A stretch of DNA of 64,000 nucleotides from Opitutales bacterium (GTDB lineage: Bacteria; Verrucomicrobiota; Verrucomicrobiia; Opitutales; UBA2995). Under the pieces are notes generated by a model. That model worked only from the letters and a program-made list of their open reading frames with translations, was not told the DNA's origin and did no database searches. Shown piece by piece: positions 1 to 64,000 of this stretch. How positions within the stretch are numbered: position 1 is the stretch's first letter; each line of letters opens with the position of its first letter. The position numbers and the translations under genes were made by a program. The stretch lies in assembly GCA_022824405.1 (NCBI GenBank), contig JAJDZZ010000039.1, forward strand, positions 1 to 64,000, read 5' to 3'.

Positions 1-86
1 CATGCAATAGACTTCTAAATGGAAAAAATAATAACCCTAATCCCTTGACCCAAATCGGCAAAAATCACATTAAAACCAGACCCTGA

Positions 87-124
87 GGTGGTACACTTTG
101 AACCGCTTTTTGGTGGTACACTTT
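87..124. repeat. Short direct repeat, possible insertion-sequence end remnant
   Basis: The 13-base word GGTGGTACACTTT occurs at 87-99 and again at 112-124, a 25-base period. It lies just upstream of a HigA fragment that begins without its N-terminus. A related GGTGGTAC word occurs near 6416, beside other gene fragments. Repeated short words at a truncation point resemble the terminal repeats of some insertion sequences (IS21-like ends are one possibility), but no transposase is present here and the family cannot be named from this alone. Confidence 0.35.
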
Positions 125-134
125 AAAGTGCTGT

Positions 135-338
135 TTGACACATGTTCCGGCTACGCGCATCTATGCCATCATAAAGGAAAGCCGGAGCATCACGGCAGAC
201 ACCGCCCTACGACTGGAACGGTATTTTGGGTTTTCGGAAGGCTACTTTCTCCGTCTGCAAGCTCAGTATGACATCCGCAAGGCCAAGGGGGAGAGCGGAC
301 ATCGCATCGCCGAGGAAGTGGTTCCTTTTGTCGAATAA
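135..338 (+). pseudogene. HigA-family antitoxin, N-terminally truncated
   Basis: This is the C-terminal two thirds of a HigA-type antitoxin, a Cro/C1-like helix-turn-helix protein that represses its own operon and neutralises the HigB RNase. The visible part covers the second half of the helix-turn-helix and the family signature ITADTALRLERYFG, followed by FLRLQAQYDIRKAK. Intact HigA proteins are about 90-110 residues and start with an HPGE-like segment that is missing here. The reading frame opens only at a TTG at 135, directly after the repeated words at 87-124, so an insertion or deletion probably removed the start. No HigB toxin is seen next to it. It is probably non-functional. Confidence 0.75.
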
Positions 339-342
339 CTAA

Positions 343-966
343 TTAAAATTTGCAGTTGGCGGAACCGGGACGGGGGATCTTGCCGCCAGGATCGGAACAT
401 TTAGGATACATGAGTACTATCATGAGTGCGTCCCTAGCGTTTGGGATAATGCCTGGAACGACGAGCCTTTGGATTCCACCATGACTTTCCTAGGAGGAAG
501 ATCAGCGGATACCCTGGGCGAGCTTTTGACTGAGATCCAAGCGGATACGCTCCGCATGGAAAAGGTTAACAACACCTCGGATACACGTCAGCATTTGGAA
601 TCAATGAATTTGGTCGGTAATTATACCTTCGCTAACGACTCGGCATTGAAGGGTCTCTCGCTTGGCGCTACGTTTCGTTACCGGGGTGATCGCTTTCTCG
701 GCTTTGGTAGAAATTCGGATGGGACATTCGATGCCAACACCCAATATAAGGGCGGCAGAACGGAGATTTTCGATGGGATGGTTCGCTACCGGTTGAAGAT
801 CTTCGATAACAAGGTCGATTGGAGTCTCCAGTTGAACATCAGGAACCTGTTGGACGATACCGACTTGCTTCCGTCGTCGACCGATGGCCTCGACTTGGGC
901 AATGTCGTGCGTTGGAGATTCCAAATACCGCGGGTCTATCAGTTGACCAGCACCTTCAGGTTCTGA
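343..966 (+). pseudogene. TonB-dependent receptor, C-terminal beta-barrel fragment
   Basis: The open frame runs from just after a TAA at 340-342 to the stop at 964-966. It encodes about 207 residues that look like the last beta-strands of a TonB-dependent outer-membrane receptor: alternating aromatic and hydrophobic residues, an NIRNLLDD segment typical of late barrel strands, and a C-terminal phenylalanine that is the usual barrel-assembly signal. Only a TTG at 469 could act as a start, and plug and N-terminal barrel are absent. It therefore appears to be the tail of a receptor gene of roughly 800-1000 residues, cut off 5 bases after the HigA fragment. Probably not functional. The protein family is clear; the substrate is not. 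Confidence 0.75.
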
Positions 967-1005
967 AGTATCAGGTATTATATTCAATGTAGTGCAGGCC
1001 TGATT

Positions 1006-2298
1006 ATGAGTACAAAAACCACCCGTCGCAACTTTTTGAAAACCACTGCCGTTGCCACCATCGGCATGCCCGCCATTATACCGGCCAGTTCGCTCGGTAA
1101 AAATGGAAGCGTAGCTCCCAGCAACCGGATTGTGATGGGAGGCATCGGACTTGGACCACGAGGTCGAAAGGTCCTGGATGGTTTCTTTAAGCATCAGGAC
1201 TGTCAATTCGTCGCCATTGCCGATCCTCAGAAAGAGCGCCGCGAAATTATCAAGCGCAAGACAGACCGCCATTACGAAAACAACGATTGCGTTACTTACG
1301 ACGACATGGCCGGAGTCCTGGAACGCGATGACATTGACGCGGTCGTCATCGCCACGGGTGACCGCTGGCATACCACAGCATCCATTTACGCCGCACGTGC
1401 GGGCAAGGATATCTATTGTGAAAAGCCTTGTGCCATGAATATCCAGGAATGCCAGGAACTGGACGACACTATTAAAAAGCACAAGCGCGTCTTCCAGGCC
1501 GGAACGCAGAGGCGAAGCGTTCCCAACTTCAAACTGGCCGTCGATCTTGCCCGGAAGGGCAAGCTGGGTCAGATCCGGGAGGTTCATGCAGGCATCCTGA
1601 AGTTGCAGGAATACCTTGAACCTTTGCCAGCTCAACCCGAGCCGGATCCGTCGGTTATCAATTGGGACAAGTGGGTTGGACCTGCTCCAATGATTCCTTT
1701 TAACGAAGACTATTGCGTACGAAGCCGGTGGCGCAACCACAAGGGGTTGTATTCGGCATGGAGACTGCCCGAGTGGGGATCCCATACCATTGACCTCTGT
1801 CAGTGGGCCGCGGATGCCGATGGAACGACACCGATCGAGTATGAAGCCGTATCGGACAGCCTTTTACACGCTACCTATGCCAATGGCATCAAACTGGTCA
1901 TGCGTCTATCCTCACGCGATGGGGTGGGTGACTGGATCGATGGACTGGGTACTTGTCCGGTGCGATTTGTGGGCGATGAAGGCTGGGTGGAAGCAGGGGA
2001 TTTCGATCGAATCGAAGCCAGCAATCCCAAACTCCTCAAAAACAAGCTTGCGGACCAGATCTACGGCACGGATCCGGTGCACCATGCCCGAAACTTTCTG
2101 GATTGTGTGAAGACCCGTGAACAACCGGTTTGCAACTCTACCGCAGTACGTTATGGACACATGGCTTGCTTCGCGGCCGCGATAAGTTGGAAGCTCGGCC
2201 GCAAAGTCACGTTCGATCCGGTGACGGAAAACTTCGTCAACGATGCCGAGGCCAATCGCATGCGCACTTACAGACGGCGCGCTCCCTACACGATTTAG
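1006..2298 (+). CDS. Tat-exported Gfo/Idh/MocA family oxidoreductase
   Basis: This is a 430-residue NAD(P)-dependent oxidoreductase of the Gfo/Idh/MocA family, which usually acts on sugars, inositols or their derivatives. Residues 5-25 form a twin-arginine signal (TRRNFLKTT followed by a hydrophobic stretch), so export in folded form with its cofactor is expected. The Rossmann glycine motif GGIGLGPRG is near residues 45-53, the family motif EKPCAMNI is near 138-145, and the segment GSHTIDLCQW near 260 carries the catalytic-type histidine. PVC bacteria have many such exported paralogues beside sulfatases. The gene stands between gene fragments but appears intact. The substrate cannot be read from the sequence. 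Confidence 0.9.
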   Translation: MSTKTTRRNFLKTTAVATIGMPAIIPASSLGKNGSVAPSNRIVMGGIGLGPRGRKVLDGFFKHQDCQFVAIADPQKERREIIKRKTDRHYENNDCVTYDDMAGVLERDDIDAVVIATGDRWHTTASIYAARAGKDIYCEKPCAMNIQECQELDDTIKKHKRVFQAGTQRRSVPNFKLAVDLARKGKLGQIREVHAGILKLQEYLEPLPAQPEPDPSVINWDKWVGPAPMIPFNEDYCVRSRWRNHKGLYSAWRLPEWGSHTIDLCQWAADADGTTPIEYEAVSDSLLHATYANGIKLVMRLSSRDGVGDWIDGLGTCPVRFVGDEGWVEAGDFDRIEASNPKLLKNKLADQIYGTDPVHHARNFLDCVKTREQPVCNSTAVRYGHMACFAAAISWKLGRKVTFDPVTENFVNDAEANRMRTYRRRAPYTI

Positions 2299-2352
2299 AA
2301 TGAACATTCTTCCCCCAGGGAGGGAAAAGAGGAATCAGGCGCCGCTTTACTG

Positions 2353-2712
2353 ATGTGCTTCACCTTGCCGTCACAACCAAAAAAACGATTGTTGATAGGC
2401 AGAATTTTGACTCATTCCTCATTTCCTTCGCGATTCTGTCTGGTTCTGTGCGCGGGCTTCTTTTCCTTATTCGCTGCCGCCGCTGAAACCGTTTCGTTCA
2501 GCCTGCCTGATGGCTATGAGCTGGAACTCTACGATCTTGAGAACGATCCCTGGGAATTTCACAACCTGGCTGGAAAGGCCGAGTACGCTGAAATCGAGCA
2601 GCGAATGAAGACCGCTCTAAAAACCTGGCGACACGAAACCGACGACCCAGCCCTGGACCCGGCTTGGCACGATCAGGTCATGCAAGAGGTCACAAGCCGC
2701 GCAAGAAGATGA
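2353..2712 (+). pseudogene. Sulfatase remnant: signal peptide joined to C-terminus, middle missing
   Basis: The 119-residue product starts with a hydrophobic signal sequence ending near AAAAE. It then passes directly to a typical sulfatase C-terminus: LELYDLENDPWEFHNLA followed by a helix ending in WRHETDDPALDP. The same tail is recognisable in the intact sulfatase at 57121-58575 (FELYDLEEDPHEFHNLA, WRHETRDPML). The whole catalytic region, including the metal site and the CxPxR formylglycine motif, about 350-400 residues, is absent, yet the frame is kept. The TGA stop overlaps the ATG of the next remnant (ATGA), which suggests that the original genes were translationally coupled. It cannot be an active sulfatase. 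Confidence 0.75.
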
Positions 2713-3284
2713 GATTTCTAATACTGGTCATCGTAGCATTTACGTCCGGCTGTTTGGTCAGTAACCCGAGTAACTACGATGTAGTTGTTTACGGCTTTTG
2801 CAAGGACGAGTGGCAGGATAATAATCACTGGCCGTGGTATCTCTACATCCGGGCGGCTCGTCGTATGCAAGGCGAATACATCCTCACCCAGGCAGATGTC
2901 ACAGAAACGACCGACAAGGAAGATGTTATCCATATTGGATCCCATTACATCGATGCCCACCACGTCACCCGATACGCGGTAGACCAGGAACACTACATCA
3001 ACGAAGGTCGAATCTGGCAGGTTGGCGTGCCCTTTGACATCCCTTACGGGGTTATCACACCGAAATCCGAGGAATGCGAAAACTTGCTCGTGCCGGTTTG
3101 CGCTTCGGCAAGCGCGGTAGCCTTTTGTACCATCCGCCTGGAACCAACCTGGATGCACCTGGGCGAGGTATCGGGAATTGCGGCCGCTATGTCTATAAGG
3201 AATAATGCCAGTGTCCGGAATATCAACGTCGCCGATCTTCAAAAACGAATCAAGGCAGTGGGAATTCCTCTCCAAGCGGAGTAG
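2709..3284 (+). pseudogene. FAD-dependent oxidoreductase (FAD_oxidored) remnant with middle missing
   Basis: The 191-residue product begins with a lipoprotein-like signal (FLILVIVAFTSGC) and then YDVVVYG, which is how FAD_oxidored proteins of PVC and Bacteroidetes begin just before their GG-x-AG FAD-binding loop. It then jumps to the C-terminal half of the same family: CKDEWQDNNHWPWYLYIRAARR, then IPYGVITPKSEECENLLVPVC and IRLEPTWMHLG. The dinucleotide-binding core, probably 250-300 residues, is missing, but the frame is open. The start at 2709 is chosen over 2664 because it overlaps the upstream stop and opens directly into the signal sequence. Without the FAD loop it should not bind FAD. 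Confidence 0.7.
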
Positions 3285-3317
3285 GGGATATGAACCGGAG
3301 ATATCCTTCGACTTGAC

Positions 3318-3345
3318 CCATTCTTCTGGTGTAGGGAGGTATGGA
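3318..3345 (-). pseudogene. Short remnant matching the 3' end of the AAA/DUF4143 ATPase gene
   Basis: These 28 bases are identical to 10549-10576, which lie inside the C-terminal coding part of the ATPase gene at 10478-11629 (minus strand, encoding SIPPYTRRM). The minus-strand reading here also gives SIPPYTRRM. Outside these bases the identity drops, so this is best seen as a scrap of a related ATPase gene. It is followed at once by the sulfatase leader copy starting at 3367. Confidence 0.55.
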
Positions 3346-3366
3346 TTGGCGAAAGCGCGTATAAGC

Positions 3367-3558
3367 ATGAACGAATCTCACAACCCCAAGCACGGCATCC
3401 ATCGCCGGAACCCGTTCAAAGGCTTCGCCCTCGCCGCGCTGGTCGCATGGGGTCTCGTTGCCATAGGCAATGTTGCTGTACAGGAGCCGAGCGCTGCAAA
3501 GCAAATGAACGTCGTATTCGTTCCGGAGGAAGACCTCGGATGGGGAGACGTGAGCTAA
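3367..3558 (+). pseudogene. Sulfatase leader remnant, copy A
   Basis: The frame encodes a 63-residue peptide: a basic start MNESH, a hydrophobic export segment (FALAALVAWGLVAIGNVAV), then MNVVFVPEEDLGWGDVS, which is the N-terminal metal-binding start of a sulfatase (normally LADDLGWGDVSYHG), and a TAA where the copy at 7784 reads TAT. The bases 3348-3492 are about 90% identical to 11779-11923, and the bases 3532-3651 are about 97% identical to 7760-7879. It is therefore a broken sulfatase 5' end that exists in several partial copies. No catalytic cysteine motif follows. Confidence 0.7.
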
Positions 3559-3651
3559 CATGGGGTGGGGAAGATTAGGTGCCGTCTAATATCCTACCTG
3601 CTAATCACAGTGACTTCGCTGGCTTTTGCCAGTCTGGGCCAAGCTGCCGAT
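3532..3651 (+). repeat. 120-bp direct repeat, copy 1 (second copy at 7760-7879)
   Basis: This block matches 7760-7879 without gaps and with about four mismatches. It spans the end of one sulfatase leader (DLGWGDVS) and the whole signal peptide of the next sulfatase (starting GKI-CRLISYLLITV). One mismatch creates the TAA stop at 3556-3558 and another changes GGG to AGG at the fifth codon of the second leader. The junction between the two leaders is the same in both copies, so it formed before the duplication. Confidence 0.85.
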
Positions 3652-3759
3652 GCACGCGCTTCCTACTCGTCCCATTCAAGCTTGGAGGATGATGTAGAGA
3701 GAATGCGAAGTAGGGTACTGCGAATGGACATTGGCATTGCTCAAATTCTCTCTGAGTAA
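3565..3759 (+). pseudogene. Sulfatase signal peptide joined to unrelated 3' sequence
   Basis: A GTG at 3565 opens a 64-residue frame whose first 28 residues are almost the same as the signal peptide of the intact sulfatase at 7793 (CRLISYLLITVTSLAFASLG, then QAAD). After the point where the repeat ends (3651) the sequence no longer resembles a sulfatase and gives a charged 36-residue tail ending in GIAQILSE that I do not recognise. It is either another deletion product with a different 3' end or a random open frame after a break. Confidence 0.6.
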
Positions 3760-3883
3760 AAGGCGAAAACACAACACTTTAACCAATCGATTTTGGCAGC
3801 ATCCAAAAGGGACTCCTCAGATTTTGTGTCACCATGGGTTTCGCTTACCTTCGAAACTGAATGAGCGCCATAGCTTCCAATCG

Positions 3884-5029
3884 CTACTCCAGATGATCAC
3901 CGATGCCGTTCCGGTTCTTGTCGGAGACTCCGGAGAGGGGGTGCTCCACGACCGCCTTCCAGGCAATTTCACGAAAGACTTTATCCATGTCGGCGTTTAG
4001 GAAACCTGGGTTCTGGTCGAATTGGATAGGTGCTGAAATGAGTTCAGGGGATTTGGCGTAGAGCGTGGCGTAGAAGACATATCCCTCCAGGCGATCGAAG
4101 CCCGGCCCCAAGTGACCGCGTTGGTCTCTCCAGATAGAATGTTCTTTTCCGCCAACTACCGTAAACAGGCCTTCAACGCCGGGGAGTTCTCCCCGGTTGA
4201 ACCGCTGGGCCGCCTCCGTCATCGCGGCGCGTGTGGGCAGGATATAGACGTCTTCGGATGTTTCGCGAATGGTGCTCACGAGATCCGCAAAGCTAGTGTC
4301 CGCGGCAGCGTTCATTTGATCCAAGACCTCATCCGTAAAGAAAGAATCTGACTCCGGGTTTCCTTTGAGATTGAAGACCATCCGGGCCTGATGGAGCGTG
4401 GGCCAGCCATCGATGACAAAATACTTCATGCCAGGATTGTATTGCTCGCAGAAATCGATCCAGCTCGTATAGAATTTCGGACGGTCTGCGGTGTAGGGGC
4501 CCCAGATCATCGCCTCCCATTCCGCGTTGGAAATAGCAGCCAGGAGCTTGGGCAGGGGCTTGCCATCAAATTCGAAGATGCCGTTTTCCTGCTCCCACTT
4601 ATAACTCACGCTGCCCGTGCGCCCGCCGCCATTGTGCAGGCAAAGCGGCTGCTCGAAACCAGCGGCACGGGTGATGGCGGGCAAGGTTCTGTAACCGGGC
4701 GCGGTAAAGCTGTGGCCCGTCCCCACGATGCGCAGGATGCCTTCAGCTTGCTCGGGAAAGGACATGGCGTCGGCCGCTTCTGCATACGTGCGCCCCGGCT
4801 CGCCGCGCTTGTAAATGGCCATGATTTCTTCGGGTGCTTTGAGACTGACCGCGTGCGATGGAAATTCATCCTTCTCCCAACCTGGATCGAATTTCGGAAT
4901 CGCTCGTGCGGCTGCGGCTTGGCGCGCATTGCGCTCGGCGTCTCTCTGGGACTGTTGCGCGATTGAGAACGGCGCGGTCGCCGCCAGGGCAAGGACCACA
5001 AAGAGAAGGGTAGGGCGATGATATTTCAT
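3884..5029 (-). CDS. Secreted SGNH-hydrolase-like protein of unknown function
   Basis: The 381-residue protein starts with a clear signal peptide (LLFVVLALAATAPFSIAQ). After a polar, alanine-rich stretch it has GTGHSFTAPG near residues 100-110, comparable to the GxSF nucleophile block of SGNH/DUF4886-like hydrolases, and later WPTLHQ near 210, which could be the DxxH-type block in altered form. Neither block is canonical, so the fold is a guess. The C-terminus ends in SGVSDKNRNGIGDHLE, a DxNxNGxGD loop typical of calcium-binding thrombospondin-3 or dockerin-like ends in secreted proteins. It stands alone, divergent from the dienelactone hydrolase gene at 5249 with 219 bases between them, in which I see no clear regulatory site. 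Confidence 0.6.
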   Translation of the reverse strand: MKYHRPTLLFVVLALAATAPFSIAQQSQRDAERNARQAAAARAIPKFDPGWEKDEFPSHAVSLKAPEEIMAIYKRGEPGRTYAEAADAMSFPEQAEGILRIVGTGHSFTAPGYRTLPAITRAAGFEQPLCLHNGGGRTGSVSYKWEQENGIFEFDGKPLPKLLAAISNAEWEAMIWGPYTADRPKFYTSWIDFCEQYNPGMKYFVIDGWPTLHQARMVFNLKGNPESDSFFTDEVLDQMNAAADTSFADLVSTIRETSEDVYILPTRAAMTEAAQRFNRGELPGVEGLFTVVGGKEHSIWRDQRGHLGPGFDRLEGYVFYATLYAKSPELISAPIQFDQNPGFLNADMDKVFREIAWKAVVEHPLSGVSDKNRNGIGDHLE

Positions 5030-5248
5030 GGGTATACGAGTCCGCTGATTGAGATTCGAGGCATTTTCAAATTAAGGTAAGTGGGCGTCAATACGCTTGC
5101 CGGGAAGAATGGCTACCCTGTTCGAACGTTTCATTTCCTGCAATCCGTTCGCTGACCGCTTCTCTAGCCTTGCCCCATTCAACAGCCTCGAATCAAATAG
5201 GACTCATACATCTTCCATCAGAATTAACCAGCCGTACTTGAGATTTCC

Positions 5249-6124
5249 ATGTGTGACGAACTTACCAATAAAGACGTAGAGCAATATCTTCGCCCCCAAG
5301 GCCTGACCCGGCGCCAATTCAACAAGACCAGTATCGGTGCGGCGCTTGCGCTGATGTTGCCAGCGGTCGCCGATGCCGCTGATTTGGTCGAGCAGGATGT
5401 CTTGGTCTCGACGCCGGACGGCGAGGCCGATTGCTATTTCGTCCATCCCAAGTCCGGCAGCCACGCGGCCGTCATGGTCTGGCCCGACATTGTCAGCATC
5501 CGCCCCGCGTTTCGCGCCATGGGAAAGCGTCTGGCAGAGTCGGGTTACTCGGTGCTGGTTCCCAATCCCTACTACCGTAGCCACCGCGGCCAGATTGTGC
5601 CGGACGGCAAGACCTTTCGTGATCCGGGCATTCGCGAGATGCTGATGCCTCACGCGCGCAAGCTCTCGCCTGAAACCTGCGTAACCGATGGCCGGGCGTT
5701 CGTCCAATGGCTCGATGCACAAGCATCGGTCGACACAGGCCGCAAAGTCGGCACCACCGGCTATTGCATGACGGGCTCGTACTGTATGCGCCTTGCGGCA
5801 GCTATGCCCGATCGTATTGGCGCAGGCTGCTCTTTCCATGGGGGTGGCTTGGCGACGGACGCCGACGACAGCCCGCACAAATTAGCTGACCAGATGAAAG
5901 CCGAGTTCCTGATCGCCATCGCCGAGAACGACGACGAGCGAAGACCCAACGAAAAAGTCCTCCTTCGCGAAGCCTTCAATGCCGCCGGTGTTAAAGCTGA
6001 AATCGAAGTCTACGAGGGCGCACTGCACGGCTGGTGCCCACCGGATTCTGCGGTCTACCACGAGGCGCAGGCCGAGCGAGCCTGGAGCCGCATGCTGAAG
6101 TTGTTCGAAAGAACATTGGCCTGA
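5249..6124 (+). CDS. Dienelactone hydrolase family protein with Tat-like signal
   Basis: This 291-residue alpha/beta hydrolase resembles carboxymethylenebutenolidase. The nucleophile elbow is TTGYCMTGSY (cysteine near residue 173), as in dienelactone hydrolases which use Cys instead of Ser. The GALHGWCPPD segment near 260 supplies the catalytic histidine. The N-terminus has TRRQFNKTSIGAALALMLP, a twin-arginine signal, unusual for an enzyme type that is mostly cytoplasmic, so an exported hydrolase for lactones or esters is likely. It has no partner genes for aromatic degradation nearby, so a chlorocatechol role is not supported. The start ATG at 5249 is the only one that includes the Tat motif at a proper distance. 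Confidence 0.85.
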   Translation: MCDELTNKDVEQYLRPQGLTRRQFNKTSIGAALALMLPAVADAADLVEQDVLVSTPDGEADCYFVHPKSGSHAAVMVWPDIVSIRPAFRAMGKRLAESGYSVLVPNPYYRSHRGQIVPDGKTFRDPGIREMLMPHARKLSPETCVTDGRAFVQWLDAQASVDTGRKVGTTGYCMTGSYCMRLAAAMPDRIGAGCSFHGGGLATDADDSPHKLADQMKAEFLIAIAENDDERRPNEKVLLREAFNAAGVKAEIEVYEGALHGWCPPDSAVYHEAQAERAWSRMLKLFERTLA

Positions 6125-6143
6125 GTATCACTCACTCGCAGGG

Positions 6144-6407
6144 TTAATTTCCGGGAATCACCTTGTCCTTTTCCTCAAGGATTTCCTTAACCCACCAAAA
6201 GAAAGTGCATGCGAAAGGCCTTGAACTGTGATTGTGATAGAACTTCACAGCCGGGAAAAATGGATCAAAAAGGGGAATTCCATCATGCGCAATGGAATAG
6301 CTGTTCAATGCATTTTTGGCTTCTTCTTTCGAAAGCAATCCAAACAGAGTAGCAAAAGCCGTAGACAATATGTGGTCTTTCCCCGATTTAAAGTAACGTG
6401 CCTGAAT
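6144..6407 (-). pseudogene. Glycoside hydrolase (six-hairpin, MGH1-like) C-terminal fragment
   Basis: The open frame between a TAA at 6408-6410 and the stop at 6144 reads as the last part of an (alpha/alpha)6 glycosidase: ARYFKSGKDHILSTAFATLFGLLS, then GIPLFDPFFPAVKFYHNHSSRPF. The order of a bulky aliphatic stretch, GIP--P-FP and YHN--S-PF matches the last barrel helices of the MGH1-like/GH63-type glycosidases, where YHN-xx-WPF is common. The rest of the gene, several hundred residues, is absent and there is no normal start codon. It is a truncated relic. The family call is moderate because only about 85 residues remain. Confidence 0.5.
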
Positions 6408-6429
6408 TTAGGGGGTGGTACATAATCCT

Positions 6430-6466
6430 GATGCGATTGGAAAGAGACCTGCGGGAAAGAATTAAA
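6430..6466 (+). repeat. 37-bp dispersed repeat, copy 1
   Basis: These bases match 11957-11993 with two mismatches in 37. In both places the word lies among gene fragments and begins with a frame reading MRLERD-RERI. Here the small frame (6431-6514) ends after 27 residues at MNQRRF. I do not recognise the peptide. It is probably the scrap of a gene that was once present at both places. Confidence 0.55.
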
Positions 6467-6637
6467 GAATGCCGCCAATTCCGACAGATAATAATGAATC
6501 AGCGTCGATTTTGAATGATTACCTATTGCGCCGAATGGAGAACCGATTTAATAACAAGTAGGAAGCGGTCAGCAACCTTGCAGAAATGAGTCCCTCTTGA
6601 ATGGTATAGGACCGATTCACCAAGCTCCTCATGACCT

Positions 6638-6943
6638 ATGAATAGAAAGCTTTTTATTTACGGCCTTACCGGTATCCTGATATCAAATACACCCTTGACT
6701 GCCGCCGACCGTGTATCCGGTAAAATGTTTGCCACCCGCTCCGAGGTGCTGGCCCAAAACGGCATGGTGGCAACCAGTCAGCCTCTGGAAACGCGACGCG
6801 CACTAACGAGAATGGGCCATCGCATCGAACTCACGGCACTTGGTATGTACGGAGGTTATCAGGCAATCTTCAGGGACCCTGATACCGGTGTTTATTTCGG
6901 AGCTTCCGAAAGCCGAAAGGATGGGCATGCGGCGGGTTTTTGA
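6638..6943 (+). pseudogene. Gamma-glutamyltransferase remnant: N- and C-termini joined, middle missing
   Basis: The 101-residue product starts with a signal peptide, then RVSGKMFATRSEVLAQNGMV with ATSQPL, which is the usual N-terminal start of gamma-glutamyltransferases (GGT). It then passes directly to LTRMGHRIE, GMYGGYQAIFRD and GASESRKDGHAAGF, the standard GGT C-terminus (consensus GASD-RKDG-A-GY). Intact GGTs have about 550-600 residues, and the autocleavage TTH/S-x site and substrate site are in the missing middle. The junction lies near the SQPL-ET-RRAL segment and keeps the frame. The peptide cannot be an active transferase. Confidence 0.8.
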
Positions 6944-7047
6944 TTTCTGTAGAATCTGATTTGCCCAAGGCTAAAAAACTAGTGTCATGTCCTGGTCCAC
7001 TTTGCCCGAACATGGGACCACTACCAGGAGTTTACTGAAAATTGTGC

Positions 7048-7379
7048 CTAATAGTTTTCAATTTTTTCCAGCAATTTCGGCACGAGATTATTGGCGAAGT
7101 CCCAAAGCGCAGCATCATCAATTATATCATATCCATGGGCCACCAGGTTCCTAAATCCTATAATTTGATATACTCTGGTATTTTCTGACCTAGATTCTCT
7201 TTATCGATTCTTTCTAGCCGAGCTAGCGCCTCTCCAATAATTTCAAATTCTCTCTCAAGGGCTAACTGCAGGATTCTGTCCTTCCAAAAGTCGGAAAAGC
7301 TCTTGCCTTCTACAAAACTAATAATCTCTTCGCAGGACAAAGTCAGATCCAAAAGCAACTTTCGGATGCTAGGCTGCAT
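7048..7379 (-). pseudogene. hepT: HepT-family toxin gene with a frameshift near 7160
   Basis: HepT (DUF86) proteins are HEPN RNases that pair with MNT-type nucleotidyltransferase antitoxins. Reading from ATG 7379, the first 73 residues match the family N-terminus (LQLALEREFEIIGEALARL, then KIPEYIKL) and stop at 7158. One base out of phase, the sequence continues as IIGFRNLVAHGYDIIDDAALW and stops at 7048, giving the normal length of about 110. The HEPN motif R-x4-H-x-Y (RNLVAHGY) lies wholly in the shifted frame. A single-base change near 7160 therefore separates the toxin from its active site. It is either a real inactivating mutation or a sequencing error. Its start overlaps the antitoxin gene by 11 bases. 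Confidence 0.8.
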
Positions 7380-7671
7380 AAACCAGCTTTTTCGTATTGT
7401 TTACCTTCTCCTGGAAAACTGAATTTCGAAAGGGCCTATTAACCAATAGATCAACAGGTCTCTCCAAAACGCTTTCCAATTCCAGTTTGAAACCCATAAA
7501 TTGATCAAAAGCGCCCTTGAATCCTTGACGATCAAATTCCACTACAAAGTCGATATCGCTGGAATCGGTCGACTTTCCTGTCACAACAGAACCAAAGGCA
7601 TACAGGCTCTTTACATTAAATTGCTTGCACACGTCTTTGACGGACTCGCTATTTGCCAATTCATCGATCAT
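7369..7671 (-). CDS. mntA: MNT-type minimal nucleotidyltransferase antitoxin
   Basis: The 100-residue protein is a minimal nucleotidyltransferase of the MntA type, which inactivates the HepT RNase by adding AMP to its active-site tyrosine. It has YAFGSVVTGKSTDSSDIDFVVEF at about residues 24-46, the GS-x10-D-x-D catalytic motif of the DNA polymerase beta superfamily. The order antitoxin then toxin, with an 11-base overlap (7369-7379), is the standard arrangement of the HepT/MNT module. Because the toxin frame is broken, this antitoxin may stand without an active partner. The ATG at 7671 begins 8 residues before the family homology, so the start is likely right. Confidence 0.85.
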   Translation of the reverse strand: MIDELANSESVKDVCKQFNVKSLYAFGSVVTGKSTDSSDIDFVVEFDRQGFKGAFDQFMGFKLELESVLERPVDLLVNRPFRNSVFQEKVNNTKKLVYAA

Positions 7672-7759
7672 GGTTGGTAATTCTCCTATGTTCTATGGTT
7701 CAGTCAATAGACGATTCCGGCCACTGGGTTTCAAAGGCGTCGCCCTCATCCTGGCGGAT

Positions 7760-7879
7760 GACCTCGGATGGGGAGACGTGAGCTATCATGGGGTGGGGAA
7801 GATTGGGTGCCGTCTAATATCCTACCTGCTAATCACAGTGACTTCGCTGGCTTTTGCCAGTCTGGGCCGAGCCGCCGAT
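7760..7879 (+). repeat. 120-bp direct repeat, copy 2 (first copy at 3532-3651)
   Basis: It matches 3532-3651 at about 97% without gaps and covers the signal peptide of the intact sulfatase that starts at 7793. Immediately upstream (7728-7750) the sequence TTCAAAGGCGTCGCCCTC matches the first part of the sulfatase leader also seen at about 11849, so a piece of about 120 bases found in copy A between the two parts is missing here. Confidence 0.85.
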
Positions 7880-9232
7880 CAACCGAATATAATTGTCCTC
7901 CTGGCGGATGACCTTGGCTACGGAGAGCTGAGCTGTCAGGGCAATCCTGAGATTCCCACGCCGCATATTGATTCTATCGCGGCCAATGGGGTGCGCTTTA
8001 CCGATGGCTACGTGACGGGTCCGAACTGCAGTCCCTCGAGGGCAGGGTTTATGTCGGGACGGATTCCAACTCGCTTTGGTTATGAGAACAACCCGATCGG
8101 TCCCAGGAATGAGGATCCGGCCATTGGCTTTCCGGCGAGTGAAGTGACGATCGCGGAGACCTTGCAGGATGAAGGCTACGTCACGGGCATCATTGGCAAA
8201 TGGCATCTGGGTGGTACAGCGGCCTACCATCCGTTTCGGCATGGCTTCGAAGAATTCTTCGGCTTTACCCATGAAGGCCATTATTTCGTGCCGCCGCCTT
8301 GGAAAGGTGTGACCACGATGCTGCGGCGCAAAACGATTCCCGGTGGAGGCGAAGGTCGCTGGATAGGAAAAAAGAAACTGATTTACCACACCTGGCCCAG
8401 CAACGAACCAGACTACGATGCCAACAACCCCATCGTACGTGGAGGACAACCCATTGAGGAACACGAGTACTTTACCGACGCCATTACCCGCGAAGCCGTC
8501 GACTTCATCGATCGTCACGACGATAAGCCCTTCTTCCTCTACGTTCCCTACAATGCCGTGCACAGTCCGCTTCAGGGAGCCGACGCCTACATGCGCAAGT
8601 TTGCTCACATCGAAGACATCCAACGACGCATCTTCGCGGCAATGTTGGCGAATATGGACGACAGCGTGGGAGACATTTTATATCAGCTGCGAAAATCGGG
8701 ATTGGAAGAAAACACGATTGTGTTCTTTCTCAGCGATAATGGCGGCCCGACCAAAGAATTGACTTCTTCCAACCTTCCTTTGCGCGCGGGAAAAGGGGCT
8801 ATGCATGAAGGTGGTTTGCGGGTGCCGTTTATGGTCCAGTGGAAAGGAACCATACCGGCAGGGAAGGTCTATGACAAGCCGGTCACCTCACTCGATATCT
8901 ACGCGACCGCAGCAGCGAATGCCAAGGCAGTTGCCCCAAAGAACATCGAAGGCGTTGATTTGGTGCCTTACTTGACTGGGATAATTTCCGGCCGGCCGCA
9001 CGAGACTTTGTTCTGGCGACAGGGCGGCAAGGCCGGCTTACGTCACGGCGATTGGAAACTGGTTCGCATGGGCGGACGCAAGAATGTCGGAAATGCCAAG
9101 TGGGAGCTGTATGATCTTTCCAATGACCTTTCGGAGGAACACAATTTGGCAAAGAAGAATCCAGAGCGTCTCGCCGAGTTGATAGCGATTTGGGAGAAGA
9201 TGAACGGCGAGATGCAGAATCCGATGTTTTGA
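7793..9232 (+). CDS. Sulfatase (formylglycine-dependent, arylsulfatase type)
   Basis: From the GTG at 7793 this is a 479-residue S1-family sulfatase that removes sulfate esters, most likely from a glycan, outside the cytoplasm. A signal peptide (residues 1-28) precedes NIIVLLADDLGYGE, which gives the first metal-binding aspartates. The maturation motif is C79-S-P-S-R, where C79 becomes formylglycine. GKWHLGG near 135 and FFLSDNGGPTKE near 310 are further active-site blocks. The frame stays open upstream to 7625, but that part is only a fragment of another sulfatase leader; the GTG start gives a perfect signal peptide. The product ends with LYDLSNDLSEEHNLA, as usual. It is the only complete sulfatase in this fragment-rich region. 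Confidence 0.9.
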   Translation: MGKIGCRLISYLLITVTSLAFASLGRAADQPNIIVLLADDLGYGELSCQGNPEIPTPHIDSIAANGVRFTDGYVTGPNCSPSRAGFMSGRIPTRFGYENNPIGPRNEDPAIGFPASEVTIAETLQDEGYVTGIIGKWHLGGTAAYHPFRHGFEEFFGFTHEGHYFVPPPWKGVTTMLRRKTIPGGGEGRWIGKKKLIYHTWPSNEPDYDANNPIVRGGQPIEEHEYFTDAITREAVDFIDRHDDKPFFLYVPYNAVHSPLQGADAYMRKFAHIEDIQRRIFAAMLANMDDSVGDILYQLRKSGLEENTIVFFLSDNGGPTKELTSSNLPLRAGKGAMHEGGLRVPFMVQWKGTIPAGKVYDKPVTSLDIYATAAANAKAVAPKNIEGVDLVPYLTGIISGRPHETLFWRQGGKAGLRHGDWKLVRMGGRKNVGNAKWELYDLSNDLSEEHNLAKKNPERLAELIAIWEKMNGEMQNPMF

Positions 9233-9263
9233 GATGAGTGGCGTGTTTTATACGATTTAATTC

Positions 9264-9653
9264 ATGAACAATCCATTAATCCATATGAAATTAAACATCG
9301 TTCTCTCCTTGATCGTGGCGAGCCTGCTGGGTGCTTGCGCGAGTCTGCAAATGCAAGTCGGCCCAGTGCTTGGTGAATGGCAGTATGTCGTCGAAAACCT
9401 TCCCCGCGGAGAACCTGAAGGAAGCTTTACCATCGTAAAGAGTGGAGATGGCTATACCGGGACGCTTCAACGAAAGGGCGACCAGGCTGTTCCTCTCGAT
9501 GAGATAATCCTCGAAAACGGCGTTCTGGAAAGCAGTAACTTTACGACGCAGGGATATTCTGTGACCATGAGCGGTACCTTTGAAGGTGATTCCTTCGAGG
9601 GAACGCTTTCTGTCAGTGGACGAACCTTTCCGATAACCGCTGCCAGGAAGTAG
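9264..9653 (+). CDS. Small predicted lipoprotein
   Basis: The product has 129 residues from the ATG at 9264, or 122 from the ATG at 9285, which gives a more compact signal (MKLNIVLSLIVASLLGAC). LLGAC is a lipobox, so the mature protein should start at that cysteine and be anchored to a membrane. The rest is a small beta-rich domain (GEWQYVVENLP, GYTGTLQRKGD, MSGTFEGDSFEGTLSVSG), which resembles the short lipoproteins described as transport-associated or peptidase-C-terminal barrels in PVC and Bacteroidetes. I do not recognise a named function. It follows the sulfatase by 31 bases and could be co-transcribed with it. Confidence 0.65.
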   Translation: MNNPLIHMKLNIVLSLIVASLLGACASLQMQVGPVLGEWQYVVENLPRGEPEGSFTIVKSGDGYTGTLQRKGDQAVPLDEIILENGVLESSNFTTQGYSVTMSGTFEGDSFEGTLSVSGRTFPITAARK

Positions 9654-9677
9654 TGGTTAATTCCTTGTAACTACTCA

Positions 9678-9813
9678 GATGCTCTTGCCCTACCGCGACG
9701 AACGGCAGAGCAGGGATGCTCTTGCCCTACCGCGATGAACGGCAGAGCAGGGATGCTCTTGCCCTACCGCGCTTGAATTTATTGGTAGGGGGACAGCGTC
9801 TTCGCAGGGCCGC
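9678..9813. repeat. REP/BIME-like cluster 1: tandem 37-bp units and an inverted copy
   Basis: A 37-base unit starts at 9678, 9715 and 9752 (third copy partial). Each full unit holds a hairpin with stem AGAGCA, loop GGGA and stem TGCTCT, followed by TGCCCTACC. At 9784-9813 a copy in the other direction starts GGTAGGGG and carries a different arm (GCG-TCTT-CGC). The same element type occurs at 37957-38028 and 49175-49297. It fills the space between the lipoprotein gene and the gene at 9816. Confidence 0.75.
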
Positions 9814-9815
9814 TT

Positions 9816-10481
9816 TTGAATCTTTATCGTTCATTAGGTAAGAACTCCCATTTTTTGAGGACTTCAGAACAGCGTTCCGAAAAAATACCCGCCGACCGTG
9901 GGTATTCAAAAGTCATCGGAACCAGTTCGGCGCAGGTACACGCCGGATACGAAACCATTTATTTATTCTATAACGAGCTTTCCCAGCCCGATTATTACTT
10001 CCAAAAAGTCTATACTCCAGTTTGCCGGGACAGCGAATGCAAGAGCGTCAGGCTCACGGTCAGGTGGGACCTGCTTGGGAAATACCAGGGATACTATCTG
10101 GATGATGGCCTGACGTTTACCAAGTTGGACCATGAACCTTTCACGGAGGAGGAATATGCCAGGTTGCACAGCATCCTTGCCTATGAGCAATCGATATTGG
10201 GCTCCTATACCAGTAAAGATATCGCGGAACTTCTTAAACAGGATTCACCTGTCGAGGCCTCAACAGAAGTGCATGCCATTTCCGGAGCAACACCGGAAGA
10301 AATCAGGTCGGAAATCATCGAGGGGGCCTTGTATACCTGTCATACCTTGTGGCACTTGTGCCGCGGTGAAACGGATGACCTGATACTCGATTACACAAAG
10401 CAATATCTCCTGAATGAGGAGTTTGTGCATCAATTGTTACTGTCAGGAAATATTGAATACATAAAATTTTGCCTCGATTAG
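9816..10481 (+). CDS. Conserved hypothetical protein, probably N-terminally truncated
   Basis: The 221-residue frame starts at a TTG right after the repeat cluster and has no signal peptide, although the rest looks like a mid-to-C-terminal part of a larger exported protein. It contains VCRDSECKSVRLTVRWDLLG, DHEPFTEEEYARLHSIL and AISGATPEEIRSEIIEGALY with TCHTLWHL. The SGAT motif is reminiscent of the site that binds FMN covalently in NqrC/RnfG-type domains, where the residue pattern is SGAT-S/T. Here the fourth residue is followed by PEE, so FMN binding is unproven. I recall similar SGAT-TLWH proteins in Bacteroidetes but know no function. Its stop overlaps the end of the convergent ATPase gene by 4 bases. 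Confidence 0.5.
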   Translation: MNLYRSLGKNSHFLRTSEQRSEKIPADRGYSKVIGTSSAQVHAGYETIYLFYNELSQPDYYFQKVYTPVCRDSECKSVRLTVRWDLLGKYQGYYLDDGLTFTKLDHEPFTEEEYARLHSILAYEQSILGSYTSKDIAELLKQDSPVEASTEVHAISGATPEEIRSEIIEGALYTCHTLWHLCRGETDDLILDYTKQYLLNEEFVHQLLLSGNIEYIKFCLD

Positions 10482-11629
10482 CGTGTCACCAACTTTGATA
10501 GAATTTCGGTTAGATTTCCCGGAGCGGTGAAAATAACCTCAAAGCGATCCATTCTTCTGGTGTAGGGAGGTATGGAAATGTTGGATACAACGATATTTGC
10601 TCCCTGCGGGTAGAGGGATCGAAACGCATTGAGATTCCGCAAATCGAATTTTGATGCATTCCATTTGCATTCTATGGCTTGGCAGGTTCCGTTTCTGCCT
10701 CGTACCACGAAATCTATTTCGCGTTTCTGCTTATCTCGCCAGTAGTGAACAGGCAGGATGTGAAATTTTGCTTCGAGTTCGTCCAGGACCAGGTTTTCCA
10801 ATAAGCTGCCGCAGTCGCTTGAGCGTAGCTCCCTCCATCCCCTGTTGTGAACGACGAAACCGGTGTCGAAAGCATAGCATTTAGGTTGCGCAAGGATCTC
10901 CCGGCGTCCACCTCCATAGAAAGGCCGAATGCGCCTGATCACATGGGTTGTTTCCAGAATTTCGAGATAACTGTTAACCGTAGGTCTTGTAAGCAGGGTT
11001 TCCTTGGAAAGAGAAGTGGTTTCGAGTAAACCTCCATTTCTGCGCATGAGCAATTCCGTCAGTCTGAGAAATTCAGATCGTTTGGATACGCGAAAGAGTT
11101 CCTGGATATCGCGGGCGAAGTAGGAATCGAGCCATTCACTGTAGAATTCCGGATCGTCCGAATCATCCAGGACGCGCTGGGGCAATCCTCCCCGGTACAA
11201 CCTGTCCTCCAAAGGGATTTTCCCAAAGCTGCTGAGCTCACTTGTCAGAACGGGGACCAAGTGTATGCTCCGCTTCCGCCCGGTCAGGGAATCCTTGAAT
11301 TTCTGCGTTGCCGCAAGCGTGGACGATCCTGTCGCAAGTACCTTCAAATGAGAAAACTCATCGGCCGCTATTTTGAGAATTGTGCTGGGGTCCGTCAGCT
11401 TGTGGACTTCATCGAGGATTACGGTGTCCTCGGTTACGTTGGCAAAGAAATATTCCGGGTCTTCGAGACTTTGTCGGTGCCTGGGCAGGTCGCAGTTGAG
11501 GTAGTGAGCACCGTCCAGGCTTTTCGCCAAGGTCGTTTTTCCGACCCGCCTTACTCCGCTCAGCCAGGCGATAGGGGCTCGTTTCCAGGCGTTTTTTAGC
11601 CGCTCTCTCCAAAATGGTCGATCAATCAC
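10478..11629 (-). CDS. AAA ATPase with DUF4143 domain
   Basis: This 383-residue protein belongs to the widespread AAA_14/DUF4143 family of predicted ATPases. The Walker A motif is SGVRRVGKTTLAK near residues 24-36, Walker B is DTVILDEVHKL near 67-77, and ATGSSTLAA near 96-104 is the sensor-1 region. The C-terminal DUF4143 part contains HYWRDKQKREIDFVV near 300, with the D-x-V pattern of a restriction-endonuclease-like fold, and an ECKW segment. Such proteins are common in accessory regions, but their role is not established. The length is normal for the family (about 380-420). A 28-base part of its 3' end also occurs at 3318-3345. Confidence 0.85.
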   Translation of the reverse strand: MIDRPFWRERLKNAWKRAPIAWLSGVRRVGKTTLAKSLDGAHYLNCDLPRHRQSLEDPEYFFANVTEDTVILDEVHKLTDPSTILKIAADEFSHLKVLATGSSTLAATQKFKDSLTGRKRSIHLVPVLTSELSSFGKIPLEDRLYRGGLPQRVLDDSDDPEFYSEWLDSYFARDIQELFRVSKRSEFLRLTELLMRRNGGLLETTSLSKETLLTRPTVNSYLEILETTHVIRRIRPFYGGGRREILAQPKCYAFDTGFVVHNRGWRELRSSDCGSLLENLVLDELEAKFHILPVHYWRDKQKREIDFVVRGRNGTCQAIECKWNASKFDLRNLNAFRSLYPQGANIVVSNISIPPYTRRMDRFEVIFTAPGNLTEILSKLVTR

Positions 11630-11799
11630 GGGAGCAGAAATTTACATATAGACGTCTAAATGTAAAATACATTTTTGGGATTATCTTCTCAATTGCGGTT
11701 TTATGCGGGAAATTTCTAGATTTCCTGACAGAATTATCCCACAAAAGAGTCACGAGGAATTCAGCGACGACACATCTATAAGCGAAAGCGCGGATAAGC

Positions 11800-11931
11800 A
11801 TGAACGAATCTCACTACCCCAAGCCCGGCATCCATCGCTGGAACCCGTTCAAAGGCGTCGCCCTCGCCGCGCTGGCCGCATGTGGTCTCGTTGCCACAGG
11901 TAACGTTGCTGCGCCGGAGCCCCAACCCTGA
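11800..11931 (+). pseudogene. Sulfatase leader remnant, copy C
   Basis: An ATG at 11800 opens a 43-residue peptide starting MNESHYPKPGIHRWNPFKG, with a hydrophobic segment (VALAALAACGLVATGNVAA) and ending EPQP at a TGA. The DNA at 11779-11923 matches 3348-3492 at about 90%, including bases upstream of the ATG. The sulfatase part that follows in copy A is missing. It is the 5' end of a lost sulfatase gene. The surrounding 370 bases between the ATPase and DUF1080 genes hold only this remnant and the 37-base repeat at 11957. Confidence 0.7.
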
Positions 11932-11956
11932 TTTTGACCCAAAGTTGTTTGACCCG

Positions 11957-11993
11957 GATGCGATTGGAAAGAGACCCGCGGGAAAGAATTAGA
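11957..11993 (+). repeat. 37-bp dispersed repeat, copy 2
   Basis: It matches 6430-6466 with two mismatches. It lies just beyond the 3' end of the DUF1080 gene (stop at 12009 on the minus strand) and just after sulfatase leader copy C, so both copies of this repeat are beside broken genes. Confidence 0.55.
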
Positions 11994-12008
11994 GAAAGAA
12001 GTGCTTTC

Positions 12009-12629
12009 TCAAAGTTTTCGGATGCGGACGTTGCGAACCCAGAATTCCTGACCGTGATCCTGAATTGCAATCCATCCCTTTTGCGCGAGTGGCTTGTCCT
12101 CGGGGCGGGCCTTCTCTAAATCCACTTGCTGAACGACCTGGTCGTTGAGCCTTGCGAGGAGCTTCGAACCTTTTAGGCGAACGAACATGGTGTTCCATTC
12201 CCCAGCTGGTTTTACGGCATTCACCTTTGGTCCTGAGGTTTTGATCACGCCCCCTACGCTATGGGGCCCCAGTTCTTCTTTACCGTAATCGTCTCTCAAT
12301 TGAATCTCAAAACCGTGCAGGGTGGCGTCCGACTGGTCCGCGATGCGGAAGTAGAATCCCGAGTTCCCACCTTCTCCGAGCTTGAAATCAAACCGGCAGA
12401 CAAAATCCTGGTATTGTTCCGGGAACCAGAGGTAAGCGCCGTAGCGTTTCCAGCCCGTCTCGCCTTCCCGTGGCTTCAGGTGGAGTACATTCCTTTTCTC
12501 CTCCATCCAGTTTCCGGTCGTCTCGAAATCAGAGAGCTTGAAAAGTTTCGTAAAGGCCTCATTCTCCTGAGCGCTCAGAGACAGGGAGAGGACCAGGGCA
12601 ATCGATAAGGTGCTTAGTAAAATCTTCAT
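12009..12629 (-). CDS. Secreted DUF1080 (3-keto-disaccharide hydrolase-like) protein
   Basis: The 206-residue product has a signal peptide (ILLSTLSIALVLSLSLSAQ) and one DUF1080 domain, a concanavalin-like beta-sandwich. Typical blocks are visible: FVCRFDFKLGEGGNSGFYFR near residues 75-95, HGFEIQLRDD near 105-114, and GWIAIQDHGQEFWVRNVRI at the end. DUF1080 proteins were first described only as unknown; one subgroup acts on 3-keto-glycosides produced by Gfo/Idh or GMC enzymes. The Tat-exported Gfo/Idh protein at 1006 would be a fitting partner, but it is 10 kb away. The gene is complete. Confidence 0.85.
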   Translation of the reverse strand: MKILLSTLSIALVLSLSLSAQENEAFTKLFKLSDFETTGNWMEEKRNVLHLKPREGETGWKRYGAYLWFPEQYQDFVCRFDFKLGEGGNSGFYFRIADQSDATLHGFEIQLRDDYGKEELGPHSVGGVIKTSGPKVNAVKPAGEWNTMFVRLKGSKLLARLNDQVVQQVDLEKARPEDKPLAQKGWIAIQDHGQEFWVRNVRIRKL

Positions 12630-12868
12630 AGCGAAATAGAATCACTCTACGTCAAGAAATGTCACGATGAATTTGTCAACAAGGGATTATATCAAGGCCT
12701 GAAAGTTACACGAACTCATGCTATTGAATCCCAAATTCGGAAATATCAAATGGTTCTTCCGCCATAAGGAGCTTTGCCCCCGGGCATCTCACCCGGATTT
12801 TGCCCGCCGTCGCCTTATTGGGCCTTGACATTTAAACCAGACCAGACCAGGTTTTATTTATCAAAGTA

Positions 12869-13093
12869 GTGAATGTCCAGGAAGCCAAAACCCATCTTTC
12901 GCGGTTGATTGACCAAGCTGCCAAAGGACAGGAGGTCATTTTGGGCAAACATGGCAAACCCATGGCAAAAATAACAGCTTATGCTCCACGCAAAGAGCAG
13001 CGCCCACTGGGAGGTTACGAGGGTTGTATCAGGGTAGGGGAAGACTTTGACGAGGAAGACCCCCAAATAAACCGGATTTTCTCGGGCGCATGA
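12869..13093 (+). CDS. Phd/YefM-family antitoxin
   Basis: This 74-residue protein is an antitoxin of the Phd/YefM family: VQEAKTHLSRLIDQAAKGQEVILGKHGKPMAKI is the usual N-terminal DNA-binding domain, and the acidic C-terminus (DFDEEDPQINRIFSGA) is the toxin-binding tail. The start is a GTG at 12869, since no ATG is available at the homologous position. Its stop overlaps the start of the PIN toxin gene (ATGA at 13090-13093), so the two should be translated together. Such antitoxins bind operator DNA in front of their own operon, but I see no clear palindrome in the 240 bases upstream. Confidence 0.85.
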   Translation: MNVQEAKTHLSRLIDQAAKGQEVILGKHGKPMAKITAYAPRKEQRPLGGYEGCIRVGEDFDEEDPQINRIFSGA

Positions 13094-13467
13094 ATTACCT
13101 GCTGGATACCCACGTATTTCTCTGGGCGCTGGGTAATCCGAAAGCCCTGAGCCTTGAAGCGAGGCAACTGATTCAGGATCCAAGTTATTCCGTGTTTGTC
13201 AGCGCGGTCAGCAGCGTGGAAATTGCCATCAAACAGGCTTTGGGTAAACTGGAGGCGCCGGCGGGCCTGGAGAAAGAAATTGAACAACGCGGGTTTCAGG
13301 AACTACCGCTAACTTACGGGCACGGATCGAGGCTGGTGGAGTTGCCGTCATATCACCAGGATCCCTTTGACCGAATGCTTCTGGCCCAGGCCCTGCATGA
13401 AGGCCTCATTTTAATAACCCGCGACAAAAAAATGAAGCGATACCCTGTGAAATGCGTTATGACTTAA
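13090..13467 (+). CDS. PIN-domain toxin (VapC type)
   Basis: The 125-residue protein is a PIN-domain endoribonuclease. The acidic residues expected for Mg2+ binding are visible: D6 in LLDTHVFLWA, E44 in SSVEIAIKQ, D92 in DPFDRMLLAQA, and D110 in ITRDKKM. Together with the Phd-like protein upstream, it forms a type II toxin-antitoxin module. Pairing of PIN toxins with Phd-type antitoxins is common in cyanobacteria and PVC bacteria. The gene is complete and of normal length. Confidence 0.9.
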   Translation: MNYLLDTHVFLWALGNPKALSLEARQLIQDPSYSVFVSAVSSVEIAIKQALGKLEAPAGLEKEIEQRGFQELPLTYGHGSRLVELPSYHQDPFDRMLLAQALHEGLILITRDKKMKRYPVKCVMT

Positions 13468-13560
13468 CCCGCAGCAGCGCCGGCATGTCCGGGCGAAACC
13501 AGTGTCCTGTCGTGTCAGAATTGAAACGGCTCTCCGCTTAACCTTATCGTCTGCTTTTCC

Positions 13561-15702
13561 ATGAGACTGGTTCTTTCCTGTATTTTGGTCGTTTGTATGG
13601 TCGCTGGCTACGGAGAAACTGAGAACGGTCAAAAACTCAGCGAATTCAACAACTACCGGGATTGGGGCATCTACCGGGGCGACCAGGGGGCCAATCAATA
13701 TTCGGAGCTGGACCAGATAAATAAGGAGAACGTCCATCTGCTGGAGCCGGTTTGGCGGTATAACACGAGGGATCACACCGATCGATCCGCATTTCAGAAT
13801 AATCCCCTGATGATAGACAGCAACCTTTACATTGTATCGCCTGGTGGCCGAGTCATTGCGCTCAATGCAGCGACAGGACGGGAAATCTGGGATTTCGATG
13901 CGCGTACGGAAGAGCAGAAAAATGGAGATTTCTCAGTCGTAAATCGTGGCCTGACTTACTGGGAAGAAGATGGAGAAGGGCGTCTGTTCTACACTATGGA
14001 GATGTCGCTCTATGCGATTGAGGCCAAGACCGGTAAGCTGGTAGAGGGGTTTGGAACAGAGGGAGTGGTAGATATTTCAGAAAACCTTGTGGAGGACGAG
14101 CGACCGGTCTCTGTCTCGGCGACTACGCCTGGAGTCGTGTTTGAAGATTACTACATTCTGGGAATGCGTTGTGGTGAGACCTTTGGATCGTCACCGGGAC
14201 ATATTCGAGCCTGGGATGCGCGGACCGGAGAATTCCGGTGGAAGTTTAACACCATACCTGCGGAGGGAGAATTCGGACATGATACCTGGGAGTTTGTGGA
14301 AGGGGAGACCTATGGGGGAGCAAACCCCTGGGGTGGATTGACGGTGGATGAACGACGAGGATGGGTCTTCGCCGCCACGGGTTCTGCCACCTATGATTTT
14401 TACGGCGCCAATCGCAAAGGACAAAATTTGTTCGCTAACTGCGTGCTCGCTTTGAATGCCAGGACGGGCGAGCGCATCTGGCACTACCAGACCGTGCATC
14501 ACGACATTTGGGATATGGATAATCCCCCGTCTCCGATCCTCATTACCATCAATCAAGATGGGTACAATCGCGATGCCGTGGTGCAATTGACCAAGATGGG
14601 TTTTGTCTTTGTGTTGGATCGCATTACTGGGGAACCCATTTTTCCAGTCGAAGAGCGTCCGGTGCCTGCTTCCACACTGCCAGGGGAAGAAGCGTGGCCG
14701 ACCCAACCTTTTCCGCTCCTGCCTCCTCCACTGGTCCGGCAAGGATTCACTGATGAGGACCTTTCCGATGTGACTCCGGAAATTCATGCCTTTGTCAGTG
14801 AAATCTATGAAAAGTACAGAGGGGTTCCCATGTATACCCCTTTCAGTATGACACCACAGGTCATGTTGCCTGGAATGAGCGGAGGCATGGAGTGGCATGG
14901 AGGTTCCTTTGACCCAGTCAGCCGCATGTTATATGTGAATGTGAATGAGATGCCGAATCTCATCGATATGCTTCAAGTGACCACTTTAGTGGACGATTCC
15001 GGGCTTAGTCCGGAAATCAAAGGCAGGCTGCTTTACCAAGCGAATTGCGTTGCCTGTCATGGCGTGGAATTGCAAGGAGTTCCGCCGGTCTTTCCCCCCT
15101 TACAGGATCTTTCCATGCGGACTGATCCGGATTTGCTGACATCCATTCGTTTGGGTAAAGGCACGATGCCACCGTATGGGAATCTTCCGGAGGAGGATAT
15201 ACAGGCCCTGTTGGCTTTTCTTCGTAATCCAGTGAAAATACCCACGGATCTGATGGATCGACCTACCAAGACCGTGTATTTGCTGAATGGTTACAAACGG
15301 TTCCTCGATGATCAAGGGCACCCGGCTATCAAGCCACCCTGGGGAACCTTGGCCGCCGTTAATATGAACACAGCGGAGATAAAATGGCAGGTTCCACTAG
15401 GTGAATATCCGAGCCTTGTAGCCCAAGGGATTCGAAATACGGGTACCCTGAATTGGGGTGGAGTCGTTGCCACTGCTGGAGGGTTGCTTTTTATCGGAGC
15501 GACCGCCGACGAAAAGATGCGCGCGTTTGACGCCGATACCGGAGAGGTTTTATGGGAGTATAAGATGCCCTACGCGGGTTGTGCCACACCTGCGATCTTT
15601 GAGTTAATGGGAAAACAGTATATCGTTATCTGCGCGGGAGGGAGTCCGAAAACACCGGTTCGGTCGGGAGATGCGGTAATCGCTTTTGCACTACCGGAAT
15701 AA
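13561..15702 (+). CDS. PQQ-dependent dehydrogenase with fused cytochrome c domain
   Basis: The 713-residue protein is a quinoprotein of the glucose/alcohol dehydrogenase type, acting in the periplasm. A short signal (LVLSCILVVCMVAGYG) is followed by an eight-bladed propeller with repeated blade motifs such as NAATGREIWDFD, DARTGEFRWKF, NARTGERIWHYQ and DADTGEVLWEYK. HHDIWDMDNPPSP near residue 320 is the signature of the membrane glucose dehydrogenase-like branch. A cytochrome c domain (C496-V-A-C499-H500, then PPVFPPLQDL and a distal TMPPYG methionine) is inserted before the last blades, so electrons can leave PQQ through haem. PQQ synthesis genes are not in the window. It precedes the PSD1-family operon by 113 bases. 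Confidence 0.9.
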   Translation: MRLVLSCILVVCMVAGYGETENGQKLSEFNNYRDWGIYRGDQGANQYSELDQINKENVHLLEPVWRYNTRDHTDRSAFQNNPLMIDSNLYIVSPGGRVIALNAATGREIWDFDARTEEQKNGDFSVVNRGLTYWEEDGEGRLFYTMEMSLYAIEAKTGKLVEGFGTEGVVDISENLVEDERPVSVSATTPGVVFEDYYILGMRCGETFGSSPGHIRAWDARTGEFRWKFNTIPAEGEFGHDTWEFVEGETYGGANPWGGLTVDERRGWVFAATGSATYDFYGANRKGQNLFANCVLALNARTGERIWHYQTVHHDIWDMDNPPSPILITINQDGYNRDAVVQLTKMGFVFVLDRITGEPIFPVEERPVPASTLPGEEAWPTQPFPLLPPPLVRQGFTDEDLSDVTPEIHAFVSEIYEKYRGVPMYTPFSMTPQVMLPGMSGGMEWHGGSFDPVSRMLYVNVNEMPNLIDMLQVTTLVDDSGLSPEIKGRLLYQANCVACHGVELQGVPPVFPPLQDLSMRTDPDLLTSIRLGKGTMPPYGNLPEEDIQALLAFLRNPVKIPTDLMDRPTKTVYLLNGYKRFLDDQGHPAIKPPWGTLAAVNMNTAEIKWQVPLGEYPSLVAQGIRNTGTLNWGGVVATAGGLLFIGATADEKMRAFDADTGEVLWEYKMPYAGCATPAIFELMGKQYIVICAGGSPKTPVRSGDAVIAFALPE

Positions 15703-15815
15703 ATATTGAGGAAATTTAAGATGAAGTTGTATTCATACAGCTGTTCCCGGCAGCAGTTCTCCAAAATTTTGGATACGGCCAAGTCGGAAAGGATGTCTCG
15801 AAAATAGCCAAATGT

Positions 15816-18317
15816 GTGATGATGAATAGAATCATTTTGTGGTTCGCCGTTTGTCTTTCAGGCGCGTTTTGCCAACAGGTATTCGCGCAGGTATCCTTTA
15901 ATCACGATATTCGTCCGATTCTGGCAGACACCTGTTTCCAGTGCCATGGTCCGGATCTGAATGCCCGAAAAGCGGATTTGAGACTCGATATCCGGGAGAT
16001 GGCGATTGCAGACCGGGATGGTTCTTCCGCAATCATACCGGGAAATGCAAAGGACAGTCTCCTCATTTGGATGATAAACGCTGAGGATGAGGAGGATATC
16101 ATGCCTCCGAAAAGGCATCCGCGCGTACTCACGTCCGAGGAGAAGCAGTTATTTGCGGATTGGATCGATGAAGGGGCAGAATATCAGGAACACTGGGCAT
16201 ATTTGCCGCCTGAGAAAAGCCCTTTGCCCGAGGTAAAAGACCTCTCCTGGCCAAAGAACGAAATCGATCATTTCGTTTTGGCCCGATTGGAGAGGGAAGG
16301 GTTGGCGCCGTCGCCTGTGGCCGAAAGGGAGACGTTGATTCGCAGGGTAAGCCTCGATCTCACCGGGCTTCCCCCGAGTCCGGAAGAGGTGGATGCATTT
16401 CTTTTGGATGAATCTCCGGGAGCTTACGAAAAAGTGGTGGACCGACTCTTGGCCTCTTCCCGTTACGGGGAGCGCATGGTCTGGGACTGGCTGGATGCGG
16501 CGCGTTATGCCGACAGCAATGGCTACCAGAATGACCCCGAACGCGGTATGTGGCCCTGGCGTGATTGGGTAATCGGAGCTTTCAACGACAACATGCCTTA
16601 CGATCGGTTTTCCATCGAACAGATCGCGGGCGATTTGTTGCCCGGTGCCACGCGCGAACAAAAATTGGCTACGGCTTTCTTGCGAAATCACATGATAAAT
16701 GGGGAAGGCGGGCGTTTGCCGGAAGAGAACCGGATCGAGTATCTGTTTGATCAGGCCGAGACCGTTGGGACGATTTGGATGGGCGCCACCATGAACTGTG
16801 CCCGTTGCCACGATCACAAATATGATCCCATCACCCAGCGTGAATACTATCGACTCATGGCCTTTTTCAATAAAACCGAGATTACGGGCGAGGGTAGGGA
16901 TCCCCATACCCCACCCGTATTGGATTTTACCACCGAGGCTCACGACTTCAGGCTCCAACAGGTGGAAACGACCTTTGCGGAGATTTCCAAGAACATAGAT
17001 AAATTGGAATTGAGGCTCTTTCCGAGGCCTGAAGGGGAGCCCGCCAGCAAGTCTGAAAAAATTTTGAGCATAGAGAACGGTCGTTGGGCTTCAGTAGTCG
17101 AAAAACCCGCCGTGGAACGCCGTCCCAAAGAGTTTCGCAATATGTTGCGATTTTTTGGCGCCGGCTATCCGCAATACGCCGAGGCAATCGATCGCTGGTG
17201 GGACGCGTATGACGCAAAGCAACGATACTCGCAACGGCGACCCATTGTAATGGTCATGGAGGACACGGTGGAGCGAGATACCTATATCCTGAATCGAGGT
17301 ATCTATAACGACCCAAAAGACGAAAAAGTTCAACCGGGGTACATCGCGATTATGAATGGCGGCGTCAGCGATGCGGGCGACTACAACCGCCTGGACCTGG
17401 CCAATTGGTTATTTTCCGATAACCATCCTTTGACGGCGCGGGTCACCGTGAACCGCTACTGGCAACACTTCTTCGGGCGAGGGCTTTTGCAACAGATCGA
17501 GAACTTTGGAGTGCAATCCCCGCCTCCGGTCTACGAGTCCCTGCTCGATTGGCTTGCGGTGGAGTTTCGCGAAAGCGGATGGGATTTGAAGGCAATCCTC
17601 AAGAAATTCGTCATGAGCGCCACCTATCGGCAGTCCTCAAAATCTTCCCGGGATGCCATGGAGAGGGACCCGGATAATGAATTATTGGCCCGAGGACCCC
17701 GCTTTCGAATGCCGTCCTGGATGATACGGGATCAAGCGCTTTACGTAAGTGGACTTTTGGTTGAAAAAATGGGGGGTCCAGCGGTACAACCATACCAACC
17801 CGATGGCGTTTGGGAGGAGGCCTCCTTCGGAACAGCCCGGTATGTGCAGGATCGTGGAGAGAGTCTCTATCGAAGGAGCTTGTACACCTTTTGGAAACGC
17901 ATCGTCGGACCGACCCATTTATTCGATACGGCTGGCAGGCAGGTTTGTGAGGTTAAGGTTCAACGCACAAACACGCCATTGCATGCTTTGACCACCCTCA
18001 ATGACGTGACCTTCGGTGAGGCCGCTCGCAAAATGGCTGAGCGCATTCTAACTGATTATAAAAACGAGAACAACCCCTTGGGAATTGCTTTCCGATTGGT
18101 CACGTCGCGTTGGCCGAATCAGGCGGAGCAAACGGTTTTGGAATCGGCCCTTTTCAAATATAAGAAACGATTCTCGACCGATCCCGACAAAGCCGCTCGC
18201 GCCGTTGCGGTTGGGGAATCCCCGCGAAACAAATCTCCGGATACAATGGAGTTGGCCGCCTGGTCGACGCTTTGCCTGATGTTGTTGAACCTCGATGAAA
18301 CACTGACCAAAGAATGA
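15816..18317 (+). CDS. PSCyt1-DUF1549-DUF1553 (PSD1 family) cytochrome protein
   Basis: This 833-residue exported protein belongs to the Planctomycetes-type cytochrome family. After a signal peptide comes DIRPILADTCFQCHGPD with a haem-binding C40-x-x-C43-H44 (PSCyt1). The DUF1549 part (PSCyt2) has VDRLLASSRYGERMVWDWLDAARYADSNGYQND and a second CARCHDHKYDPI motif near residue 328. The DUF1553 part (PSD1) has NHPLTARVTVNRYWQHFFGRGL and TYRQSSKSS. Known members occur nearly always next to DUF1501 genes, as here, where the next gene overlaps by 4 bases. Their enzymatic activity is not established. An oxidative or structural role in glycan breakdown has been suggested because they accompany sulfatases. 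Confidence 0.93.
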   Translation: MMMNRIILWFAVCLSGAFCQQVFAQVSFNHDIRPILADTCFQCHGPDLNARKADLRLDIREMAIADRDGSSAIIPGNAKDSLLIWMINAEDEEDIMPPKRHPRVLTSEEKQLFADWIDEGAEYQEHWAYLPPEKSPLPEVKDLSWPKNEIDHFVLARLEREGLAPSPVAERETLIRRVSLDLTGLPPSPEEVDAFLLDESPGAYEKVVDRLLASSRYGERMVWDWLDAARYADSNGYQNDPERGMWPWRDWVIGAFNDNMPYDRFSIEQIAGDLLPGATREQKLATAFLRNHMINGEGGRLPEENRIEYLFDQAETVGTIWMGATMNCARCHDHKYDPITQREYYRLMAFFNKTEITGEGRDPHTPPVLDFTTEAHDFRLQQVETTFAEISKNIDKLELRLFPRPEGEPASKSEKILSIENGRWASVVEKPAVERRPKEFRNMLRFFGAGYPQYAEAIDRWWDAYDAKQRYSQRRPIVMVMEDTVERDTYILNRGIYNDPKDEKVQPGYIAIMNGGVSDAGDYNRLDLANWLFSDNHPLTARVTVNRYWQHFFGRGLLQQIENFGVQSPPPVYESLLDWLAVEFRESGWDLKAILKKFVMSATYRQSSKSSRDAMERDPDNELLARGPRFRMPSWMIRDQALYVSGLLVEKMGGPAVQPYQPDGVWEEASFGTARYVQDRGESLYRRSLYTFWKRIVGPTHLFDTAGRQVCEVKVQRTNTPLHALTTLNDVTFGEAARKMAERILTDYKNENNPLGIAFRLVTSRWPNQAEQTVLESALFKYKKRFSTDPDKAARAVAVGESPRNKSPDTMELAAWSTLCLMLLNLDETLTKE

Positions 18318-19765
18318 ATCCTTTAAACGAAGCCAAACGCCAATTCACCCGCCGCGAATTCTTTGGAAAAGCGGCCATGGGAGTAGGGGGCGTCGCTCTC
18401 GCCAGTCTGTTGGAACCGAAATTGTTTGGTTCTGCCATCAATGCTCCGGCAATTTCAGGCCTGCCGCATTTCGCGCCAAAGGCCAAACGGGTCATTTACC
18501 TCTTACAGAATGGCGCTCCCAGTCACGTGGACTTGTTTGATTACAAACCAAAATTGAAAGAGATGCAGGGCGAGCCGGTTCCGCTTTCGATTCTCGGTGA
18601 CAAGCGGTTCAGTTCCATGACCAATACCAAGGAGAAGTTGCTTTTGCCGAATATCACCGAATTCAAGCAATACGGGCGGAACGGGATGTGGATGGGGAGC
18701 TATCTTCCGAAGTTGGCCGAACTCGCCGACGAGTTGTGTTTCATTCGCTCCATGTATACCACCCAGGTAAATCATGCCCCGGCCATTCAGTTCTTTTTGA
18801 GCGGTTCGGAAATTCCCGGACGGCCGACCATCGGTTCCTGGTTGAGTTACGGAATCGGCGCTGAATCTGAAGATTTGCCCGCCTTCGTGGCAATGACTTC
18901 CCGGGATAAGGAAGCCTCCTGCGGGCAAATGTTCTACGACTTCTATTGGGGAAGTGGATTTCTGCCGTCGAAATACCAGGGAGTTAAATTCAGGGGAAGC
19001 GGAGACCCGGTATTGTACCTGCAAAATCCCGAGGGCACGGACCGTGAGCTTCGGCGGGATATGTTGGATGATTTGGCACAACTGAATGAAATCAAGTTGA
19101 GGGAGTACGGAGATCCCGAGATTTCCACCCGCATTGCGCAATACGAAATGGCCTACCAGATGCAGGTCAGTGTCCCGGAGCTAACGGATTTCTCCGATGA
19201 GTCGCCGGAGACCCTGGAGATGTATGGACCCGACGTGCACAGACAAGGCACTTACGCATATAACTGTCTCATGGCTCGACGACTTGCCGAACGCGGCACT
19301 CGCTACATTCAGTTGATGCATGCCGGCTGGGATCAGCATAGCAATCTGACCTCCCAGCTTCAAATCCAGTGTAGAGACACCGATGCACCGAGCGCCGCTC
19401 TGATCAAGGACCTGAAGCAAAGGGGACTGTTGGACGATACCCTCGTTATTTGGGGCGGTGAATTCGGGCGCACCCCCTTCCTGCAAGGCGAGTTCGATGA
19501 CGTGCCTCGCTGGGGTCGTGACCATCATCCCTATGGTTTCACCATCTGTTTGGCGGGTGGGGGAGTTAAGCCGGGTTTTGTTTATGGAGCTACCGATGAA
19601 ATAGGGTTTAACGTAGCGCAGAACCCGGTCCACGTGCACGATTTCCAGGCAACGCTATTACACCTGCTCGGCATCGATCACGAGAAATACACCTATAAAT
19701 TCCAGGGCCGCAACTATCGCCTGACCGACGTGCACGGCCACGTGGTGAAGGACATTATTGCCTGA
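18314..19765 (+). CDS. Tat-exported DUF1501 protein
   Basis: The 483-residue protein carries a twin-arginine signal (TRREFFGKAAMGVGGVALASLL) and a DUF1501 domain of the alkaline-phosphatase/sulfatase superfamily fold. Visible blocks are RVIYLLQNGAPSHVDLFDYKP near residue 57, NHAPAIQFFLSG near 154, WDQHSNL near 340, and DDTLVIWGGEFGRTPF with GRDHHPYGFTICLAGGG near 375-415. These provide the histidines and aspartates expected for metal binding. The C-terminus ends YRLTDVHGHVVKDIIA, as is usual. It overlaps the PSD1-family gene by 4 bases, which makes a two-gene unit. Function is unknown; the superfamily suggests a hydrolase of phosphate or sulfate esters. Confidence 0.93.
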   Translation: MNPLNEAKRQFTRREFFGKAAMGVGGVALASLLEPKLFGSAINAPAISGLPHFAPKAKRVIYLLQNGAPSHVDLFDYKPKLKEMQGEPVPLSILGDKRFSSMTNTKEKLLLPNITEFKQYGRNGMWMGSYLPKLAELADELCFIRSMYTTQVNHAPAIQFFLSGSEIPGRPTIGSWLSYGIGAESEDLPAFVAMTSRDKEASCGQMFYDFYWGSGFLPSKYQGVKFRGSGDPVLYLQNPEGTDRELRRDMLDDLAQLNEIKLREYGDPEISTRIAQYEMAYQMQVSVPELTDFSDESPETLEMYGPDVHRQGTYAYNCLMARRLAERGTRYIQLMHAGWDQHSNLTSQLQIQCRDTDAPSAALIKDLKQRGLLDDTLVIWGGEFGRTPFLQGEFDDVPRWGRDHHPYGFTICLAGGGVKPGFVYGATDEIGFNVAQNPVHVHDFQATLLHLLGIDHEKYTYKFQGRNYRLTDVHGHVVKDIIA

Positions 19766-19829
19766 TGGGAAGTTTTACTTGGTCCGGCATAATATGTGTT
19801 TGCGGAGCGAGTGGGTCTCGCCATCGAGA

Positions 19830-21935
19830 ATGAAGCTTTATATGAAATCTATTCTACCCTTTCTGCTCGTAGCGGTCTCGCTTATGAATACATCTCATTT
19901 CGCTCTCGCAAATGAATCGACCGAAGACCCATTTCTGTGGTTGGAGGAAATCGATTCCGATCGATCGATGGAATGGGTCAACCGCCAAAACGCGGTCACT
20001 CGAAAACGAATCGCGGAAGACCCGCTTTTCGAAGGCCTGTATCGAAAAAATCTGGAGATACTCGATTCCGACGAACGGATTGCGTATCCGAATATCAAGA
20101 ATGATCTCGTCTACAATTTCTGGAGAGATAAAACGAATAAACGCGGACTGCTCCGCAGAACCGCCAAAGCCTCCTACCTGAAGGGAGAAGCTGTTTGGGA
20201 AACGGTATTGGATCTCGACAAGCTCTCCCGCGATGAGGAGGTCAAATGGGTTTACAAGGGAGCGAGTTGGCTGCGACCTGATTACAAACGGGCGCTTCTT
20301 CGCCTTTCTCCGGGAGGAGGCGACGCGGTCGTTATCCGCGAGTTCGACCTGGAGGAGCTATCCTTTGTCAAAGATGGGTTCAATCTCCCCAAGGCTAAGA
20401 CCCACGTTTCCTGGATCGATGGAGATCACCTTTACGTGGGCACCGATTTCGGAGACAACTCGATGACGGATTCCGGTTATCCTCGCGTCATTAAAAAATG
20501 GCGACGCGGCACTTCAATCGAAGAAGCGGAGCCAATATTCGAAGGCGAAAAAACAGATGTTTCCTCTTCGGTAAGCTTGGCCCATCGTCCCGAAGGAATC
20601 TATCATTTTTTCGTACATTCGCATACTTTCTACACCTGGACGCAATACTACCTCGACGGAGAGAAATTGATAGAACTCGATCTCCCTGACGACGGCGACA
20701 CCCAAGGTCCCTTCAAAGGCGAGCTCATCATAGAGCTAAAGTCTGATTGGGTCGTCGAAGATGAAACCTATCCACAAGGAGCAATCGTTAGCGTGCGCTT
20801 TGAAAGCCTGATAAAAGGAGAGCATAAAATAAAACTCCTGGTTTCTCCCGACCCACGAGCGAGCACTGCCTCGATACGCATCACCCAAAACCAGGTTCTG
20901 ATCAATCGATTGGAGAACATTACCAACGTTCTCTACCGCTATGACCTCGTCGATGGCGAATGGCGAAGTCGAAAAATCAATACGCCAACCCTCGGAACCT
21001 TCGCTCTCAACAACACTCAGCCGGATAGCGATTCCTTTTTCTTGAACTACGAAGGATTCTTCACGCCGGATACCTTATTCTTCAGCGACGATGGTTCTTC
21101 CCTGTCGGAGATCCAATCGCTTCCGAGCTTTTTCGATAGCAGCCTCTATATGGCTGAGCAATACGAAGCGGTTTCGAAAGACGGCGAAAAGATTCCCTAT
21201 TTCATTCTTCACAGAAAGAGCATGCAGCTCGACGGGAACAACCCGACATTGATATTTGGCTACGGAGGATTCGAAATTTCCCTCAAGCCGAAATATCAAC
21301 CGGACATCGCCGTTTCCTGGCTCGATAAAGGCGGCGTATACGTGGTCGGGAACATTCGAGGAGGAGGCGAGTTTGGCCCACGTTGGCACCAAGCTGCCCT
21401 GAAGGAGAATCGTCAGCGAGCCTATGATGATTTCATCGCGATCGCAGAGAATCTAATCGAGAGAAACATAACGTCCCCCAACCGCTTGGGAATTAGCGGG
21501 GGCAGCAACGGCGGGCTTCTCGTGGGAGCGGTCTATACGCAGAGACCCGATCTATTCAACGCTGTCGTCTGCGTGGTGCCCCTCTTGGACATGAAGCGTT
21601 ACAACAAGCTCCTTGCGGGAGCAAGCTGGATGGGAGAATACGGCAATCCGGATATTCCGGAGGAATGGGCCTTTATCTCGAGGTACTCCCCCTATCAAAA
21701 TCTCAACGCTGAATCCAGGTATCCTGAGGTCTTCTTCTATACGTCCACGCGCGATGATCGCGTTCACCCCGGTCACGCGCGTAAGATGATGGCCCGCATG
21801 AAAGCTCTCGGACATCCCGCTCTCTATTTCGAAAATATCGAAGGAGGCCATGCCGGCGCATCGACGAACGACCAGGCCGCCTACCGTCTCGCGCTCACCT
21901 ACGCTTACCTCCTTCAGAAGCTCGTTGTTCGCTAA
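19830..21935 (+). CDS. Prolyl oligopeptidase family (S9A) serine peptidase
   Basis: From the ATG at 19830 the product has 701 residues. Prolyl oligopeptidases cut small proline-containing peptides after proline. The signal peptide (SILPFLLVAVSLMNTSHFALA) makes it periplasmic. DPFLWLEEIDSDRSMEWV is the family N-terminus, followed by a beta-propeller, then the hydrolase part with PTLIFGYGGFEISLKP, the nucleophile GISGGSNGGLL (serine about residue 559), the DDRVHPGHARKM aspartate region, and GGHAGAS (histidine about 674). The open frame reaches back to 19758 inside the DUF1501 gene, but the signal peptide points to 19830 or 19842. Base use (many GA-rich codons) differs somewhat from the operon before it. 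It converges with the hydroxyproline operon. Confidence 0.9.
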   Translation: MKLYMKSILPFLLVAVSLMNTSHFALANESTEDPFLWLEEIDSDRSMEWVNRQNAVTRKRIAEDPLFEGLYRKNLEILDSDERIAYPNIKNDLVYNFWRDKTNKRGLLRRTAKASYLKGEAVWETVLDLDKLSRDEEVKWVYKGASWLRPDYKRALLRLSPGGGDAVVIREFDLEELSFVKDGFNLPKAKTHVSWIDGDHLYVGTDFGDNSMTDSGYPRVIKKWRRGTSIEEAEPIFEGEKTDVSSSVSLAHRPEGIYHFFVHSHTFYTWTQYYLDGEKLIELDLPDDGDTQGPFKGELIIELKSDWVVEDETYPQGAIVSVRFESLIKGEHKIKLLVSPDPRASTASIRITQNQVLINRLENITNVLYRYDLVDGEWRSRKINTPTLGTFALNNTQPDSDSFFLNYEGFFTPDTLFFSDDGSSLSEIQSLPSFFDSSLYMAEQYEAVSKDGEKIPYFILHRKSMQLDGNNPTLIFGYGGFEISLKPKYQPDIAVSWLDKGGVYVVGNIRGGGEFGPRWHQAALKENRQRAYDDFIAIAENLIERNITSPNRLGISGGSNGGLLVGAVYTQRPDLFNAVVCVVPLLDMKRYNKLLAGASWMGEYGNPDIPEEWAFISRYSPYQNLNAESRYPEVFFYTSTRDDRVHPGHARKMMARMKALGHPALYFENIEGGHAGASTNDQAAYRLALTYAYLLQKLVVR

Positions 21936-22031
21936 TCCAATCGATGCCGCGCTGGATGATGGAGTAAACTCGCTTGGCATAGGGCTGAGAGGAGAGGGCG
22001 TTCCGGGTATGGAGTCGTATTGGGAACGACG

Positions 22032-23801
22032 CTACTCGGTTATCCCCAGGCGGGCACGAACGGTCTCCGGGAGAAATTTGACGGGAATGGAACCTTCGTC
22101 GAGTACGGCTTCGTGGTAGGAGCCGAGATTGAAGTCGTCGCCCATTTCCCGTTGGATTTCTTGCCTGAGGCGATAGTGGGCCATGCGGCCGACGAAATAG
22201 GTGCTGAGTTGGGCCGTGCTTTGTTTGGAGCGGATGACCTTGAGTCGAGCTTCGCTTTCGGATTGGAAAGCGCCTTCGACCATGAGGGCGATCGCTTCCT
22301 CGTCCGTCATTTTTCCGGCGTGCATCTTGTAGTCAAGGATGGCGTTGACCACGGCGCGCAGGTAGAACTTGAGCTGCATGAGCCTCAGCTTGAGATCTTG
22401 GTCGCCGTAGCCTTCGTCGAGCATCATTTGCTCAGTGTAGACCGCCCAGCCTTCGATATAGACTCCGGAGCCGATAACTTGTCGGATGAGCGAGGGGTGG
22501 CGGTTGGCATAGGCGAGTTGCACGTAGTGGCCTGGGTAGGCCTCGTGAATGGTAAGGATCTGCAGCATGTGGGCGTTGTATTCCTCCAAGAAGCTTTGAA
22601 CGCGTTGGGCGCTCCAGGATGAGGGAGGTGGGCTGACGGCGTAATAGGTAGAGGCTTTGGGATCGAAAGGGGGAGCGGAATCGAGATAGGCTATGGAGTT
22701 GCCTCGGCGGAATTCCGGCATTTCGACGATTTGGCAGGTATCCGGCTCGGGCAGTGTGAGGATTCCGCGTCTTGTGATGAATTCTTTGATTCGATCTACG
22801 GTGGCTTTGGTGTCGGCGAGGAGGCTTTCCGGTTTCCCGTGCTCTTTGCCGATGGCGGCGATGACGCGGGCGGTTGTTTCACGTTGGCCATCCGTATCGT
22901 CGGGAGGCAGGGTTTCGCCAGGATAGAATCGGCTCCAGAGCTGACGGGAGATCACGTACATATCGCGTTTTACGCGCTCGTATTCGTCTTCAGCATACGA
23001 GAGAACCTGCTCGGCGCTCATGCCTGCATCGAGGACGAACTCCAGTTTGCGTGAAAATTTCTCCTTTCCGATTCGCCAATCATCTGTCGCTTGTTCCATG
23101 AGTTCTCCTTCGAGGAAGGATTGGTAATCCTTGAGGGATTCGATGATGGGAGCGGCAGCGGCTTTAAGCGCCTCGGTTTGTTGGCTTTGGCCGGCCAGTT
23201 CGTAGATGCCGTTTTCGTAGAAGGATATCGCTCCTTTGTTTTGCAGGATGGCGGTTTCGAGGATGGGTTTCGGCGGATGGGTCAAGGTTTGCTTGGCGAT
23301 CTCGACGATTTTGGGGATGAACGCCATGCGAGCGATGCTGTTGGCGATGTTGGTTTCTTGGGGTAGAGTGGATTTTGCGAGAAGGTTGTATACGCTGCCA
23401 GTGATGCAGGAGCCGTAGGCGCGCGGGTCTTCTTCAAAGGGCTTGAAGTTCTCGGCGAGCCAGAGATCGCGTTTCAAATCCTGCTCGAGAATTGCGTAAT
23501 CGATTTGAGAGCCGCGGGAGAGCTGATCGAATTTGATCTCTTGAGGCAGCGCTTGCAGGGTCTTTCGGTTCTGGGCGATCCGGGCGTCACGTCCTTCCGG
23601 TGAAACGTCGTCCAGAAGGTGGTCGTAGCGATGGTCTCCGAGATAGGTGGCATAGACGGGGCTGAGACGAAGGGTTTCCTCCAAATGCTGACGAAAGAAG
23701 GCGTCCAGCTTGGCGTCTTCGGATCCTGCGGTTTGAGCGGAAAGGGAGGCGCTTGCGAGGGTCATGATGAAGAGAGGTAAGAGACGACGGGCTGGTTTCA
23801 T
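22032..23801 (-). CDS. Exported DUF885 family protein (putative metallopeptidase-like)
   Basis: The 589-residue protein has a signal peptide (LLPLFIMTLASASLSAQ) when started at the ATG at 23801; an ATG at 23846 would add 15 polar residues. DUF885 features are clear: LRLSPVYATYLGDHRYD near residue 45, SRGSQIDYAILEQDL, and HEAYPGHYVQLAY near residue 440, the HE-xx-PGH pattern of the family, followed by EGWAVYTEQMML where the glutamate could be the third zinc ligand. The pattern looks like an HExxH-type zinc site, and some relatives are described as peptidases. It is the last gene of the hydroxyproline operon, 59 bases after the deaminase, so a role in releasing or processing proline-rich peptides is plausible but unproven. 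Confidence 0.85.
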   Translation of the reverse strand: MKPARRLLPLFIMTLASASLSAQTAGSEDAKLDAFFRQHLEETLRLSPVYATYLGDHRYDHLLDDVSPEGRDARIAQNRKTLQALPQEIKFDQLSRGSQIDYAILEQDLKRDLWLAENFKPFEEDPRAYGSCITGSVYNLLAKSTLPQETNIANSIARMAFIPKIVEIAKQTLTHPPKPILETAILQNKGAISFYENGIYELAGQSQQTEALKAAAAPIIESLKDYQSFLEGELMEQATDDWRIGKEKFSRKLEFVLDAGMSAEQVLSYAEDEYERVKRDMYVISRQLWSRFYPGETLPPDDTDGQRETTARVIAAIGKEHGKPESLLADTKATVDRIKEFITRRGILTLPEPDTCQIVEMPEFRRGNSIAYLDSAPPFDPKASTYYAVSPPPSSWSAQRVQSFLEEYNAHMLQILTIHEAYPGHYVQLAYANRHPSLIRQVIGSGVYIEGWAVYTEQMMLDEGYGDQDLKLRLMQLKFYLRAVVNAILDYKMHAGKMTDEEAIALMVEGAFQSESEARLKVIRSKQSTAQLSTYFVGRMAHYRLRQEIQREMGDDFNLGSYHEAVLDEGSIPVKFLPETVRARLGITE

Positions 23802-23860
23802 GGGATCAAGTCCTCCTTTGGGAGTTTCCATTCGAAGGGAGGCCATGATTTAGGGCGCGT

Positions 23861-24775
23861 CTAAAGGTTGAGAATGGCGAGTGGATCGGCGCTCAATGCG
23901 TTTTCGATAATGGCGTCGGTTTGGGCGAGTTCCGATCCTTCAAGTGGAAGGCGAGGAGGACGCACGCGATCATTTCCCATTCCAGGGCAGGCAAGGGTTT
24001 GCAATCGTTTCAAGAGCTGGACGAATTTCACGACGGTGTCCATTCGCAGGAGCGGAAGCAACGGGAGATAGAGCTCCATCGCTTCCGCGACGCGGCCGCT
24101 CCTACCCAGTTCCCAAAGACGAACCATGTGGCGGGGGAGCTGCCCTCCTACGCCAGAGATCCAAAAGGACGCTCCCATGGCGGCGCCTTCCAGGGCGCAG
24201 TCGTCTACGCCGACGCCGAGGGCGAGGCGATCGCCGATCAATTCGCGGATGGCGGCGATGCGGCGTGGATCGGTGGACGATTCCTTGACCGATTCGAGGT
24301 TTTCGTGCTCAGCGGCGAGTTCGGCGATTTGTTCGGGGACAAAATCGGTTTTGTAAGCAATTGGGTTGTTGTAGAGAATGCACGGCAAGTCGGTGGCGGA
24401 AATGACGGCGGCGACGTGCGCTTTCATTTCTCGCCAGTCTCCAGGATACTGATACGGAGGGAGAACCATGAGGCCGGAACAGCCGTTGTCTTGGGCCGCT
24501 TTGGCGAGATCAACACATTGGCGCGTCGACAGAGCGGCGATGCCGGGGATGACAGGCGCGTCGGAGACGGCGGCGACGTAGGTCTTTTGCAATGACACCT
24601 TTTCGGAAAAAGATAGGGTAGCTCCCTCGCCCAGCGAGCCATGCGGCACGAGAGCAGAACAACCGTTTTCAACCAGCCATTGCGCATGGCGGGCCATGAG
24701 GCCATGATCGATGCTCAGGTCTACATTGAATTGAGTGAGGGTTGCGGGCATGACGCCCTTCCATTCCATGCTCAT
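23861..24775 (-). CDS. DapA-family lyase, probable pyrroline-4-hydroxy-2-carboxylate deaminase
   Basis: This 304-residue TIM-barrel protein belongs to the dihydrodipicolinate synthase/N-acetylneuraminate lyase family. The Schiff-base lysine is K164 in LESVKESSTDPRR, the tyrosine is Y135 in CILYNNPIAYKTD, and the loop GSLGEGATLS near residues 47-55 is the family's GT/SGE segment. In bacterial trans-4-hydroxyproline catabolism a DapA-family enzyme (LhpC) converts pyrroline-4-hydroxy-2-carboxylate to 2-oxoglutarate semialdehyde and ammonia. The gene overlaps the epimerase gene by 4 bases, and the dehydrogenase gene lies before that, which is the same gene set. A sialic-acid lyase role is less likely because of that context, although a sialidase gene exists 31 kb away. 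Confidence 0.82.
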   Translation of the reverse strand: MSMEWKGVMPATLTQFNVDLSIDHGLMARHAQWLVENGCSALVPHGSLGEGATLSFSEKVSLQKTYVAAVSDAPVIPGIAALSTRQCVDLAKAAQDNGCSGLMVLPPYQYPGDWREMKAHVAAVISATDLPCILYNNPIAYKTDFVPEQIAELAAEHENLESVKESSTDPRRIAAIRELIGDRLALGVGVDDCALEGAAMGASFWISGVGGQLPRHMVRLWELGRSGRVAEAMELYLPLLPLLRMDTVVKFVQLLKRLQTLACPGMGNDRVRPPRLPLEGSELAQTDAIIENALSADPLAILNL

Positions 24776-25779
24776 TGGGGTTGCTGCGAAATCGCGGTTT
24801 CAGATTTTAGTTCGTTGGCAAATCGCGTGATAGAGCGATCGTCGATTCCATGTTTTAGCGGATCGTCGGGATCAATCGCAAGGACGCATTCTCCGGTTAA
24901 CCAGGCTTTGGCGGTGATGGTAGGAATGACCGCATTTTCGCCATCGGACCGAAAGCGTCCTTCCATTAGCGTATTGATAATGCTCGCTTGTAGGTAGCTT
25001 TGGTTAGGTCTCAATAGACCGGAATCGGCGAGGCATGCGAGACGGGCGGAAAGGCCAGTGCCGCAAGGCGAACGATCATATTCGTCGCCCGGACAGAGGA
25101 CGAAATTCCGACTATCGGCGATTGATTCATTCGCTGGAGCGAAGATTTCGATATGATCGATTGCCGCCCCGTCGTTTCCGGTTATGCTGGCGGTGGAAAG
25201 CGCTTCCCGCGCGTTAATGCAGAAGCGAGTTAATTCTTTGATGTTGGCGTAGTCCACAACGGGACCTTGGCCGTCTACGATGAAGAACCAATTTCCACCC
25301 CAAGCGATATCTCCGACTATGGGGCCAAATTCCGGAACCAGAATCTCGACATCTTTCTCGGTCCTGTAGCTGCGGACGTTTTCGACGGATACGGAGTCGT
25401 CTTCGTTAAGCTTTACGATTACGATTCCCACGGGCGTTTCTATGCGATGGACGCCCGTGTCGATTCTCCCCATATGTTTGAGGGTGATGGCCAATCCAAT
25501 GATTCCGTGCACGCACATATTGAGGTAGCCGGCATTGTTGAAGAAGATCACGCCAGCAGTGCAGTTGGGCAGGGTAGATTCTTGCAGCGCGGCGCCGACT
25601 ATGGCTTCGAATCCGCGGGGCTCGAGAACGGTGGCCCGCCTAAGCCAGTCATGCTGCTTTGACAGAATTTCGCGCCGTTCTGCCATGGAGCCAGACCCGA
25701 GGTCTGGTATGCCGTCGATTATGGCTCGAGTGGGTTCACCGCCGGTGTGCGAATCAATTATTTTAAGCTTCTGGAACAT
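24772..25779 (-). CDS. 4-hydroxyproline 2-epimerase (proline racemase family)
   Basis: From the ATG at 25779 the protein has 335 residues. The family start IIDSHTGGEPTR lies at residues 7-18. The two catalytic cysteines are both present: C89 in YLNMCVHGIIG and C239 in DRSPCGTGLSARLA. A Cys/Cys pair indicates racemase or epimerase activity, whereas trans-3-hydroxyproline dehydratases have Cys/Thr. The operon with a DadA-like dehydrogenase and a DapA-like enzyme points to trans-4-hydroxy-L-proline to cis-4-hydroxy-D-proline. An odd point is Val where most relatives have Gly in the MCGHG motif. The open frame extends to 25818, but the family homology begins at 25779; this start overlaps the end of the dehydrogenase gene by 22 bases. 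Confidence 0.88.
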   Translation of the reverse strand: MFQKLKIIDSHTGGEPTRAIIDGIPDLGSGSMAERREILSKQHDWLRRATVLEPRGFEAIVGAALQESTLPNCTAGVIFFNNAGYLNMCVHGIIGLAITLKHMGRIDTGVHRIETPVGIVIVKLNEDDSVSVENVRSYRTEKDVEILVPEFGPIVGDIAWGGNWFFIVDGQGPVVDYANIKELTRFCINAREALSTASITGNDGAAIDHIEIFAPANESIADSRNFVLCPGDEYDRSPCGTGLSARLACLADSGLLRPNQSYLQASIINTLMEGRFRSDGENAVIPTITAKAWLTGECVLAIDPDDPLKHGIDDRSITRFANELKSETAISQQPQ

Positions 25780-27056
25780 ATGCTTACATTTATGAGAAAT
25801 GCGGGCTTGAATCGGCATGGACTGAGGCGCACGTCAGGGTGGCCGTCGCCTGTGATGAGATCAGCGACCAGCTTGCCGGTGATGGGCCCGAGGCTCAACC
25901 CCATCATCGCGTGACCCGTGGCGATGGCGAGGTTGCGAAATCTAGGCGAGCGGCCGACATAGGGCAGTCCGTCGGGCGAACATGGGCGGAGTCCTGCCCA
26001 GGGTGTGACGTTCCTGAAGTCTTCGTGATGGAATTGCGGGAGATAGCTGGAAGCGGATTTAATGATGCCCTGAATGCGTCTTGGGTTGATGCGCGTGTCG
26101 GCGGCTCCCACTTCCATGGTGCCAGAAAATCGTAGGGATGGCCCCATTGGCGTTACTGCTACCTTCGCTTCGACCAGAATTGAGGAGAACGTCGGGAGCT
26201 GAGGAGGTTCGCTTAAGGTAAGGGAGTAGCCTTTGCCTGCTTGCAGAGGAAGGTTGAGACCGATTGTACGGCTTAGCTGGTTGGACCAGCTCCCCCCGGC
26301 GAGCGCGAAGTGGTCTCCCTCGATGGCTTCGCCATCCGCGAGAATCGCTCTTGAGATTGCGGCGTTTGCGTATTCGAATTTTCTGACATCGGCGCCATAT
26401 CTAATGGAGCCGCCATTTTCGAGGATGCGTTTGCGCAGGGCCTCCATCAAGCGGTGAGGATGAAGATGGCAATCCTGTTTGAACCATACGCCGCCGCATA
26501 CATCCATCTCGACGGAGGGATCCAGCTCCTTCAATCTCGAAGAAGAGCAGACTTCGGTTTGCATGCCGAGCTTGTTGGCGAGGTCCGCGGTGGCCGATTC
26601 TTCGTCCAGGGATTGTTGTGTTTTGCAGAGCATGAGCAATCCGCGTTTCTTCAGTCCAATCTCATTGTCTGCGGAAAGGTCGTTATACAGTTGTCGGCTT
26701 TCCAGATTAAGCTGGGCCAGCAAATCCGCGCAGGTGCGGACATGCGATTCGTTTGAGTGCATCCAGAAGCGCATCATCCAGCGGATAAGGTTCCAACTGA
26801 GGCTTGGTTTTATGTAAAAGGGGCTTTCCGGATTAATCAGCCAACGGAGTCCTTTTGCGATCGCACCTGGAGCCGCGAGGGGCACGATATGACTGGGAAC
26901 GATCAATCCCGCATTACCGAAAGAGCAGCCTTGGTGGTCGGGTTTCGAACGTTCGAGAACCAGGATTTCGTACCCCTTTTTCGCGGCATAGTAAGCGATG
27001 CATAGTCCTATGATTCCGCCACCGATGATTACGATCTTTTGCGGTTTCGTTGACAC
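25758..27056 (-). CDS. FAD-dependent D-amino-acid dehydrogenase, probable D-hydroxyproline dehydrogenase
   Basis: The 432-residue protein is a DAO-family flavoprotein. The FAD-binding Rossmann motif VIIGGGIIGLCIAYYAAKKGY lies at about residues 8-28 and ends in an acidic LER. GCSFGNAGLIVPSHIVPLAAPG near 43-64 is the DadA-like second block, and GLRPCSPDGLPYVG with NLAIATGHAMMGLSLGP near residues 370-405 is the C-terminal FAD contact. No signal peptide is present; such dehydrogenases sit at the inner face of the membrane and pass electrons to the chain. It is the first gene of the hydroxyproline operon and should oxidise cis-4-hydroxy-D-proline to pyrroline-4-hydroxy-2-carboxylate. A general D-amino-acid role is the alternative. 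Confidence 0.87.
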   Translation of the reverse strand: MSTKPQKIVIIGGGIIGLCIAYYAAKKGYEILVLERSKPDHQGCSFGNAGLIVPSHIVPLAAPGAIAKGLRWLINPESPFYIKPSLSWNLIRWMMRFWMHSNESHVRTCADLLAQLNLESRQLYNDLSADNEIGLKKRGLLMLCKTQQSLDEESATADLANKLGMQTEVCSSSRLKELDPSVEMDVCGGVWFKQDCHLHPHRLMEALRKRILENGGSIRYGADVRKFEYANAAISRAILADGEAIEGDHFALAGGSWSNQLSRTIGLNLPLQAGKGYSLTLSEPPQLPTFSSILVEAKVAVTPMGPSLRFSGTMEVGAADTRINPRRIQGIIKSASSYLPQFHHEDFRNVTPWAGLRPCSPDGLPYVGRSPRFRNLAIATGHAMMGLSLGPITGKLVADLITGDGHPDVRLSPCRFKPAFLINVSICSRSLK

Positions 27057-27282
27057 TTATCGAATCGAAGCTCGGAAATGGAGCCATCAATTGCTTCATT
27101 TGACCGTGTTTCGATGGGTGGACAGCTTAATGAGGCCTCATTCTCAAAGTGTTTCAGATGGTGTCAAGCAGCGGTTAAAATCGTGTGAGTAAACACATGA
27201 GCAGGGTCATTAATTCGTAGTAGTCAACTTTAAACGATTATTCCAGTTGAGGGTACGGTAGCCTGAGTGTTAAGAAACCTTA

Positions 27283-28218
27283 ATGAATGCCATTCCAGAG
27301 TTAACGGCCTTTGATTTGCGTCCACTGACAGGAAGTCTGGGAGCCGATATTGTTGGTATAAACCTCCTCACTGCCAGTGACGAGGAGATCGCGCAGGTGC
27401 AGACGGCTTTGGATCATTATCATGTGCTGGCTATACGTGACCAGAATTTGGACCCTGCCGGCTTCCATAAAGTAGCTCGTAGATTTGGGCCTTTTAGTGG
27501 AAACATGATTCATGTGCCGCTCGAGGGATTTGAAGACATTGTACGGTTTACTCGAAATCCCGAAGATTGGGGTCCGGTGGTGGGTGAGAAATTTCATATG
27601 GACCTGGCTTGGATGGAAAGTCCTCCGGGAATTACAATGCTCTATGGTGAGGAAATCCCGCCGGTGGGGGGCGATACTTTGTTTGCCAGTCTTTCGGCTG
27701 CTTATGAAGGACTATCGGATGCTATGCGTAATCTGCTCTCAAACCTGATTGGGGTACATTCAGGTAAAGGGGTTTTCGCAATCAACGCTTCAAATACAGC
27801 CCTTTCCGTAAAGGCAAGTGCACAAGCGGTTGATGAAATCGAGACGGAACACCCGCTCGTCTGTCTTCACCCGGTCACAGGTCGGCGATACCTCTATCTG
27901 AGTAGTCAGCTTCAACGCTTTGTCGGTATGACCGAGGAGGAAAGCAAGCCGATCATTGATTTTTTGATATCGCATGCGCAGCGGGGTGAATATACCTGTC
28001 GACTTCGCTGGGAACCGCGTACGCTCACCATGTGGGCAAATCCCTATCTCATGCATGCAGCCATCAACGATTATCACGGTCACCGTAGGGTTGTCCTAAG
28101 ATCCACCGTAGCCGGATCCCCGCCTATAGCTGCGCATCCGGATATCAGGAAAAAGGATCTATTACCTTCAGAAAAGGAAACTTTAGAAAATCCCGATCTC
28201 GGGAATAGATGCGATTAA
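27283..28218 (+). CDS. TauD/TfdA-family 2-oxoglutarate-dependent dioxygenase
   Basis: The 311-residue protein is an Fe(II)/2-oxoglutarate dioxygenase. The metal motif is H105-M-D107 in KFHMDLAW, and the distal histidine is H258 in YLMHAAINDYHGHRR, with R273 in VVLRST for 2-oxoglutarate. PVGGDTLFASLSAAYEGL near residue 127 is typical of the family. The N-terminal DLRPLTGSLGADIVGINL agrees with TauD and TfdA start blocks. The substrate is unknown; taurine, sulfonates and other organic acids are all known in the family. It is divergent from the hydroxyproline operon with 226 bases between. The last 30 residues run beyond the usual family end and overlap the 3' end of the convergent PIN gene by 74 bases. 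Confidence 0.87.
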   Translation: MNAIPELTAFDLRPLTGSLGADIVGINLLTASDEEIAQVQTALDHYHVLAIRDQNLDPAGFHKVARRFGPFSGNMIHVPLEGFEDIVRFTRNPEDWGPVVGEKFHMDLAWMESPPGITMLYGEEIPPVGGDTLFASLSAAYEGLSDAMRNLLSNLIGVHSGKGVFAINASNTALSVKASAQAVDEIETEHPLVCLHPVTGRRYLYLSSQLQRFVGMTEEESKPIIDFLISHAQRGEYTCRLRWEPRTLTMWANPYLMHAAINDYHGHRRVVLRSTVAGSPPIAAHPDIRKKDLLPSEKETLENPDLGNRCD

Positions 28219-28579
28219 CCCCCTGCTCGCGAAGCAGGGAGGCAATGTGGGCATCGGGAACGAGGTTTCCGCGAACGCTCATCCCTTCACAGGATTGTTT
28301 GTAACAATCCCAGAAATCCTCGCCCTCTGAAATAAATCGAACGTGAGCGGCTGATTGCAGGGTTTCCACATTCCCCATCGCTTCGTTCGGGGAAAGGGGC
28401 GATGCGAATATGCCGGGGTGTGTCGCGATTCTCAAGTAGGCGAAAACGGTAGACCAGCAAAGATAAAGAGGGTCCGGTTTGCTCATACAACGGCCAAGAA
28501 AGTCGACCGCCTCTTCGAAGTGCGCCGAGTCTTTGTTTGAAGCGTAAATCAAGATGTTCGCATCCAGAGAGTAGCTCAT
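28145..28579 (-). CDS. PIN-domain toxin (VapC type)
   Basis: The 144-residue protein is a PIN-domain RNase: D6 in SLDANILIYAS, then LVPDAHIASLLREQGVNRIYSRDRDF near residues 106-131, which supplies the later acidic residues of the active site. The family arrangement TTVFAYLRIATHP (written here as STVFAYLRIATHP, near 43-55) is common in mycobacterial-type VapC proteins. It is preceded by an antitoxin gene with an ATGA overlap (28576-28579). The 3' end overlaps the dioxygenase coding end by 74 bases, so one of the two genes was probably extended or cut by the arrival of the module. Confidence 0.87.
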   Translation of the reverse strand: MSYSLDANILIYASNKDSAHFEEAVDFLGRCMSKPDPLYLCWSTVFAYLRIATHPGIFASPLSPNEAMGNVETLQSAAHVRFISEGEDFWDCYKQSCEGMSVRGNLVPDAHIASLLREQGVNRIYSRDRDFLKFPFLKVIDPFS

Positions 28580-28824
28580 TTCAAATCGTCCAAAACTCTG
28601 TAAAGCTCATCTTTGTCCTCGATATCGATTCGGGCCCCCATGGATCTCGCATTCCACCTGAACGTCTTTCCCGAATCGCCTTTGCCTTTTTCCTTTTCGC
28701 GCTTCAAGGACGTTGCCAATAGTTCACTGGCTAATTGGCTTAACGACCTTTTGCGACGCTTCCCCAACCGTTTTAATTCGTCGAGAATCGGTTTATCGAT
28801 ATCCAGAGTCGTCCTCATATACAT
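28576..28824 (-). CDS. Ribbon-helix-helix antitoxin (VapB type)
   Basis: From the ATG at 28824 the product has 82 residues; an ATG at 28818 is also possible. MRTTLDIDKPILDELKRLGKRRKRSLSQLASELL is a ribbon-helix-helix DNA-binding domain with the usual beta-strand TTLDI, and the tail (ARIDIEDKDELYRVLDD) is acidic and should bind the PIN toxin. An open frame reaches back to 28929 but gives no plausible N-terminus. Between 28825 and 28850 the bases GCATTTTGCTTTTGCATCTGATG contain repeated GCAT words that could be part of its own operator; this is only a suggestion. Confidence 0.82.
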   Translation of the reverse strand: MYMRTTLDIDKPILDELKRLGKRRKRSLSQLASELLATSLKREKEKGKGDSGKTFRWNARSMGARIDIEDKDELYRVLDDLK

Positions 28825-29048
28825 CAGATGCAAAAGCAAAATGCATCTGATGTCAAATTCGAATGGGCCACCAATCCGTGTATAGCCCAACGCCTGAACA
28901 TGGGAGACCCGAGCAACGTGAGTCGCCAAGTAAACGCGATACCAAACATCAAGGGCTAACCCCTTTGAGCCCGAAAAAGATTTGTAATCGAGCCTCCTAA
29001 TAGCGAATCTTATGGAGAGAGACCAACCCTTTGCTGAATCGGCTTACC

Positions 29049-32000
29049 ATGGTAATTCATCGCTTTTGTTTCTACTTGGCGGCTTTCGCTCTGACTTCAA
29101 AGTCCTTTGGAGCAGGATCGGTCGATTTCGATCGGGATATCAGACCTATTCTCTCGGATAATTGTTTCCAGTGTCATGGTCCGGATGCGGCTCAGCGGAA
29201 AGCCGATTTACGGTTGGATACCCACGAAGGTCTGTTCGGCGATTTAGGGGAATTCAAGGTTGTCGCCTCGGGTGACTTGGAGAAGAGCGAACTTTTCTAC
29301 CGCATTTCCCATCCGGATCCGGAAGAACGCATGCCGCCGGAAGAGGCGGATCGGCATTTAAACGCAAGTGAGATCGCGCTTATCGAGAAGTGGATTTCCG
29401 AGGGTGCGGAATGGACCCGACATTGGTCCCTGGTTCCTCCGGCACGGCCGCCCGCGCCTACTGTTTCGAAACCTGAATGGATTCGGAACCCTATCGATGC
29501 CTTTGTTCTCGAACGGTTGGATGCTGAGGGACTGTCACCCTCGCCACCGGCCGATCCTCGAGTCCTGGCTCGTCGTTTGCACTTTGATCTGACCGGCCTT
29601 CCCCCGACACCGGAATCGATTGAGGAATTTCTCAATTCTTCAGTTAGCCAGACTGCTGAGCGCTTGCTGAAGTCGAATGCCTACGGGGAAAAGATGGCCA
29701 TCCGCTGGCTGGACGCGGCGCGCTATGCCGACACCAGCGGCTACCAGAATGACGGCTGGCGGGAAATGTGGCGCTGGCGGGATTGGGTGATCGAGGCCTA
29801 TAATTCCAATATGCCCTTCGACCGATTTACCATCGAGCAGTTGGCGGGTGATTTGTTACCCGATCCGAGCCTCGATCAAATGATAGCAACCGGGTTCAAC
29901 CGAAATCATCGCGGGAATGCAGAGGGTGGAATCGTTCCGGAAGAATTTCAGGTCGAATACGTGGTAGACCGGGTGGATACGACCTTTACGATTTGGCAAG
30001 GAATCACCATGGGTTGTGCGCGTTGCCACAATCATAAATACGATCCGATTTCCCAGCGCGACTACTACCAGGTCTTTTCCATGTTCAACAACATCCCCGA
30101 GTACGGGCGCGCGTGGAAAGAAGGGAATTCCGAACCCTGGTTGAAAGCTCCGACCAGGTCCCAGCAAGGAGAGTTGGCGGACTTGAAAAACCGGGAAGCA
30201 GCGGCTCGACGGGCTTGGGAAAAGGAAAACAAGCGATACGATCGCTATTTTTCAAAGTGGGAATGGCAGGTTTCGGCATTACCGGATGATTGGACCGTAA
30301 CAGCGGGGCTGGTTACTAACTTGAAGGAAGATGGGCTCGTTGGTCGGGAATTTGAGGACGAAGGATATTTTGGTTACTTTGACAAATTTTCTTTTGGAGG
30401 GTGGATCAAAATCGAGGACTATGCTTCAGGCACGATATTGTCCCGGATGAAACCGGTGCCGAAAGGGCGTGGGTATAATTTGCACCTGACGGACAAGGGA
30501 ACGGTTCAGGCAAACTTTGTGCAACGGTGGTTGGATGATTCGGTAAAAGTCGAGACGCTTGATCCTGTTCCTCTAGGTGAATGGGTGCACTTGTTTGTGA
30601 GCTATGGAGGCACGCGACGGGCCAAGGATATTCACCTTTATGTCAATGGTGAGCGAGTGAGGCATAAGGCCAATTACGATTTTCTGAATCAGGATTTCGA
30701 TTCGGAGGAACCGCTCAGAATCGGCAACGGGATGGCTCAACTGGACGGGCAAGTTAATGACGTTCGTTTTTTTGACCGGGTGCTGAGTCCCGAGGAAGTA
30801 CGGGTGGTATATGAACCGGCCAGCCTCGGTAAAATTTTAGGTCATTCACCCGGGAATCGGAGCGATTCCCAAAGAGAAAAACTACGTCATTTCTTTTTGC
30901 ATCGGGCAGGACCCGAGAAACTTCGGCAAGCATACAGTGACTCGCGATCAGCGGAAACCGCTTTGCGAGAATTTGAAGAAAACATTCCCACAGTGATGGT
31001 CATGCGGGAAGAGATGCCGCGGCAGACCCGCCTGCTCACTCGCGGTATTTACGATCAACCGGGAAACCCGGTGGAGCCCGGGGTGCCTTCTTCCTTACCG
31101 CCGTTGCCGGAGGATTTTCCGCCTAATCGCCTGGGGCTGGCCAAATGGCTCGTGTCAGGAGATAACCCGTTGACTGCGCGCGTGGTGGTTAATCGCCTCT
31201 GGCGAGATATATTTGGAACGGGTCTGGTAAAAACGACGGAGGACTTTGGCGTTCAGGGAGAACGGCCCAGTCACCCAAAACTACTCGATTGGCTGGCCGT
31301 TGAGTTTGTAGAGTCGGGCTGGGACCTGCAGCACATGCTATTCCTCATGTTGACCGGCAACACCTACCGGCAATCTTCCAGGGTGAGCCCGGAACTCCTT
31401 GAAAAGGATCCCGAAAATCGCCTGCTCGCCCGGGGCCCCCGCTTCAGGTTACCGGCAGAAATGATCCGGGATCAGGCCCTCGCGGCAGGCGGCCTCTTGC
31501 ATCGGGAAATCGGTGGCCCCAGCGTGAAGACCTACCAACCGGAAGGACTCTGGGCCGATTTTGCTTCGGACACGGATTACGTGCAGGCAGAAGGGAAAGA
31601 TCTGTATCGGCGAAGCATATACACCTATTGGAAACGAACGGTTCCGCCGCCCATGATGATCAATTTCGATGCGGCGGGCCGCGAAGCCTGCGATGAGGCA
31701 ATAAGAAGGACGAATACTCCGCTACAAGCGCTCAACCTGATGAACGACGTTACCTTTGTGGAAGCCGCGCGTGTCTTCGCCCAAGAAATTCTATCCAATT
31801 CCTGGAATGACCGGGAGATACTAAGCAACGCCTACCTCCAATTGCTTGGAAGATTGCCAAAGCCGGAAGAAACCCGTATATTGCTGGATAGTAAGAACCA
31901 ATATCAGAAAAAATACCTTGAGGAGCCCAAAGCGGCTGAAGCCTTGATCTCGTTTGGCGAATGGCCGGTCGAAGAAACGATTCCAACCGCCGTGTTGGCC

Positions 32001-32060
32001 AGTTGGACAATGATTTGCAGCACGCTTTTAAACCTTGATGAAACCGTAACCAAAGAATGA
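29049..32060 (+). CDS. PSD1-family cytochrome protein with inserted LamG-like domain
   Basis: The product has 1003 residues from the ATG at 29049 (a TTG at 29031 would add six). The signal peptide leads to DIRPILSDNCFQCHGPD with C39-x-x-C42-H43 (PSCyt1), then DUF1549 (RWLDAARYADTSGYQND, second motif CARCHNHKYDPI near residue 325). Between DUF1549 and DUF1553 there is an insertion of about 200 residues containing FSFGGWIKIEDYASGTILSR, NLHLTDKGTVQ, HLFVSYGGTRR, HLYVNGERV and VNDVRFFDRVLSPEEV, a concanavalin-like (LamG) sandwich. This suggests binding to a polysaccharide. DUF1553 follows (NPLTARVVVNRLWRDIFG, TYRQSSRVS). It overlaps the DUF1501 gene by 4 bases. The related protein at 15816 lacks the insert. 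Confidence 0.92.
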   Translation: MVIHRFCFYLAAFALTSKSFGAGSVDFDRDIRPILSDNCFQCHGPDAAQRKADLRLDTHEGLFGDLGEFKVVASGDLEKSELFYRISHPDPEERMPPEEADRHLNASEIALIEKWISEGAEWTRHWSLVPPARPPAPTVSKPEWIRNPIDAFVLERLDAEGLSPSPPADPRVLARRLHFDLTGLPPTPESIEEFLNSSVSQTAERLLKSNAYGEKMAIRWLDAARYADTSGYQNDGWREMWRWRDWVIEAYNSNMPFDRFTIEQLAGDLLPDPSLDQMIATGFNRNHRGNAEGGIVPEEFQVEYVVDRVDTTFTIWQGITMGCARCHNHKYDPISQRDYYQVFSMFNNIPEYGRAWKEGNSEPWLKAPTRSQQGELADLKNREAAARRAWEKENKRYDRYFSKWEWQVSALPDDWTVTAGLVTNLKEDGLVGREFEDEGYFGYFDKFSFGGWIKIEDYASGTILSRMKPVPKGRGYNLHLTDKGTVQANFVQRWLDDSVKVETLDPVPLGEWVHLFVSYGGTRRAKDIHLYVNGERVRHKANYDFLNQDFDSEEPLRIGNGMAQLDGQVNDVRFFDRVLSPEEVRVVYEPASLGKILGHSPGNRSDSQREKLRHFFLHRAGPEKLRQAYSDSRSAETALREFEENIPTVMVMREEMPRQTRLLTRGIYDQPGNPVEPGVPSSLPPLPEDFPPNRLGLAKWLVSGDNPLTARVVVNRLWRDIFGTGLVKTTEDFGVQGERPSHPKLLDWLAVEFVESGWDLQHMLFLMLTGNTYRQSSRVSPELLEKDPENRLLARGPRFRLPAEMIRDQALAAGGLLHREIGGPSVKTYQPEGLWADFASDTDYVQAEGKDLYRRSIYTYWKRTVPPPMMINFDAAGREACDEAIRRTNTPLQALNLMNDVTFVEAARVFAQEILSNSWNDREILSNAYLQLLGRLPKPEETRILLDSKNQYQKKYLEEPKAAEALISFGEWPVEETIPTAVLASWTMICSTLLNLDETVTKE

Positions 32061-33433
32061 GCAAGATTACGCGCAGAGACTTTATGAGCGGCATGTGCGG
32101 TGGGATTGGGACCATGGCTCTGAGCAGTCTTCTGGGTACGGTCCCGACTTTCCCTGCAAAAGTGAAGCGCATCATTTTCCTGTTTCAATCGGGAGGGCCG
32201 TCACAGATGGATCTGTTCGACCACAAACCCTCGCTCTACGGCCTCCGCGATACCGATCTTCCGGATTCCATTCGTCAGGGACAGCGGTTTACCGGGATGA
32301 CGGCTACTCAGGATCGGTTTCCGGTCGTGCCAACGTTATTTGACTTTGCCCGGCACGGGGAGAGCCAGGCTTGGGTGAGCGACTTGCTTCCCCACACGGC
32401 CAAGATCGTGGACGATCTCTGCTTCATCAGAACGATGAAAACAGAAGCCATCAACCACGATCCGGCCATCACGTTTTTTCAAACCGGGTTTCAACTGGCC
32501 GGTCGGCCCAGTATCGGGGCTTGGTTGTCTTATGGATTGGGGAGTGAGAATGAAGATCTGCCGGCCTTCATAGCGCTCATTTCCGGCAATGGAGGTCAAC
32601 CGCTTTACGACCGGCTTTGGGGAAGCGGTTTTTTGCCGACGAAATACCAAGGGGTTAAATTTCGATCCACCAAGGACCCGGTGCTCTATCTGTCGAATCC
32701 GGAAGGAGTCGATTCACAGACTCGCCGTAAAATGATCGACGATGTAGGCAGGCTGAACGAAATGCGTTACCAGGATTTTGGGGATCCCGAAATTCAGACC
32801 CGCATAGCTCAGTACGAAATGGCCTATCGCATGCAGTCATCCGTTCCGGAGTTGACTGATATTCAATCCGAGCCGGACCATGTTCTCGATCTCTACGGTG
32901 AGGATTCGCGCAAACCGGGGACCTATGCCTACAATTGTCTGTTAGCCCGTCGCATGTCGGAGCGCGGCGTGCGGTTTGTGCAGCTCTTCCACCGTGGGTG
33001 GGATAACCACACCGAGTTGCCTGAAAAAATTCGCACCCAGTGTAAGGATACGGATCAGGCATCTGCCGCTTTGGTGACCGATTTGAAACAACGAGGCATG
33101 CTCGACGACACGCTGGTGATTTGGGGTGGGGAGTTCGGTCGCACCGTTTATTGTCAGGGTCCGCTTACCCCGGAGGACTACGGTCGGGACCATCACCCGC
33201 GTTGTTTTACCGTTTGGCTGGCGGGTGGGGGAGTGAAACCTGGCTTTACCTACGGCACAACGGATGACTTCAGCTATAACATCGTGGACAAGCCGGTCTA
33301 CGTGCACGATCTGCATGCCACGATTCTGCACCAACTCGGAATTGACCACACCCAACTGACTTATAAGTTTCAGGGACGTCACTATCGCCTTACAGACGTC
33401 CACGGCAATGTGATCCACGAGATACTGGCTTAA
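32057..33433 (+). CDS. DUF1501 protein
   Basis: The 458-residue protein begins ITRRDFMSGMCGGIGTMALSSLLG, a twin-arginine-type signal. The blocks are those of the copy at 18314: RIIFLFQSGGPSQMDLFDHKP near residue 38, NHDPAITFFQTG, WDNHTELPEK near 316, and DDTLVIWGGEFGRTVY with GRDHHPRCFTVWLAGGG. The two DUF1501 proteins match through most of their length and end alike (YRLTDVHGNVIHEILA here), so both operons arose by duplication or come from the same family. The start at 32057 overlaps the PSD1-family stop (ATGA). Confidence 0.93.
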   Translation: MSKITRRDFMSGMCGGIGTMALSSLLGTVPTFPAKVKRIIFLFQSGGPSQMDLFDHKPSLYGLRDTDLPDSIRQGQRFTGMTATQDRFPVVPTLFDFARHGESQAWVSDLLPHTAKIVDDLCFIRTMKTEAINHDPAITFFQTGFQLAGRPSIGAWLSYGLGSENEDLPAFIALISGNGGQPLYDRLWGSGFLPTKYQGVKFRSTKDPVLYLSNPEGVDSQTRRKMIDDVGRLNEMRYQDFGDPEIQTRIAQYEMAYRMQSSVPELTDIQSEPDHVLDLYGEDSRKPGTYAYNCLLARRMSERGVRFVQLFHRGWDNHTELPEKIRTQCKDTDQASAALVTDLKQRGMLDDTLVIWGGEFGRTVYCQGPLTPEDYGRDHHPRCFTVWLAGGGVKPGFTYGTTDDFSYNIVDKPVYVHDLHATILHQLGIDHTQLTYKFQGRHYRLTDVHGNVIHEILA

Positions 33434-33443
33434 CCCCTCATTT

Positions 33444-34541
33444 ATGAAATCTCCAAAAGATATACTCTCTCGCCGCTCTTTTTTGAAATCCACTGCGGTA
33501 GCATCGGCTGCGGTGGCGGGACCCTTCATCCTGAATGCTACCGACAAATCGGGGTCCAAGCGTCCACGCGTCGGCAGAGGGGAACATACCTATGAAGTTT
33601 ATCACGATTGGGGGATGGACAGCCTTCCCAACAACCATAGCTATGGCGGGGCCTCGCACGGTATATCGGTCGACGCCGATGGGCTCGTCTACGTTACTCA
33701 TCATGGCAATCCCGGCTCGATATTCGTTTTCGACCCAGATGGGAAATTCATAAAATCGCTCGGGAATATCCACCAAATCAAAGGCCAAGACGGCAAATCG
33801 GCGGCCAAAGGCCACGGCATCGATATCCGCAAAGAGGGAAACCGGGAATTCGCCTATCTCTCGCCCAACGATTCTTCCCTGTTTTTCACAAAGGTTACAC
33901 TGGAGGGCGAAATAGTTTGGAAAAAGGGTCGCGAGGAAATGGATGAAGCCAGCGACAAACTTGGCCGGAACGTCATTTTCCGGCCTACCAACGCCAGCTT
34001 CCGGCCCGATGGCGGTTACTATCTGGGAGACGGCTATGGCAGCAATTGGATATTCGAGTACGATAAAAATGACCGGTTTGTCAGGGCAATCGGGGGCAAA
34101 GGGAATGCTGACGGCCAGTTCGCAACGCCGCACGGCCAATGGCTGGACGATCGAGATGGAACCCCGAAACTGGTTGTGGCCGACCGCGCCAACAAACGAC
34201 TCCAGTGGTTCGACATGGAAGGGAAGCATCTGAAGACGATAGACGGTTTCCTCTTTCCGGCGGACATCGACGTTCAGGGCGACCTCATGCTGGTCCCCGA
34301 CTTGCATGCGCGTATTACGCTTTTGAATCTGCAGAACGAGGTCATCGCCCACCTTGGAGACGATGAGGCCTGGCGGGCCAAGGTCCTGGAAGGGAATTTT
34401 AGCATGCGAAAAAAGCGCAATCTGTGGGAACCAGGCAAATTCGTCCATCCCCACGACGCCTGCTTCGACGCCAACGGAAATATTTTCCTTGCTGAATGGG
34501 TAATGACGGGACGGGTGAGCAAACTCGTCAAAGTCGGATAG
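33444..34541 (+). CDS. Tat-exported NHL/six-bladed beta-propeller protein
   Basis: The 365-residue protein starts with SRRSFLKSTAVASAAVAGPFIL, a twin-arginine signal. Repeated blades follow, for example SHGISVDADGLVYVTHHGNPGSIFVFDPDGKFIKSLG near residue 70, NASFRPDGGYYLGDGYGSNWIFEYDKNDRFVRAIGG near 180-215, and HPHDACFDANGNIFLAEW near the end. These are NHL-type repeats. In PVC bacteria such exported proteins often follow DUF1501 genes; they resemble peptidyl-alpha-hydroxyglycine lyase-type propellers, but no catalytic residues can be assigned. It begins 10 bases after the DUF1501 stop, so it belongs to the same operon (29049-34541). Confidence 0.85.
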   Translation: MKSPKDILSRRSFLKSTAVASAAVAGPFILNATDKSGSKRPRVGRGEHTYEVYHDWGMDSLPNNHSYGGASHGISVDADGLVYVTHHGNPGSIFVFDPDGKFIKSLGNIHQIKGQDGKSAAKGHGIDIRKEGNREFAYLSPNDSSLFFTKVTLEGEIVWKKGREEMDEASDKLGRNVIFRPTNASFRPDGGYYLGDGYGSNWIFEYDKNDRFVRAIGGKGNADGQFATPHGQWLDDRDGTPKLVVADRANKRLQWFDMEGKHLKTIDGFLFPADIDVQGDLMLVPDLHARITLLNLQNEVIAHLGDDEAWRAKVLEGNFSMRKKRNLWEPGKFVHPHDACFDANGNIFLAEWVMTGRVSKLVKVG

Positions 34542-34657
34542 GAAAATCAGTAGCTCAGCGCTTTGCTCTCGGAGCGCTTTCCCCAGGCCACGACCAAGAA
34601 ATCCAAGACTTCATTTTGGCATTCCTATAAGGTTTAACCGGTTCATTCCCCGGAAGA

Positions 34658-36256
34658 TTACCCATCCCCACGATTGCGCACATCCATCTGCCAATCTTTC
34701 GGCTTCACCGACGTGTCGCTGTCGTCGTCGTACTTTTTCACAAGACCGGCCAGTTGGCGCTTCATTCGATTGATCAGATTGTTGTACATGGGATTTCCAT
34801 ACAAATTATTGTATTCATCCGGATCCGATCGAAGATCGTAGAATTCCCACTCGTCGAACTGGTAGAAATGCATGAGCTTATAGCGATTCGTGCGGATGCC
34901 ATTGTGGCGCGGTACCATGTGCACGCTGGGATACTCGTAATAGTGGTAGTAGATGGACGTTCGCCAATCGGAAGGATTTTCGCCTTTAAGCAGCGGGACC
35001 AAAGAGACACCTTGCATATCGCTGGGAATCGGAGCTCCCGCAATGTCGAGAAAGGTTTCCGCATAGTCCAGGTTTTGGATCATCTTAGTGGTTCTCGATC
35101 CTGGCATGGTAACGCCCGGCCATTTGACGATAAATGGCATCTTTAACGACTCCTCGTACATCCAGCGTTTATCGTACCATCCATGGTCGCCGATGTAGAA
35201 GCCTTGGTCGGAAGAATAGATCACGATGGTATTGTCGTCCAAGTCCAGTTCCTCGAGGGTATGAACCAGACGCTCAACGCTTTCGTCGACGCCCCTGACG
35301 CTACGCAGGTAATTCTTCGCATAGCGCTGAAACTTCCAGCGTACGAGATCCTTGCCCGTAAGATTGGCTTCATGGAAAGCCTTGTCTTTGGGCCCATAGG
35401 CTGCCCGCCAAGCTTTGACCTGCTCAGGAGTCATACGCTTGAGATTCCGCCAAGCCGATTTATCGGTTCGGATAGGCAATTCCGGGAAGTCCGGGGTAAG
35501 ATCTAGAAAGAGATCGTAATTGATGTGCATGTGGCGATCGATTTCCAACTCTTGGTGACGAGCAGCAGGAGCATTGTCGCGATAGTCATCGAAGAGCGTG
35601 GCAGGCTCCGGTATCTCTATGTCGTCGTAGAGATTCAGGTGTCGCAAGGCCGGCATCCAATTCCGGTGGGGCGCCTTGTGTTGAACCATGAGCATGAACG
35701 GTTTGCTCTCGTCGCGTTTCTCCTTGAGAAACTCGACTGCCATGTCGGTAACGATATCCGTGCAATAGCCCTCGATGGTCACTTGGCCGTCCGGGGTGAT
35801 CATGTCCGGGTTGTAGTAGAGCCCCTGCCCGGGCAGTACGGCCCAACTGTCGTAGCCCTGCGGCTTGCCTCTCAAGTGCGACTTTCCGTAGATCGCAGTC
35901 TGGTAGCCCGCTTTTTGTAGAAGTTTGGGAAAGGTCTGTTGGTTCCAGTCGAAGGTGTTTCCATTGTTCATGAACCCGTTCTTGTGGCTGTGCTTTCCGG
36001 TTTGGATTACCGCGCGGCTGGGTCCGCAAATGGAGTTTGTGCAAAAGCTGTTGACGAAAAGCATGCCTTCAGCGGCCAGCTTATCGATATTCGGGGTCGG
36101 ATTGACCGACTTCAGCCAGCCGTTATAGGCGCCGATGGCGTGAGGGGCATGGTCATCGGTGAAGATGAAAACGATGTTCGGGCGGTCGGCCGCGCACAAC
36201 GATGTCGAGATCGACAAGATTGTCCCAAGAATAAATGTAGTAAGAAAGGGTTTCAT
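34658..36256 (-). CDS. Sulfatase
   Basis: From the ATG at 36256 this is a 532-residue exported S1 sulfatase. After the signal peptide, NIVFIFTDDHAPHAIGAY gives the first metal ligands. The maturation motif is C77-G-P-S-R81 in TNSICGPSRAVIQTGKHSHKNG. Then GKSHLRG, MVQHKAPHRNWMP near residue 193 and YSSDQGFYIGDHGWYDKRWMYEE near 320-345, where DQGFYIGDHGWYDKRWMYE is characteristic of one sulfatase subgroup (also in the protein at 49431). The C-terminus has EWEFYDLRSDPDEYNNLYGN. An upstream extension to 36364 would run into the next gene and is less likely. It follows the sulfatase at 36312 by 55 bases. Confidence 0.92.
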   Translation of the reverse strand: MKPFLTTFILGTILSISTSLCAADRPNIVFIFTDDHAPHAIGAYNGWLKSVNPTPNIDKLAAEGMLFVNSFCTNSICGPSRAVIQTGKHSHKNGFMNNGNTFDWNQQTFPKLLQKAGYQTAIYGKSHLRGKPQGYDSWAVLPGQGLYYNPDMITPDGQVTIEGYCTDIVTDMAVEFLKEKRDESKPFMLMVQHKAPHRNWMPALRHLNLYDDIEIPEPATLFDDYRDNAPAARHQELEIDRHMHINYDLFLDLTPDFPELPIRTDKSAWRNLKRMTPEQVKAWRAAYGPKDKAFHEANLTGKDLVRWKFQRYAKNYLRSVRGVDESVERLVHTLEELDLDDNTIVIYSSDQGFYIGDHGWYDKRWMYEESLKMPFIVKWPGVTMPGSRTTKMIQNLDYAETFLDIAGAPIPSDMQGVSLVPLLKGENPSDWRTSIYYHYYEYPSVHMVPRHNGIRTNRYKLMHFYQFDEWEFYDLRSDPDEYNNLYGNPMYNNLINRMKRQLAGLVKKYDDDSDTSVKPKDWQMDVRNRGDG

Positions 36257-36311
36257 TCCCTGAAGTTCATGAAACTCCGGGCGCATAGCAATACTACATT
36301 GATCGGCAAAC

Positions 36312-37775
36312 TCAGAAGCTGGCATTACGGGCTGCCAGACGGGCCCGCATGTGCTTAAGAACACCGGAGTGTTCCTTCGATGAAGCCAAATTGGCGTACT
36401 CCTCGGGATCGTTTATCTGATCGTAGAGTTCCTCGGAACCATCCCCCCAATAATTGTAGCGGTAGCGATCGGTGCGGATGGACTCACCCATCTTTTGCCT
36501 GTTTCCCACCACGGCATAGGCCTCCTCATGCCCCGTCCCTGTGGAAGCCCCTCTCATCAATCCCGTCAGGCTATCCCCGTCGAGATTGGCAGGGGCCTTT
36601 TTTGCGAGTCCTGCCAACTCGGCGATAGTCGGATATAAATCAACCAGTTCGACCAAAGCATCGGAACTCTGCCCGGCGAAACGCTCGAAGCCCGGAGCGG
36701 AAATCAGCAAAGGAACCCGCACACTGTTTTCAAACAGACTCCCCTTTTGCCACATGGTGTGATGGCCCAGATTGTAACCGTGATCCGAGGTGAAAATGAC
36801 CACGGTGTTTTTGCGCAGGTCCAACCTGTCCAATGTGTCGAGTAAACGCCCCACCTGTTCGTCCATAAAGGAGACACTCGCGTAGTAGGCGGCAAGGGAT
36901 TGTTTCTGCTGCAGCTCGTTCATGCCATATTTGAGCTCATTGGCATTGGTAGCGGCCAAGGTTGGAATGTCGTCCAGGTCTCCCTCGGGCACGTGAGGCA
37001 GCACGGACTCCTCTTCGGGGTATTTATCGAACTGATACTTGGGAGCAACCAGAGGCACGTGCGGGCGCACAAAACCAACCGCGAGAAAAAAGGGTTCATC
37101 ATGGCGGAGAAACCGTGAGTGATCCCCGCCCCGGGCTCTCGTTTCCAGGATGGCTATGGCATGATCGGTCGCCAGAATATCAGCCTGAGTGGCGATTTTA
37201 TCATTGGGCACAATAACGCGGGCGAAGTTGGATCCGTAGTGCTTACGCTTGGGTGAGAGCAGCTCCAGTTTCCCCGGACTGGCGGTTTCCGGCGCCATCA
37301 CGTCAAAGGCCCGGTCCCAGGAGTCGGGCTCATCGCCTCCGCGCTCCCCCGCTTCTATTCCACCGGGCACTCCCATATGGTAGATCTTGGATACGCGGAT
37401 GGACACATAACCATTGGTTCGAAGAAACTCCCCGATACTTGGATGATTTGCCAGGGTCGGATTGGTCGCCTTGTAACTGCCCAGCTTGTAACTGTTTCCC
37501 AACAACTTGGTCCTTTTGGGATACAAACCGCTCATAAAGGAGGCGCGAGAGGGCCCGCACACCGGATACTGACAATAGGCTCGATTGAATTGTATGCCTT
37601 CGCCGGCCAGCCGATCCAGGTTTGGGGTTTGACACACCTCGTTACCATAAGAGCCAAGACAGGCATTGAGGTCGTCACTGACGATAAACAGGACGTTAGG
37701 TTTGTCCGCCAGCGCAGCTTGACAGATCAGGCCGGAAATTATCGATGTAAGAGCCAGTAGTTTCAGTTTGTACAT
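36312..37775 (-). CDS. Sulfatase, iduronate-2-sulfatase-like
   Basis: This 487-residue exported sulfatase has NVLFIVSDDLNACLGSYG after its signal peptide, C73-G-P-S-R77 as maturation motif in YCQYPVCGPSRASFMSG, and GFVRPHVPLVAPKYQFDKYPEE near residue 245. SDDLN at the metal site, FVRPHVPLVAP and FTSDHGYNLGHHTMWQKGSLFE together are the pattern of the iduronate-2-sulfatase-like group, which acts on uronate sulfates. It is the first gene of a two-sulfatase unit with the gene at 34658. The real substrate is not known. Confidence 0.92.
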   Translation of the reverse strand: MYKLKLLALTSIISGLICQAALADKPNVLFIVSDDLNACLGSYGNEVCQTPNLDRLAGEGIQFNRAYCQYPVCGPSRASFMSGLYPKRTKLLGNSYKLGSYKATNPTLANHPSIGEFLRTNGYVSIRVSKIYHMGVPGGIEAGERGGDEPDSWDRAFDVMAPETASPGKLELLSPKRKHYGSNFARVIVPNDKIATQADILATDHAIAILETRARGGDHSRFLRHDEPFFLAVGFVRPHVPLVAPKYQFDKYPEEESVLPHVPEGDLDDIPTLAATNANELKYGMNELQQKQSLAAYYASVSFMDEQVGRLLDTLDRLDLRKNTVVIFTSDHGYNLGHHTMWQKGSLFENSVRVPLLISAPGFERFAGQSSDALVELVDLYPTIAELAGLAKKAPANLDGDSLTGLMRGASTGTGHEEAYAVVGNRQKMGESIRTDRYRYNYWGDGSEELYDQINDPEEYANLASSKEHSGVLKHMRARLAARNASF

Positions 37776-38161
37776 GGTTCACAAGTCGCCGAATACGGGG
37801 GAAGGGGTCAATCCTGAATGGTGCATAGTTAAGCGTGTTTGTAGAGAAATATGGTATGGACGCCGACTGATGTACGAGGAAATTGTTGGGACGCCACACT
37901 AGTGTGGTGTCTCTTAAATAATCCATCACAAAAAACCCGGATATAGAAGAGGTTACGGCATCGCGGGGACGCGATTGCCCTACCATTTCAAAACGTAAGC
38001 GGTAGGGCGGCGGCATCCTTGCCGCGCCTGAAAATTTCTCATGCCACGATCTGGTTTTCTCACGGCCGGGCTATTGATTCCCCTTTTACCGACATACCGG
38101 AGCGCAGTAGAAAATTCAGGGATGTCGCTGCGCTTATTGCTCGGTAAGTGAGAAATGCGGG
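37776..38161. other. Intergenic region between two minus-strand sulfatase genes
   Basis: These 386 bases hold no credible gene. The middle is taken by the inverted REP-like pair at 37957-38028. The rest, including bases 38040-38160 upstream of the stop of the sulfatase at 38162, shows no clear promoter or terminator to me. It presumably includes the promoter of the operon starting at 37775. Confidence 0.6.
37957..38028. repeat. REP/BIME-like cluster 2: two hairpin elements in inverted order
   Basis: The first element (37957-37984) has stem ATCGCG, loop GGGA, stem CGCGAT and then TGCCCTACC. The second (38001-38028) begins GGTAGGGC and has stem GCGGCA, loop TCCT and stem TGCCGC. The two are in opposite orientation and share the GGTAGGGC/GCCCTACC outer word, so they can also form a larger stem. 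The arms differ from those at 9704 and 49263 but stay complementary. Confidence 0.78.
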
Positions 38162-39583
38162 CTAAGGATAAACGCGGCTCTTGGCGCCATGTTCGGGAGG
38201 AATGTCCCAGTGTTTTCCTTCGGTGACGATGTCCTTGTGAATGCGCACCATCTGGGACTTCATCTTGTCGAACTGCTTTGGATGCCGATCCTGAACGTTC
38301 TTTTCCTGAGCCAAATCGTGCTTGAGGTTATACAGTTCAAAATCGATCAACTCACTGGATTTGATGATGGGAATGTCGGCACGACGCAGCACGTGGGTTT
38401 TCGGCCGGTCCTTGTCCGTAGTGTTGGCAAGCAGAACCCAATCTCCCGATCGCATGGCCATGGCTGGTTCTACCCGGTAAAAAAACCAGAACAAAGGGTA
38501 GGCGCGGTCGACCGGTCTGCCCCGCGTCAAATGATCGACCAGGCTAATGCCATCCAACCAGCGGTTTTCCGGCAGGTCTACTCCGGCCATTTCGCAAAAG
38601 GTGGGCAACATATCGACAAAGCCAATAGGATCGTCGGATACCGATCCGGCTGTTATTTTTCCGGGCCATTTAAAAATCCCAGGTACCCGGTGACCCCCTT
38701 CCCAGACAAAAGACTTTCTTCCGCGTAGTCCCATATTGGACCAGGGGTTCAACCCCCCATTGTCCGAAGTGCAGAAAACGACCGTGTTTTCATCCAAACC
38801 CAGATCCTCCAGCGTTTGCACAATCCGGCCGATGGCCTGATCGGCATTAGCTACGTTGGCCAGGTATTCCGCCTCCTTCTTACGAATGCCCGGATAGCGT
38901 TTCTCGTATTCTCCGACCAGGTGTGGGGGCGATGCAATGCGGGCGTGCGGCTCGTGAAACCAGACGGTGGTAAAGAAAGGCCGTTGCTTCTCTTCAGCCA
39001 TGTGAGCCTTGATCCAGTTGATCGTTTCGTTAGCCACGATATCGCAGGAGTAGCCTTTGATCATTCCCGGTTCGACGCCGTTGCGAACGAAGTTGATCGG
39101 ATTCAGGTGGCTAGGCTGAGCGTTATTGTCAGTTCCAAAGTAGTAATCGAAACCGTGGTCCGCGGGCTGAGCCTGTTCGGAATTAAGGTCGCTGACATGC
39201 CATTTTCCAAAGTGACCCGTCGCGTAACCGGCGTCTTGGAGCAGATTGGCGACCGTTACTTCGTGCGCTTCAAGATGAGCGGACGTCCCCGGATCCAGGT
39301 AGTTCCAAAACCCTGCGCGAATAGGACTCCTGCCCGTTAGCATACCTGCCCGTGAAGGGGAGCAGTTGGGAGCGCCAGAGTGGCAGTCGGTAAAACGCAT
39401 ACCGTCCTGGGCCAAACGATCCATATTCGGAGTCTGGATGCGGCTGCCGTAGGAACTGAGGTCCGTCCAACCGGCGTCGTCGAGAAGGAGCACTAAAAAG
39501 TTAGGACGGGTATCACTTGCAAAAGCAACCGACGCCGTTGCCGCCAGAATAATTAAAAGTATTGGAGAAATGTACGTTTTCAT
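38162..39583 (-). CDS. Sulfatase (arylsulfatase A-like)
   Basis: From the ATG at 39583 the protein has 473 residues, with a signal peptide and NFLVLLLDDAGWTDLSSYGS. The formylglycine motif is C74-S-P-S-R78 in SGAPNCSPSRAGMLTG. GHFGKWHVSD near residue 130, TTVWFHEPHARIASPP near 215 and FCTSDNGGLNPWSNMGLRGRKSFVWEGGHRVPG near 280-310 are the expected active-site and family blocks. C-terminal ELYNLKHDLAQEKNVQD is standard. An in-frame extension to 39685 would not have a proper start for export. It ends an operon that probably includes the two agarase-like genes upstream (39704-42372). Confidence 0.92.
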   Translation of the reverse strand: MKTYISPILLIILAATASVAFASDTRPNFLVLLLDDAGWTDLSSYGSRIQTPNMDRLAQDGMRFTDCHSGAPNCSPSRAGMLTGRSPIRAGFWNYLDPGTSAHLEAHEVTVANLLQDAGYATGHFGKWHVSDLNSEQAQPADHGFDYYFGTDNNAQPSHLNPINFVRNGVEPGMIKGYSCDIVANETINWIKAHMAEEKQRPFFTTVWFHEPHARIASPPHLVGEYEKRYPGIRKKEAEYLANVANADQAIGRIVQTLEDLGLDENTVVFCTSDNGGLNPWSNMGLRGRKSFVWEGGHRVPGIFKWPGKITAGSVSDDPIGFVDMLPTFCEMAGVDLPENRWLDGISLVDHLTRGRPVDRAYPLFWFFYRVEPAMAMRSGDWVLLANTTDKDRPKTHVLRRADIPIIKSSELIDFELYNLKHDLAQEKNVQDRHPKQFDKMKSQMVRIHKDIVTEGKHWDIPPEHGAKSRVYP

Positions 39584-39703
39584 CGATAGACGGTTAAATA
39601 AATATGGAAACAACCGAGACGTAAACCGTCGAAATGGAAACCCGATCCAAAAGGTCGTGTGAGAGAATTTTCCAGTCTCTCTCACGTGTTGTATGGGTTA
39701 AGG

Positions 39704-41164
39704 CTACTCCTGCCGCAGCAGAAGCATTCGCATTCGGGCGATTGCACGATAGTGCTCGATCGTTTTGTGATATTCGTCGTCGAGTTTTCCGATCGCCGTC
39801 TCCCCGAGCGGCCGGCGGACGGATCTGTAGATGAACGCGTTCGATTCTTGGGCTGTTTCGATCGTTTTGCTTCTGGGTTCGTTGTCGACAGTGAAGAAAC
39901 CCGGCTGCCCGCGATCATAAGGTTGGAACCAGTGCGAGTTGTCGTGCAAACAGGCGCAAAACGATACGCCAATGAAATCGGGGTCGGCCGCCAGTCGCCG
40001 GGAGAGAAGGTGGTAGAGCACGCGCCGATCGAGGTGATCGGGGACGGGTTCGGGTGTCCTACCGGATTTCAGAAGCGGCTCCGGATAAACATTGCCATAC
40101 ACTTGGTCGCTGAGCATTGCGGGTAGCTCCGTGCTTTTGACTATTGGTTTGATCTTGTGGGTAGGGCTGAAATGTTGGGGCGCCAAAACGTCGATGTAGG
40201 GCTTGAGTCGCGCCCAGAGCTCGGCGGAATAGGTGCTGCCCTTGACGTAGCAACCGAGGATCATGTGGTTGGAGTCCACCTTGCGAACTTCGGTGTGGCC
40301 CAACACGTGGACTGTTTCGATTATTTCTTCGAGCAAGGCCCTCTGGTCCGCGGCGATTGTCGGGTTGTTAGAATACTGAAGGTATCCCTCCGGCCAGGTG
40401 ATGCCGCCTTTTTGCCGCAGGTCATCCCAGGACTGGTAGTCCTTTTCGTAGACGGTGTTCAGCTTTTCGATGTCGCCGCCGTAGCGTTTTTCCAGTATTG
40501 AAATGAGATGTTCCCGGCCGGCGCTGCCAGGCTCACGCGCCAGGGTATGGTTGATCCACTTGCCGCCGCGGGCGAAGGACCCAAACCCGTAGTAGTAACC
40601 CATGACCCAGGGGTTGTCCTTGTTTGGCGCCACATATCGCGCGACGGATTTCCGGACGAAATCCGCAAATTCAGCGCTGAAGACATCCGGGTGTTTCTCG
40701 CCGGGGTTCAGTTCCACGTTGTGCTTGATCAGAGGAAGGTGAATGGCATGGGGAATTTTTTCCTCACGATAAACACGTTCGGCCAACTCCAGGTCGACGA
40801 ATCCGAGGCGAACACGTTCTGTGCTGTAGGGCCCACTCCAGACGCAGTTGTAACCGAGGTCCCGCATCTTCTTGATTCCGTCCCGCAACCAGGCTTCCTG
40901 ATTGCCGTTGTAGGAGAACATCACCGCTCCTTCCGAAAAACTGGTCACGGGATGGCTGAGACCGATCCCGAAAAAGCCGTGCCCCTCCGGTGTCACCAGC
41001 CACCAGCGGCCATCGATGTATTGAGTGTGGAAGAAACCGGTCTGCTCACCTTTCACATCGGTAAAGCCGCCGTAGGTGTCGAGTTTTCCGGCCTGCGCCG
41101 AAACGCCGAGGAGACCGCCCATCAGCCAGGTAAGGATTGTTGTGGTGATAAATGAGGTTTTCAT
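39704..41164 (-). CDS. Exported agarase-like (GH-A clan, GH50-like) glycoside hydrolase
   Basis: The 486-residue product (ATG at 41164; another at 41170) has a signal peptide. It has GRWWLVTPEGHGFFGIGLSH near residue 50, a block shared with beta-agarases and related (beta/alpha)8 enzymes. MRDLGYNCVWSGPYS near 100, PWVMGYYYGFGSFARGGKW near 190-208 and ILGCYVKGSTYS near 305 could be barrel strands; a strand-end glutamate that would be the catalytic acid cannot be named with certainty from the sequence (E290-range VRKVDSNHM is a candidate region). It is related to the neighbouring protein at 41194. It is therefore a likely polysaccharide-acting enzyme, with agarans or other sulfated galactans as possible targets. 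Confidence 0.65.
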   Translation of the reverse strand: MKTSFITTTILTWLMGGLLGVSAQAGKLDTYGGFTDVKGEQTGFFHTQYIDGRWWLVTPEGHGFFGIGLSHPVTSFSEGAVMFSYNGNQEAWLRDGIKKMRDLGYNCVWSGPYSTERVRLGFVDLELAERVYREEKIPHAIHLPLIKHNVELNPGEKHPDVFSAEFADFVRKSVARYVAPNKDNPWVMGYYYGFGSFARGGKWINHTLAREPGSAGREHLISILEKRYGGDIEKLNTVYEKDYQSWDDLRQKGGITWPEGYLQYSNNPTIAADQRALLEEIIETVHVLGHTEVRKVDSNHMILGCYVKGSTYSAELWARLKPYIDVLAPQHFSPTHKIKPIVKSTELPAMLSDQVYGNVYPEPLLKSGRTPEPVPDHLDRRVLYHLLSRRLAADPDFIGVSFCACLHDNSHWFQPYDRGQPGFFTVDNEPRSKTIETAQESNAFIYRSVRRPLGETAIGKLDDEYHKTIEHYRAIARMRMLLLRQE

Positions 41165-41193
41165 GAACATGGGGGTTAGGGTACCTCGTCGGG

Positions 41194-42372
41194 TTAAAAT
41201 TGGGAGTCCATCCACTGGGTGATTTTCTCATTCGCGGCGGTCATCTGGGCGACGTGCTCTTGATCGGGATTCTCCATTTCGTCGAGCAAACCGCGGCGTC
41301 GGGCCTTGTTGCGTTGATAGGCGCCGCAAAGATGAAAACCGATGCATCCCGGGTTCCGGAAAAGGCTTTCGAGGGTTTCGGCGTACCAGGCGCCGTTGTT
41401 CGGTTTGAAGAAGGCCTGGCTGCTCCAATCAACGCCTGCGGCGTCAGCTAATAAAACGGGCTTGCCCGTTTTCCTGTGCCACTCGTCGAGATGCTCGACC
41501 GGGTTTCTGAAGTCCTGGAATGACAACACGTCAACGAACGGTTTGGCCGCGTTGACGACTTCCATCGCGATCGGCGCATTGGCTTCATACCGGTCTCCGA
41601 GAAGCAGGTGGTGCTTGTCGTAACGACGAATGGCGTCGTGCGTGGTTTTGTAATAGTGATGGGCAAGATCGAAGAGTTCTTTGCGACCGGCTTCCGTCTT
41701 CAATCGCTCGGGATCGAAAATCGGGCCACGCCATTCATTGGCTGGCCGCTGGTGGACCCAGGTCGGGCAATCGCTGTAAAAGTATCCGATCAGGTTCGGG
41801 TCCTCGCTCAATTCCGCACAGTGAGAGCGGGCAACGTAGTCACACCACTCGATCCAATCTTCGCTCCGGAAGTCATAGTGAACGGTGAACTTCTCCCATT
41901 GATGCGACTCGGTGAAGGGCAACAGATGGCAATAGGGCATCTCGAGCGCCCGGTACTCGTCGACGGTGAAGGCGCGTGAATGTTGCCAGGCTCCAGCTGA
42001 CCTTCGGACCGTCACCTCCTGCACCCATCCGACCGTATTGAAGCCCCAGGCTTTGAGATTCGGAGCAACCGATTCCTTGATCCATCGGAGCGCGCTGCCA
42101 CCATATTTCTCCCGCCAGATATCGATGTTCTCGGGGTAACGAAGGCTCGCCGGGTCGATGTGGTTCAGCCCCAGGGTAAAGAAGGGTTTTCCGTCCGGGG
42201 TGATCAGCCACCAATGATCTTTTCGTTTGCCCAGGGTGAAGAACCCATCCGGTTCGAGCTGAGTGGTCTTGGCCGCTTCGACTGCCGCGAGACGCCATAG
42301 TGGGGATACCGCCAAACCGGCCCCCAGAGCGAGACCGCCTTTCAGGAACTGTCTACGATTTGCATTTTTCAT
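41194..42372 (-). CDS. Tat-exported agarase-like (GH50-like) protein
   Basis: The 392-residue protein has a twin-arginine signal (NRRQFLKGGLALGAGLAVSPLW). Its main body begins DHWWLITPDGKPFFTLGLNHID near residue 53, the same block as in the protein at 39704. NLKAWGFNTVGWVQE near 107, PNLIGYFYSDCPTWVHQRP near 194, HHLLLGDRYEANAPIA near 250 and VLSFQDFRN near 277 are strand-like segments, with LGDRYEA a plausible place for a catalytic acid. It is shorter than known GH50 agarases. Both genes and the sulfatase at 38162 are close together (29 and 120 bases apart), suggesting one operon for a sulfated galactan or similar glycan. The substrate is inferred. Confidence 0.65.
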   Translation of the reverse strand: MKNANRRQFLKGGLALGAGLAVSPLWRLAAVEAAKTTQLEPDGFFTLGKRKDHWWLITPDGKPFFTLGLNHIDPASLRYPENIDIWREKYGGSALRWIKESVAPNLKAWGFNTVGWVQEVTVRRSAGAWQHSRAFTVDEYRALEMPYCHLLPFTESHQWEKFTVHYDFRSEDWIEWCDYVARSHCAELSEDPNLIGYFYSDCPTWVHQRPANEWRGPIFDPERLKTEAGRKELFDLAHHYYKTTHDAIRRYDKHHLLLGDRYEANAPIAMEVVNAAKPFVDVLSFQDFRNPVEHLDEWHRKTGKPVLLADAAGVDWSSQAFFKPNNGAWYAETLESLFRNPGCIGFHLCGAYQRNKARRRGLLDEMENPDQEHVAQMTAANEKITQWMDSQF

Positions 42373-42688
42373 AGGATCCGATGCCTGTTTGAATTTATCG
42401 ATCCCGAAAAAGTTATCATTGTTTTAGGGGGTTGGTTGGATCGTCCAGGGATGCTCTCGCCAAGATCTTCTTAAGGCAACCCGTATTGGAAAAAGTCATT
42501 CCGTCCTTCAGCACCGCTTCTCTACCATTTGACCTTTGGCCTTGTCTCTGCCTCACCCACGTCATCTTTTTATATTCATATGCGTTTTTCCCGTATATTT
42601 AGAAAAGGATACCAGTTTCCATATCGCATCACAATGACATGATCATGTCCCCCAGCGCGCAGCATGACTGCGATCGCTGTAAAAAGAA
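42373..42688. other. Divergent intergenic region, probable promoters for both sides
   Basis: These 316 bases separate the agarase-like gene at 42372 (minus) from the sulfatase gene at 42689 (plus), so promoters for both must lie here. Around 42570-42600 the sequence is AT-rich (TTTTTATATTCATATG), which could hold a -10 element. I do not see a convincing operator or hairpin. ATGACATGATCATGTC near 42633-42648 contains a short palindrome (GACATGATCATGTC) 41 bases before the plus-strand start and could be a regulator site, unproven. Confidence 0.4.
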
Positions 42689-44146
42689 ATGAAACTCGCG
42701 TGTTACCTCATGGTATTTTTCTCCCTCGCGGTTGCTGGCCTGCAATCTCAGGAGATCTCCCAGCCCAACATTCTGTTATTTATTACCGATGATGAAGCCT
42801 GGATGGAGCGGAGCGCTTATGGTTGGTCGAAGTTGCCTACCCCGGCATTTGACCGGGTGGCCGAACAGGGAGTGCTTTTCACGAACGGATTCGCTTCGGC
42901 GCCTTCCTGCGGCCCTTCGAGGGCCAGCGTGTTGACGGGTAGAAATTTCTGGGAGCTGAAACAGGGCGCTTTCATTCAAGGCTTTGTTCCTCGTGAGTTC
43001 CCGATTTTTGTCCATCTTTTGGCAGAGCGAGGTTACCATGTCGGTAGAACGGGCAAAGGCTGGGGACCCGGTGTGTTTATTGACGGTAGTCACGACAACC
43101 TGATCGGGACCGCCTACAATGAGATAAAGGTTGCCGATCCGCTACCGGCAATAGATCCCATTGATTACACCGCCAATTTCAAAAAATTTCTCCAGGATCG
43201 TAAACCGGAACAGCCCTTCTTTTTCTGGGCCGGTATCACCGAGCCGCACGATCCCTTCGATTCGGAAAACTACCTTCGGTTGGAAAAAGAATTTGGCCTG
43301 TCGCTGGACCAAGTTCCGCTGCATCCATTTCTGGAAGACAGCAGGGACAATCGAATCAATCGGGCCAATATTCTTTATGAAATCTGTTATGCCGACCTGC
43401 ACTTGGAGCGGATGCTGGCGCATCTGGAGGCTGTCGGAGAACTGGACAATACGTTGATTGTCGTCACGGCAGACAACGGTACAAACGTATTCGACGCGAA
43501 TGGATTGCACGGCAAGGCCTCTCCCTACGATTCCGGTGTTCACATTCCCTTGGCCGCCATGTGGCCGGCGCGTGTAGCGGCTGGAAGAACCGTCACCGAC
43601 TTCGTAAATTTCCGCGACTTGGCTCCGACCTTTCTTGAATTAGCTGGAATCGCTCCACCCGCGAGCATGACGGGCAAAAGCCTGTTGCCCATATTGTTAT
43701 CCAAAAATTCCGGAAGGATAGATGCGGGAAGAAGTTGGATGATGACCGGACTGGAATGGCATGGGGAATTCGATCCGGAATCCAGATCGACCAGAAGTAT
43801 CCGGAATGACCGCTACTCCTACATCGTCCGTTACAGAAATGTGGATAACTCGGGAAGCCCGCTTTCCGGCCGGGAATTGATGGATCCCCATGCCAAGGAA
43901 TTTTATGACCTGACTGACGATCCCTGGGAGCAGAAGAATCTGATCGATGATCCGCGATACGACAGTGACATTAAAGAATTGGCGGAACAAATGCGTTCCT
44001 ACGGCGAGGCAACGCAGGATCCTCGGTTTACCGGAGAACTGGATATATTCATTCAGACGCGGAGGTATGTGCAGATGCGCAAGAAAATGGGTTATGAAAA
44101 TACCCTGAAATTGCCCTTCGATAAGGCGGCATTTCAGAGCCGGTAG
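42689..44146 (+). CDS. Sulfatase (heparan N-sulfatase-like)
   Basis: The 485-residue exported protein has NILLFITDDEAWMERSAYG after the signal peptide and C74-G-P-S-R78 in ASAPSCGPSRASVLTG. Then VGRTGKGWGPG near residue 120 replaces the usual GKWHLG, FFFWAGITEPHDPFD near 180 is the His block, and VTADNGTNVF with HGKASPYDSGVHIPLAAMWP near 260-290 follows; these resemble the sulfamidase-like group, where SP-YD-G-H-PL is common. The C-terminus has EFYDLTDDPWEQKNL. It is the only plus-strand sulfatase gene in this region and sits alone between divergent and convergent neighbours. Confidence 0.9.
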   Translation: MKLACYLMVFFSLAVAGLQSQEISQPNILLFITDDEAWMERSAYGWSKLPTPAFDRVAEQGVLFTNGFASAPSCGPSRASVLTGRNFWELKQGAFIQGFVPREFPIFVHLLAERGYHVGRTGKGWGPGVFIDGSHDNLIGTAYNEIKVADPLPAIDPIDYTANFKKFLQDRKPEQPFFFWAGITEPHDPFDSENYLRLEKEFGLSLDQVPLHPFLEDSRDNRINRANILYEICYADLHLERMLAHLEAVGELDNTLIVVTADNGTNVFDANGLHGKASPYDSGVHIPLAAMWPARVAAGRTVTDFVNFRDLAPTFLELAGIAPPASMTGKSLLPILLSKNSGRIDAGRSWMMTGLEWHGEFDPESRSTRSIRNDRYSYIVRYRNVDNSGSPLSGRELMDPHAKEFYDLTDDPWEQKNLIDDPRYDSDIKELAEQMRSYGEATQDPRFTGELDIFIQTRRYVQMRKKMGYENTLKLPFDKAAFQSR

Positions 44147-44278
44147 GTCCTCATATTCCTAGTGTTGCGTCCCTGAAATAAACCACCACAGAAAAGGAAG
44201 AAGGATGAAGGTTAAAGGTGCTGAAATTAATCGTGATCATGATCGTGATGGTGAATATCCCGTAGGCAAAATTCCTAT

Positions 44279-45913
44279 CTAACGTCGCCGGCGAACCCAT
44301 CCGGGGCCCACTTCACGGGCCCATTTATGGGGATCGATTTCAGTGTAGTCCGGATTCAACGACGGCATTTGCGCATCTACCGATTTGCGCCATGCGTGCA
44401 GCATAGCGGTCAGTTCCTTCGCTTTTGACGGATTGGATTTGGAGAGATCGTTCTGCTCGCCGATATCTTCCTTCAGGTTGAATAGCTGAACCGTGTTGTT
44501 CTCGAAATACTCGAGCAATTTGTAGTTTCCCGCTCGAATAGCTCCGGCAGGCGGCTGCATGCCGTGGTTGCTGTAGTGCGGAAAATGCCAGTAGATCGCT
44601 TCCCGGTCGAGCGATGGCGCCCCTTTGAGAAGCGGGGTAATACTAACGCCATCCGCATGCTGCGATTCCATGGGAGGAAGTCCTGCCATTTCCAGAATCG
44701 TAGGATAGAAATCGTTACTGATAATCGGTTCATCCGATACCGTTCCCTCCATTCCTTGTCCGGGCCATTTCACGATACAGGGAACCCGGATCCCTCCTTC
44801 GTAAAGCCAGCCTTTGGCACCACGGAGCGGCAGGACCGATGTTGAGAATGCCACGTCAAGTTTATCTTGGGTCACAGTCCTCATAGGACCTCCCACATTC
44901 ATCCCCGCCATGCCGCCGTTGTCCGCGAAGAAAATGACAATCGTGTTGTCCTCGATACCGAGTTCCTCGAGGCGATCGAGTATTCGCCCAAGGCTTTGGT
45001 CGACCGCTTCCACCATTCCCGCGAATTGGGTGTTATCCTGAAACTGCTTTATCTTTACCGTGTGCTGAGGCAGGACGCCAAATTCCGCAAACGCCGGATC
45101 CGATATCGCTTTATCCAAATAGTCCCGCGAAAGGGGCTCTTTCAGATCGGGATTCCCTTCCAGCAAATAGGGCGTATCCCCTTTGGGTGGATTTGCCTTA
45201 AGCTTGGCTTCGTACTTTTCCACTAAATCCGGGCGACCGTGAATGGGGTCGTGCACCGCGAAATGAGCCAAGTAGAGAAAGAAAGGACCGTCTTTATTCC
45301 GGTCTATGAACCCAAGCGCCTCGTCCGTTAGCCGATCAGTCAAATACTCTCCTTCCGGGGCATCCTCCAACCCTTCCAGATTGTAAGGCGCGTAGAAAGT
45401 GCGGTTGGGCGCCCCTCCGGGCCAATTCCTTGGAATATGCCAATCAAACCCGTGCTTATCGGGGGTAGACGGCGCTCTGCCAAGGTGCCACTTGCCCACG
45501 GCAGCCGTCTTGTAGCCGTGGCCTCGCAAGGTCTCCGCTATCGTCGTCTCCTCATAAGGGAGATGCTGCCTCGTCCGTATGTTGAGGTAATTCTGAAAGG
45601 GAAAGTCGCGTCGGCCCGGTATCCAGTCGGTCATGTTGTTGCGGGCCGGATACTTCCCCGTCAGGATGCTGGAGCGCGTCGGCGAACACACGTGGCAGGC
45701 TGCATAGGCGCTGGTAAACTTTACCGCTTCGGTGGCGAACCGATCGATGTGTGGGGTATCGTAAAAGCTGCTGCCGAAGGTTCCAAGATCGGTCCAACCC
45801 AGATCGTCCACGAGGAAAAATATGATGTTGGGGCTTTTTGCAGAAATAGCTGAAACACAACCTCCAGCCCAAATAATGATGAGTGAAAACAATTGAATCA
45901 GGTGATGTTTCAT
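44279..45913 (-). CDS. Sulfatase (arylsulfatase A-like)
   Basis: The 544-residue exported sulfatase has NIIFFLVDDLGWTDLGTFGSSFYDTPHIDR, C76-S-P-T-R80 in CHVCSPTRSSILTGKYPARNNMTDW, AVGKWHLGRAPSTPDKHGFDW near residue 140, and FFADNGGMAGMNVGGPMR near 330. The TPDKHGFDW segment and SPTR with PARNNMTDWIPG are typical for a common bacterial subgroup close to arylsulfatase A. The C-terminus has VQLFNLKEDIGEQNDLSKS and a conserved AQMPSLNPDY. The next gene upstream in the operon (45929) is 15 bases away. Confidence 0.93.
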   Translation of the reverse strand: MKHHLIQLFSLIIIWAGGCVSAISAKSPNIIFFLVDDLGWTDLGTFGSSFYDTPHIDRFATEAVKFTSAYAACHVCSPTRSSILTGKYPARNNMTDWIPGRRDFPFQNYLNIRTRQHLPYEETTIAETLRGHGYKTAAVGKWHLGRAPSTPDKHGFDWHIPRNWPGGAPNRTFYAPYNLEGLEDAPEGEYLTDRLTDEALGFIDRNKDGPFFLYLAHFAVHDPIHGRPDLVEKYEAKLKANPPKGDTPYLLEGNPDLKEPLSRDYLDKAISDPAFAEFGVLPQHTVKIKQFQDNTQFAGMVEAVDQSLGRILDRLEELGIEDNTIVIFFADNGGMAGMNVGGPMRTVTQDKLDVAFSTSVLPLRGAKGWLYEGGIRVPCIVKWPGQGMEGTVSDEPIISNDFYPTILEMAGLPPMESQHADGVSITPLLKGAPSLDREAIYWHFPHYSNHGMQPPAGAIRAGNYKLLEYFENNTVQLFNLKEDIGEQNDLSKSNPSKAKELTAMLHAWRKSVDAQMPSLNPDYTEIDPHKWAREVGPGWVRRRR

Positions 45914-45928
45914 AAAATGTGGTCCTTT

Positions 45929-47323
45929 TTATTTTATGTTTCGAGTCGGCAGGAATTCCCTGAGCTCAGCCTTTACGGGATCATATTTGGAGAAAGGAGC
46001 GAGATTTTCCCATTCGTTTGGATCCGCTTTGCTATCGTACAACTCCTCACCTCCGTCGTTGTAACGAATGTAACGCCAGCGGTCGGTTTGTACCGCGTGG
46101 TTCTTATAACCGTAGGTCATGATTACAGGTCGATCCCAGAGGCGTTTTGGATTCTTCAATAGCGGAGCCAGGCTTTGTCCATCGAGTCCCTCCCGTTGAG
46201 GAACACCGGTCAATTCCAACAATGTCGGATAAATATCGATAAGGCTCACCGGTCGGTCGCACAACTGGTTCTTCTGAATGGATTCAGGACCGGCCATAAC
46301 GAGAGTGATCCTCGTAGTCACGTCCCAAAGGGCATGTTTGCGCCAATGCTGTTTTTCCCCCAGATGCCAACCATGGTCACCCCAGAGAACGACGATGGTA
46401 TTGTCGGAATGCGCACTGTCGTCCAATGCATCGAGCAAACGCCCCACGTGCGTATCCACAAAACTGATGGTAGCCAGATAACTCTGAACGGCACGATGCC
46501 ATTGGCCGTGTTTGGTAACCATGTCGTGGTCCTCACCATGAGTTGCAACGTTGCGTGGTCCCGATACATCGTGCACTTCGATAGCGAACTTCCTGCCCCA
46601 ATGGGGAAGGTCGTCCCGATCGGTCTCCAAAGTTTCCGGAAGCACGATATCTTCCAGCGGATACATATCGAAATACTTTTGCGGAACGTACCAAGGCAGA
46701 TGCGGTTTGGTAAATCCACAGGCCAGGAAAAACGGCTTATCATGCGATTTTTTCAGCTCGGAAATTGCCCAGTTGACGTTTTTCACGTCGAACATCTCTG
46801 AGTCCTCGACATCGAGAGGCCCCCAAGGGGCCCAGGCATCCTCCGGCAAACCCTCATCGCGTTTTCCCCTCTGTCTCGAACGCCGAGGCGTATTGTAATG
46901 GTCCCAGGAATCAGGATCGTAGGGGTTGGCGCCGTGGAACAATTTTCCTCCACCCTGAACGGAATAGCCTCCTTCCCCACGGAGGTATTGCATCAAAGTC
47001 ACCGTATCCGGAATCTTGTCACGCATCCTTTCCCCATTTCCGTAAACCCCCGAATGGGATGGCAGAATACCGGAGAACAAACTGACCCGGGAAGGGTTGC
47101 AAAGCGGCGCATTACAGTAGGCCTTGGTAAAGGACACACCGCGACCCGCCAATCGATCGATATTCGGTGTCTTGGACTGTGGATGCCCGCCGAGGTGGCC
47201 CACCCAATCGTTCAGATCGTCGACTGCGATGAAGAGGATGTTCGGACGGTCCTCCGCCCCAACGGGCAAGAGGAAAGAGACCGGAATCAAGAGATTCAGA
47301 ACAGTGAGTAAGATCCTCTGCAT
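45929..47323 (-). CDS. Sulfatase, iduronate-2-sulfatase-like
   Basis: The 464-residue exported sulfatase has NILFIAVDDLNDWVGHLGGHPQSKTPNIDRLA, with IDDLND-type start, and C75-N-P-S-R79 in YCNAPLCNPSRVSLFSG. GGGKLFHG near residue 125, ACGFTKPHLPWYVPQKYFDMYP near 200, and WGDHGWHLGEKQHWRKHALWDVTTRI near 315-340 are signs of the iduronate-2-sulfatase-like group. The protein at 58572 has the same design. It lies between two other sulfatases (gaps 15 and 12 bases), so it belongs to the operon 49144-44279. Confidence 0.93.
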   Translation of the reverse strand: MQRILLTVLNLLIPVSFLLPVGAEDRPNILFIAVDDLNDWVGHLGGHPQSKTPNIDRLAGRGVSFTKAYCNAPLCNPSRVSLFSGILPSHSGVYGNGERMRDKIPDTVTLMQYLRGEGGYSVQGGGKLFHGANPYDPDSWDHYNTPRRSRQRGKRDEGLPEDAWAPWGPLDVEDSEMFDVKNVNWAISELKKSHDKPFFLACGFTKPHLPWYVPQKYFDMYPLEDIVLPETLETDRDDLPHWGRKFAIEVHDVSGPRNVATHGEDHDMVTKHGQWHRAVQSYLATISFVDTHVGRLLDALDDSAHSDNTIVVLWGDHGWHLGEKQHWRKHALWDVTTRITLVMAGPESIQKNQLCDRPVSLIDIYPTLLELTGVPQREGLDGQSLAPLLKNPKRLWDRPVIMTYGYKNHAVQTDRWRYIRYNDGGEELYDSKADPNEWENLAPFSKYDPVKAELREFLPTRNIK

Positions 47324-47335
47324 AAATAATGTTAT

Positions 47336-49144
47336 CTATTTTTTGGTCACGTAAACGTAGTAGGCGCTCAGCGTCGTTTGAGGACCCCGAAACCAGGTGT
47401 GAAGTGCAACGGGTCCCTTTTTGAGCTGGGCCGTAAATGTGACGGAGATGTCGTCCGGACCGATAGGTTTATTTAAGCCTTCAAAGCGATAGGGTTTTTT
47501 ATCGCCGATTTCCAAATGGTGGTAATCACTGAGATAGAAACTCGCCGTATGGACATCCAAGGCGCCGGCGCCCCGTTCGGACGGCGCCGTGATCGGACGA
47601 TCGATTTCCTTGGGCCAACGACGTAACTCAAAATCATACTCTCCATCTTCAGCTACTTCCAACATCCAATAGCCGCTCTTCTCAGCGCCCTGGCGAATCT
47701 GTCGTTGCTGGTCGATAAAGACGTCCAGCCATTCGCAGCCCGTCAATCGGGAGGGATTTTCATGCTCGCTTCCGATAATCACTCGTTGGACCTCATTGGC
47801 ATTCGGTCCGACATCGGCCCACCATTCGTCCAGCCGTGCCCGCATTTTGGATACGACCTCCGGGTATCGGTCGATGACGTTAGTAGTTTGCAAGGGATCG
47901 TCTTCAAGATTGTAAAGCTCACGATCCTCCAATAATCGCCAACGCTTCCAAAGCACTTCACCCAAATTGCGGTAGATCAAAGTTTGGGCGAATGGTGTGG
48001 GATAGTTTACGAATCCCGGCATGCGACTGTAGTTGATTACCAACATGCGATCCTCGGGGACTACCGCCTTGCCTTTCAGAATGGACGTCAGGCTCATTCC
48101 GTCGAACTTTTCATTCGTCGGAATGTCGCAAAGATCCAGCAGGGTAGGGAGCAAGTCCTGCACTTGGGTCAAACCATGGATATCCTGTGGGTCCAAAAGA
48201 TCGCCATTCGGCCAACTGATAAAACAGGGAACCCGGTGACCCCCTTCCCACAATTCGGTTTTTTGCCCACGCATGCCCGCATTGTAATAGCGTGGCCCGT
48301 GGGTGCTTCCGTTATCCGTTTTGAAAATGAGGATGGTATCGTCCCGCAATCCTTCCTCATCGAGAAACTTCATGAGCTTGCCCATGTTGGTATCGATGTT
48401 TCGGACCATGCCCAGATAGTCCGCCAACCGCGTTTTGAGTGGCCGGTTCATCCCGGCGAATGCTTCCCCGGCAAGGATCGCGGCAATCGCCTTCTCGTCT
48501 TCCTCGGGAGCAACCAAAGGCCCGTGGGGAGTATTGGGCGCAATGTAGGCCAGGAAGGATTTGCCAGCCCCGGCAGACTTTTTCATGAAGGCAATTCCTT
48601 CGTCAAAAAAGATATCCGTGCAGTAGCCTTCGTATTGTTTGAGCTTCCCGTTATTGACGTAGGTATCATCCCAATAATCATTACCCCAATAATCCGGAAC
48701 GGAGCCGATGTGCGATGAAGGGAACCAAACGGTTTCGTGCCAGCCTCTATCTTCCGGACGAAATGGGTAATTGGCTCCGAGGTGCCACTTGCCGAAGATT
48801 CCGGTCTGATACCCGGCATCGCCAAAGAAGTTTGCCATGATGGGTATTTCAGGCCTCAGCAAAGCTCGTCCGCTACTCACATTGATGGCTCCGTTGCGGG
48901 CCGGATCCAGGCCGGTCATGAGCTGGCCTCGCGTCGGGGTGCACATCGGAGAAACATGGTAGTCTTCCAGGCGCAAGCTTTGGCCATGCAAACGGTCCAG
49001 ATGAGGGGACTTCAGGATTGGGTTTCCATGGACCGACAACTCCGGGTAGCCCTGGTCGTCGGTCATGACCACGATGACATTCGGTCTCGCCAGCGCCGCC
49101 GATGCGATGAGGCAAATTGAAAGGAAAGAGACAACCGATTTCAT
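47336..49144 (-). CDS. Sulfatase with C-terminal extension
   Basis: From the ATG at 49144 the protein has 602 residues. NVIVVMTDDQGYPELSVHG follows the signal peptide, and C68-T-P-T-R72 is in SPMCTPTRGQLMTG. GKWHLGANYPFRPEDRGWHE near residue 115 and FKTDNGSTHGPRYYNAGMRGQKTELWEGGHRVP near 265-297 are family blocks. After the usual end (LYNLEDDPLQTTNVIDRYP near 405) about 170 more residues follow with RLTGCEWLDVFIDQQRQIRQG and GYWMLEVAEDGEYDFELRRWP, a beta-sandwich extension seen in a subset of PVC sulfatases that might bind a carbohydrate. The frame reaches 49405, but this includes the repeats at 49175-49297 and is not a likely start. Confidence 0.92.
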   Translation of the reverse strand: MKSVVSFLSICLIASAALARPNVIVVMTDDQGYPELSVHGNPILKSPHLDRLHGQSLRLEDYHVSPMCTPTRGQLMTGLDPARNGAINVSSGRALLRPEIPIMANFFGDAGYQTGIFGKWHLGANYPFRPEDRGWHETVWFPSSHIGSVPDYWGNDYWDDTYVNNGKLKQYEGYCTDIFFDEGIAFMKKSAGAGKSFLAYIAPNTPHGPLVAPEEDEKAIAAILAGEAFAGMNRPLKTRLADYLGMVRNIDTNMGKLMKFLDEEGLRDDTILIFKTDNGSTHGPRYYNAGMRGQKTELWEGGHRVPCFISWPNGDLLDPQDIHGLTQVQDLLPTLLDLCDIPTNEKFDGMSLTSILKGKAVVPEDRMLVINYSRMPGFVNYPTPFAQTLIYRNLGEVLWKRWRLLEDRELYNLEDDPLQTTNVIDRYPEVVSKMRARLDEWWADVGPNANEVQRVIIGSEHENPSRLTGCEWLDVFIDQQRQIRQGAEKSGYWMLEVAEDGEYDFELRRWPKEIDRPITAPSERGAGALDVHTASFYLSDYHHLEIGDKKPYRFEGLNKPIGPDDISVTFTAQLKKGPVALHTWFRGPQTTLSAYYVYVTKK

Positions 49145-49174
49145 AAAAATTGTTTTTTGGCGGGAATGATTCTT

Positions 49175-49297
49175 GGCGCGGCGCGGCAAGGATGCCGTCG
49201 CCCTACCCACGTTAGGCGGTGCGGTGAGCCGGAATAATTTGCGGATGGGATGATTTATTCTGACGTGGGTAGGGCAAGAGCATCCTTGCTCTGCCGC
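49175..49297. repeat. REP/BIME-like cluster 3: two elements in inverted order
   Basis: The first element (49175-49212) has stem CGGCA, loop AGGA, stem TGCCG and then GCCCTACCCACGT. The second (49263-49297) starts ACGTGGGTAGGGC and has stem AGAGCA, loop TCCT, stem TGCTCT, followed by GCCGC. The 13-base outer words are exact inverted repeats. The pair lies in front of the sulfatase start at 49144. A partial echo (GAATGATTTTTGGCGCGGC) at 49385-49403 matches the start of the cluster (49164-49182). Confidence 0.8.
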
Positions 49298-49430
49298 TTG
49301 CATATCGATTACGCCAGAATCCAGATAGGAGAAGTCTTTGCGCAATGGACTCGGATTGGCCGTGGACATATGGATCATTAGCGTGAATGATTTTTGGCGC
49401 GGCAATTTTCAGAAGGGGTGGGGTGGGTAA

Positions 49431-50957
49431 CTATTCGACGCCGTAATGAACCCTTAATCGGGCCAGTTCCGATTTCAACTGGGCTATTATCCGGGCGTAC
49501 TCAGGATTTCCGTATTCGCTCTTCATTTCACCTGGGTCGCGCTCACGATCGAAGAATTCCCACTCGTCCACCTCGTCGAACTTGTAGTGGATTAGCTTAT
49601 ACCGGTCATCGGCCACACCTTCCTGCGGCGGCACGCCGTGATTGTAGTAATCATCACTGGCATTTCCTCTTTGGAAACGCGCCGGCCTTTTCTCGCCGGG
49701 GTAATGGTAATAGAAAGTCTTTCTCCAGTTTTCGGGCACGCTGCCTTTCAGGATGGGGACCAGGCTGCTGCCCTGCATTTCGCTGGGAATCGATGCCCCT
49801 GCCATTTCGAGAAACATGGGAGCGAAATCCAGATTGGAAACGATTTCATCAACGGCCTGTCCTCCTTTGGTAACACCGGGCCAACGAATCAAAAGGGGCG
49901 TCTTCAGGCACTCCTCATACATCCATCGCTTATCGTACCAACCATGTTCCCCCAGGAAAAATCCCTGGTCCGAGGCATAGATCACGATTGTGTTTTCGGC
50001 CAGTCCACTCTCGTCCAGATAGTCCAGCAAACGGCCCACGTTTTCGTCGATGCCTTTGCTCGTCAGGAGGAAATTCCTGATGAAGCGCTGGTAGCGCCAC
50101 AATGCCCGTTCGTCACCCTGGAGGTTTGCCTTTTCAAATGCCGCATTGGCTTCGTCGAAGTGGCTCCGGTATTGCTCGAGTTGCTTTCCTTGAATCTGTG
50201 CATATTCTACGCTGAGATTGCGAAGCGGCATATCGTCGGCGATGCTCATTCTGTGTTTCGCAGGCAGGGAACTGCGGCCTGAATAGTCATCGAAATAGTT
50301 GTCCGGCACTGGGACGGTGACATCGTCCAATTCGCCTAGGTGTCGCAAGGCCGGTTGAAACGGGCCATGGGTCGCCTTGAATTGGCACATCAGCATGAAA
50401 GGCTGGTCCGAATCCCGCTCCCTGAGCCAGTTCAAGGATCGGTCCACTACCACGTCCGTATTGTAGCCTTCATATTCAGTGGGTTTCCCATCCGTGTAGA
50501 GAACGGGGTTGTAATAACGCCCCTGACCTCTCATGACCTCGTGATGATCGAAGCCCGTGGGCACGGATTTCAGATGCCATTTGCCCATGATCGCCGTCTG
50601 GTAACCCGTTTTCTGCAGCAGCTTGGGAAACGTCACCTGGCCTCCGTCAAAGGTATTGAAATTATTTAGCTGCCCATTCAGATGGGAATATTTCCCGGTG
50701 AGCACTACCGCTCGGGAGGGCGCGCAAATCGAATTCGTAACCAGGCATCGATCAAAGCGAATGCCCTCCTGGCCGATCCGATCGATGTTTGGGGTCGGCA
50801 CCACTTTGGACAAAGGATGGCCGTAAGCGGAGATCGTCTGCCAAGTGTGGTCATCCGAAAAAATGAACAGGATATTGGGTTTATCCCGAGCCGAAGCGGC
50901 CGGCCCGGTTAGTATCCATAACCCTATGACTGCTATAACTATATTAAATGATTTCAT
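49431..50957 (-). CDS. Sulfatase
   Basis: The 508-residue exported sulfatase has NILFIFSDDHTWQTISAYG and C78-A-P-S-R82 in TNSICAPSRAVVLTGKYSHLNG. Alanine at the second position of the motif is allowed for formylglycine formation. GKWHLKSVPTGFD near residue 125, LMCQFKATHGPFQPALRHL near 195, and YASDQGFFLGEHGWYDKRWMYEECLKTP near 325-350 match the protein at 34658, so both are from one subgroup. The C-terminus has EWEFFDRERDPGEMKSEYGNP. Its ATG overlaps the stop of the remnant at 50954 by 4 bases, which shows that it was once the second gene of an operon. Confidence 0.93.
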   Translation of the reverse strand: MKSFNIVIAVIGLWILTGPAASARDKPNILFIFSDDHTWQTISAYGHPLSKVVPTPNIDRIGQEGIRFDRCLVTNSICAPSRAVVLTGKYSHLNGQLNNFNTFDGGQVTFPKLLQKTGYQTAIMGKWHLKSVPTGFDHHEVMRGQGRYYNPVLYTDGKPTEYEGYNTDVVVDRSLNWLRERDSDQPFMLMCQFKATHGPFQPALRHLGELDDVTVPVPDNYFDDYSGRSSLPAKHRMSIADDMPLRNLSVEYAQIQGKQLEQYRSHFDEANAAFEKANLQGDERALWRYQRFIRNFLLTSKGIDENVGRLLDYLDESGLAENTIVIYASDQGFFLGEHGWYDKRWMYEECLKTPLLIRWPGVTKGGQAVDEIVSNLDFAPMFLEMAGASIPSEMQGSSLVPILKGSVPENWRKTFYYHYPGEKRPARFQRGNASDDYYNHGVPPQEGVADDRYKLIHYKFDEVDEWEFFDRERDPGEMKSEYGNPEYARIIAQLKSELARLRVHYGVE

Positions 50958-51220
50958 GGTCTATCATCTACTTTCCAGTTTTTGTTAACAAGTCTCCCGT
51001 AATGCGCGTAGTAATCCCATTCGATGGGCCCACCAACGACCCGAGGGTCCTGCGTCCTTTCCAAGTGGTCGGAGTGGGTGTTTTGAAACAGGATGGCCTC
51101 ATCCCCGTCAGGCCTGAATACGGAGATGGTCCGAGCCTCCTCATCTTGAACCTGTTTAAGCAGAGTTGCATAAACCGAGGCTAACGAAACAGCCAGAAGA
51201 TGAGCGCACAGCCTTTTCAT
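50954..51220 (-). pseudogene. Fusion remnant: DUF6807 protein start joined to a sulfatase end
   Basis: The 88-residue frame begins with a signal peptide and QVQDEEARTISVF with GDEAILFQN, which matches the start of the DUF6807-CxxCH protein at 55969 (LVQDEEAQTISVF). After HSDH it switches to HLERTQDPRVVGG and WDYYAHYGRLVNKNWKVDDRP, a sulfatase C-terminus. The same tail stands at 52120-52200. The deletion therefore removed most of one gene and all but the last part of the next. Microhomology is visible at the join: the DUF6807 protein has SDH at the same place. The TGA overlaps the ATG of the sulfatase at 50957. Confidence 0.75.
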
Positions 51221-51332
51221 GAATCAAGGTAATAGAAAAGAACTATAGGCTATCATTCCTGCCAGGCCATTGGAAAGCGCGCCAATTTTTATCAAGATAA
51301 ATCTTGACGGGCAGTCCTTATGTTCCCCAAAT

Positions 51333-51339
51333 GGAGGGA
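51333..51339 (+). promoter_or_regulatory. Shine-Dalgarno site for the antitoxin gene
   Basis: GGAGGGA ends 4 bases before the ATG at 51344. It supports this start rather than the ATG at 51320, which would add eight residues that do not resemble an antitoxin. Confidence 0.6.
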
Positions 51340-51343
51340 AATA

Positions 51344-51574
51344 ATGAAGGGTGTGCCAAGAGAGAAGTTTTCCAGCCAAGCCTCGCCCGAGTTGCTAGCT
51401 GCGCTGCGCAAGATTGCCCACAAGGAAGGCCGTCAATTTCAAGTGGTGTTGGAGGAGGCGATTGGGCAATACCTTGAAGAGCGCGACCGGGGAAAGCCTC
51501 GCGCCGCAGTCATCGCCCAATTTCAGGCCAGCGTTGAGAAAAATCGCCGCCTGGGTGAGTTGCTTGCCAGATGA
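51344..51574 (+). CDS. Antitoxin partner of the Doc-type toxin
   Basis: The 76-residue protein has a helical N-terminal domain: REKFSSQASPELLAALRKIAHKEGRQFQVVLEEAIGQYLEE, which looks like a ribbon-helix-helix DNA-binding domain, and a C-terminal helix (VIAQFQASVEKNRRLGELLAR) that could cover the Fic active site or bind the toxin. It is not a classical Phd protein. Its TGA overlaps the Doc ATG (51571-51574). It should bind its own promoter, but I see no clear operator in the short upstream stretch. Confidence 0.75.
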   Translation: MKGVPREKFSSQASPELLAALRKIAHKEGRQFQVVLEEAIGQYLEERDRGKPRAAVIAQFQASVEKNRRLGELLAR

Positions 51575-51960
51575 GCCATGACTATCCTACCGTCGAGGAA
51601 GTCATTTTCATGCACGAAGCCTTGATTGGCGCCTTTGGCGGCATACAAGGCATCCGAGATGAAGGCGCCCTTGCCTCTGCCCTGATGCGGCCGCAACTTG
51701 GTTATTACGATGGCTTGGTTCCGGAAGCAGCGGCCCTCATAGAGAGCCTAGCCAACAATCATCCTTTCGTGGACGGTAATAAACGGGTCGCTTTTTTTGT
51801 TACGGACACCTTTCTACGCATGAATGGCCACTTCATCGATTGTGATAACGATGAAGCCTATGACTTCTTCATGCGGATGTTCGAGGCCGGCACCTTCCAA
51901 TTCGGCGAATTGAATGCCTGGCTCGAGAAGAAGGTCGGACGCTTGCCCGGGATTCGATAG
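51571..51960 (+). CDS. doc: Doc-type Fic-domain toxin
   Basis: The 129-residue protein is a Doc toxin. The Fic motif is H64-P-F-V-D-G-N-K-R72, close to the consensus HxFxx(G/A)N(K)R, where Doc kinases have a Lys. LIGAFGGIQGIRDEGALASALMRPQ near residues 18-42 is the usual Doc N-terminal block. Doc phosphorylates EF-Tu and stops translation. The gene is complete and the motif is intact. The pair lies between two remnants of the same lost operon (50954-51220 and 52120-52200) and so was probably inserted there. Confidence 0.9.
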   Translation: MSHDYPTVEEVIFMHEALIGAFGGIQGIRDEGALASALMRPQLGYYDGLVPEAAALIESLANNHPFVDGNKRVAFFVTDTFLRMNGHFIDCDNDEAYDFFMRMFEAGTFQFGELNAWLEKKVGRLPGIR

Positions 51961-52119
51961 TTGAAATGCTGCTGTGGAGGCAAAATGGGAGATGTCGCAT
52001 TTGCTTAAGAGAGATATTCGGGCTAGGAGAGACCTACGTATTTCTTTAATATCAGCAGGAAGCGGCAAGCCGAGGTGTTAGAGAATTTGAAACAGGAATT
52101 TCTACATTTTGTGACGATT

Positions 52120-52200
52120 TCATGGTCTCTCATCTACTTTCCAGTTCTTGTTTCTCCGATTCCCATTGTGGGGGTAGTAATCCCAAACAATCGTTTCATC
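52120..52200 (-). pseudogene. Sulfatase C-terminal tail remnant
   Basis: Reading on the minus strand from 52200, 26 codons give DETIVWDYYPHNGNRRNKNW and then KVDERP and a TGA, almost the same as the end of the remnant at 50954 (WDYYAHYGRLVNKNW, KVDDRP). The stop is also followed by AAATC as at the other copy. It starts 1 base after the stop of the DUF6807-CxxCH gene. The body of the sulfatase is gone. It was not visible as a separate frame because it has no start. Confidence 0.7.
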
Positions 52201-52201
52201 A

Positions 52202-55200
52202 CTATTCAATCGGATGAGTGATTCTCAGATAGCCAATCAGATCGCGTACCTGCGTATCGGATAGCGCCTGAAGAAGCCCCTCGGGCATCATCGACAGGGG
52301 TGAAGTCTGACGGGAAAGAATGTCGGGCTTGGCGATGATAACTTCTTGTCCAACCAAGCGCAAGGTTACCCGCTGATCATCTTCACTGTAAACATTGCCG
52401 GCATAGGTGCGCCCATCCTGGGTGGTTATGGTTACGAGTTGGTAGGACTCTGCTACCTCTCCATTCGGATCGATCATATTGGTCAATATATAATCCAGGT
52501 CGGCGCGATTGGAACCGGTTATATCGGGACCAATTTCTGTGCCTTCACCGTACATTTTGTGACAAGATGCGCAGACAGCCGTATAAACCGCTTTGCCGTT
52601 TGTCAGGTCGGCATGGGATACATATTCGTCCGTGAGAAGGAACTTATAACGGTCGATGGCCAATTGCTTGTCCTTCTCCAGATTTTCCATCGGGCCCCAC
52701 CAATCGACAAAGCTGGGTCCAACCACACGGCGCATTTGACGAGCGGTAACTGCTGAAACATCACTGCGCGGCACTACACCGCGTCTGAGTGCGGTCAACA
52801 AGTCCCGACCGCTACCACGCCTTGTAGCCAAGGTTTGCAATGCCACCATTCTTTCATCCGCGGAAAATTCGGAGTATCGACGCAAAATGGCTTTCGAAAT
52901 TCCGCTTCCATCATAAGACGCAAGCGTTCTCAGCGCATCCAACCTGAGATCGGGATCTTCAACGTATCCCAGAATCGATTCAAAAGCTGGTGGAAATATC
53001 ACCTGAGCGAAGGTGCGGAGAATTTCCTGGCGCCGCTCCATGGGCGTCGACGGATCATTCAGTTCAACCAACTGACTCTTACCCGCTTCAGCGCTTCCAA
53101 ATAGCTGTCCCACCTGCAAGGTCAGATTTTTCATACCTGGTTCCTTCAACAATTCACTCTCCAGGCTGGACCATGTCGCCGGAGCCGTCAGGTCACGTTG
53201 ACCGAGCAGTCCATCGCGCATCCCTTCCAGTAAAACCATACGAGTTGCGGAAGAGCTGGAAGCTGCCAGCGCATTTATGACAGACTCGAGCAACCTGCCC
53301 GAGGTGGCACGTCGGGCAATAAACTGAGAGACCATCGGAATCCGACTCTTTGACGCTACTTCCAAAGCTCGAACCGGATTTTCAGGCACATGAGGCTCAA
53401 TACCGTACCAGACTATTTTGGGAATATTGTGATCATCGGCGTCCCCCGCATGACTCATCAGGCCCGAGGCAATACCCCAGACACTCGCCTTGGGGATACG
53501 CTGCAGAGCTGAAGCCAAGTAGAGACGAACGACCGGTGATGGATCCGACTTTGCCATCTCGGTAAATTCGGTCAAAGCAGCTTCCCCGGGATCCTTATCT
53601 TCACAAAGCAACTGAACCGCCCAAGCGCGTATGTATTCATCATCATGCTTCAGCATCCCGGTCAGGTGTTTCCGGGTAATTCCACCCGTCACGTGCAGCG
53701 CCCACAGCGCCCTCAATTTTCTGCCAGTGTCTGTTTGGGTCCTGAACATCTCCCAAAGGCGCAAATGCTCATCCCGGGAAAGACCATTCTTCTCAGCGCG
53801 CTCCTGCAGAATGACGCGAGCCCGGCGAACGTACCAGTCATTTTTGTCCAACTGCATTTCAACCAGTTCCCGGTCGCTGAGTGTTTTCAGATCGAAGTTT
53901 GTGGGATACAGCGTGCCTTCCGGGGCCAAGCGGAAAACCCGTCCCGTGTCCTTGTCGTGCACGTCATTGCCGCAGATGTCGGCATCGTGCCAGTCCAGCA
54001 TGTAAATTGCGCCATCCGGACCGATCTCCAGGCTGAAGCCAACCCATTGCGGATCATTGGCCAGGACCGTGTCGTCGCCGTGTTTGGCGATAAAGCCGGA
54101 ACCGTTCCGCACTAAAATTTCCGAAAGGAGAGCATGCTCGTGGATGTTAGCCATGAAGAGCCGACCGTGATACTCCTCCGGTAACAGGTCTGCCAGGTAA
54201 ACACGGGCTCCCCCATGGGCCGAACGGTGCCGGTGATCCGCGATGGTCTTGATATCCGAATAGACGTGGGGGTTTATGTGGCTGCCTCCCTGGCGGTGGA
54301 AAAAACCACCTTGCACAATGTGCCAGGCATGGGGAATAACACAGGCCGAAATAAATGCCTGCCCGGTATCGTCGAAGTCCAATCCCCAAGGATTGCTGAA
54401 TCCGTGGGCCACGACTTCAAAGCGATCCTTGATGGGATGATAGCGAAATACCCCGCCATCGATAAACTGGCCGTCGACGACTTCCTGATTTATGGGAAAT
54501 GGATCCCCTTTCTTGTAGATGCGTCCTCCATCAACCGGTTTACCCACTGTGGAAGGAGTGGCAAATCCCTGACAACCGTAGAGCCAACCATCGGGCCCCC
54601 AAATAAAACTGTTCAAGACTTCGTGACGATCGCGAATACCCCAACCGGTCAGGCGCACTTCAATTTCATCATCGGCTTTGTCATCTCCATCCCGGTCCGG
54701 AACAAACATGAGATTCGGCGGCGCTCCCAGCCAGAGTCCGTCAAATCCGACGGCAATGGCCGAAGGAAAGGGAAGGCCTTCCATGAATACTTTCCTGGTA
54801 TCCATTTTCCCGTCACCATCTTCATCTTCCAGGATGAGAATGCGGCTCTCCCCGTCATTGGAAAAACCCGATCGCCGCGTTTCGTAGTCCCTGTTTTCGG
54901 CAATCCACAGACGTCCTCGGTCATCGTAGCAGAATGCCAGAGGCTGCGTGATCTGCGGCTCCGAAGTAACCAAAGTGACTTCCATACCTTCGGGAACCGT
55001 CATCTTTGCAATGGCTTGTTCTCCCGTAAGGAACGCTGCTCGCTTGGCTTCCTCACGGGCCAGGATCCACTCCGCATGGGTGTTATTTTGGCCGGTATAG
55101 GCCAACCAGTCCTCGTGCATGTGAATGTCATTCAGTCGACCGGTATAAACGATAAGCCGGTGCTTGTAGGTAGCAACCTCCCCGGCCTCGATGTGCCAGT

Positions 55201-55969
55201 CTCCCAGTCGGGAACGGGCCGGACCGATGCCCAGTTGCCTGTCCACCCGCCAGGGGGTTGGATAGGCATCATTATCGATGTGGTCGAGAATCGCGACGTG
55301 CCCCCAATCCTCGGGATCGCGTCCCTCGATTTGCATGCCCACATTGACCCAGGATGCGCGCTGTCCCTCCGCCTTTCCATTGACCTGACGAGTGCTGTTC
55401 GTGGCTTCCCCTTGGGTGATGCCTCTCTTATACGGCATCCGCAGAAACAGGCCTCCGTAATTGTATTTGGATATCGTGATATCGGTGTGGGCTTTTCCGG
55501 ACCAGATTAGATCGACGAAATACCGGTCCCCCATGTCTCGCATCGACCATACCTGCGTTTCCTCCATGAGTGCCGTTCCTTCTTCGTCGAGCAGATGGTA
55601 AAGGGTCTCCCACTGAACAATGTCCCCTTGCGCTGCGATGATATTGGCCTCGAGCAACTTCCAGTAGCCATCGGACGGATTGTGGAAATAATCGCGTCCA
55701 TTCACGCGGGTGAATCCCCAATAGAGACCGGTCTGGTGAGGGTGATGTCCGGGGCTGTATTCGGTAAGGATTCCATTTCCGTCCGGCGCCACTATCGGAT
55801 GCAGGTAAGGCCGATGGTCGGAGCGGGCATTTTGCACCAGGATGGCCTCATCCCCGTTGATCCTGAATACCGAGATGGTCTGAGCCTCCTCGTCTTGAAC
55901 CAGTTTAAGCGGAGCCGCGAAAACCGAAGTTAACGAAACAGCCAGAAGGAGAAAGCAAAGCGTTTTCAT
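52202..55969 (-). CDS. DUF6807 - CxxCH dehydrogenase-like - HEAT - haem-binding fusion protein
   Basis: This 1255-residue exported protein joins several PVC-type parts. After a signal peptide, residues 20-310 are DUF6807 (former PmoA family: YSPGHHPHQTGLYWGFTRVNGRDYFHN). Residues about 325-700 are a TIGR02604-type propeller (VPEGMEVTLVTSEPQITQPLAFCYDDRGRLW, GPDGWLYGCQG, HADICGND). Then come HEAT-like repeats (SPVVRLYLASALQRIP). The last part is a TIGR02603-type haem domain with C1133-A-S-C1136-H1137, IGPDITGSNRADLDYIL and LLQALSDTQVRDLIGYLR. Sugar oxidation with electron transfer to haem is a plausible role, but the activity of these proteins is not known. It is 38 bases after the sialidase gene. 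Confidence 0.9.
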   Translation of the reverse strand: MKTLCFLLLAVSLTSVFAAPLKLVQDEEAQTISVFRINGDEAILVQNARSDHRPYLHPIVAPDGNGILTEYSPGHHPHQTGLYWGFTRVNGRDYFHNPSDGYWKLLEANIIAAQGDIVQWETLYHLLDEEGTALMEETQVWSMRDMGDRYFVDLIWSGKAHTDITISKYNYGGLFLRMPYKRGITQGEATNSTRQVNGKAEGQRASWVNVGMQIEGRDPEDWGHVAILDHIDNDAYPTPWRVDRQLGIGPARSRLGDWHIEAGEVATYKHRLIVYTGRLNDIHMHEDWLAYTGQNNTHAEWILAREEAKRAAFLTGEQAIAKMTVPEGMEVTLVTSEPQITQPLAFCYDDRGRLWIAENRDYETRRSGFSNDGESRILILEDEDGDGKMDTRKVFMEGLPFPSAIAVGFDGLWLGAPPNLMFVPDRDGDDKADDEIEVRLTGWGIRDRHEVLNSFIWGPDGWLYGCQGFATPSTVGKPVDGGRIYKKGDPFPINQEVVDGQFIDGGVFRYHPIKDRFEVVAHGFSNPWGLDFDDTGQAFISACVIPHAWHIVQGGFFHRQGGSHINPHVYSDIKTIADHRHRSAHGGARVYLADLLPEEYHGRLFMANIHEHALLSEILVRNGSGFIAKHGDDTVLANDPQWVGFSLEIGPDGAIYMLDWHDADICGNDVHDKDTGRVFRLAPEGTLYPTNFDLKTLSDRELVEMQLDKNDWYVRRARVILQERAEKNGLSRDEHLRLWEMFRTQTDTGRKLRALWALHVTGGITRKHLTGMLKHDDEYIRAWAVQLLCEDKDPGEAALTEFTEMAKSDPSPVVRLYLASALQRIPKASVWGIASGLMSHAGDADDHNIPKIVWYGIEPHVPENPVRALEVASKSRIPMVSQFIARRATSGRLLESVINALAASSSSATRMVLLEGMRDGLLGQRDLTAPATWSSLESELLKEPGMKNLTLQVGQLFGSAEAGKSQLVELNDPSTPMERRQEILRTFAQVIFPPAFESILGYVEDPDLRLDALRTLASYDGSGISKAILRRYSEFSADERMVALQTLATRRGSGRDLLTALRRGVVPRSDVSAVTARQMRRVVGPSFVDWWGPMENLEKDKQLAIDRYKFLLTDEYVSHADLTNGKAVYTAVCASCHKMYGEGTEIGPDITGSNRADLDYILTNMIDPNGEVAESYQLVTITTQDGRTYAGNVYSEDDQRVTLRLVGQEVIIAKPDILSRQTSPLSMMPEGLLQALSDTQVRDLIGYLRITHPIE

Positions 55970-56007
55970 GAATCAAGGTTTGGTGGGATCTCGTCGTAAA
56001 GCAGCTC

Positions 56008-57108
56008 CTACAAATCCCGGATGGAAAATTTTGAAAAAACGATGTCCGTGTTTTTCTCGTAAAGAAGCCCCACCGATCCATCTGGAATTTTTGTCAGGCA
56101 GGAATAGGCGGATGGGCCTTCGTAGATCAATAAATCAGAAGGCCAGGTTTCGCCATCGTCGTTGCTTGATCGGACGGTCATGCGGATTCGCTCTCCGCGT
56201 CCTGCTTTTATGGGTGGACTGGGATTGGAAAATAACAGGCGGTGTTCGTCATAACGAATGAGACTGGCTTGGCAGCGCGGATCTCCCAGCTCGTCGTCGA
56301 ATTCCGGGTCCGACCAGGTTTCACCTCCATCGCTGCTGTATGAAATGGATCGGTATCCGTTCCTGGGTCTGGATGTTTCGGGAAACCCTTGCGAGCGCAT
56401 ATTCATCATAAGCCTGCCATCGGACAATTCTACTACCTGGCTCTCGTTCGTAGTGGGTTTGATTATACTGCTTACCTTCCAGGTCTCACCGCCGTCATCG
56501 CTGTAGAGCGTGTGCGATCCATAATAGCCTTCAGCCGTGTGGTTGGCCGGGATAACCAACCTTCCCTTGTTCGGGCCTTTTTCCAGCTGTATTCCAATCC
56601 CGGGGCCGGTGGCATACCACCACCAAGTTGGGTGTTTCACCTCGGATGTAATTTCTTTGGGCTCCGTCCAGGTCAAGCCGTCGTCATCGGAATGCGTTTG
56701 ATAAACCCGGCGCGTATCTTTCCCCGTTCCACTATGGAGGACCCGACCGTGGTCGCTCCCGAGGTTCCAACAAATGATGTTGATGATCCGGCCGGTTCTT
56801 TGATCCACAACCGGGCAGGGGTTGCCCGCTGTTTCATCCCCGGCATCCCAAACCACGATTGGCTGTGACCAGGTTTTGCCGTTGTCGGTGGATCGCTTGA
56901 GGATGAGGTCGATATCGCCGCTATCCCCACGGTGGTTCTTGCGGGCTTCGCAAAATGCCAGGAGGGAGCCGGCCTTCGTCGTGATCAAGGCTGGAATTCG
57001 ATAATTGGAATAACCTTCCTCTCCGGATTCGAAGAGCATGGCTTCTTCGATTGCGGAAACGGAAAAAGGAAGAATTGCGAAGGTTAGTAATGTAATGGTT
57101 CGATGCAT
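56008..57108 (-). CDS. Exo-alpha-sialidase (GH33-type, BNR repeats)
   Basis: The 366-residue exported protein is a sialidase, which releases terminal sialic acids from glycans. YRIP at residues 36-39 holds the first catalytic arginine; the GDSGDIDL stretch near 61-68 holds the catalytic aspartate candidate. Five Asp-box motifs (S-x-D-x-G-x-TW) are visible: STDNGKTW, SDDDGLTW, SDDGGETW, SSDGGETW and SNDDGETW, a six-bladed propeller pattern. GRLVIPANHTAE near 197 is also normal for the family. It is flanked by sulfatases in one operon (60011-52202), so the substrate may be a sulfated, sialylated glycan. Some proteins of this type act on other sugars, so the substrate remains likely rather than certain. 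Confidence 0.88.
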   Translation of the reverse strand: MHRTITLLTFAILPFSVSAIEEAMLFESGEEGYSNYRIPALITTKAGSLLAFCEARKNHRGDSGDIDLILKRSTDNGKTWSQPIVVWDAGDETAGNPCPVVDQRTGRIINIICWNLGSDHGRVLHSGTGKDTRRVYQTHSDDDGLTWTEPKEITSEVKHPTWWWYATGPGIGIQLEKGPNKGRLVIPANHTAEGYYGSHTLYSDDGGETWKVSSIIKPTTNESQVVELSDGRLMMNMRSQGFPETSRPRNGYRSISYSSDGGETWSDPEFDDELGDPRCQASLIRYDEHRLLFSNPSPPIKAGRGERIRMTVRSSNDDGETWPSDLLIYEGPSAYSCLTKIPDGSVGLLYEKNTDIVFSKFSIRDL

Positions 57109-57120
57109 ATGGGTAGGGGT

Positions 57121-58575
57121 TCATCCCCGATCGAAAAAATAATCCGGGTAGGTCAGAGTGAGTTTGGCTTTGTCGGGTTGGCCCTCAACGAAACAGGCAT
57201 CCACTTCTTCCTTTAAACGAAGTAGATTGATGTATTTCAGCATGGGGTCCCTCGTCTCATGCCTCCAGGTATCCAGTCGTTTCTCCAGGTCGGACCGGAT
57301 TTCCCTATAGTCGGGGTCTTCTGCCAGGTTGTGAAATTCGTGCGGATCTTCTTCGAGGTCGTAGAGCTCGAATTTTGGGGGTCGCTCCATATTGCGGTAG
57401 GCAGAGCGGATGGGGTCCGGCGCCTCATCGATCGTTGCTATCAAATCCTCAAAGAAACGATTTTTGGTAAATTGGTTGCCGGGATTTACCCTGCCTGGCA
57501 TCAGGTTCAAAATGAGCTTGTAACGGTCATTCCGGATAGTGCGTTGAGGGTAGAAATTCTGGGCCGAATGAAGGTGAAACTCCGTAAACAGGTGGGTGCG
57601 CCATTCCGTTTTCTCGCCCTTCATCAAGGGCATGAGAGACTTGCCCGGCAGGTTTGGAATGAGGGCTGCGCCAGTGGCTTCCAATAACGTGGGCGCCAAA
57701 TCGAGGAGCGAAACCAGTTCAGTGGATACGAGTTGGGTTTTTGCCTGGCCGGGCCACCGGATTATGAAGGGAATCCTCGTGCCGCCTTCGTAGGAAGTGC
57801 GCTTTCCTCGAAGCATGTCGGCTCCATGATCCGCGAAATAAGCTACGAAAGTATCCCTGGCTTTTCCGCTTTCTTCGAGGACTTGAAGTAAATCTCCGAT
57901 GAGCGTATCCAACCGCATCATACAATTGTAGTGATCGGCCGTTTGTTGCCGGAGCTGTGGATTATCTATGCCAAAATAGTCCAGTGGCTCAACTTCGTTC
58001 CCGGTCAGAGGCTTTTGCGGCAGGCCATCCACTTGAGGAATAAAGGGCCTATGAGCATCGGGGTAGTTGATGCTGAGAAAGAAGGGCGCATCGCCGGCAT
58101 TGATGAAAGCCTTCGCTTCGCGAGCGTAGCCTGGCAGATCCTTGCGGCTGAAATTGGATTTGCCAATGGCTTCAAAATCGAAGGGAAAGGCCGATTCGGG
58201 GTTGATGTGAAGTTTACCTATGATTCCCGTGCGGTAACCGGCCTCTTTCAGGCTGCGCACGATATTCGGGGTGTTTTCGTCATACATCCGAAATTTCCAG
58301 GTCGCTAAACCGATCTGGCCGTTTTGGTGTGGGAACAGGCCGGTCAGGAAGGAGGCCCTCGACTGACTGCATCCGGCTTGGGCTACATAGGCGTTCTTGA
58401 AGAGAACCCCTTCCGACGCCAATTTATCGAGATTGGGGGTTTTTACATAGGGCTCTCCATAACAACCAAGTTCCTGCCCGTTATCCTCCGAAACTATCAG
58501 GAGAACGTTGGTTGCCGATACGGCCGCGAACGGAAAAAGCGAAAGGAACAGGATAAAAGCGAGCCATGTTTTCAT
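57121..58575 (-). CDS. Sulfatase (sulfamidase-like) with unusual CSQSR motif
   Basis: The 484-residue exported protein has NVLLIVSEDNGQELGCYG, C69-S-Q-S-R73 in QAGCSQSRASFLTG, GIIGKLHINPESAFPFDF near residue 120, and YFADHGADMLRGKRTSYEGGTRIPFIIRWPG near 245-275. Glutamine stands where nearly all sulfatases have proline or alanine in the C-x-P/A-x-R maturation motif. SEDNG instead of xDDxG and FADHGADMLRGK agree with the heparan N-sulfatase-like group, where such variants may be normal. The C-terminus LYDLEEDPHEFHNLAEDP is regular. It overlaps the next gene upstream (58572) by 4 bases. Confidence 0.88.
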   Translation of the reverse strand: MKTWLAFILFLSLFPFAAVSATNVLLIVSEDNGQELGCYGEPYVKTPNLDKLASEGVLFKNAYVAQAGCSQSRASFLTGLFPHQNGQIGLATWKFRMYDENTPNIVRSLKEAGYRTGIIGKLHINPESAFPFDFEAIGKSNFSRKDLPGYAREAKAFINAGDAPFFLSINYPDAHRPFIPQVDGLPQKPLTGNEVEPLDYFGIDNPQLRQQTADHYNCMMRLDTLIGDLLQVLEESGKARDTFVAYFADHGADMLRGKRTSYEGGTRIPFIIRWPGQAKTQLVSTELVSLLDLAPTLLEATGAALIPNLPGKSLMPLMKGEKTEWRTHLFTEFHLHSAQNFYPQRTIRNDRYKLILNLMPGRVNPGNQFTKNRFFEDLIATIDEAPDPIRSAYRNMERPPKFELYDLEEDPHEFHNLAEDPDYREIRSDLEKRLDTWRHETRDPMLKYINLLRLKEEVDACFVEGQPDKAKLTLTYPDYFFDRG

Positions 58576-60011
58576 TTTTGGGCGGCCTCAATTGGTTGGG
58601 CGTTTGTTTCGGGAATCCATTTTGCCATTTCGTCCATGATTTTGCGACTGCTCGCATGACTTGCCAGATTATGCCACTCATGCGGGTCATTTTCCGTATG
58701 GTAGAATTCTTCTTCTCCATTCGCGTAACGGATATACCGGTAACGATCGCTACGTATCGCATGATTGCCCCGGCCGTAGGTGATAATGGCGGGGTTCCTC
58801 TTGGCTTTTGGATTCTGTAACAGCGGAACCAGGCTTTCGCCTTCGAGGTGGTCCGGTGTCGGAAGTCCGCAGAGTTCGACCAGGGTAGGGTAGAGGTCAA
58901 TGAGTGAGACCGGTCGGTAGCTTACCTGGCCTTTTTTGAAACCGGGCGCTACGATGATGTAAGGAATGTGAGTCGCTTTTTCGTAGAGGACGAATTTCTC
59001 CCAGTGTTCTTTTTCACCGACGTGGAAACCGTGGTCAGACCAGAGAACGATTATGGTATTGTCCGCTTTTCCACTGGCATCCAAAGCATCCAATAATTGA
59101 CCTACCTTGTAATCGGCAAAACTCGATGCTGCCTGATAGCCGCGTACGGCTTTGTCGAATATGTCCGGATCCCGTGTTTTTTCAGCGGCAAAAGTGCTCA
59201 TGAAGGCACGGGCTCTTAGCATTTCGATTCCCGATTCGGGCACGTCCTCCAAATCATCTTCTTTGATGACCGGGTTTTCCAATTCATCCAATGGGTATTG
59301 GTCATACCATTTCCGAGGCGTGAAAAATGGCATGTGAGGCCGATAGATACCTGTGGCTATGAGGAAGGGTTCTTTCGCGCTTTCAATTCTATCGATGGCC
59401 CAATCGACCGTACGATTGTCGATGTGGAAATCTTCGTCGGGCGGATAGACCCCCCAGTCAAAGTTTCGACTGACGGGGCTCTGCCTTCCATCCTGGCGGG
59501 TCCATTGCTCGATACCGTTCATATTGCCATGCGGCGGCATGGGCCGGTCCGGTTGCCTGGTTGGGAATTCTAAATATTCATCAAAGGCTTCGTAACGAAA
59601 GAAGGCGGCGCCATGGTGATGAAAGATCTTTCCGGAGGCATAGGTTTTGTAACCGTGGTTTTTAAAATGTTGTGGCAGAATGGTCACGCCGGGCATGGCC
59701 TTGTTCCAATTGCTGCTGTTGTCGTAAACGCCGCTGGTGGAAGGCCGCACACCGCTCAAGAGGGATGCTCGCGATGGATTGCAGGCCGGGGAGTTGCAGT
59801 AGCCGCGCGCGAAGAAGGTTCCACGGTCGGCCAGTCTTTCCAAATGGGGCGTTTTGATCGGATTGGATTTATGGAAAAGGGTGGTCCAATCGTTCATATC
59901 ATCAATGGCGATGAACAGGATGTTCGGTCTATCGCCTTCCGCGGGTAAATTGCCAACAGGCAACGCTACTGCTATCGAACAGCAAATACCTAAAAAATAA
60001 CCGATGTTCAT
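58572..60011 (-). CDS. Sulfatase, iduronate-2-sulfatase-like
   Basis: From the ATG at 60011 this is a 479-residue exported sulfatase. NILFIAIDDMNDWTTLFH follows the signal peptide, with C77-N-P-S-R81 in YCNSPACNPSRASLLSG. ASGKIFHHHGAAFF near residue 130, ATGIYRPHMPFFTPRKWYDQYP near 210, and LWSDHGFHVGEKEHWEKFVLYEKATHIPYI near 320-350 match the protein at 45929. An in-frame start at 60116 adds 35 residues without a signal and is less likely. It is the first gene of the operon that continues through the CSQSR sulfatase, the sialidase and the DUF6807 fusion. Confidence 0.92.
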   Translation of the reverse strand: MNIGYFLGICCSIAVALPVGNLPAEGDRPNILFIAIDDMNDWTTLFHKSNPIKTPHLERLADRGTFFARGYCNSPACNPSRASLLSGVRPSTSGVYDNSSNWNKAMPGVTILPQHFKNHGYKTYASGKIFHHHGAAFFRYEAFDEYLEFPTRQPDRPMPPHGNMNGIEQWTRQDGRQSPVSRNFDWGVYPPDEDFHIDNRTVDWAIDRIESAKEPFLIATGIYRPHMPFFTPRKWYDQYPLDELENPVIKEDDLEDVPESGIEMLRARAFMSTFAAEKTRDPDIFDKAVRGYQAASSFADYKVGQLLDALDASGKADNTIIVLWSDHGFHVGEKEHWEKFVLYEKATHIPYIIVAPGFKKGQVSYRPVSLIDLYPTLVELCGLPTPDHLEGESLVPLLQNPKAKRNPAIITYGRGNHAIRSDRYRYIRYANGEEEFYHTENDPHEWHNLASHASSRKIMDEMAKWIPETNAQPIEAAQK

Positions 60012-60121
60012 TTGATGAAGGGAGGCGGTTACTTCACCGGTATCTTGAGGAAGGTGGGCAGGATGGATAAACGACTGGCGCCCGGGAGATTGCGAAGCCC
60101 CGTCGGCGAGGCCCAACTCGG

Positions 60122-60751
60122 CTATTTGATATAAACGTAGCGCTCGAGTCTAGCAACTTCGTCCTCGTCGACGTACTTGCCAATCTCGCGACGGAACTGA
60201 TCCATCGACGTATACCTGCGGTACTCCTCAAATTCGTGTACCATGCGACGCGTCATGCCGGGAATACTTCTAAACGCCTCGGACGAGGCCGAGTTCAGGT
60301 CCATCGGAACGAAAACGTATTGTTCAAAGCGAGCGACCTCTTCATCGTCGACGTACTTGCCGATCTCACGCTGGAATTGTTTTATCGACGTATAGGGTCG
60401 GTATTCCTCGAACTCGTGTTCCATTTTCCTGCTAATGCCGGGAACGAGCGCCAACTCCTCGTCGGATACGGTGTTCAGATTGATCGGGAGAAACAATCTG
60501 GCACGTAGCTTGCCTTTTTCTTGGTCGGAAAGCGCGTCTCCGATGATCTCGTCGATCTTGAGATTCGATGCGATGGGCCGCGCCTCGATGATTGCATCAG
60601 CAATTGACGCCGTTACGCCCGGGAGGGCTGTAAGCTCTTTTTTTGTGGCGAGATTCGGGTTGATCACACTCGAGTTGGCGCCGACTTGGGCGAAGCCGAC
60701 CTGTGTTAACGTGACGCATACAAGCGTTGTGATTATTCGGCCTATGTGCAT
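60122..60751 (-). CDS. Exported helix-hairpin-helix protein with duplicated modules
   Basis: The 209-residue protein has a signal peptide (ITTLVCVTLTQVGFAQ) and three helix-hairpin-helix units of the ComEA type: NLATKKELTALPGVTASIADAII near residue 35, LNTVSDEELALVPGISRKM near 95, and LNSASSEAFRSIPGMTRRM near 152. The last two are followed by almost identical segments (EFEEYRPYTSIKQFQREIGKYVDDEEVARFEQYVFV and its copy), so one module of about 57 residues was duplicated. ComEA-type repeats bind DNA in competence. The gene overlaps an open frame of the divergent MsrQ-like gene. It could instead be a small structural protein. Confidence 0.75.
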   Translation of the reverse strand: MHIGRIITTLVCVTLTQVGFAQVGANSSVINPNLATKKELTALPGVTASIADAIIEARPIASNLKIDEIIGDALSDQEKGKLRARLFLPINLNTVSDEELALVPGISRKMEHEFEEYRPYTSIKQFQREIGKYVDDEEVARFEQYVFVPMDLNSASSEAFRSIPGMTRRMVHEFEEYRRYTSMDQFRREIGKYVDEDEVARLERYVYIK

Positions 60752-60790
60752 AGCTGTCTTTTGATTACAATTCCTAGGTTTTTCCGGCGT

Positions 60791-61381
60791 ATGTTGAACC
60801 TGTCAACCGTATTGAGTTCCCGTATCTTCGTTTGGGCCGTTTTGTTCGGACCCGTCGTTTGGCTTAGCTGGCGATACCTTACGGGCGCGCTGTTCTATGG
60901 CGAGTTTATCCATGTTACGGGCGAGCTGTCAGCCCGTTTACTGATCGTAACATTGGCCGTTACGCCTCTGCGCAATCTCTTCCCCAGGAAACGCTGGACG
61001 ATCTGGCTGGTTCGGCAGCGACGGTACCTTGGACTGGCTGTGTTTGCCTACGCCGTTCCACATTTGATAGCGTACGTCGTCAAGTTGCGCGATGCCACAC
61101 GCATTTTTTGGGAAAGTATCGAGCCCGGCATGCTGACCGGCTGGCTCGCAATGCTAATCTTCGTTGCACTCGCCATCACGAGCAATAATGCCTCGGTTCG
61201 CAAACTGGGCAAGCGCTGGAAACTGTTGCATCGATTTGTCTACGTGGCGTCGATATTGACCTTTTTACACTGGGTGCTAACGGCCTTTAATCCGCTTGAG
61301 GGCTATGTCCATGCCGCGATACTGCTCGGCATTCAAGCGCTCCGATTCATGCCCAGGCCAAAGCGAGCAAAATCCAAATAA
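60791..61381 (+). CDS. MsrQ/YedZ-like ferric-reductase transmembrane protein
   Basis: From the ATG at 60791 the product has 196 residues with five to six hydrophobic segments (for example IFVWAVLFGPVVWLSW, LLIVTLAVTPLRNLF, YLGLAVFAYAVPHLIAYVV, GWLAMLIFVALAITS, LLHRFVYVASILTFLHWVL). The family motif VTLAVTPLR and RRYLGLAVFAY-H---Y match MsrQ, the haem b membrane subunit of the periplasmic methionine sulfoxide reductase MsrPQ. Histidines near the helices could bind haem. No MsrP gene is near. Starts upstream to 60746 would overlap the HhH gene start by 6 bases. Confidence 0.82.
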   Translation: MLNLSTVLSSRIFVWAVLFGPVVWLSWRYLTGALFYGEFIHVTGELSARLLIVTLAVTPLRNLFPRKRWTIWLVRQRRYLGLAVFAYAVPHLIAYVVKLRDATRIFWESIEPGMLTGWLAMLIFVALAITSNNASVRKLGKRWKLLHRFVYVASILTFLHWVLTAFNPLEGYVHAAILLGIQALRFMPRPKRAKSK

Positions 61382-61421
61382 ATCGATTCTTTAAACGGGT
61401 GTTCGGGATCAATTGGATATT

Positions 61422-62057
61422 TCAGTTTTCTATCAGGTGCTTTTTGACCACCCCGATCGCTTTCCTGAAATTGGTTCCGAAATTCCGGGACCCGCGTCTC
61501 CTGGTCTGAGTGATCACCAGGTCATGTTCCGGGACTACCCAGAATATGTTGGAAGTGGCCGACCCGTGTCCGATGACACTGTCGGAAATCAGCCCATTCC
61601 GGTCCTGATAGTTGATTCCGATGCCCCATTTCCGGTTCACCCCCGGGTAGAATTCGTTCAGGTCTTTGGGGAGGATCTTTTCCAATGTTTCCGGAGAGAA
61701 GAACTGCAGGTTCCCATAGCTTCCCCCATTGAGCAATAATTGACCAACCTTGGCCAAGTCATAGGCCGTGCTCTGACAACTGAATCCCAGGTCCCAGTCG
61801 TGAACCGTATCGTTCATTTCAAGGGGATCGTAGAGGTTTTCCCTGAACAATCTGAATACGCTTTTCCCGGTGACCGCCTCCATGACGTCGGGGGCATGCC
61901 GTAGAAAAGCGATGCCTTTTGGAGAAAAAGGATCAGGCCTTGAAAACTGTATTCCGTTGCACTTCATACACTTTTGCAAGGCAACCGATCCTGAAAAGCA
62001 TAACTTTTTACGTCTTGGCCTCTTCTTTTTCCGAAATGTTTGTATATTCCAAAACAT
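61422..62057 (-). pseudogene. Serine hydrolase (beta-lactamase family), C-terminal fragment
   Basis: The readable part is the second half of a class C beta-lactamase-like serine hydrolase: LRHAPDVMEAVTGKSVFRLFRENLYDPLEMNDTVHDWD, LAKVGQLLLNGG, RKWGIGINYQ and VIGHGSATSNIFWVVPEHDLVI. GHGS is the counterpart of the KTG/HTG box. The first 35 residues (a lysine-rich stretch FRKKKRPRRKKL) do not belong to the family, and the catalytic S-x-x-K and Y-x-N parts are missing. So the gene lost its 5' half; it lies between a plus-strand gene end and the deacetylase gene. It is probably inactive. Confidence 0.72.
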
Positions 62058-62115
62058 GCTTAACTAGGCGCCATCCAGGACAGACCCCTTGGCGCATGCT
62101 CCTATAACCCTTGAA

Positions 62116-63834
62116 TTAAATCGATTCTGCCAACTCCGGGGGAGGACCATCGCCCTCATGAAACCATATTCGCCCTTTTACCGAAACTTTCTCGCCAGGC
62201 TGGCAGGGATCCAGAACAGGATCGAAATGTAGGCAGGGACAATCCGGATTGGCCCAGGTTCTGCGCAACTTATTCCAGGCGGTAAGGATCCATCGTTGCC
62301 CGTCCTCCGAGTGCACTGCGGCTACAGCATCATTAAGAATTTTATTATCCCTGGTCTGCTCGTCGAATTCACCGGCGCCCTTAAGCATGATGCACACTTG
62401 GCCGTTTATAAATTCCATGTCTTCTTTCGACCCATTGTAGACCGTGAGTTCCATTTCTACGGAATCATTTAAAGGTGTAACGGTTACGCCAATCTCCATC
62501 CCGTTGGGCAAAACCCAATTATTTTCATATGCGCCATTGTCCGACACCCTCCACTCGGCATTTTCAATCGAAATCTTCTGTCTGTCCCAAAGCGTGGGAA
62601 CATGGGTATGCCCGAGAAAGACCAGGCCCGTTTGATAGAAAATAGCTTCAGGCACATCCAGAACGACATATTGCGATTTATCCCAGGGAAGAAATATACT
62701 GAGTTTGGTGCCCCGCATCGGATCGATCATTCCTTCCAAAAACCCGATGCGCGGATGTCGTCCTCCGGGATAGGGAAGGATGGTCACCACATCGTTTCCG
62801 GGTTGGATCGGTTGCTCCAGGTTTTTGGAAATTTCCTTTATTTCTTCAACGGAATACCCGGTAACCTCCGCGACTTCCTCCCAACTGAAGTTGTGAAAGC
62901 GCCGCATGTTATCGACCCAGAAATCAAGGTTTTCGCGGGTGGCCATTTGTTCCGGGGTGAAATACTCCACCGCTTTCTTCCTAGACCACCGATAGCTAAT
63001 CAAAGGATCATCAGGAGGCGTGTAGTTTTCCGGCAAATAGGAGGCAACATCCTTTAAAGCGATCACCTTGAACTCATTGTCTTTCAAATACCGCATGTAC
63101 TCCTTGAATTTTTCCGGGTCGGTGTGGACCCAGGGGTGAGCTACGTCCGGCACACCGTGAAACTGCAATACGACAAACTTTCCCGGTTCCGCCTTATCCA
63201 CTACGCTCTTGAAATAAGTCAGGTCCCAGTCCGGATAGGCATCGGCGGTTGTGGGAACCAACAGGGGGTGGTGCACCTGAGGGTCGTAAAGCGGGCCCAT
63301 CTCTTTTTTCCCGTATGCGGTCTCCGGCTGCATGCCGCGCCGCGCGAACAGGTAGCCACCATTTTTAAGAATCTCAAATGCTTCGGGACCGAAGCGATTA
63401 CCGGGATAGGCAAAGGTGACTGGATTCGGAACGCCACTGTTCCTTTGCAACATCCAATTAATCAGGCCGAGTTCACCGGCCAATTTATGTACATTATCGG
63501 GATCGCCCATATCACGGTGCGTCCAGGTGTGGTTTCCAATTTCGAAACCCATTTCATGGATTTCTTTTATATCCTCCCACGACATGAAATTCTTCTCATC
63601 GTCCATCCAGGAATAAGTCACGAAAAAGGTCGCCCCAAAACCCAACTCCTTCAGGTACGGCGCCACAAACGTGCGGTGAGATTTGACCGCATCGTCGAAG
63701 GTAAGGACGACCACTTTGGAATTCTCCAACGCAAAACCAAATGGTGGGAGCACGGCCAGAGCCAGACCAGGTATCAAAGAGGCAAGGGTCCGCTTACCGG
63801 CCAAAATCAGGTTTTTGAATACGAGTAGCCTCAT
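62116..63834 (-). CDS. Polysaccharide deacetylase family protein with C-terminal domain
   Basis: The 572-residue exported protein has a NodB-type deacetylase domain. VVVLTFDDAVKSH near residues 42-53 gives the catalytic D47 and metal D48, and GFEIGNHTWTHRDM near 97-110 the metal ligands H102 and H106. LQFHGVPDV near 235 may be the third histidine block. Family members remove N- or O-acetyl groups from polysaccharides. After about residue 300 there is a further region with WEEVAEVTGYSVEEI and, from about 365, a beta-rich domain (LFLGHTHVPTLWDR, VTVTPLNDSVEMELTVYNG) of about 200 residues that I do not recognise. The signal peptide and single start support the ATG at 63834. Confidence 0.82.
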   Translation of the reverse strand: MRLLVFKNLILAGKRTLASLIPGLALAVLPPFGFALENSKVVVLTFDDAVKSHRTFVAPYLKELGFGATFFVTYSWMDDEKNFMSWEDIKEIHEMGFEIGNHTWTHRDMGDPDNVHKLAGELGLINWMLQRNSGVPNPVTFAYPGNRFGPEAFEILKNGGYLFARRGMQPETAYGKKEMGPLYDPQVHHPLLVPTTADAYPDWDLTYFKSVVDKAEPGKFVVLQFHGVPDVAHPWVHTDPEKFKEYMRYLKDNEFKVIALKDVASYLPENYTPPDDPLISYRWSRKKAVEYFTPEQMATRENLDFWVDNMRRFHNFSWEEVAEVTGYSVEEIKEISKNLEQPIQPGNDVVTILPYPGGRHPRIGFLEGMIDPMRGTKLSIFLPWDKSQYVVLDVPEAIFYQTGLVFLGHTHVPTLWDRQKISIENAEWRVSDNGAYENNWVLPNGMEIGVTVTPLNDSVEMELTVYNGSKEDMEFINGQVCIMLKGAGEFDEQTRDNKILNDAVAAVHSEDGQRWILTAWNKLRRTWANPDCPCLHFDPVLDPCQPGEKVSVKGRIWFHEGDGPPPELAESI

Positions 63835-63867
63835 CGGTCGTTGATATCAATGTAACAACTCAGGCTT

Positions 63868-64000
63868 TCATACCTTGGCCCGCTTGCCGGGAACCACCTT
63901 TACGTCCCGGATTTCCCCGGTGAAGGGGAATGGGCCGTGTCGTTCATAGAGCGGCCACGATACAGGTCCGCGCCGATCCAGCCCTACGTCCAGGCCTTCG
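63868..64000 (-). CDS. Sulfatase, C-terminal end (gene runs off the window)
   Basis: The last 44 codons before a TGA at 63868 are on the minus strand and continue past the window edge. They read GLDVGLDRRGPVSWPLYER, then FPFTGEIRDVKVVPG, the usual end of arylsulfatases in which a GxDxG-x-PVS block and PF-FTG-I strand close the domain. The catalytic part lies outside. The next gene downstream is the deacetylase at 63834. Confidence 0.7.
   Translation of the reverse strand, partial: EGLDVGLDRRGPVSWPLYERHGPFPFTGEIRDVKVVPGKRAKV

Follow-up and report, generated by a model that had tools for sequence, protein, structure and literature searches.

In-frame gene remnants of a deletion and a probable gene fusion in an Opitutales genome

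Introduction

Deletions at direct repeats of 4-20 bp are well described in Haloquadratum walsbyi, where they range from tens of base pairs to kilobases, leave a single copy of the repeat, and have produced many pseudogenes, some of them in frame (PMC3119063). The locus described here resembles that system in one deletion, and probably in a second, between very short repeats, with one copy left and the frame kept. It differs in that the comparison there was made within one species, between two strains whose synteny is conserved, whereas here it is made with other species and one junction is placed on inferred parents; besides, the former organism is an archaeon and the latter an Opitutales bacterium.

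Fusion pseudogenes generated by deletions between genes are part of general bacterial genome erosion. One of the two open reading frames (ORFs) of this study is probably like them, in that it begins as one gene and ends as another that lay downstream, the difference being that its parents are known from relatives alone.

The two ORFs, at 2353-2712 and 2709-3284, are very probably pseudogene remnants. Each would have arisen by a deletion of its own, at short repeats present by chance, within a gene cluster in decay; the case is one of ordinary genome erosion, and not of new genes. It illustrates the shedding of surplus degradation genes by sulfatase-rich Opitutales genomes, and it carries a warning: an ORF that combines a signal peptide with the C-terminus of a family may be the scar of a deletion or may stem from two fused genes.

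Genome and Sequences Compared

The window, meaning the whole stretch of DNA analysed, is 64 kb long and opens a contig of 67.5 kb from a draft genome of 3.39 Mb in 92 contigs. About 120 sulfatase genes were counted in this genome, nearly all with full-length reading frames. The comparison genomes included one of the same genus (G001) and three from members of the family (G002, which is a single contig, G003, and G004). The contig starts with bases (1-141) that include an exact 140-bp match to the end of contig C79, and the gene of a HigA-like antitoxin, longer in G001:C218, is cut at 141. The upstream neighbour of the two ORFs is an intact Gfo/Idh/MocA oxidoreductase gene (1006..2298, + strand; Pfam GFO_IDH_MocA), with 82-86% DNA identity to the copies in G002 and G006.

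The FAD Oxidoreductase Remnant

The ORF at 2709-3284 encodes 191 aa from the ATG at 2709 and is open throughout. Pfam FAD_oxidored (PF12831) matches it at profile positions 274-415 of 416 only, versus 1-415 for the intact relative. When aligned with the intact 521-aa G001 gene, a single block of 969 bp (323 codons) is absent from the ORF, in frame, and no other gap of this size class occurs. The block is bordered in G001 by TACGG at both ends, and a single copy is left in the window at 2790..2794 (+). Upstream of this junction, the 5′ end of the gene (2709..2789, +; signal peptide to NYDVVV) aligns with the start of the intact G001 gene, and downstream, the 3′ end (2795..3284, +) has 89-90% amino acid identity to G001. 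An intact relative and a repeat flanking the gap, the two marks of a microhomology deletion, are both provided by G001: the FAD oxidoreductase gene underwent a clean in-frame deletion, for which size, frame, and repeat are all shown. Regarding the product, its likeness to the PF12831 family is confined to this C-terminal third; the difference lies in the FAD-binding Rossmann part, which is deleted, the N-terminal motif being absent from the ORF.

In nearly all the other loci examined, whether in the same genus or as far away as distant phyla, FAD homologues were full-length or near-full-length; another fragment in G003 was the main exception. The same short form was absent from the 53 relatives and from the collection of 84,980 species that were searched. 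A real short family, an outcome considered in an earlier sequence-only reading of the locus, is contradicted by these results.

That reading also mentioned an assembly fault, and an artefact of assembly or amplification would mean that the contig is misjoined and that full-length genes exist. The draft state of the genome, with its 92 contigs, leaves room for this explanation; however, it is very unlikely on several grounds. The contig ends share exactly 140-141 bp, which indicates that a de Bruijn assembler was run with a large k, close to 141; to pass a junction, a program of this type depends on reads that span it, and a misjoin across 5 bp is not expected. Moreover, neighbouring relics have diverged by 9%, so the patch in which the ORFs lie is old and real, and the rest of the genome yielded no other FAD gene copy of similar identity.

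As for the age of the deletion, the FAD piece has acquired seven synonymous and one nonsynonymous clearly polarised changes since its split from G001, with 13 and five, respectively, on the G001 branch. If the piece had drifted along the whole branch, the probability of at most one nonsynonymous change in eight would be about 0.00016; this 7:1 count implies that the piece was constrained for most of the branch, which points to a recent deletion or to a piece that is still working, two possibilities that dN/dS cannot separate. A recent deletion is the simpler explanation because the FAD-binding part is gone, and the deletion is probably recent.

The same count bears on the possibility that selection retains the in-frame remnants as short proteins, whether secreted or lipid-anchored. 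Retention of the frame and of the signal peptides in both ORFs, the few nonsynonymous changes in the FAD piece, and the fact that a third nearby remnant (6638-6943) is in frame too would all fit with it. Nonetheless, selection for short secreted peptides, as contemplated in the sequence-only reading, is highly improbable: the short forms occur in no second genome examined, the catalytic and FAD-binding regions are gone, a recent deletion would also give a low nonsynonymous count, and the comparable events in relatives broke the frame.

The Probably Fused Open Reading Frame

The ORF at 2353-2712 encodes 119 aa and, like its neighbour, is open throughout. Its sulfatase homology begins at about aa 56-58, the sulfatase part comprising aa ~58-119, and the models of sulfatase ends match aa 56-95 only. 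At the DNA level, the similarity to sulfatases starts exactly at 2524, and the 3′ end of the sulfatase gene (2524..2712, +), in frame with the fused start, matches Pfam SGSH_C at positions 115-152 of 154 (E 2.5e-6), with 57% amino acid identity to a sulfatase of the same genome at 57121-58575. Of the features of a functional sulfatase (PF00884, C/S-x-P-x-R), no PF00884 match was found in the ORF, which retains only the C-terminal end recognised by SGSH_C.

Domain models found nothing on the start of the ORF, which was therefore compared directly. Residues 30-59 have 63% identity to a G004:C4 protein that is itself above the TIGR02604 cut-off, and the stretch 'AETVSF-----SLPDGYELEL' resembles 'AETVSFPPHNFTLPDGYTLEL' of the PVC-type heme-binding protein that two family members encode. 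Aligned with the start of the PVC-type heme-binding protein, aa ~40-57 gave a BLOSUM score of 56; the best sulfatase start reached 29, and 200 shuffles no more than 40. By its similarity to the G004:C4 protein, the segment 2353..2523 (+), with the signal peptide and ETVSF..LPDGYELEL, is the probable 5′ end of a gene for a PVC-type heme-binding CxxCH protein; the N-terminal domain model of TIGR02604 is not reported for the ORF, in which only the first residues match the relatives.

Homologues of the heme-binding gene sit in clusters related to this region of the window in G002, where the gene adjoins a twin-arginine-signal gene and a Gfo/Idh/MocA gene, and in G004, where it lies next to two genes that match window positions 3361-3442 at their starts. 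The order in the window is the Gfo/Idh/MocA gene, the heme-protein start, and then, at 3361, the relic of a gene start as in the G004 cluster.

The two parts meet at GAACT (2524..2528, +), a 5-bp match common to the inferred parents: the sulfatase match begins at 2524 and the DNA match of the heme protein, barely above shuffles (28 vs 26), ends at this motif; the heme-protein start also lacks 15 bp. The relatives used were 57-63% identical, no close parent of either part having been found. The fusion across two genes is inferred from these similarities, since none of the genomes compared was seen to carry the two parents in succession, and GAACT matches the inferred parents only. A single sulfatase gene without its middle was considered and rejected, given that the start is unlike sulfatase starts and scores higher as a heme-binding start; most likely, two genes were fused in this ORF.

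These results leave the sequence-only reading partly intact. The two ORFs, their frames, and their overlap are in the sequence as described; a signal peptide followed by the C-terminus of the same family holds for the FAD ORF, but not for the sulfatase ORF, and of the two internal deletions claimed for neighbouring genes, one is internal (FAD) while the other is a probable fusion. Alignment to full-length homologues, the check that it proposed, did place the junctions, at TACGG versus G001 and at GAACT versus the inferred parents; the search for uninterrupted genes in related genomes returned the full FAD gene, in G001 among others, but no cluster with both parents of the fused ORF.

The course of events may be pictured as follows. 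A PVC-type heme-binding gene would have had its first ~57 codons joined, presumably in a single step, to the last ~63 of a downstream sulfatase gene across GAACT, with removal of everything between the heme-binding start and the sulfatase end; in the other event, the 969 bp were lost from inside the FAD oxidoreductase gene between the two TACGG copies. Both would have stayed in frame largely by chance, so that ORFs with signal peptides remain; neither product keeps an active site, and both have presumably lost their function. Replication slippage or microhomology-mediated joining is the likely process, and the 5-bp match at both junctions supports the deletion mechanism suggested in the sequence-only reading.

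Frame, Chance, and the ATGA Overlap

A chance of one in nine had been attached to two neighbouring deletions that both keep the frame. The bare arithmetic is right, but these two were picked post hoc: with the junctions of the relatives included, three of five are in frame (P about 0.21), which is near chance. The remnants of the window alone give three out of three (1/27), which leaves some room for a bias, and in-frame remnants are easier to notice than out-of-frame ones. As for the repeats, a single random junction would show a match of at least 5 bp with a probability of about 0.005.

The third remnant of the window belongs to a gamma-glutamyltransferase (6638..6943, +) and consists of start and C-terminus; alignment to an intact 591-aa gene (G003:C39:16199-17974) revealed a 1416-bp in-frame deletion at 6786/6787, with no clear short repeat when judged against this roughly 80%-identical relative. 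In the relatives, a dienelactone hydrolase gene of G002 (G002:C1:3439880-3440260), related to window positions 5249-6124, has 686 bp missing, out of frame, and a C-terminal FAD fragment of G003 (G003:C65, 8263-8583 of the locus) runs, out of frame, into the end of another gene, one with a relative at window positions 3884-5029; G003 also carries an intact FAD gene, on C55.

A bias towards in-frame remnants, if true, would suggest selection on them, and the present counts do not show it. There is little to commend the idea that in-frame start-plus-end remnants are over-represented in the lineage, with translated secreted mini-proteins or uninterrupted translation being favoured and decay proceeding via in-frame deletions. 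A dedicated frame-preserving deletion or shuffling system, for instance a recombinase, might explain several start-plus-end remnants within one 12-kb stretch; it is scarcely credible, however, because the junction sequences differ (GAACT, TACGG, and none clear), none of the ORFs close to the junctions was recognised as a recombinase, the frame is lost in the relatives' cases, and the sulfatase genes elsewhere in the genome, about 120, are nearly all intact.

The ATGA stop/start overlap between the two ORFs (2709..2712, +) is real and had been likened to that of functional operon genes; yet the FAD genes of the relatives themselves start with ATGAGA or ATGAAA, with no sulfatase before them. Any upstream frame that enters an ATGA start in the right phase stops there, so the overlap is weak evidence of a working operon. 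An ancestral sulfatase-FAD pair was also considered and rejected, since in the relatives checked the FAD gene is not behind a sulfatase gene of the same direction.

Surrounding Relics

The first 13.5 kb of the window are a patch of gene relics: ORFs of at least 150 aa cover 0.63 of positions 1-13500, versus 0.92 of the rest. Downstream of the FAD remnant, a short piece (3315..3345, +) repeats the 3′ end of a DUF4143 ATPase gene, with 97% identity to 10546-10576 and a match to G001:C149 8940-8978; the DUF4143 ATPase gene itself lies at 10478-11629, and another of its 3′-end fragments, beside other relics, is on contig C49 near 92.5 kb. It is followed by the gene-start relic 3349..3488 (+; MNESHNPKHGIHRR...), with 90.7% identity to a second copy at 11782-11921 and 87%, over 62 bp, to the start of a G004:C4 gene that lies downstream of the heme-binding one.

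A sulfatase-start relic at 3510..3651 (+) is duplicated at 7738-7879 (91.5% identity); in it, an inner sulfatase motif (DLGWGDVS) is joined to the start region of another sulfatase, and one of the two copies has a stop where the other reads through. The gene at 3884-5029 is without about 36 codons, an EF-hand-like stretch, at 4950-4960, which are present in G001:C76 and G004:C145. Finally, 9696-9956 holds a repeat of ~230-260 bp that recurs with 92-95% identity in contigs C2, C63, C35, C67, C84, and C33, and as a shorter core in relatives.
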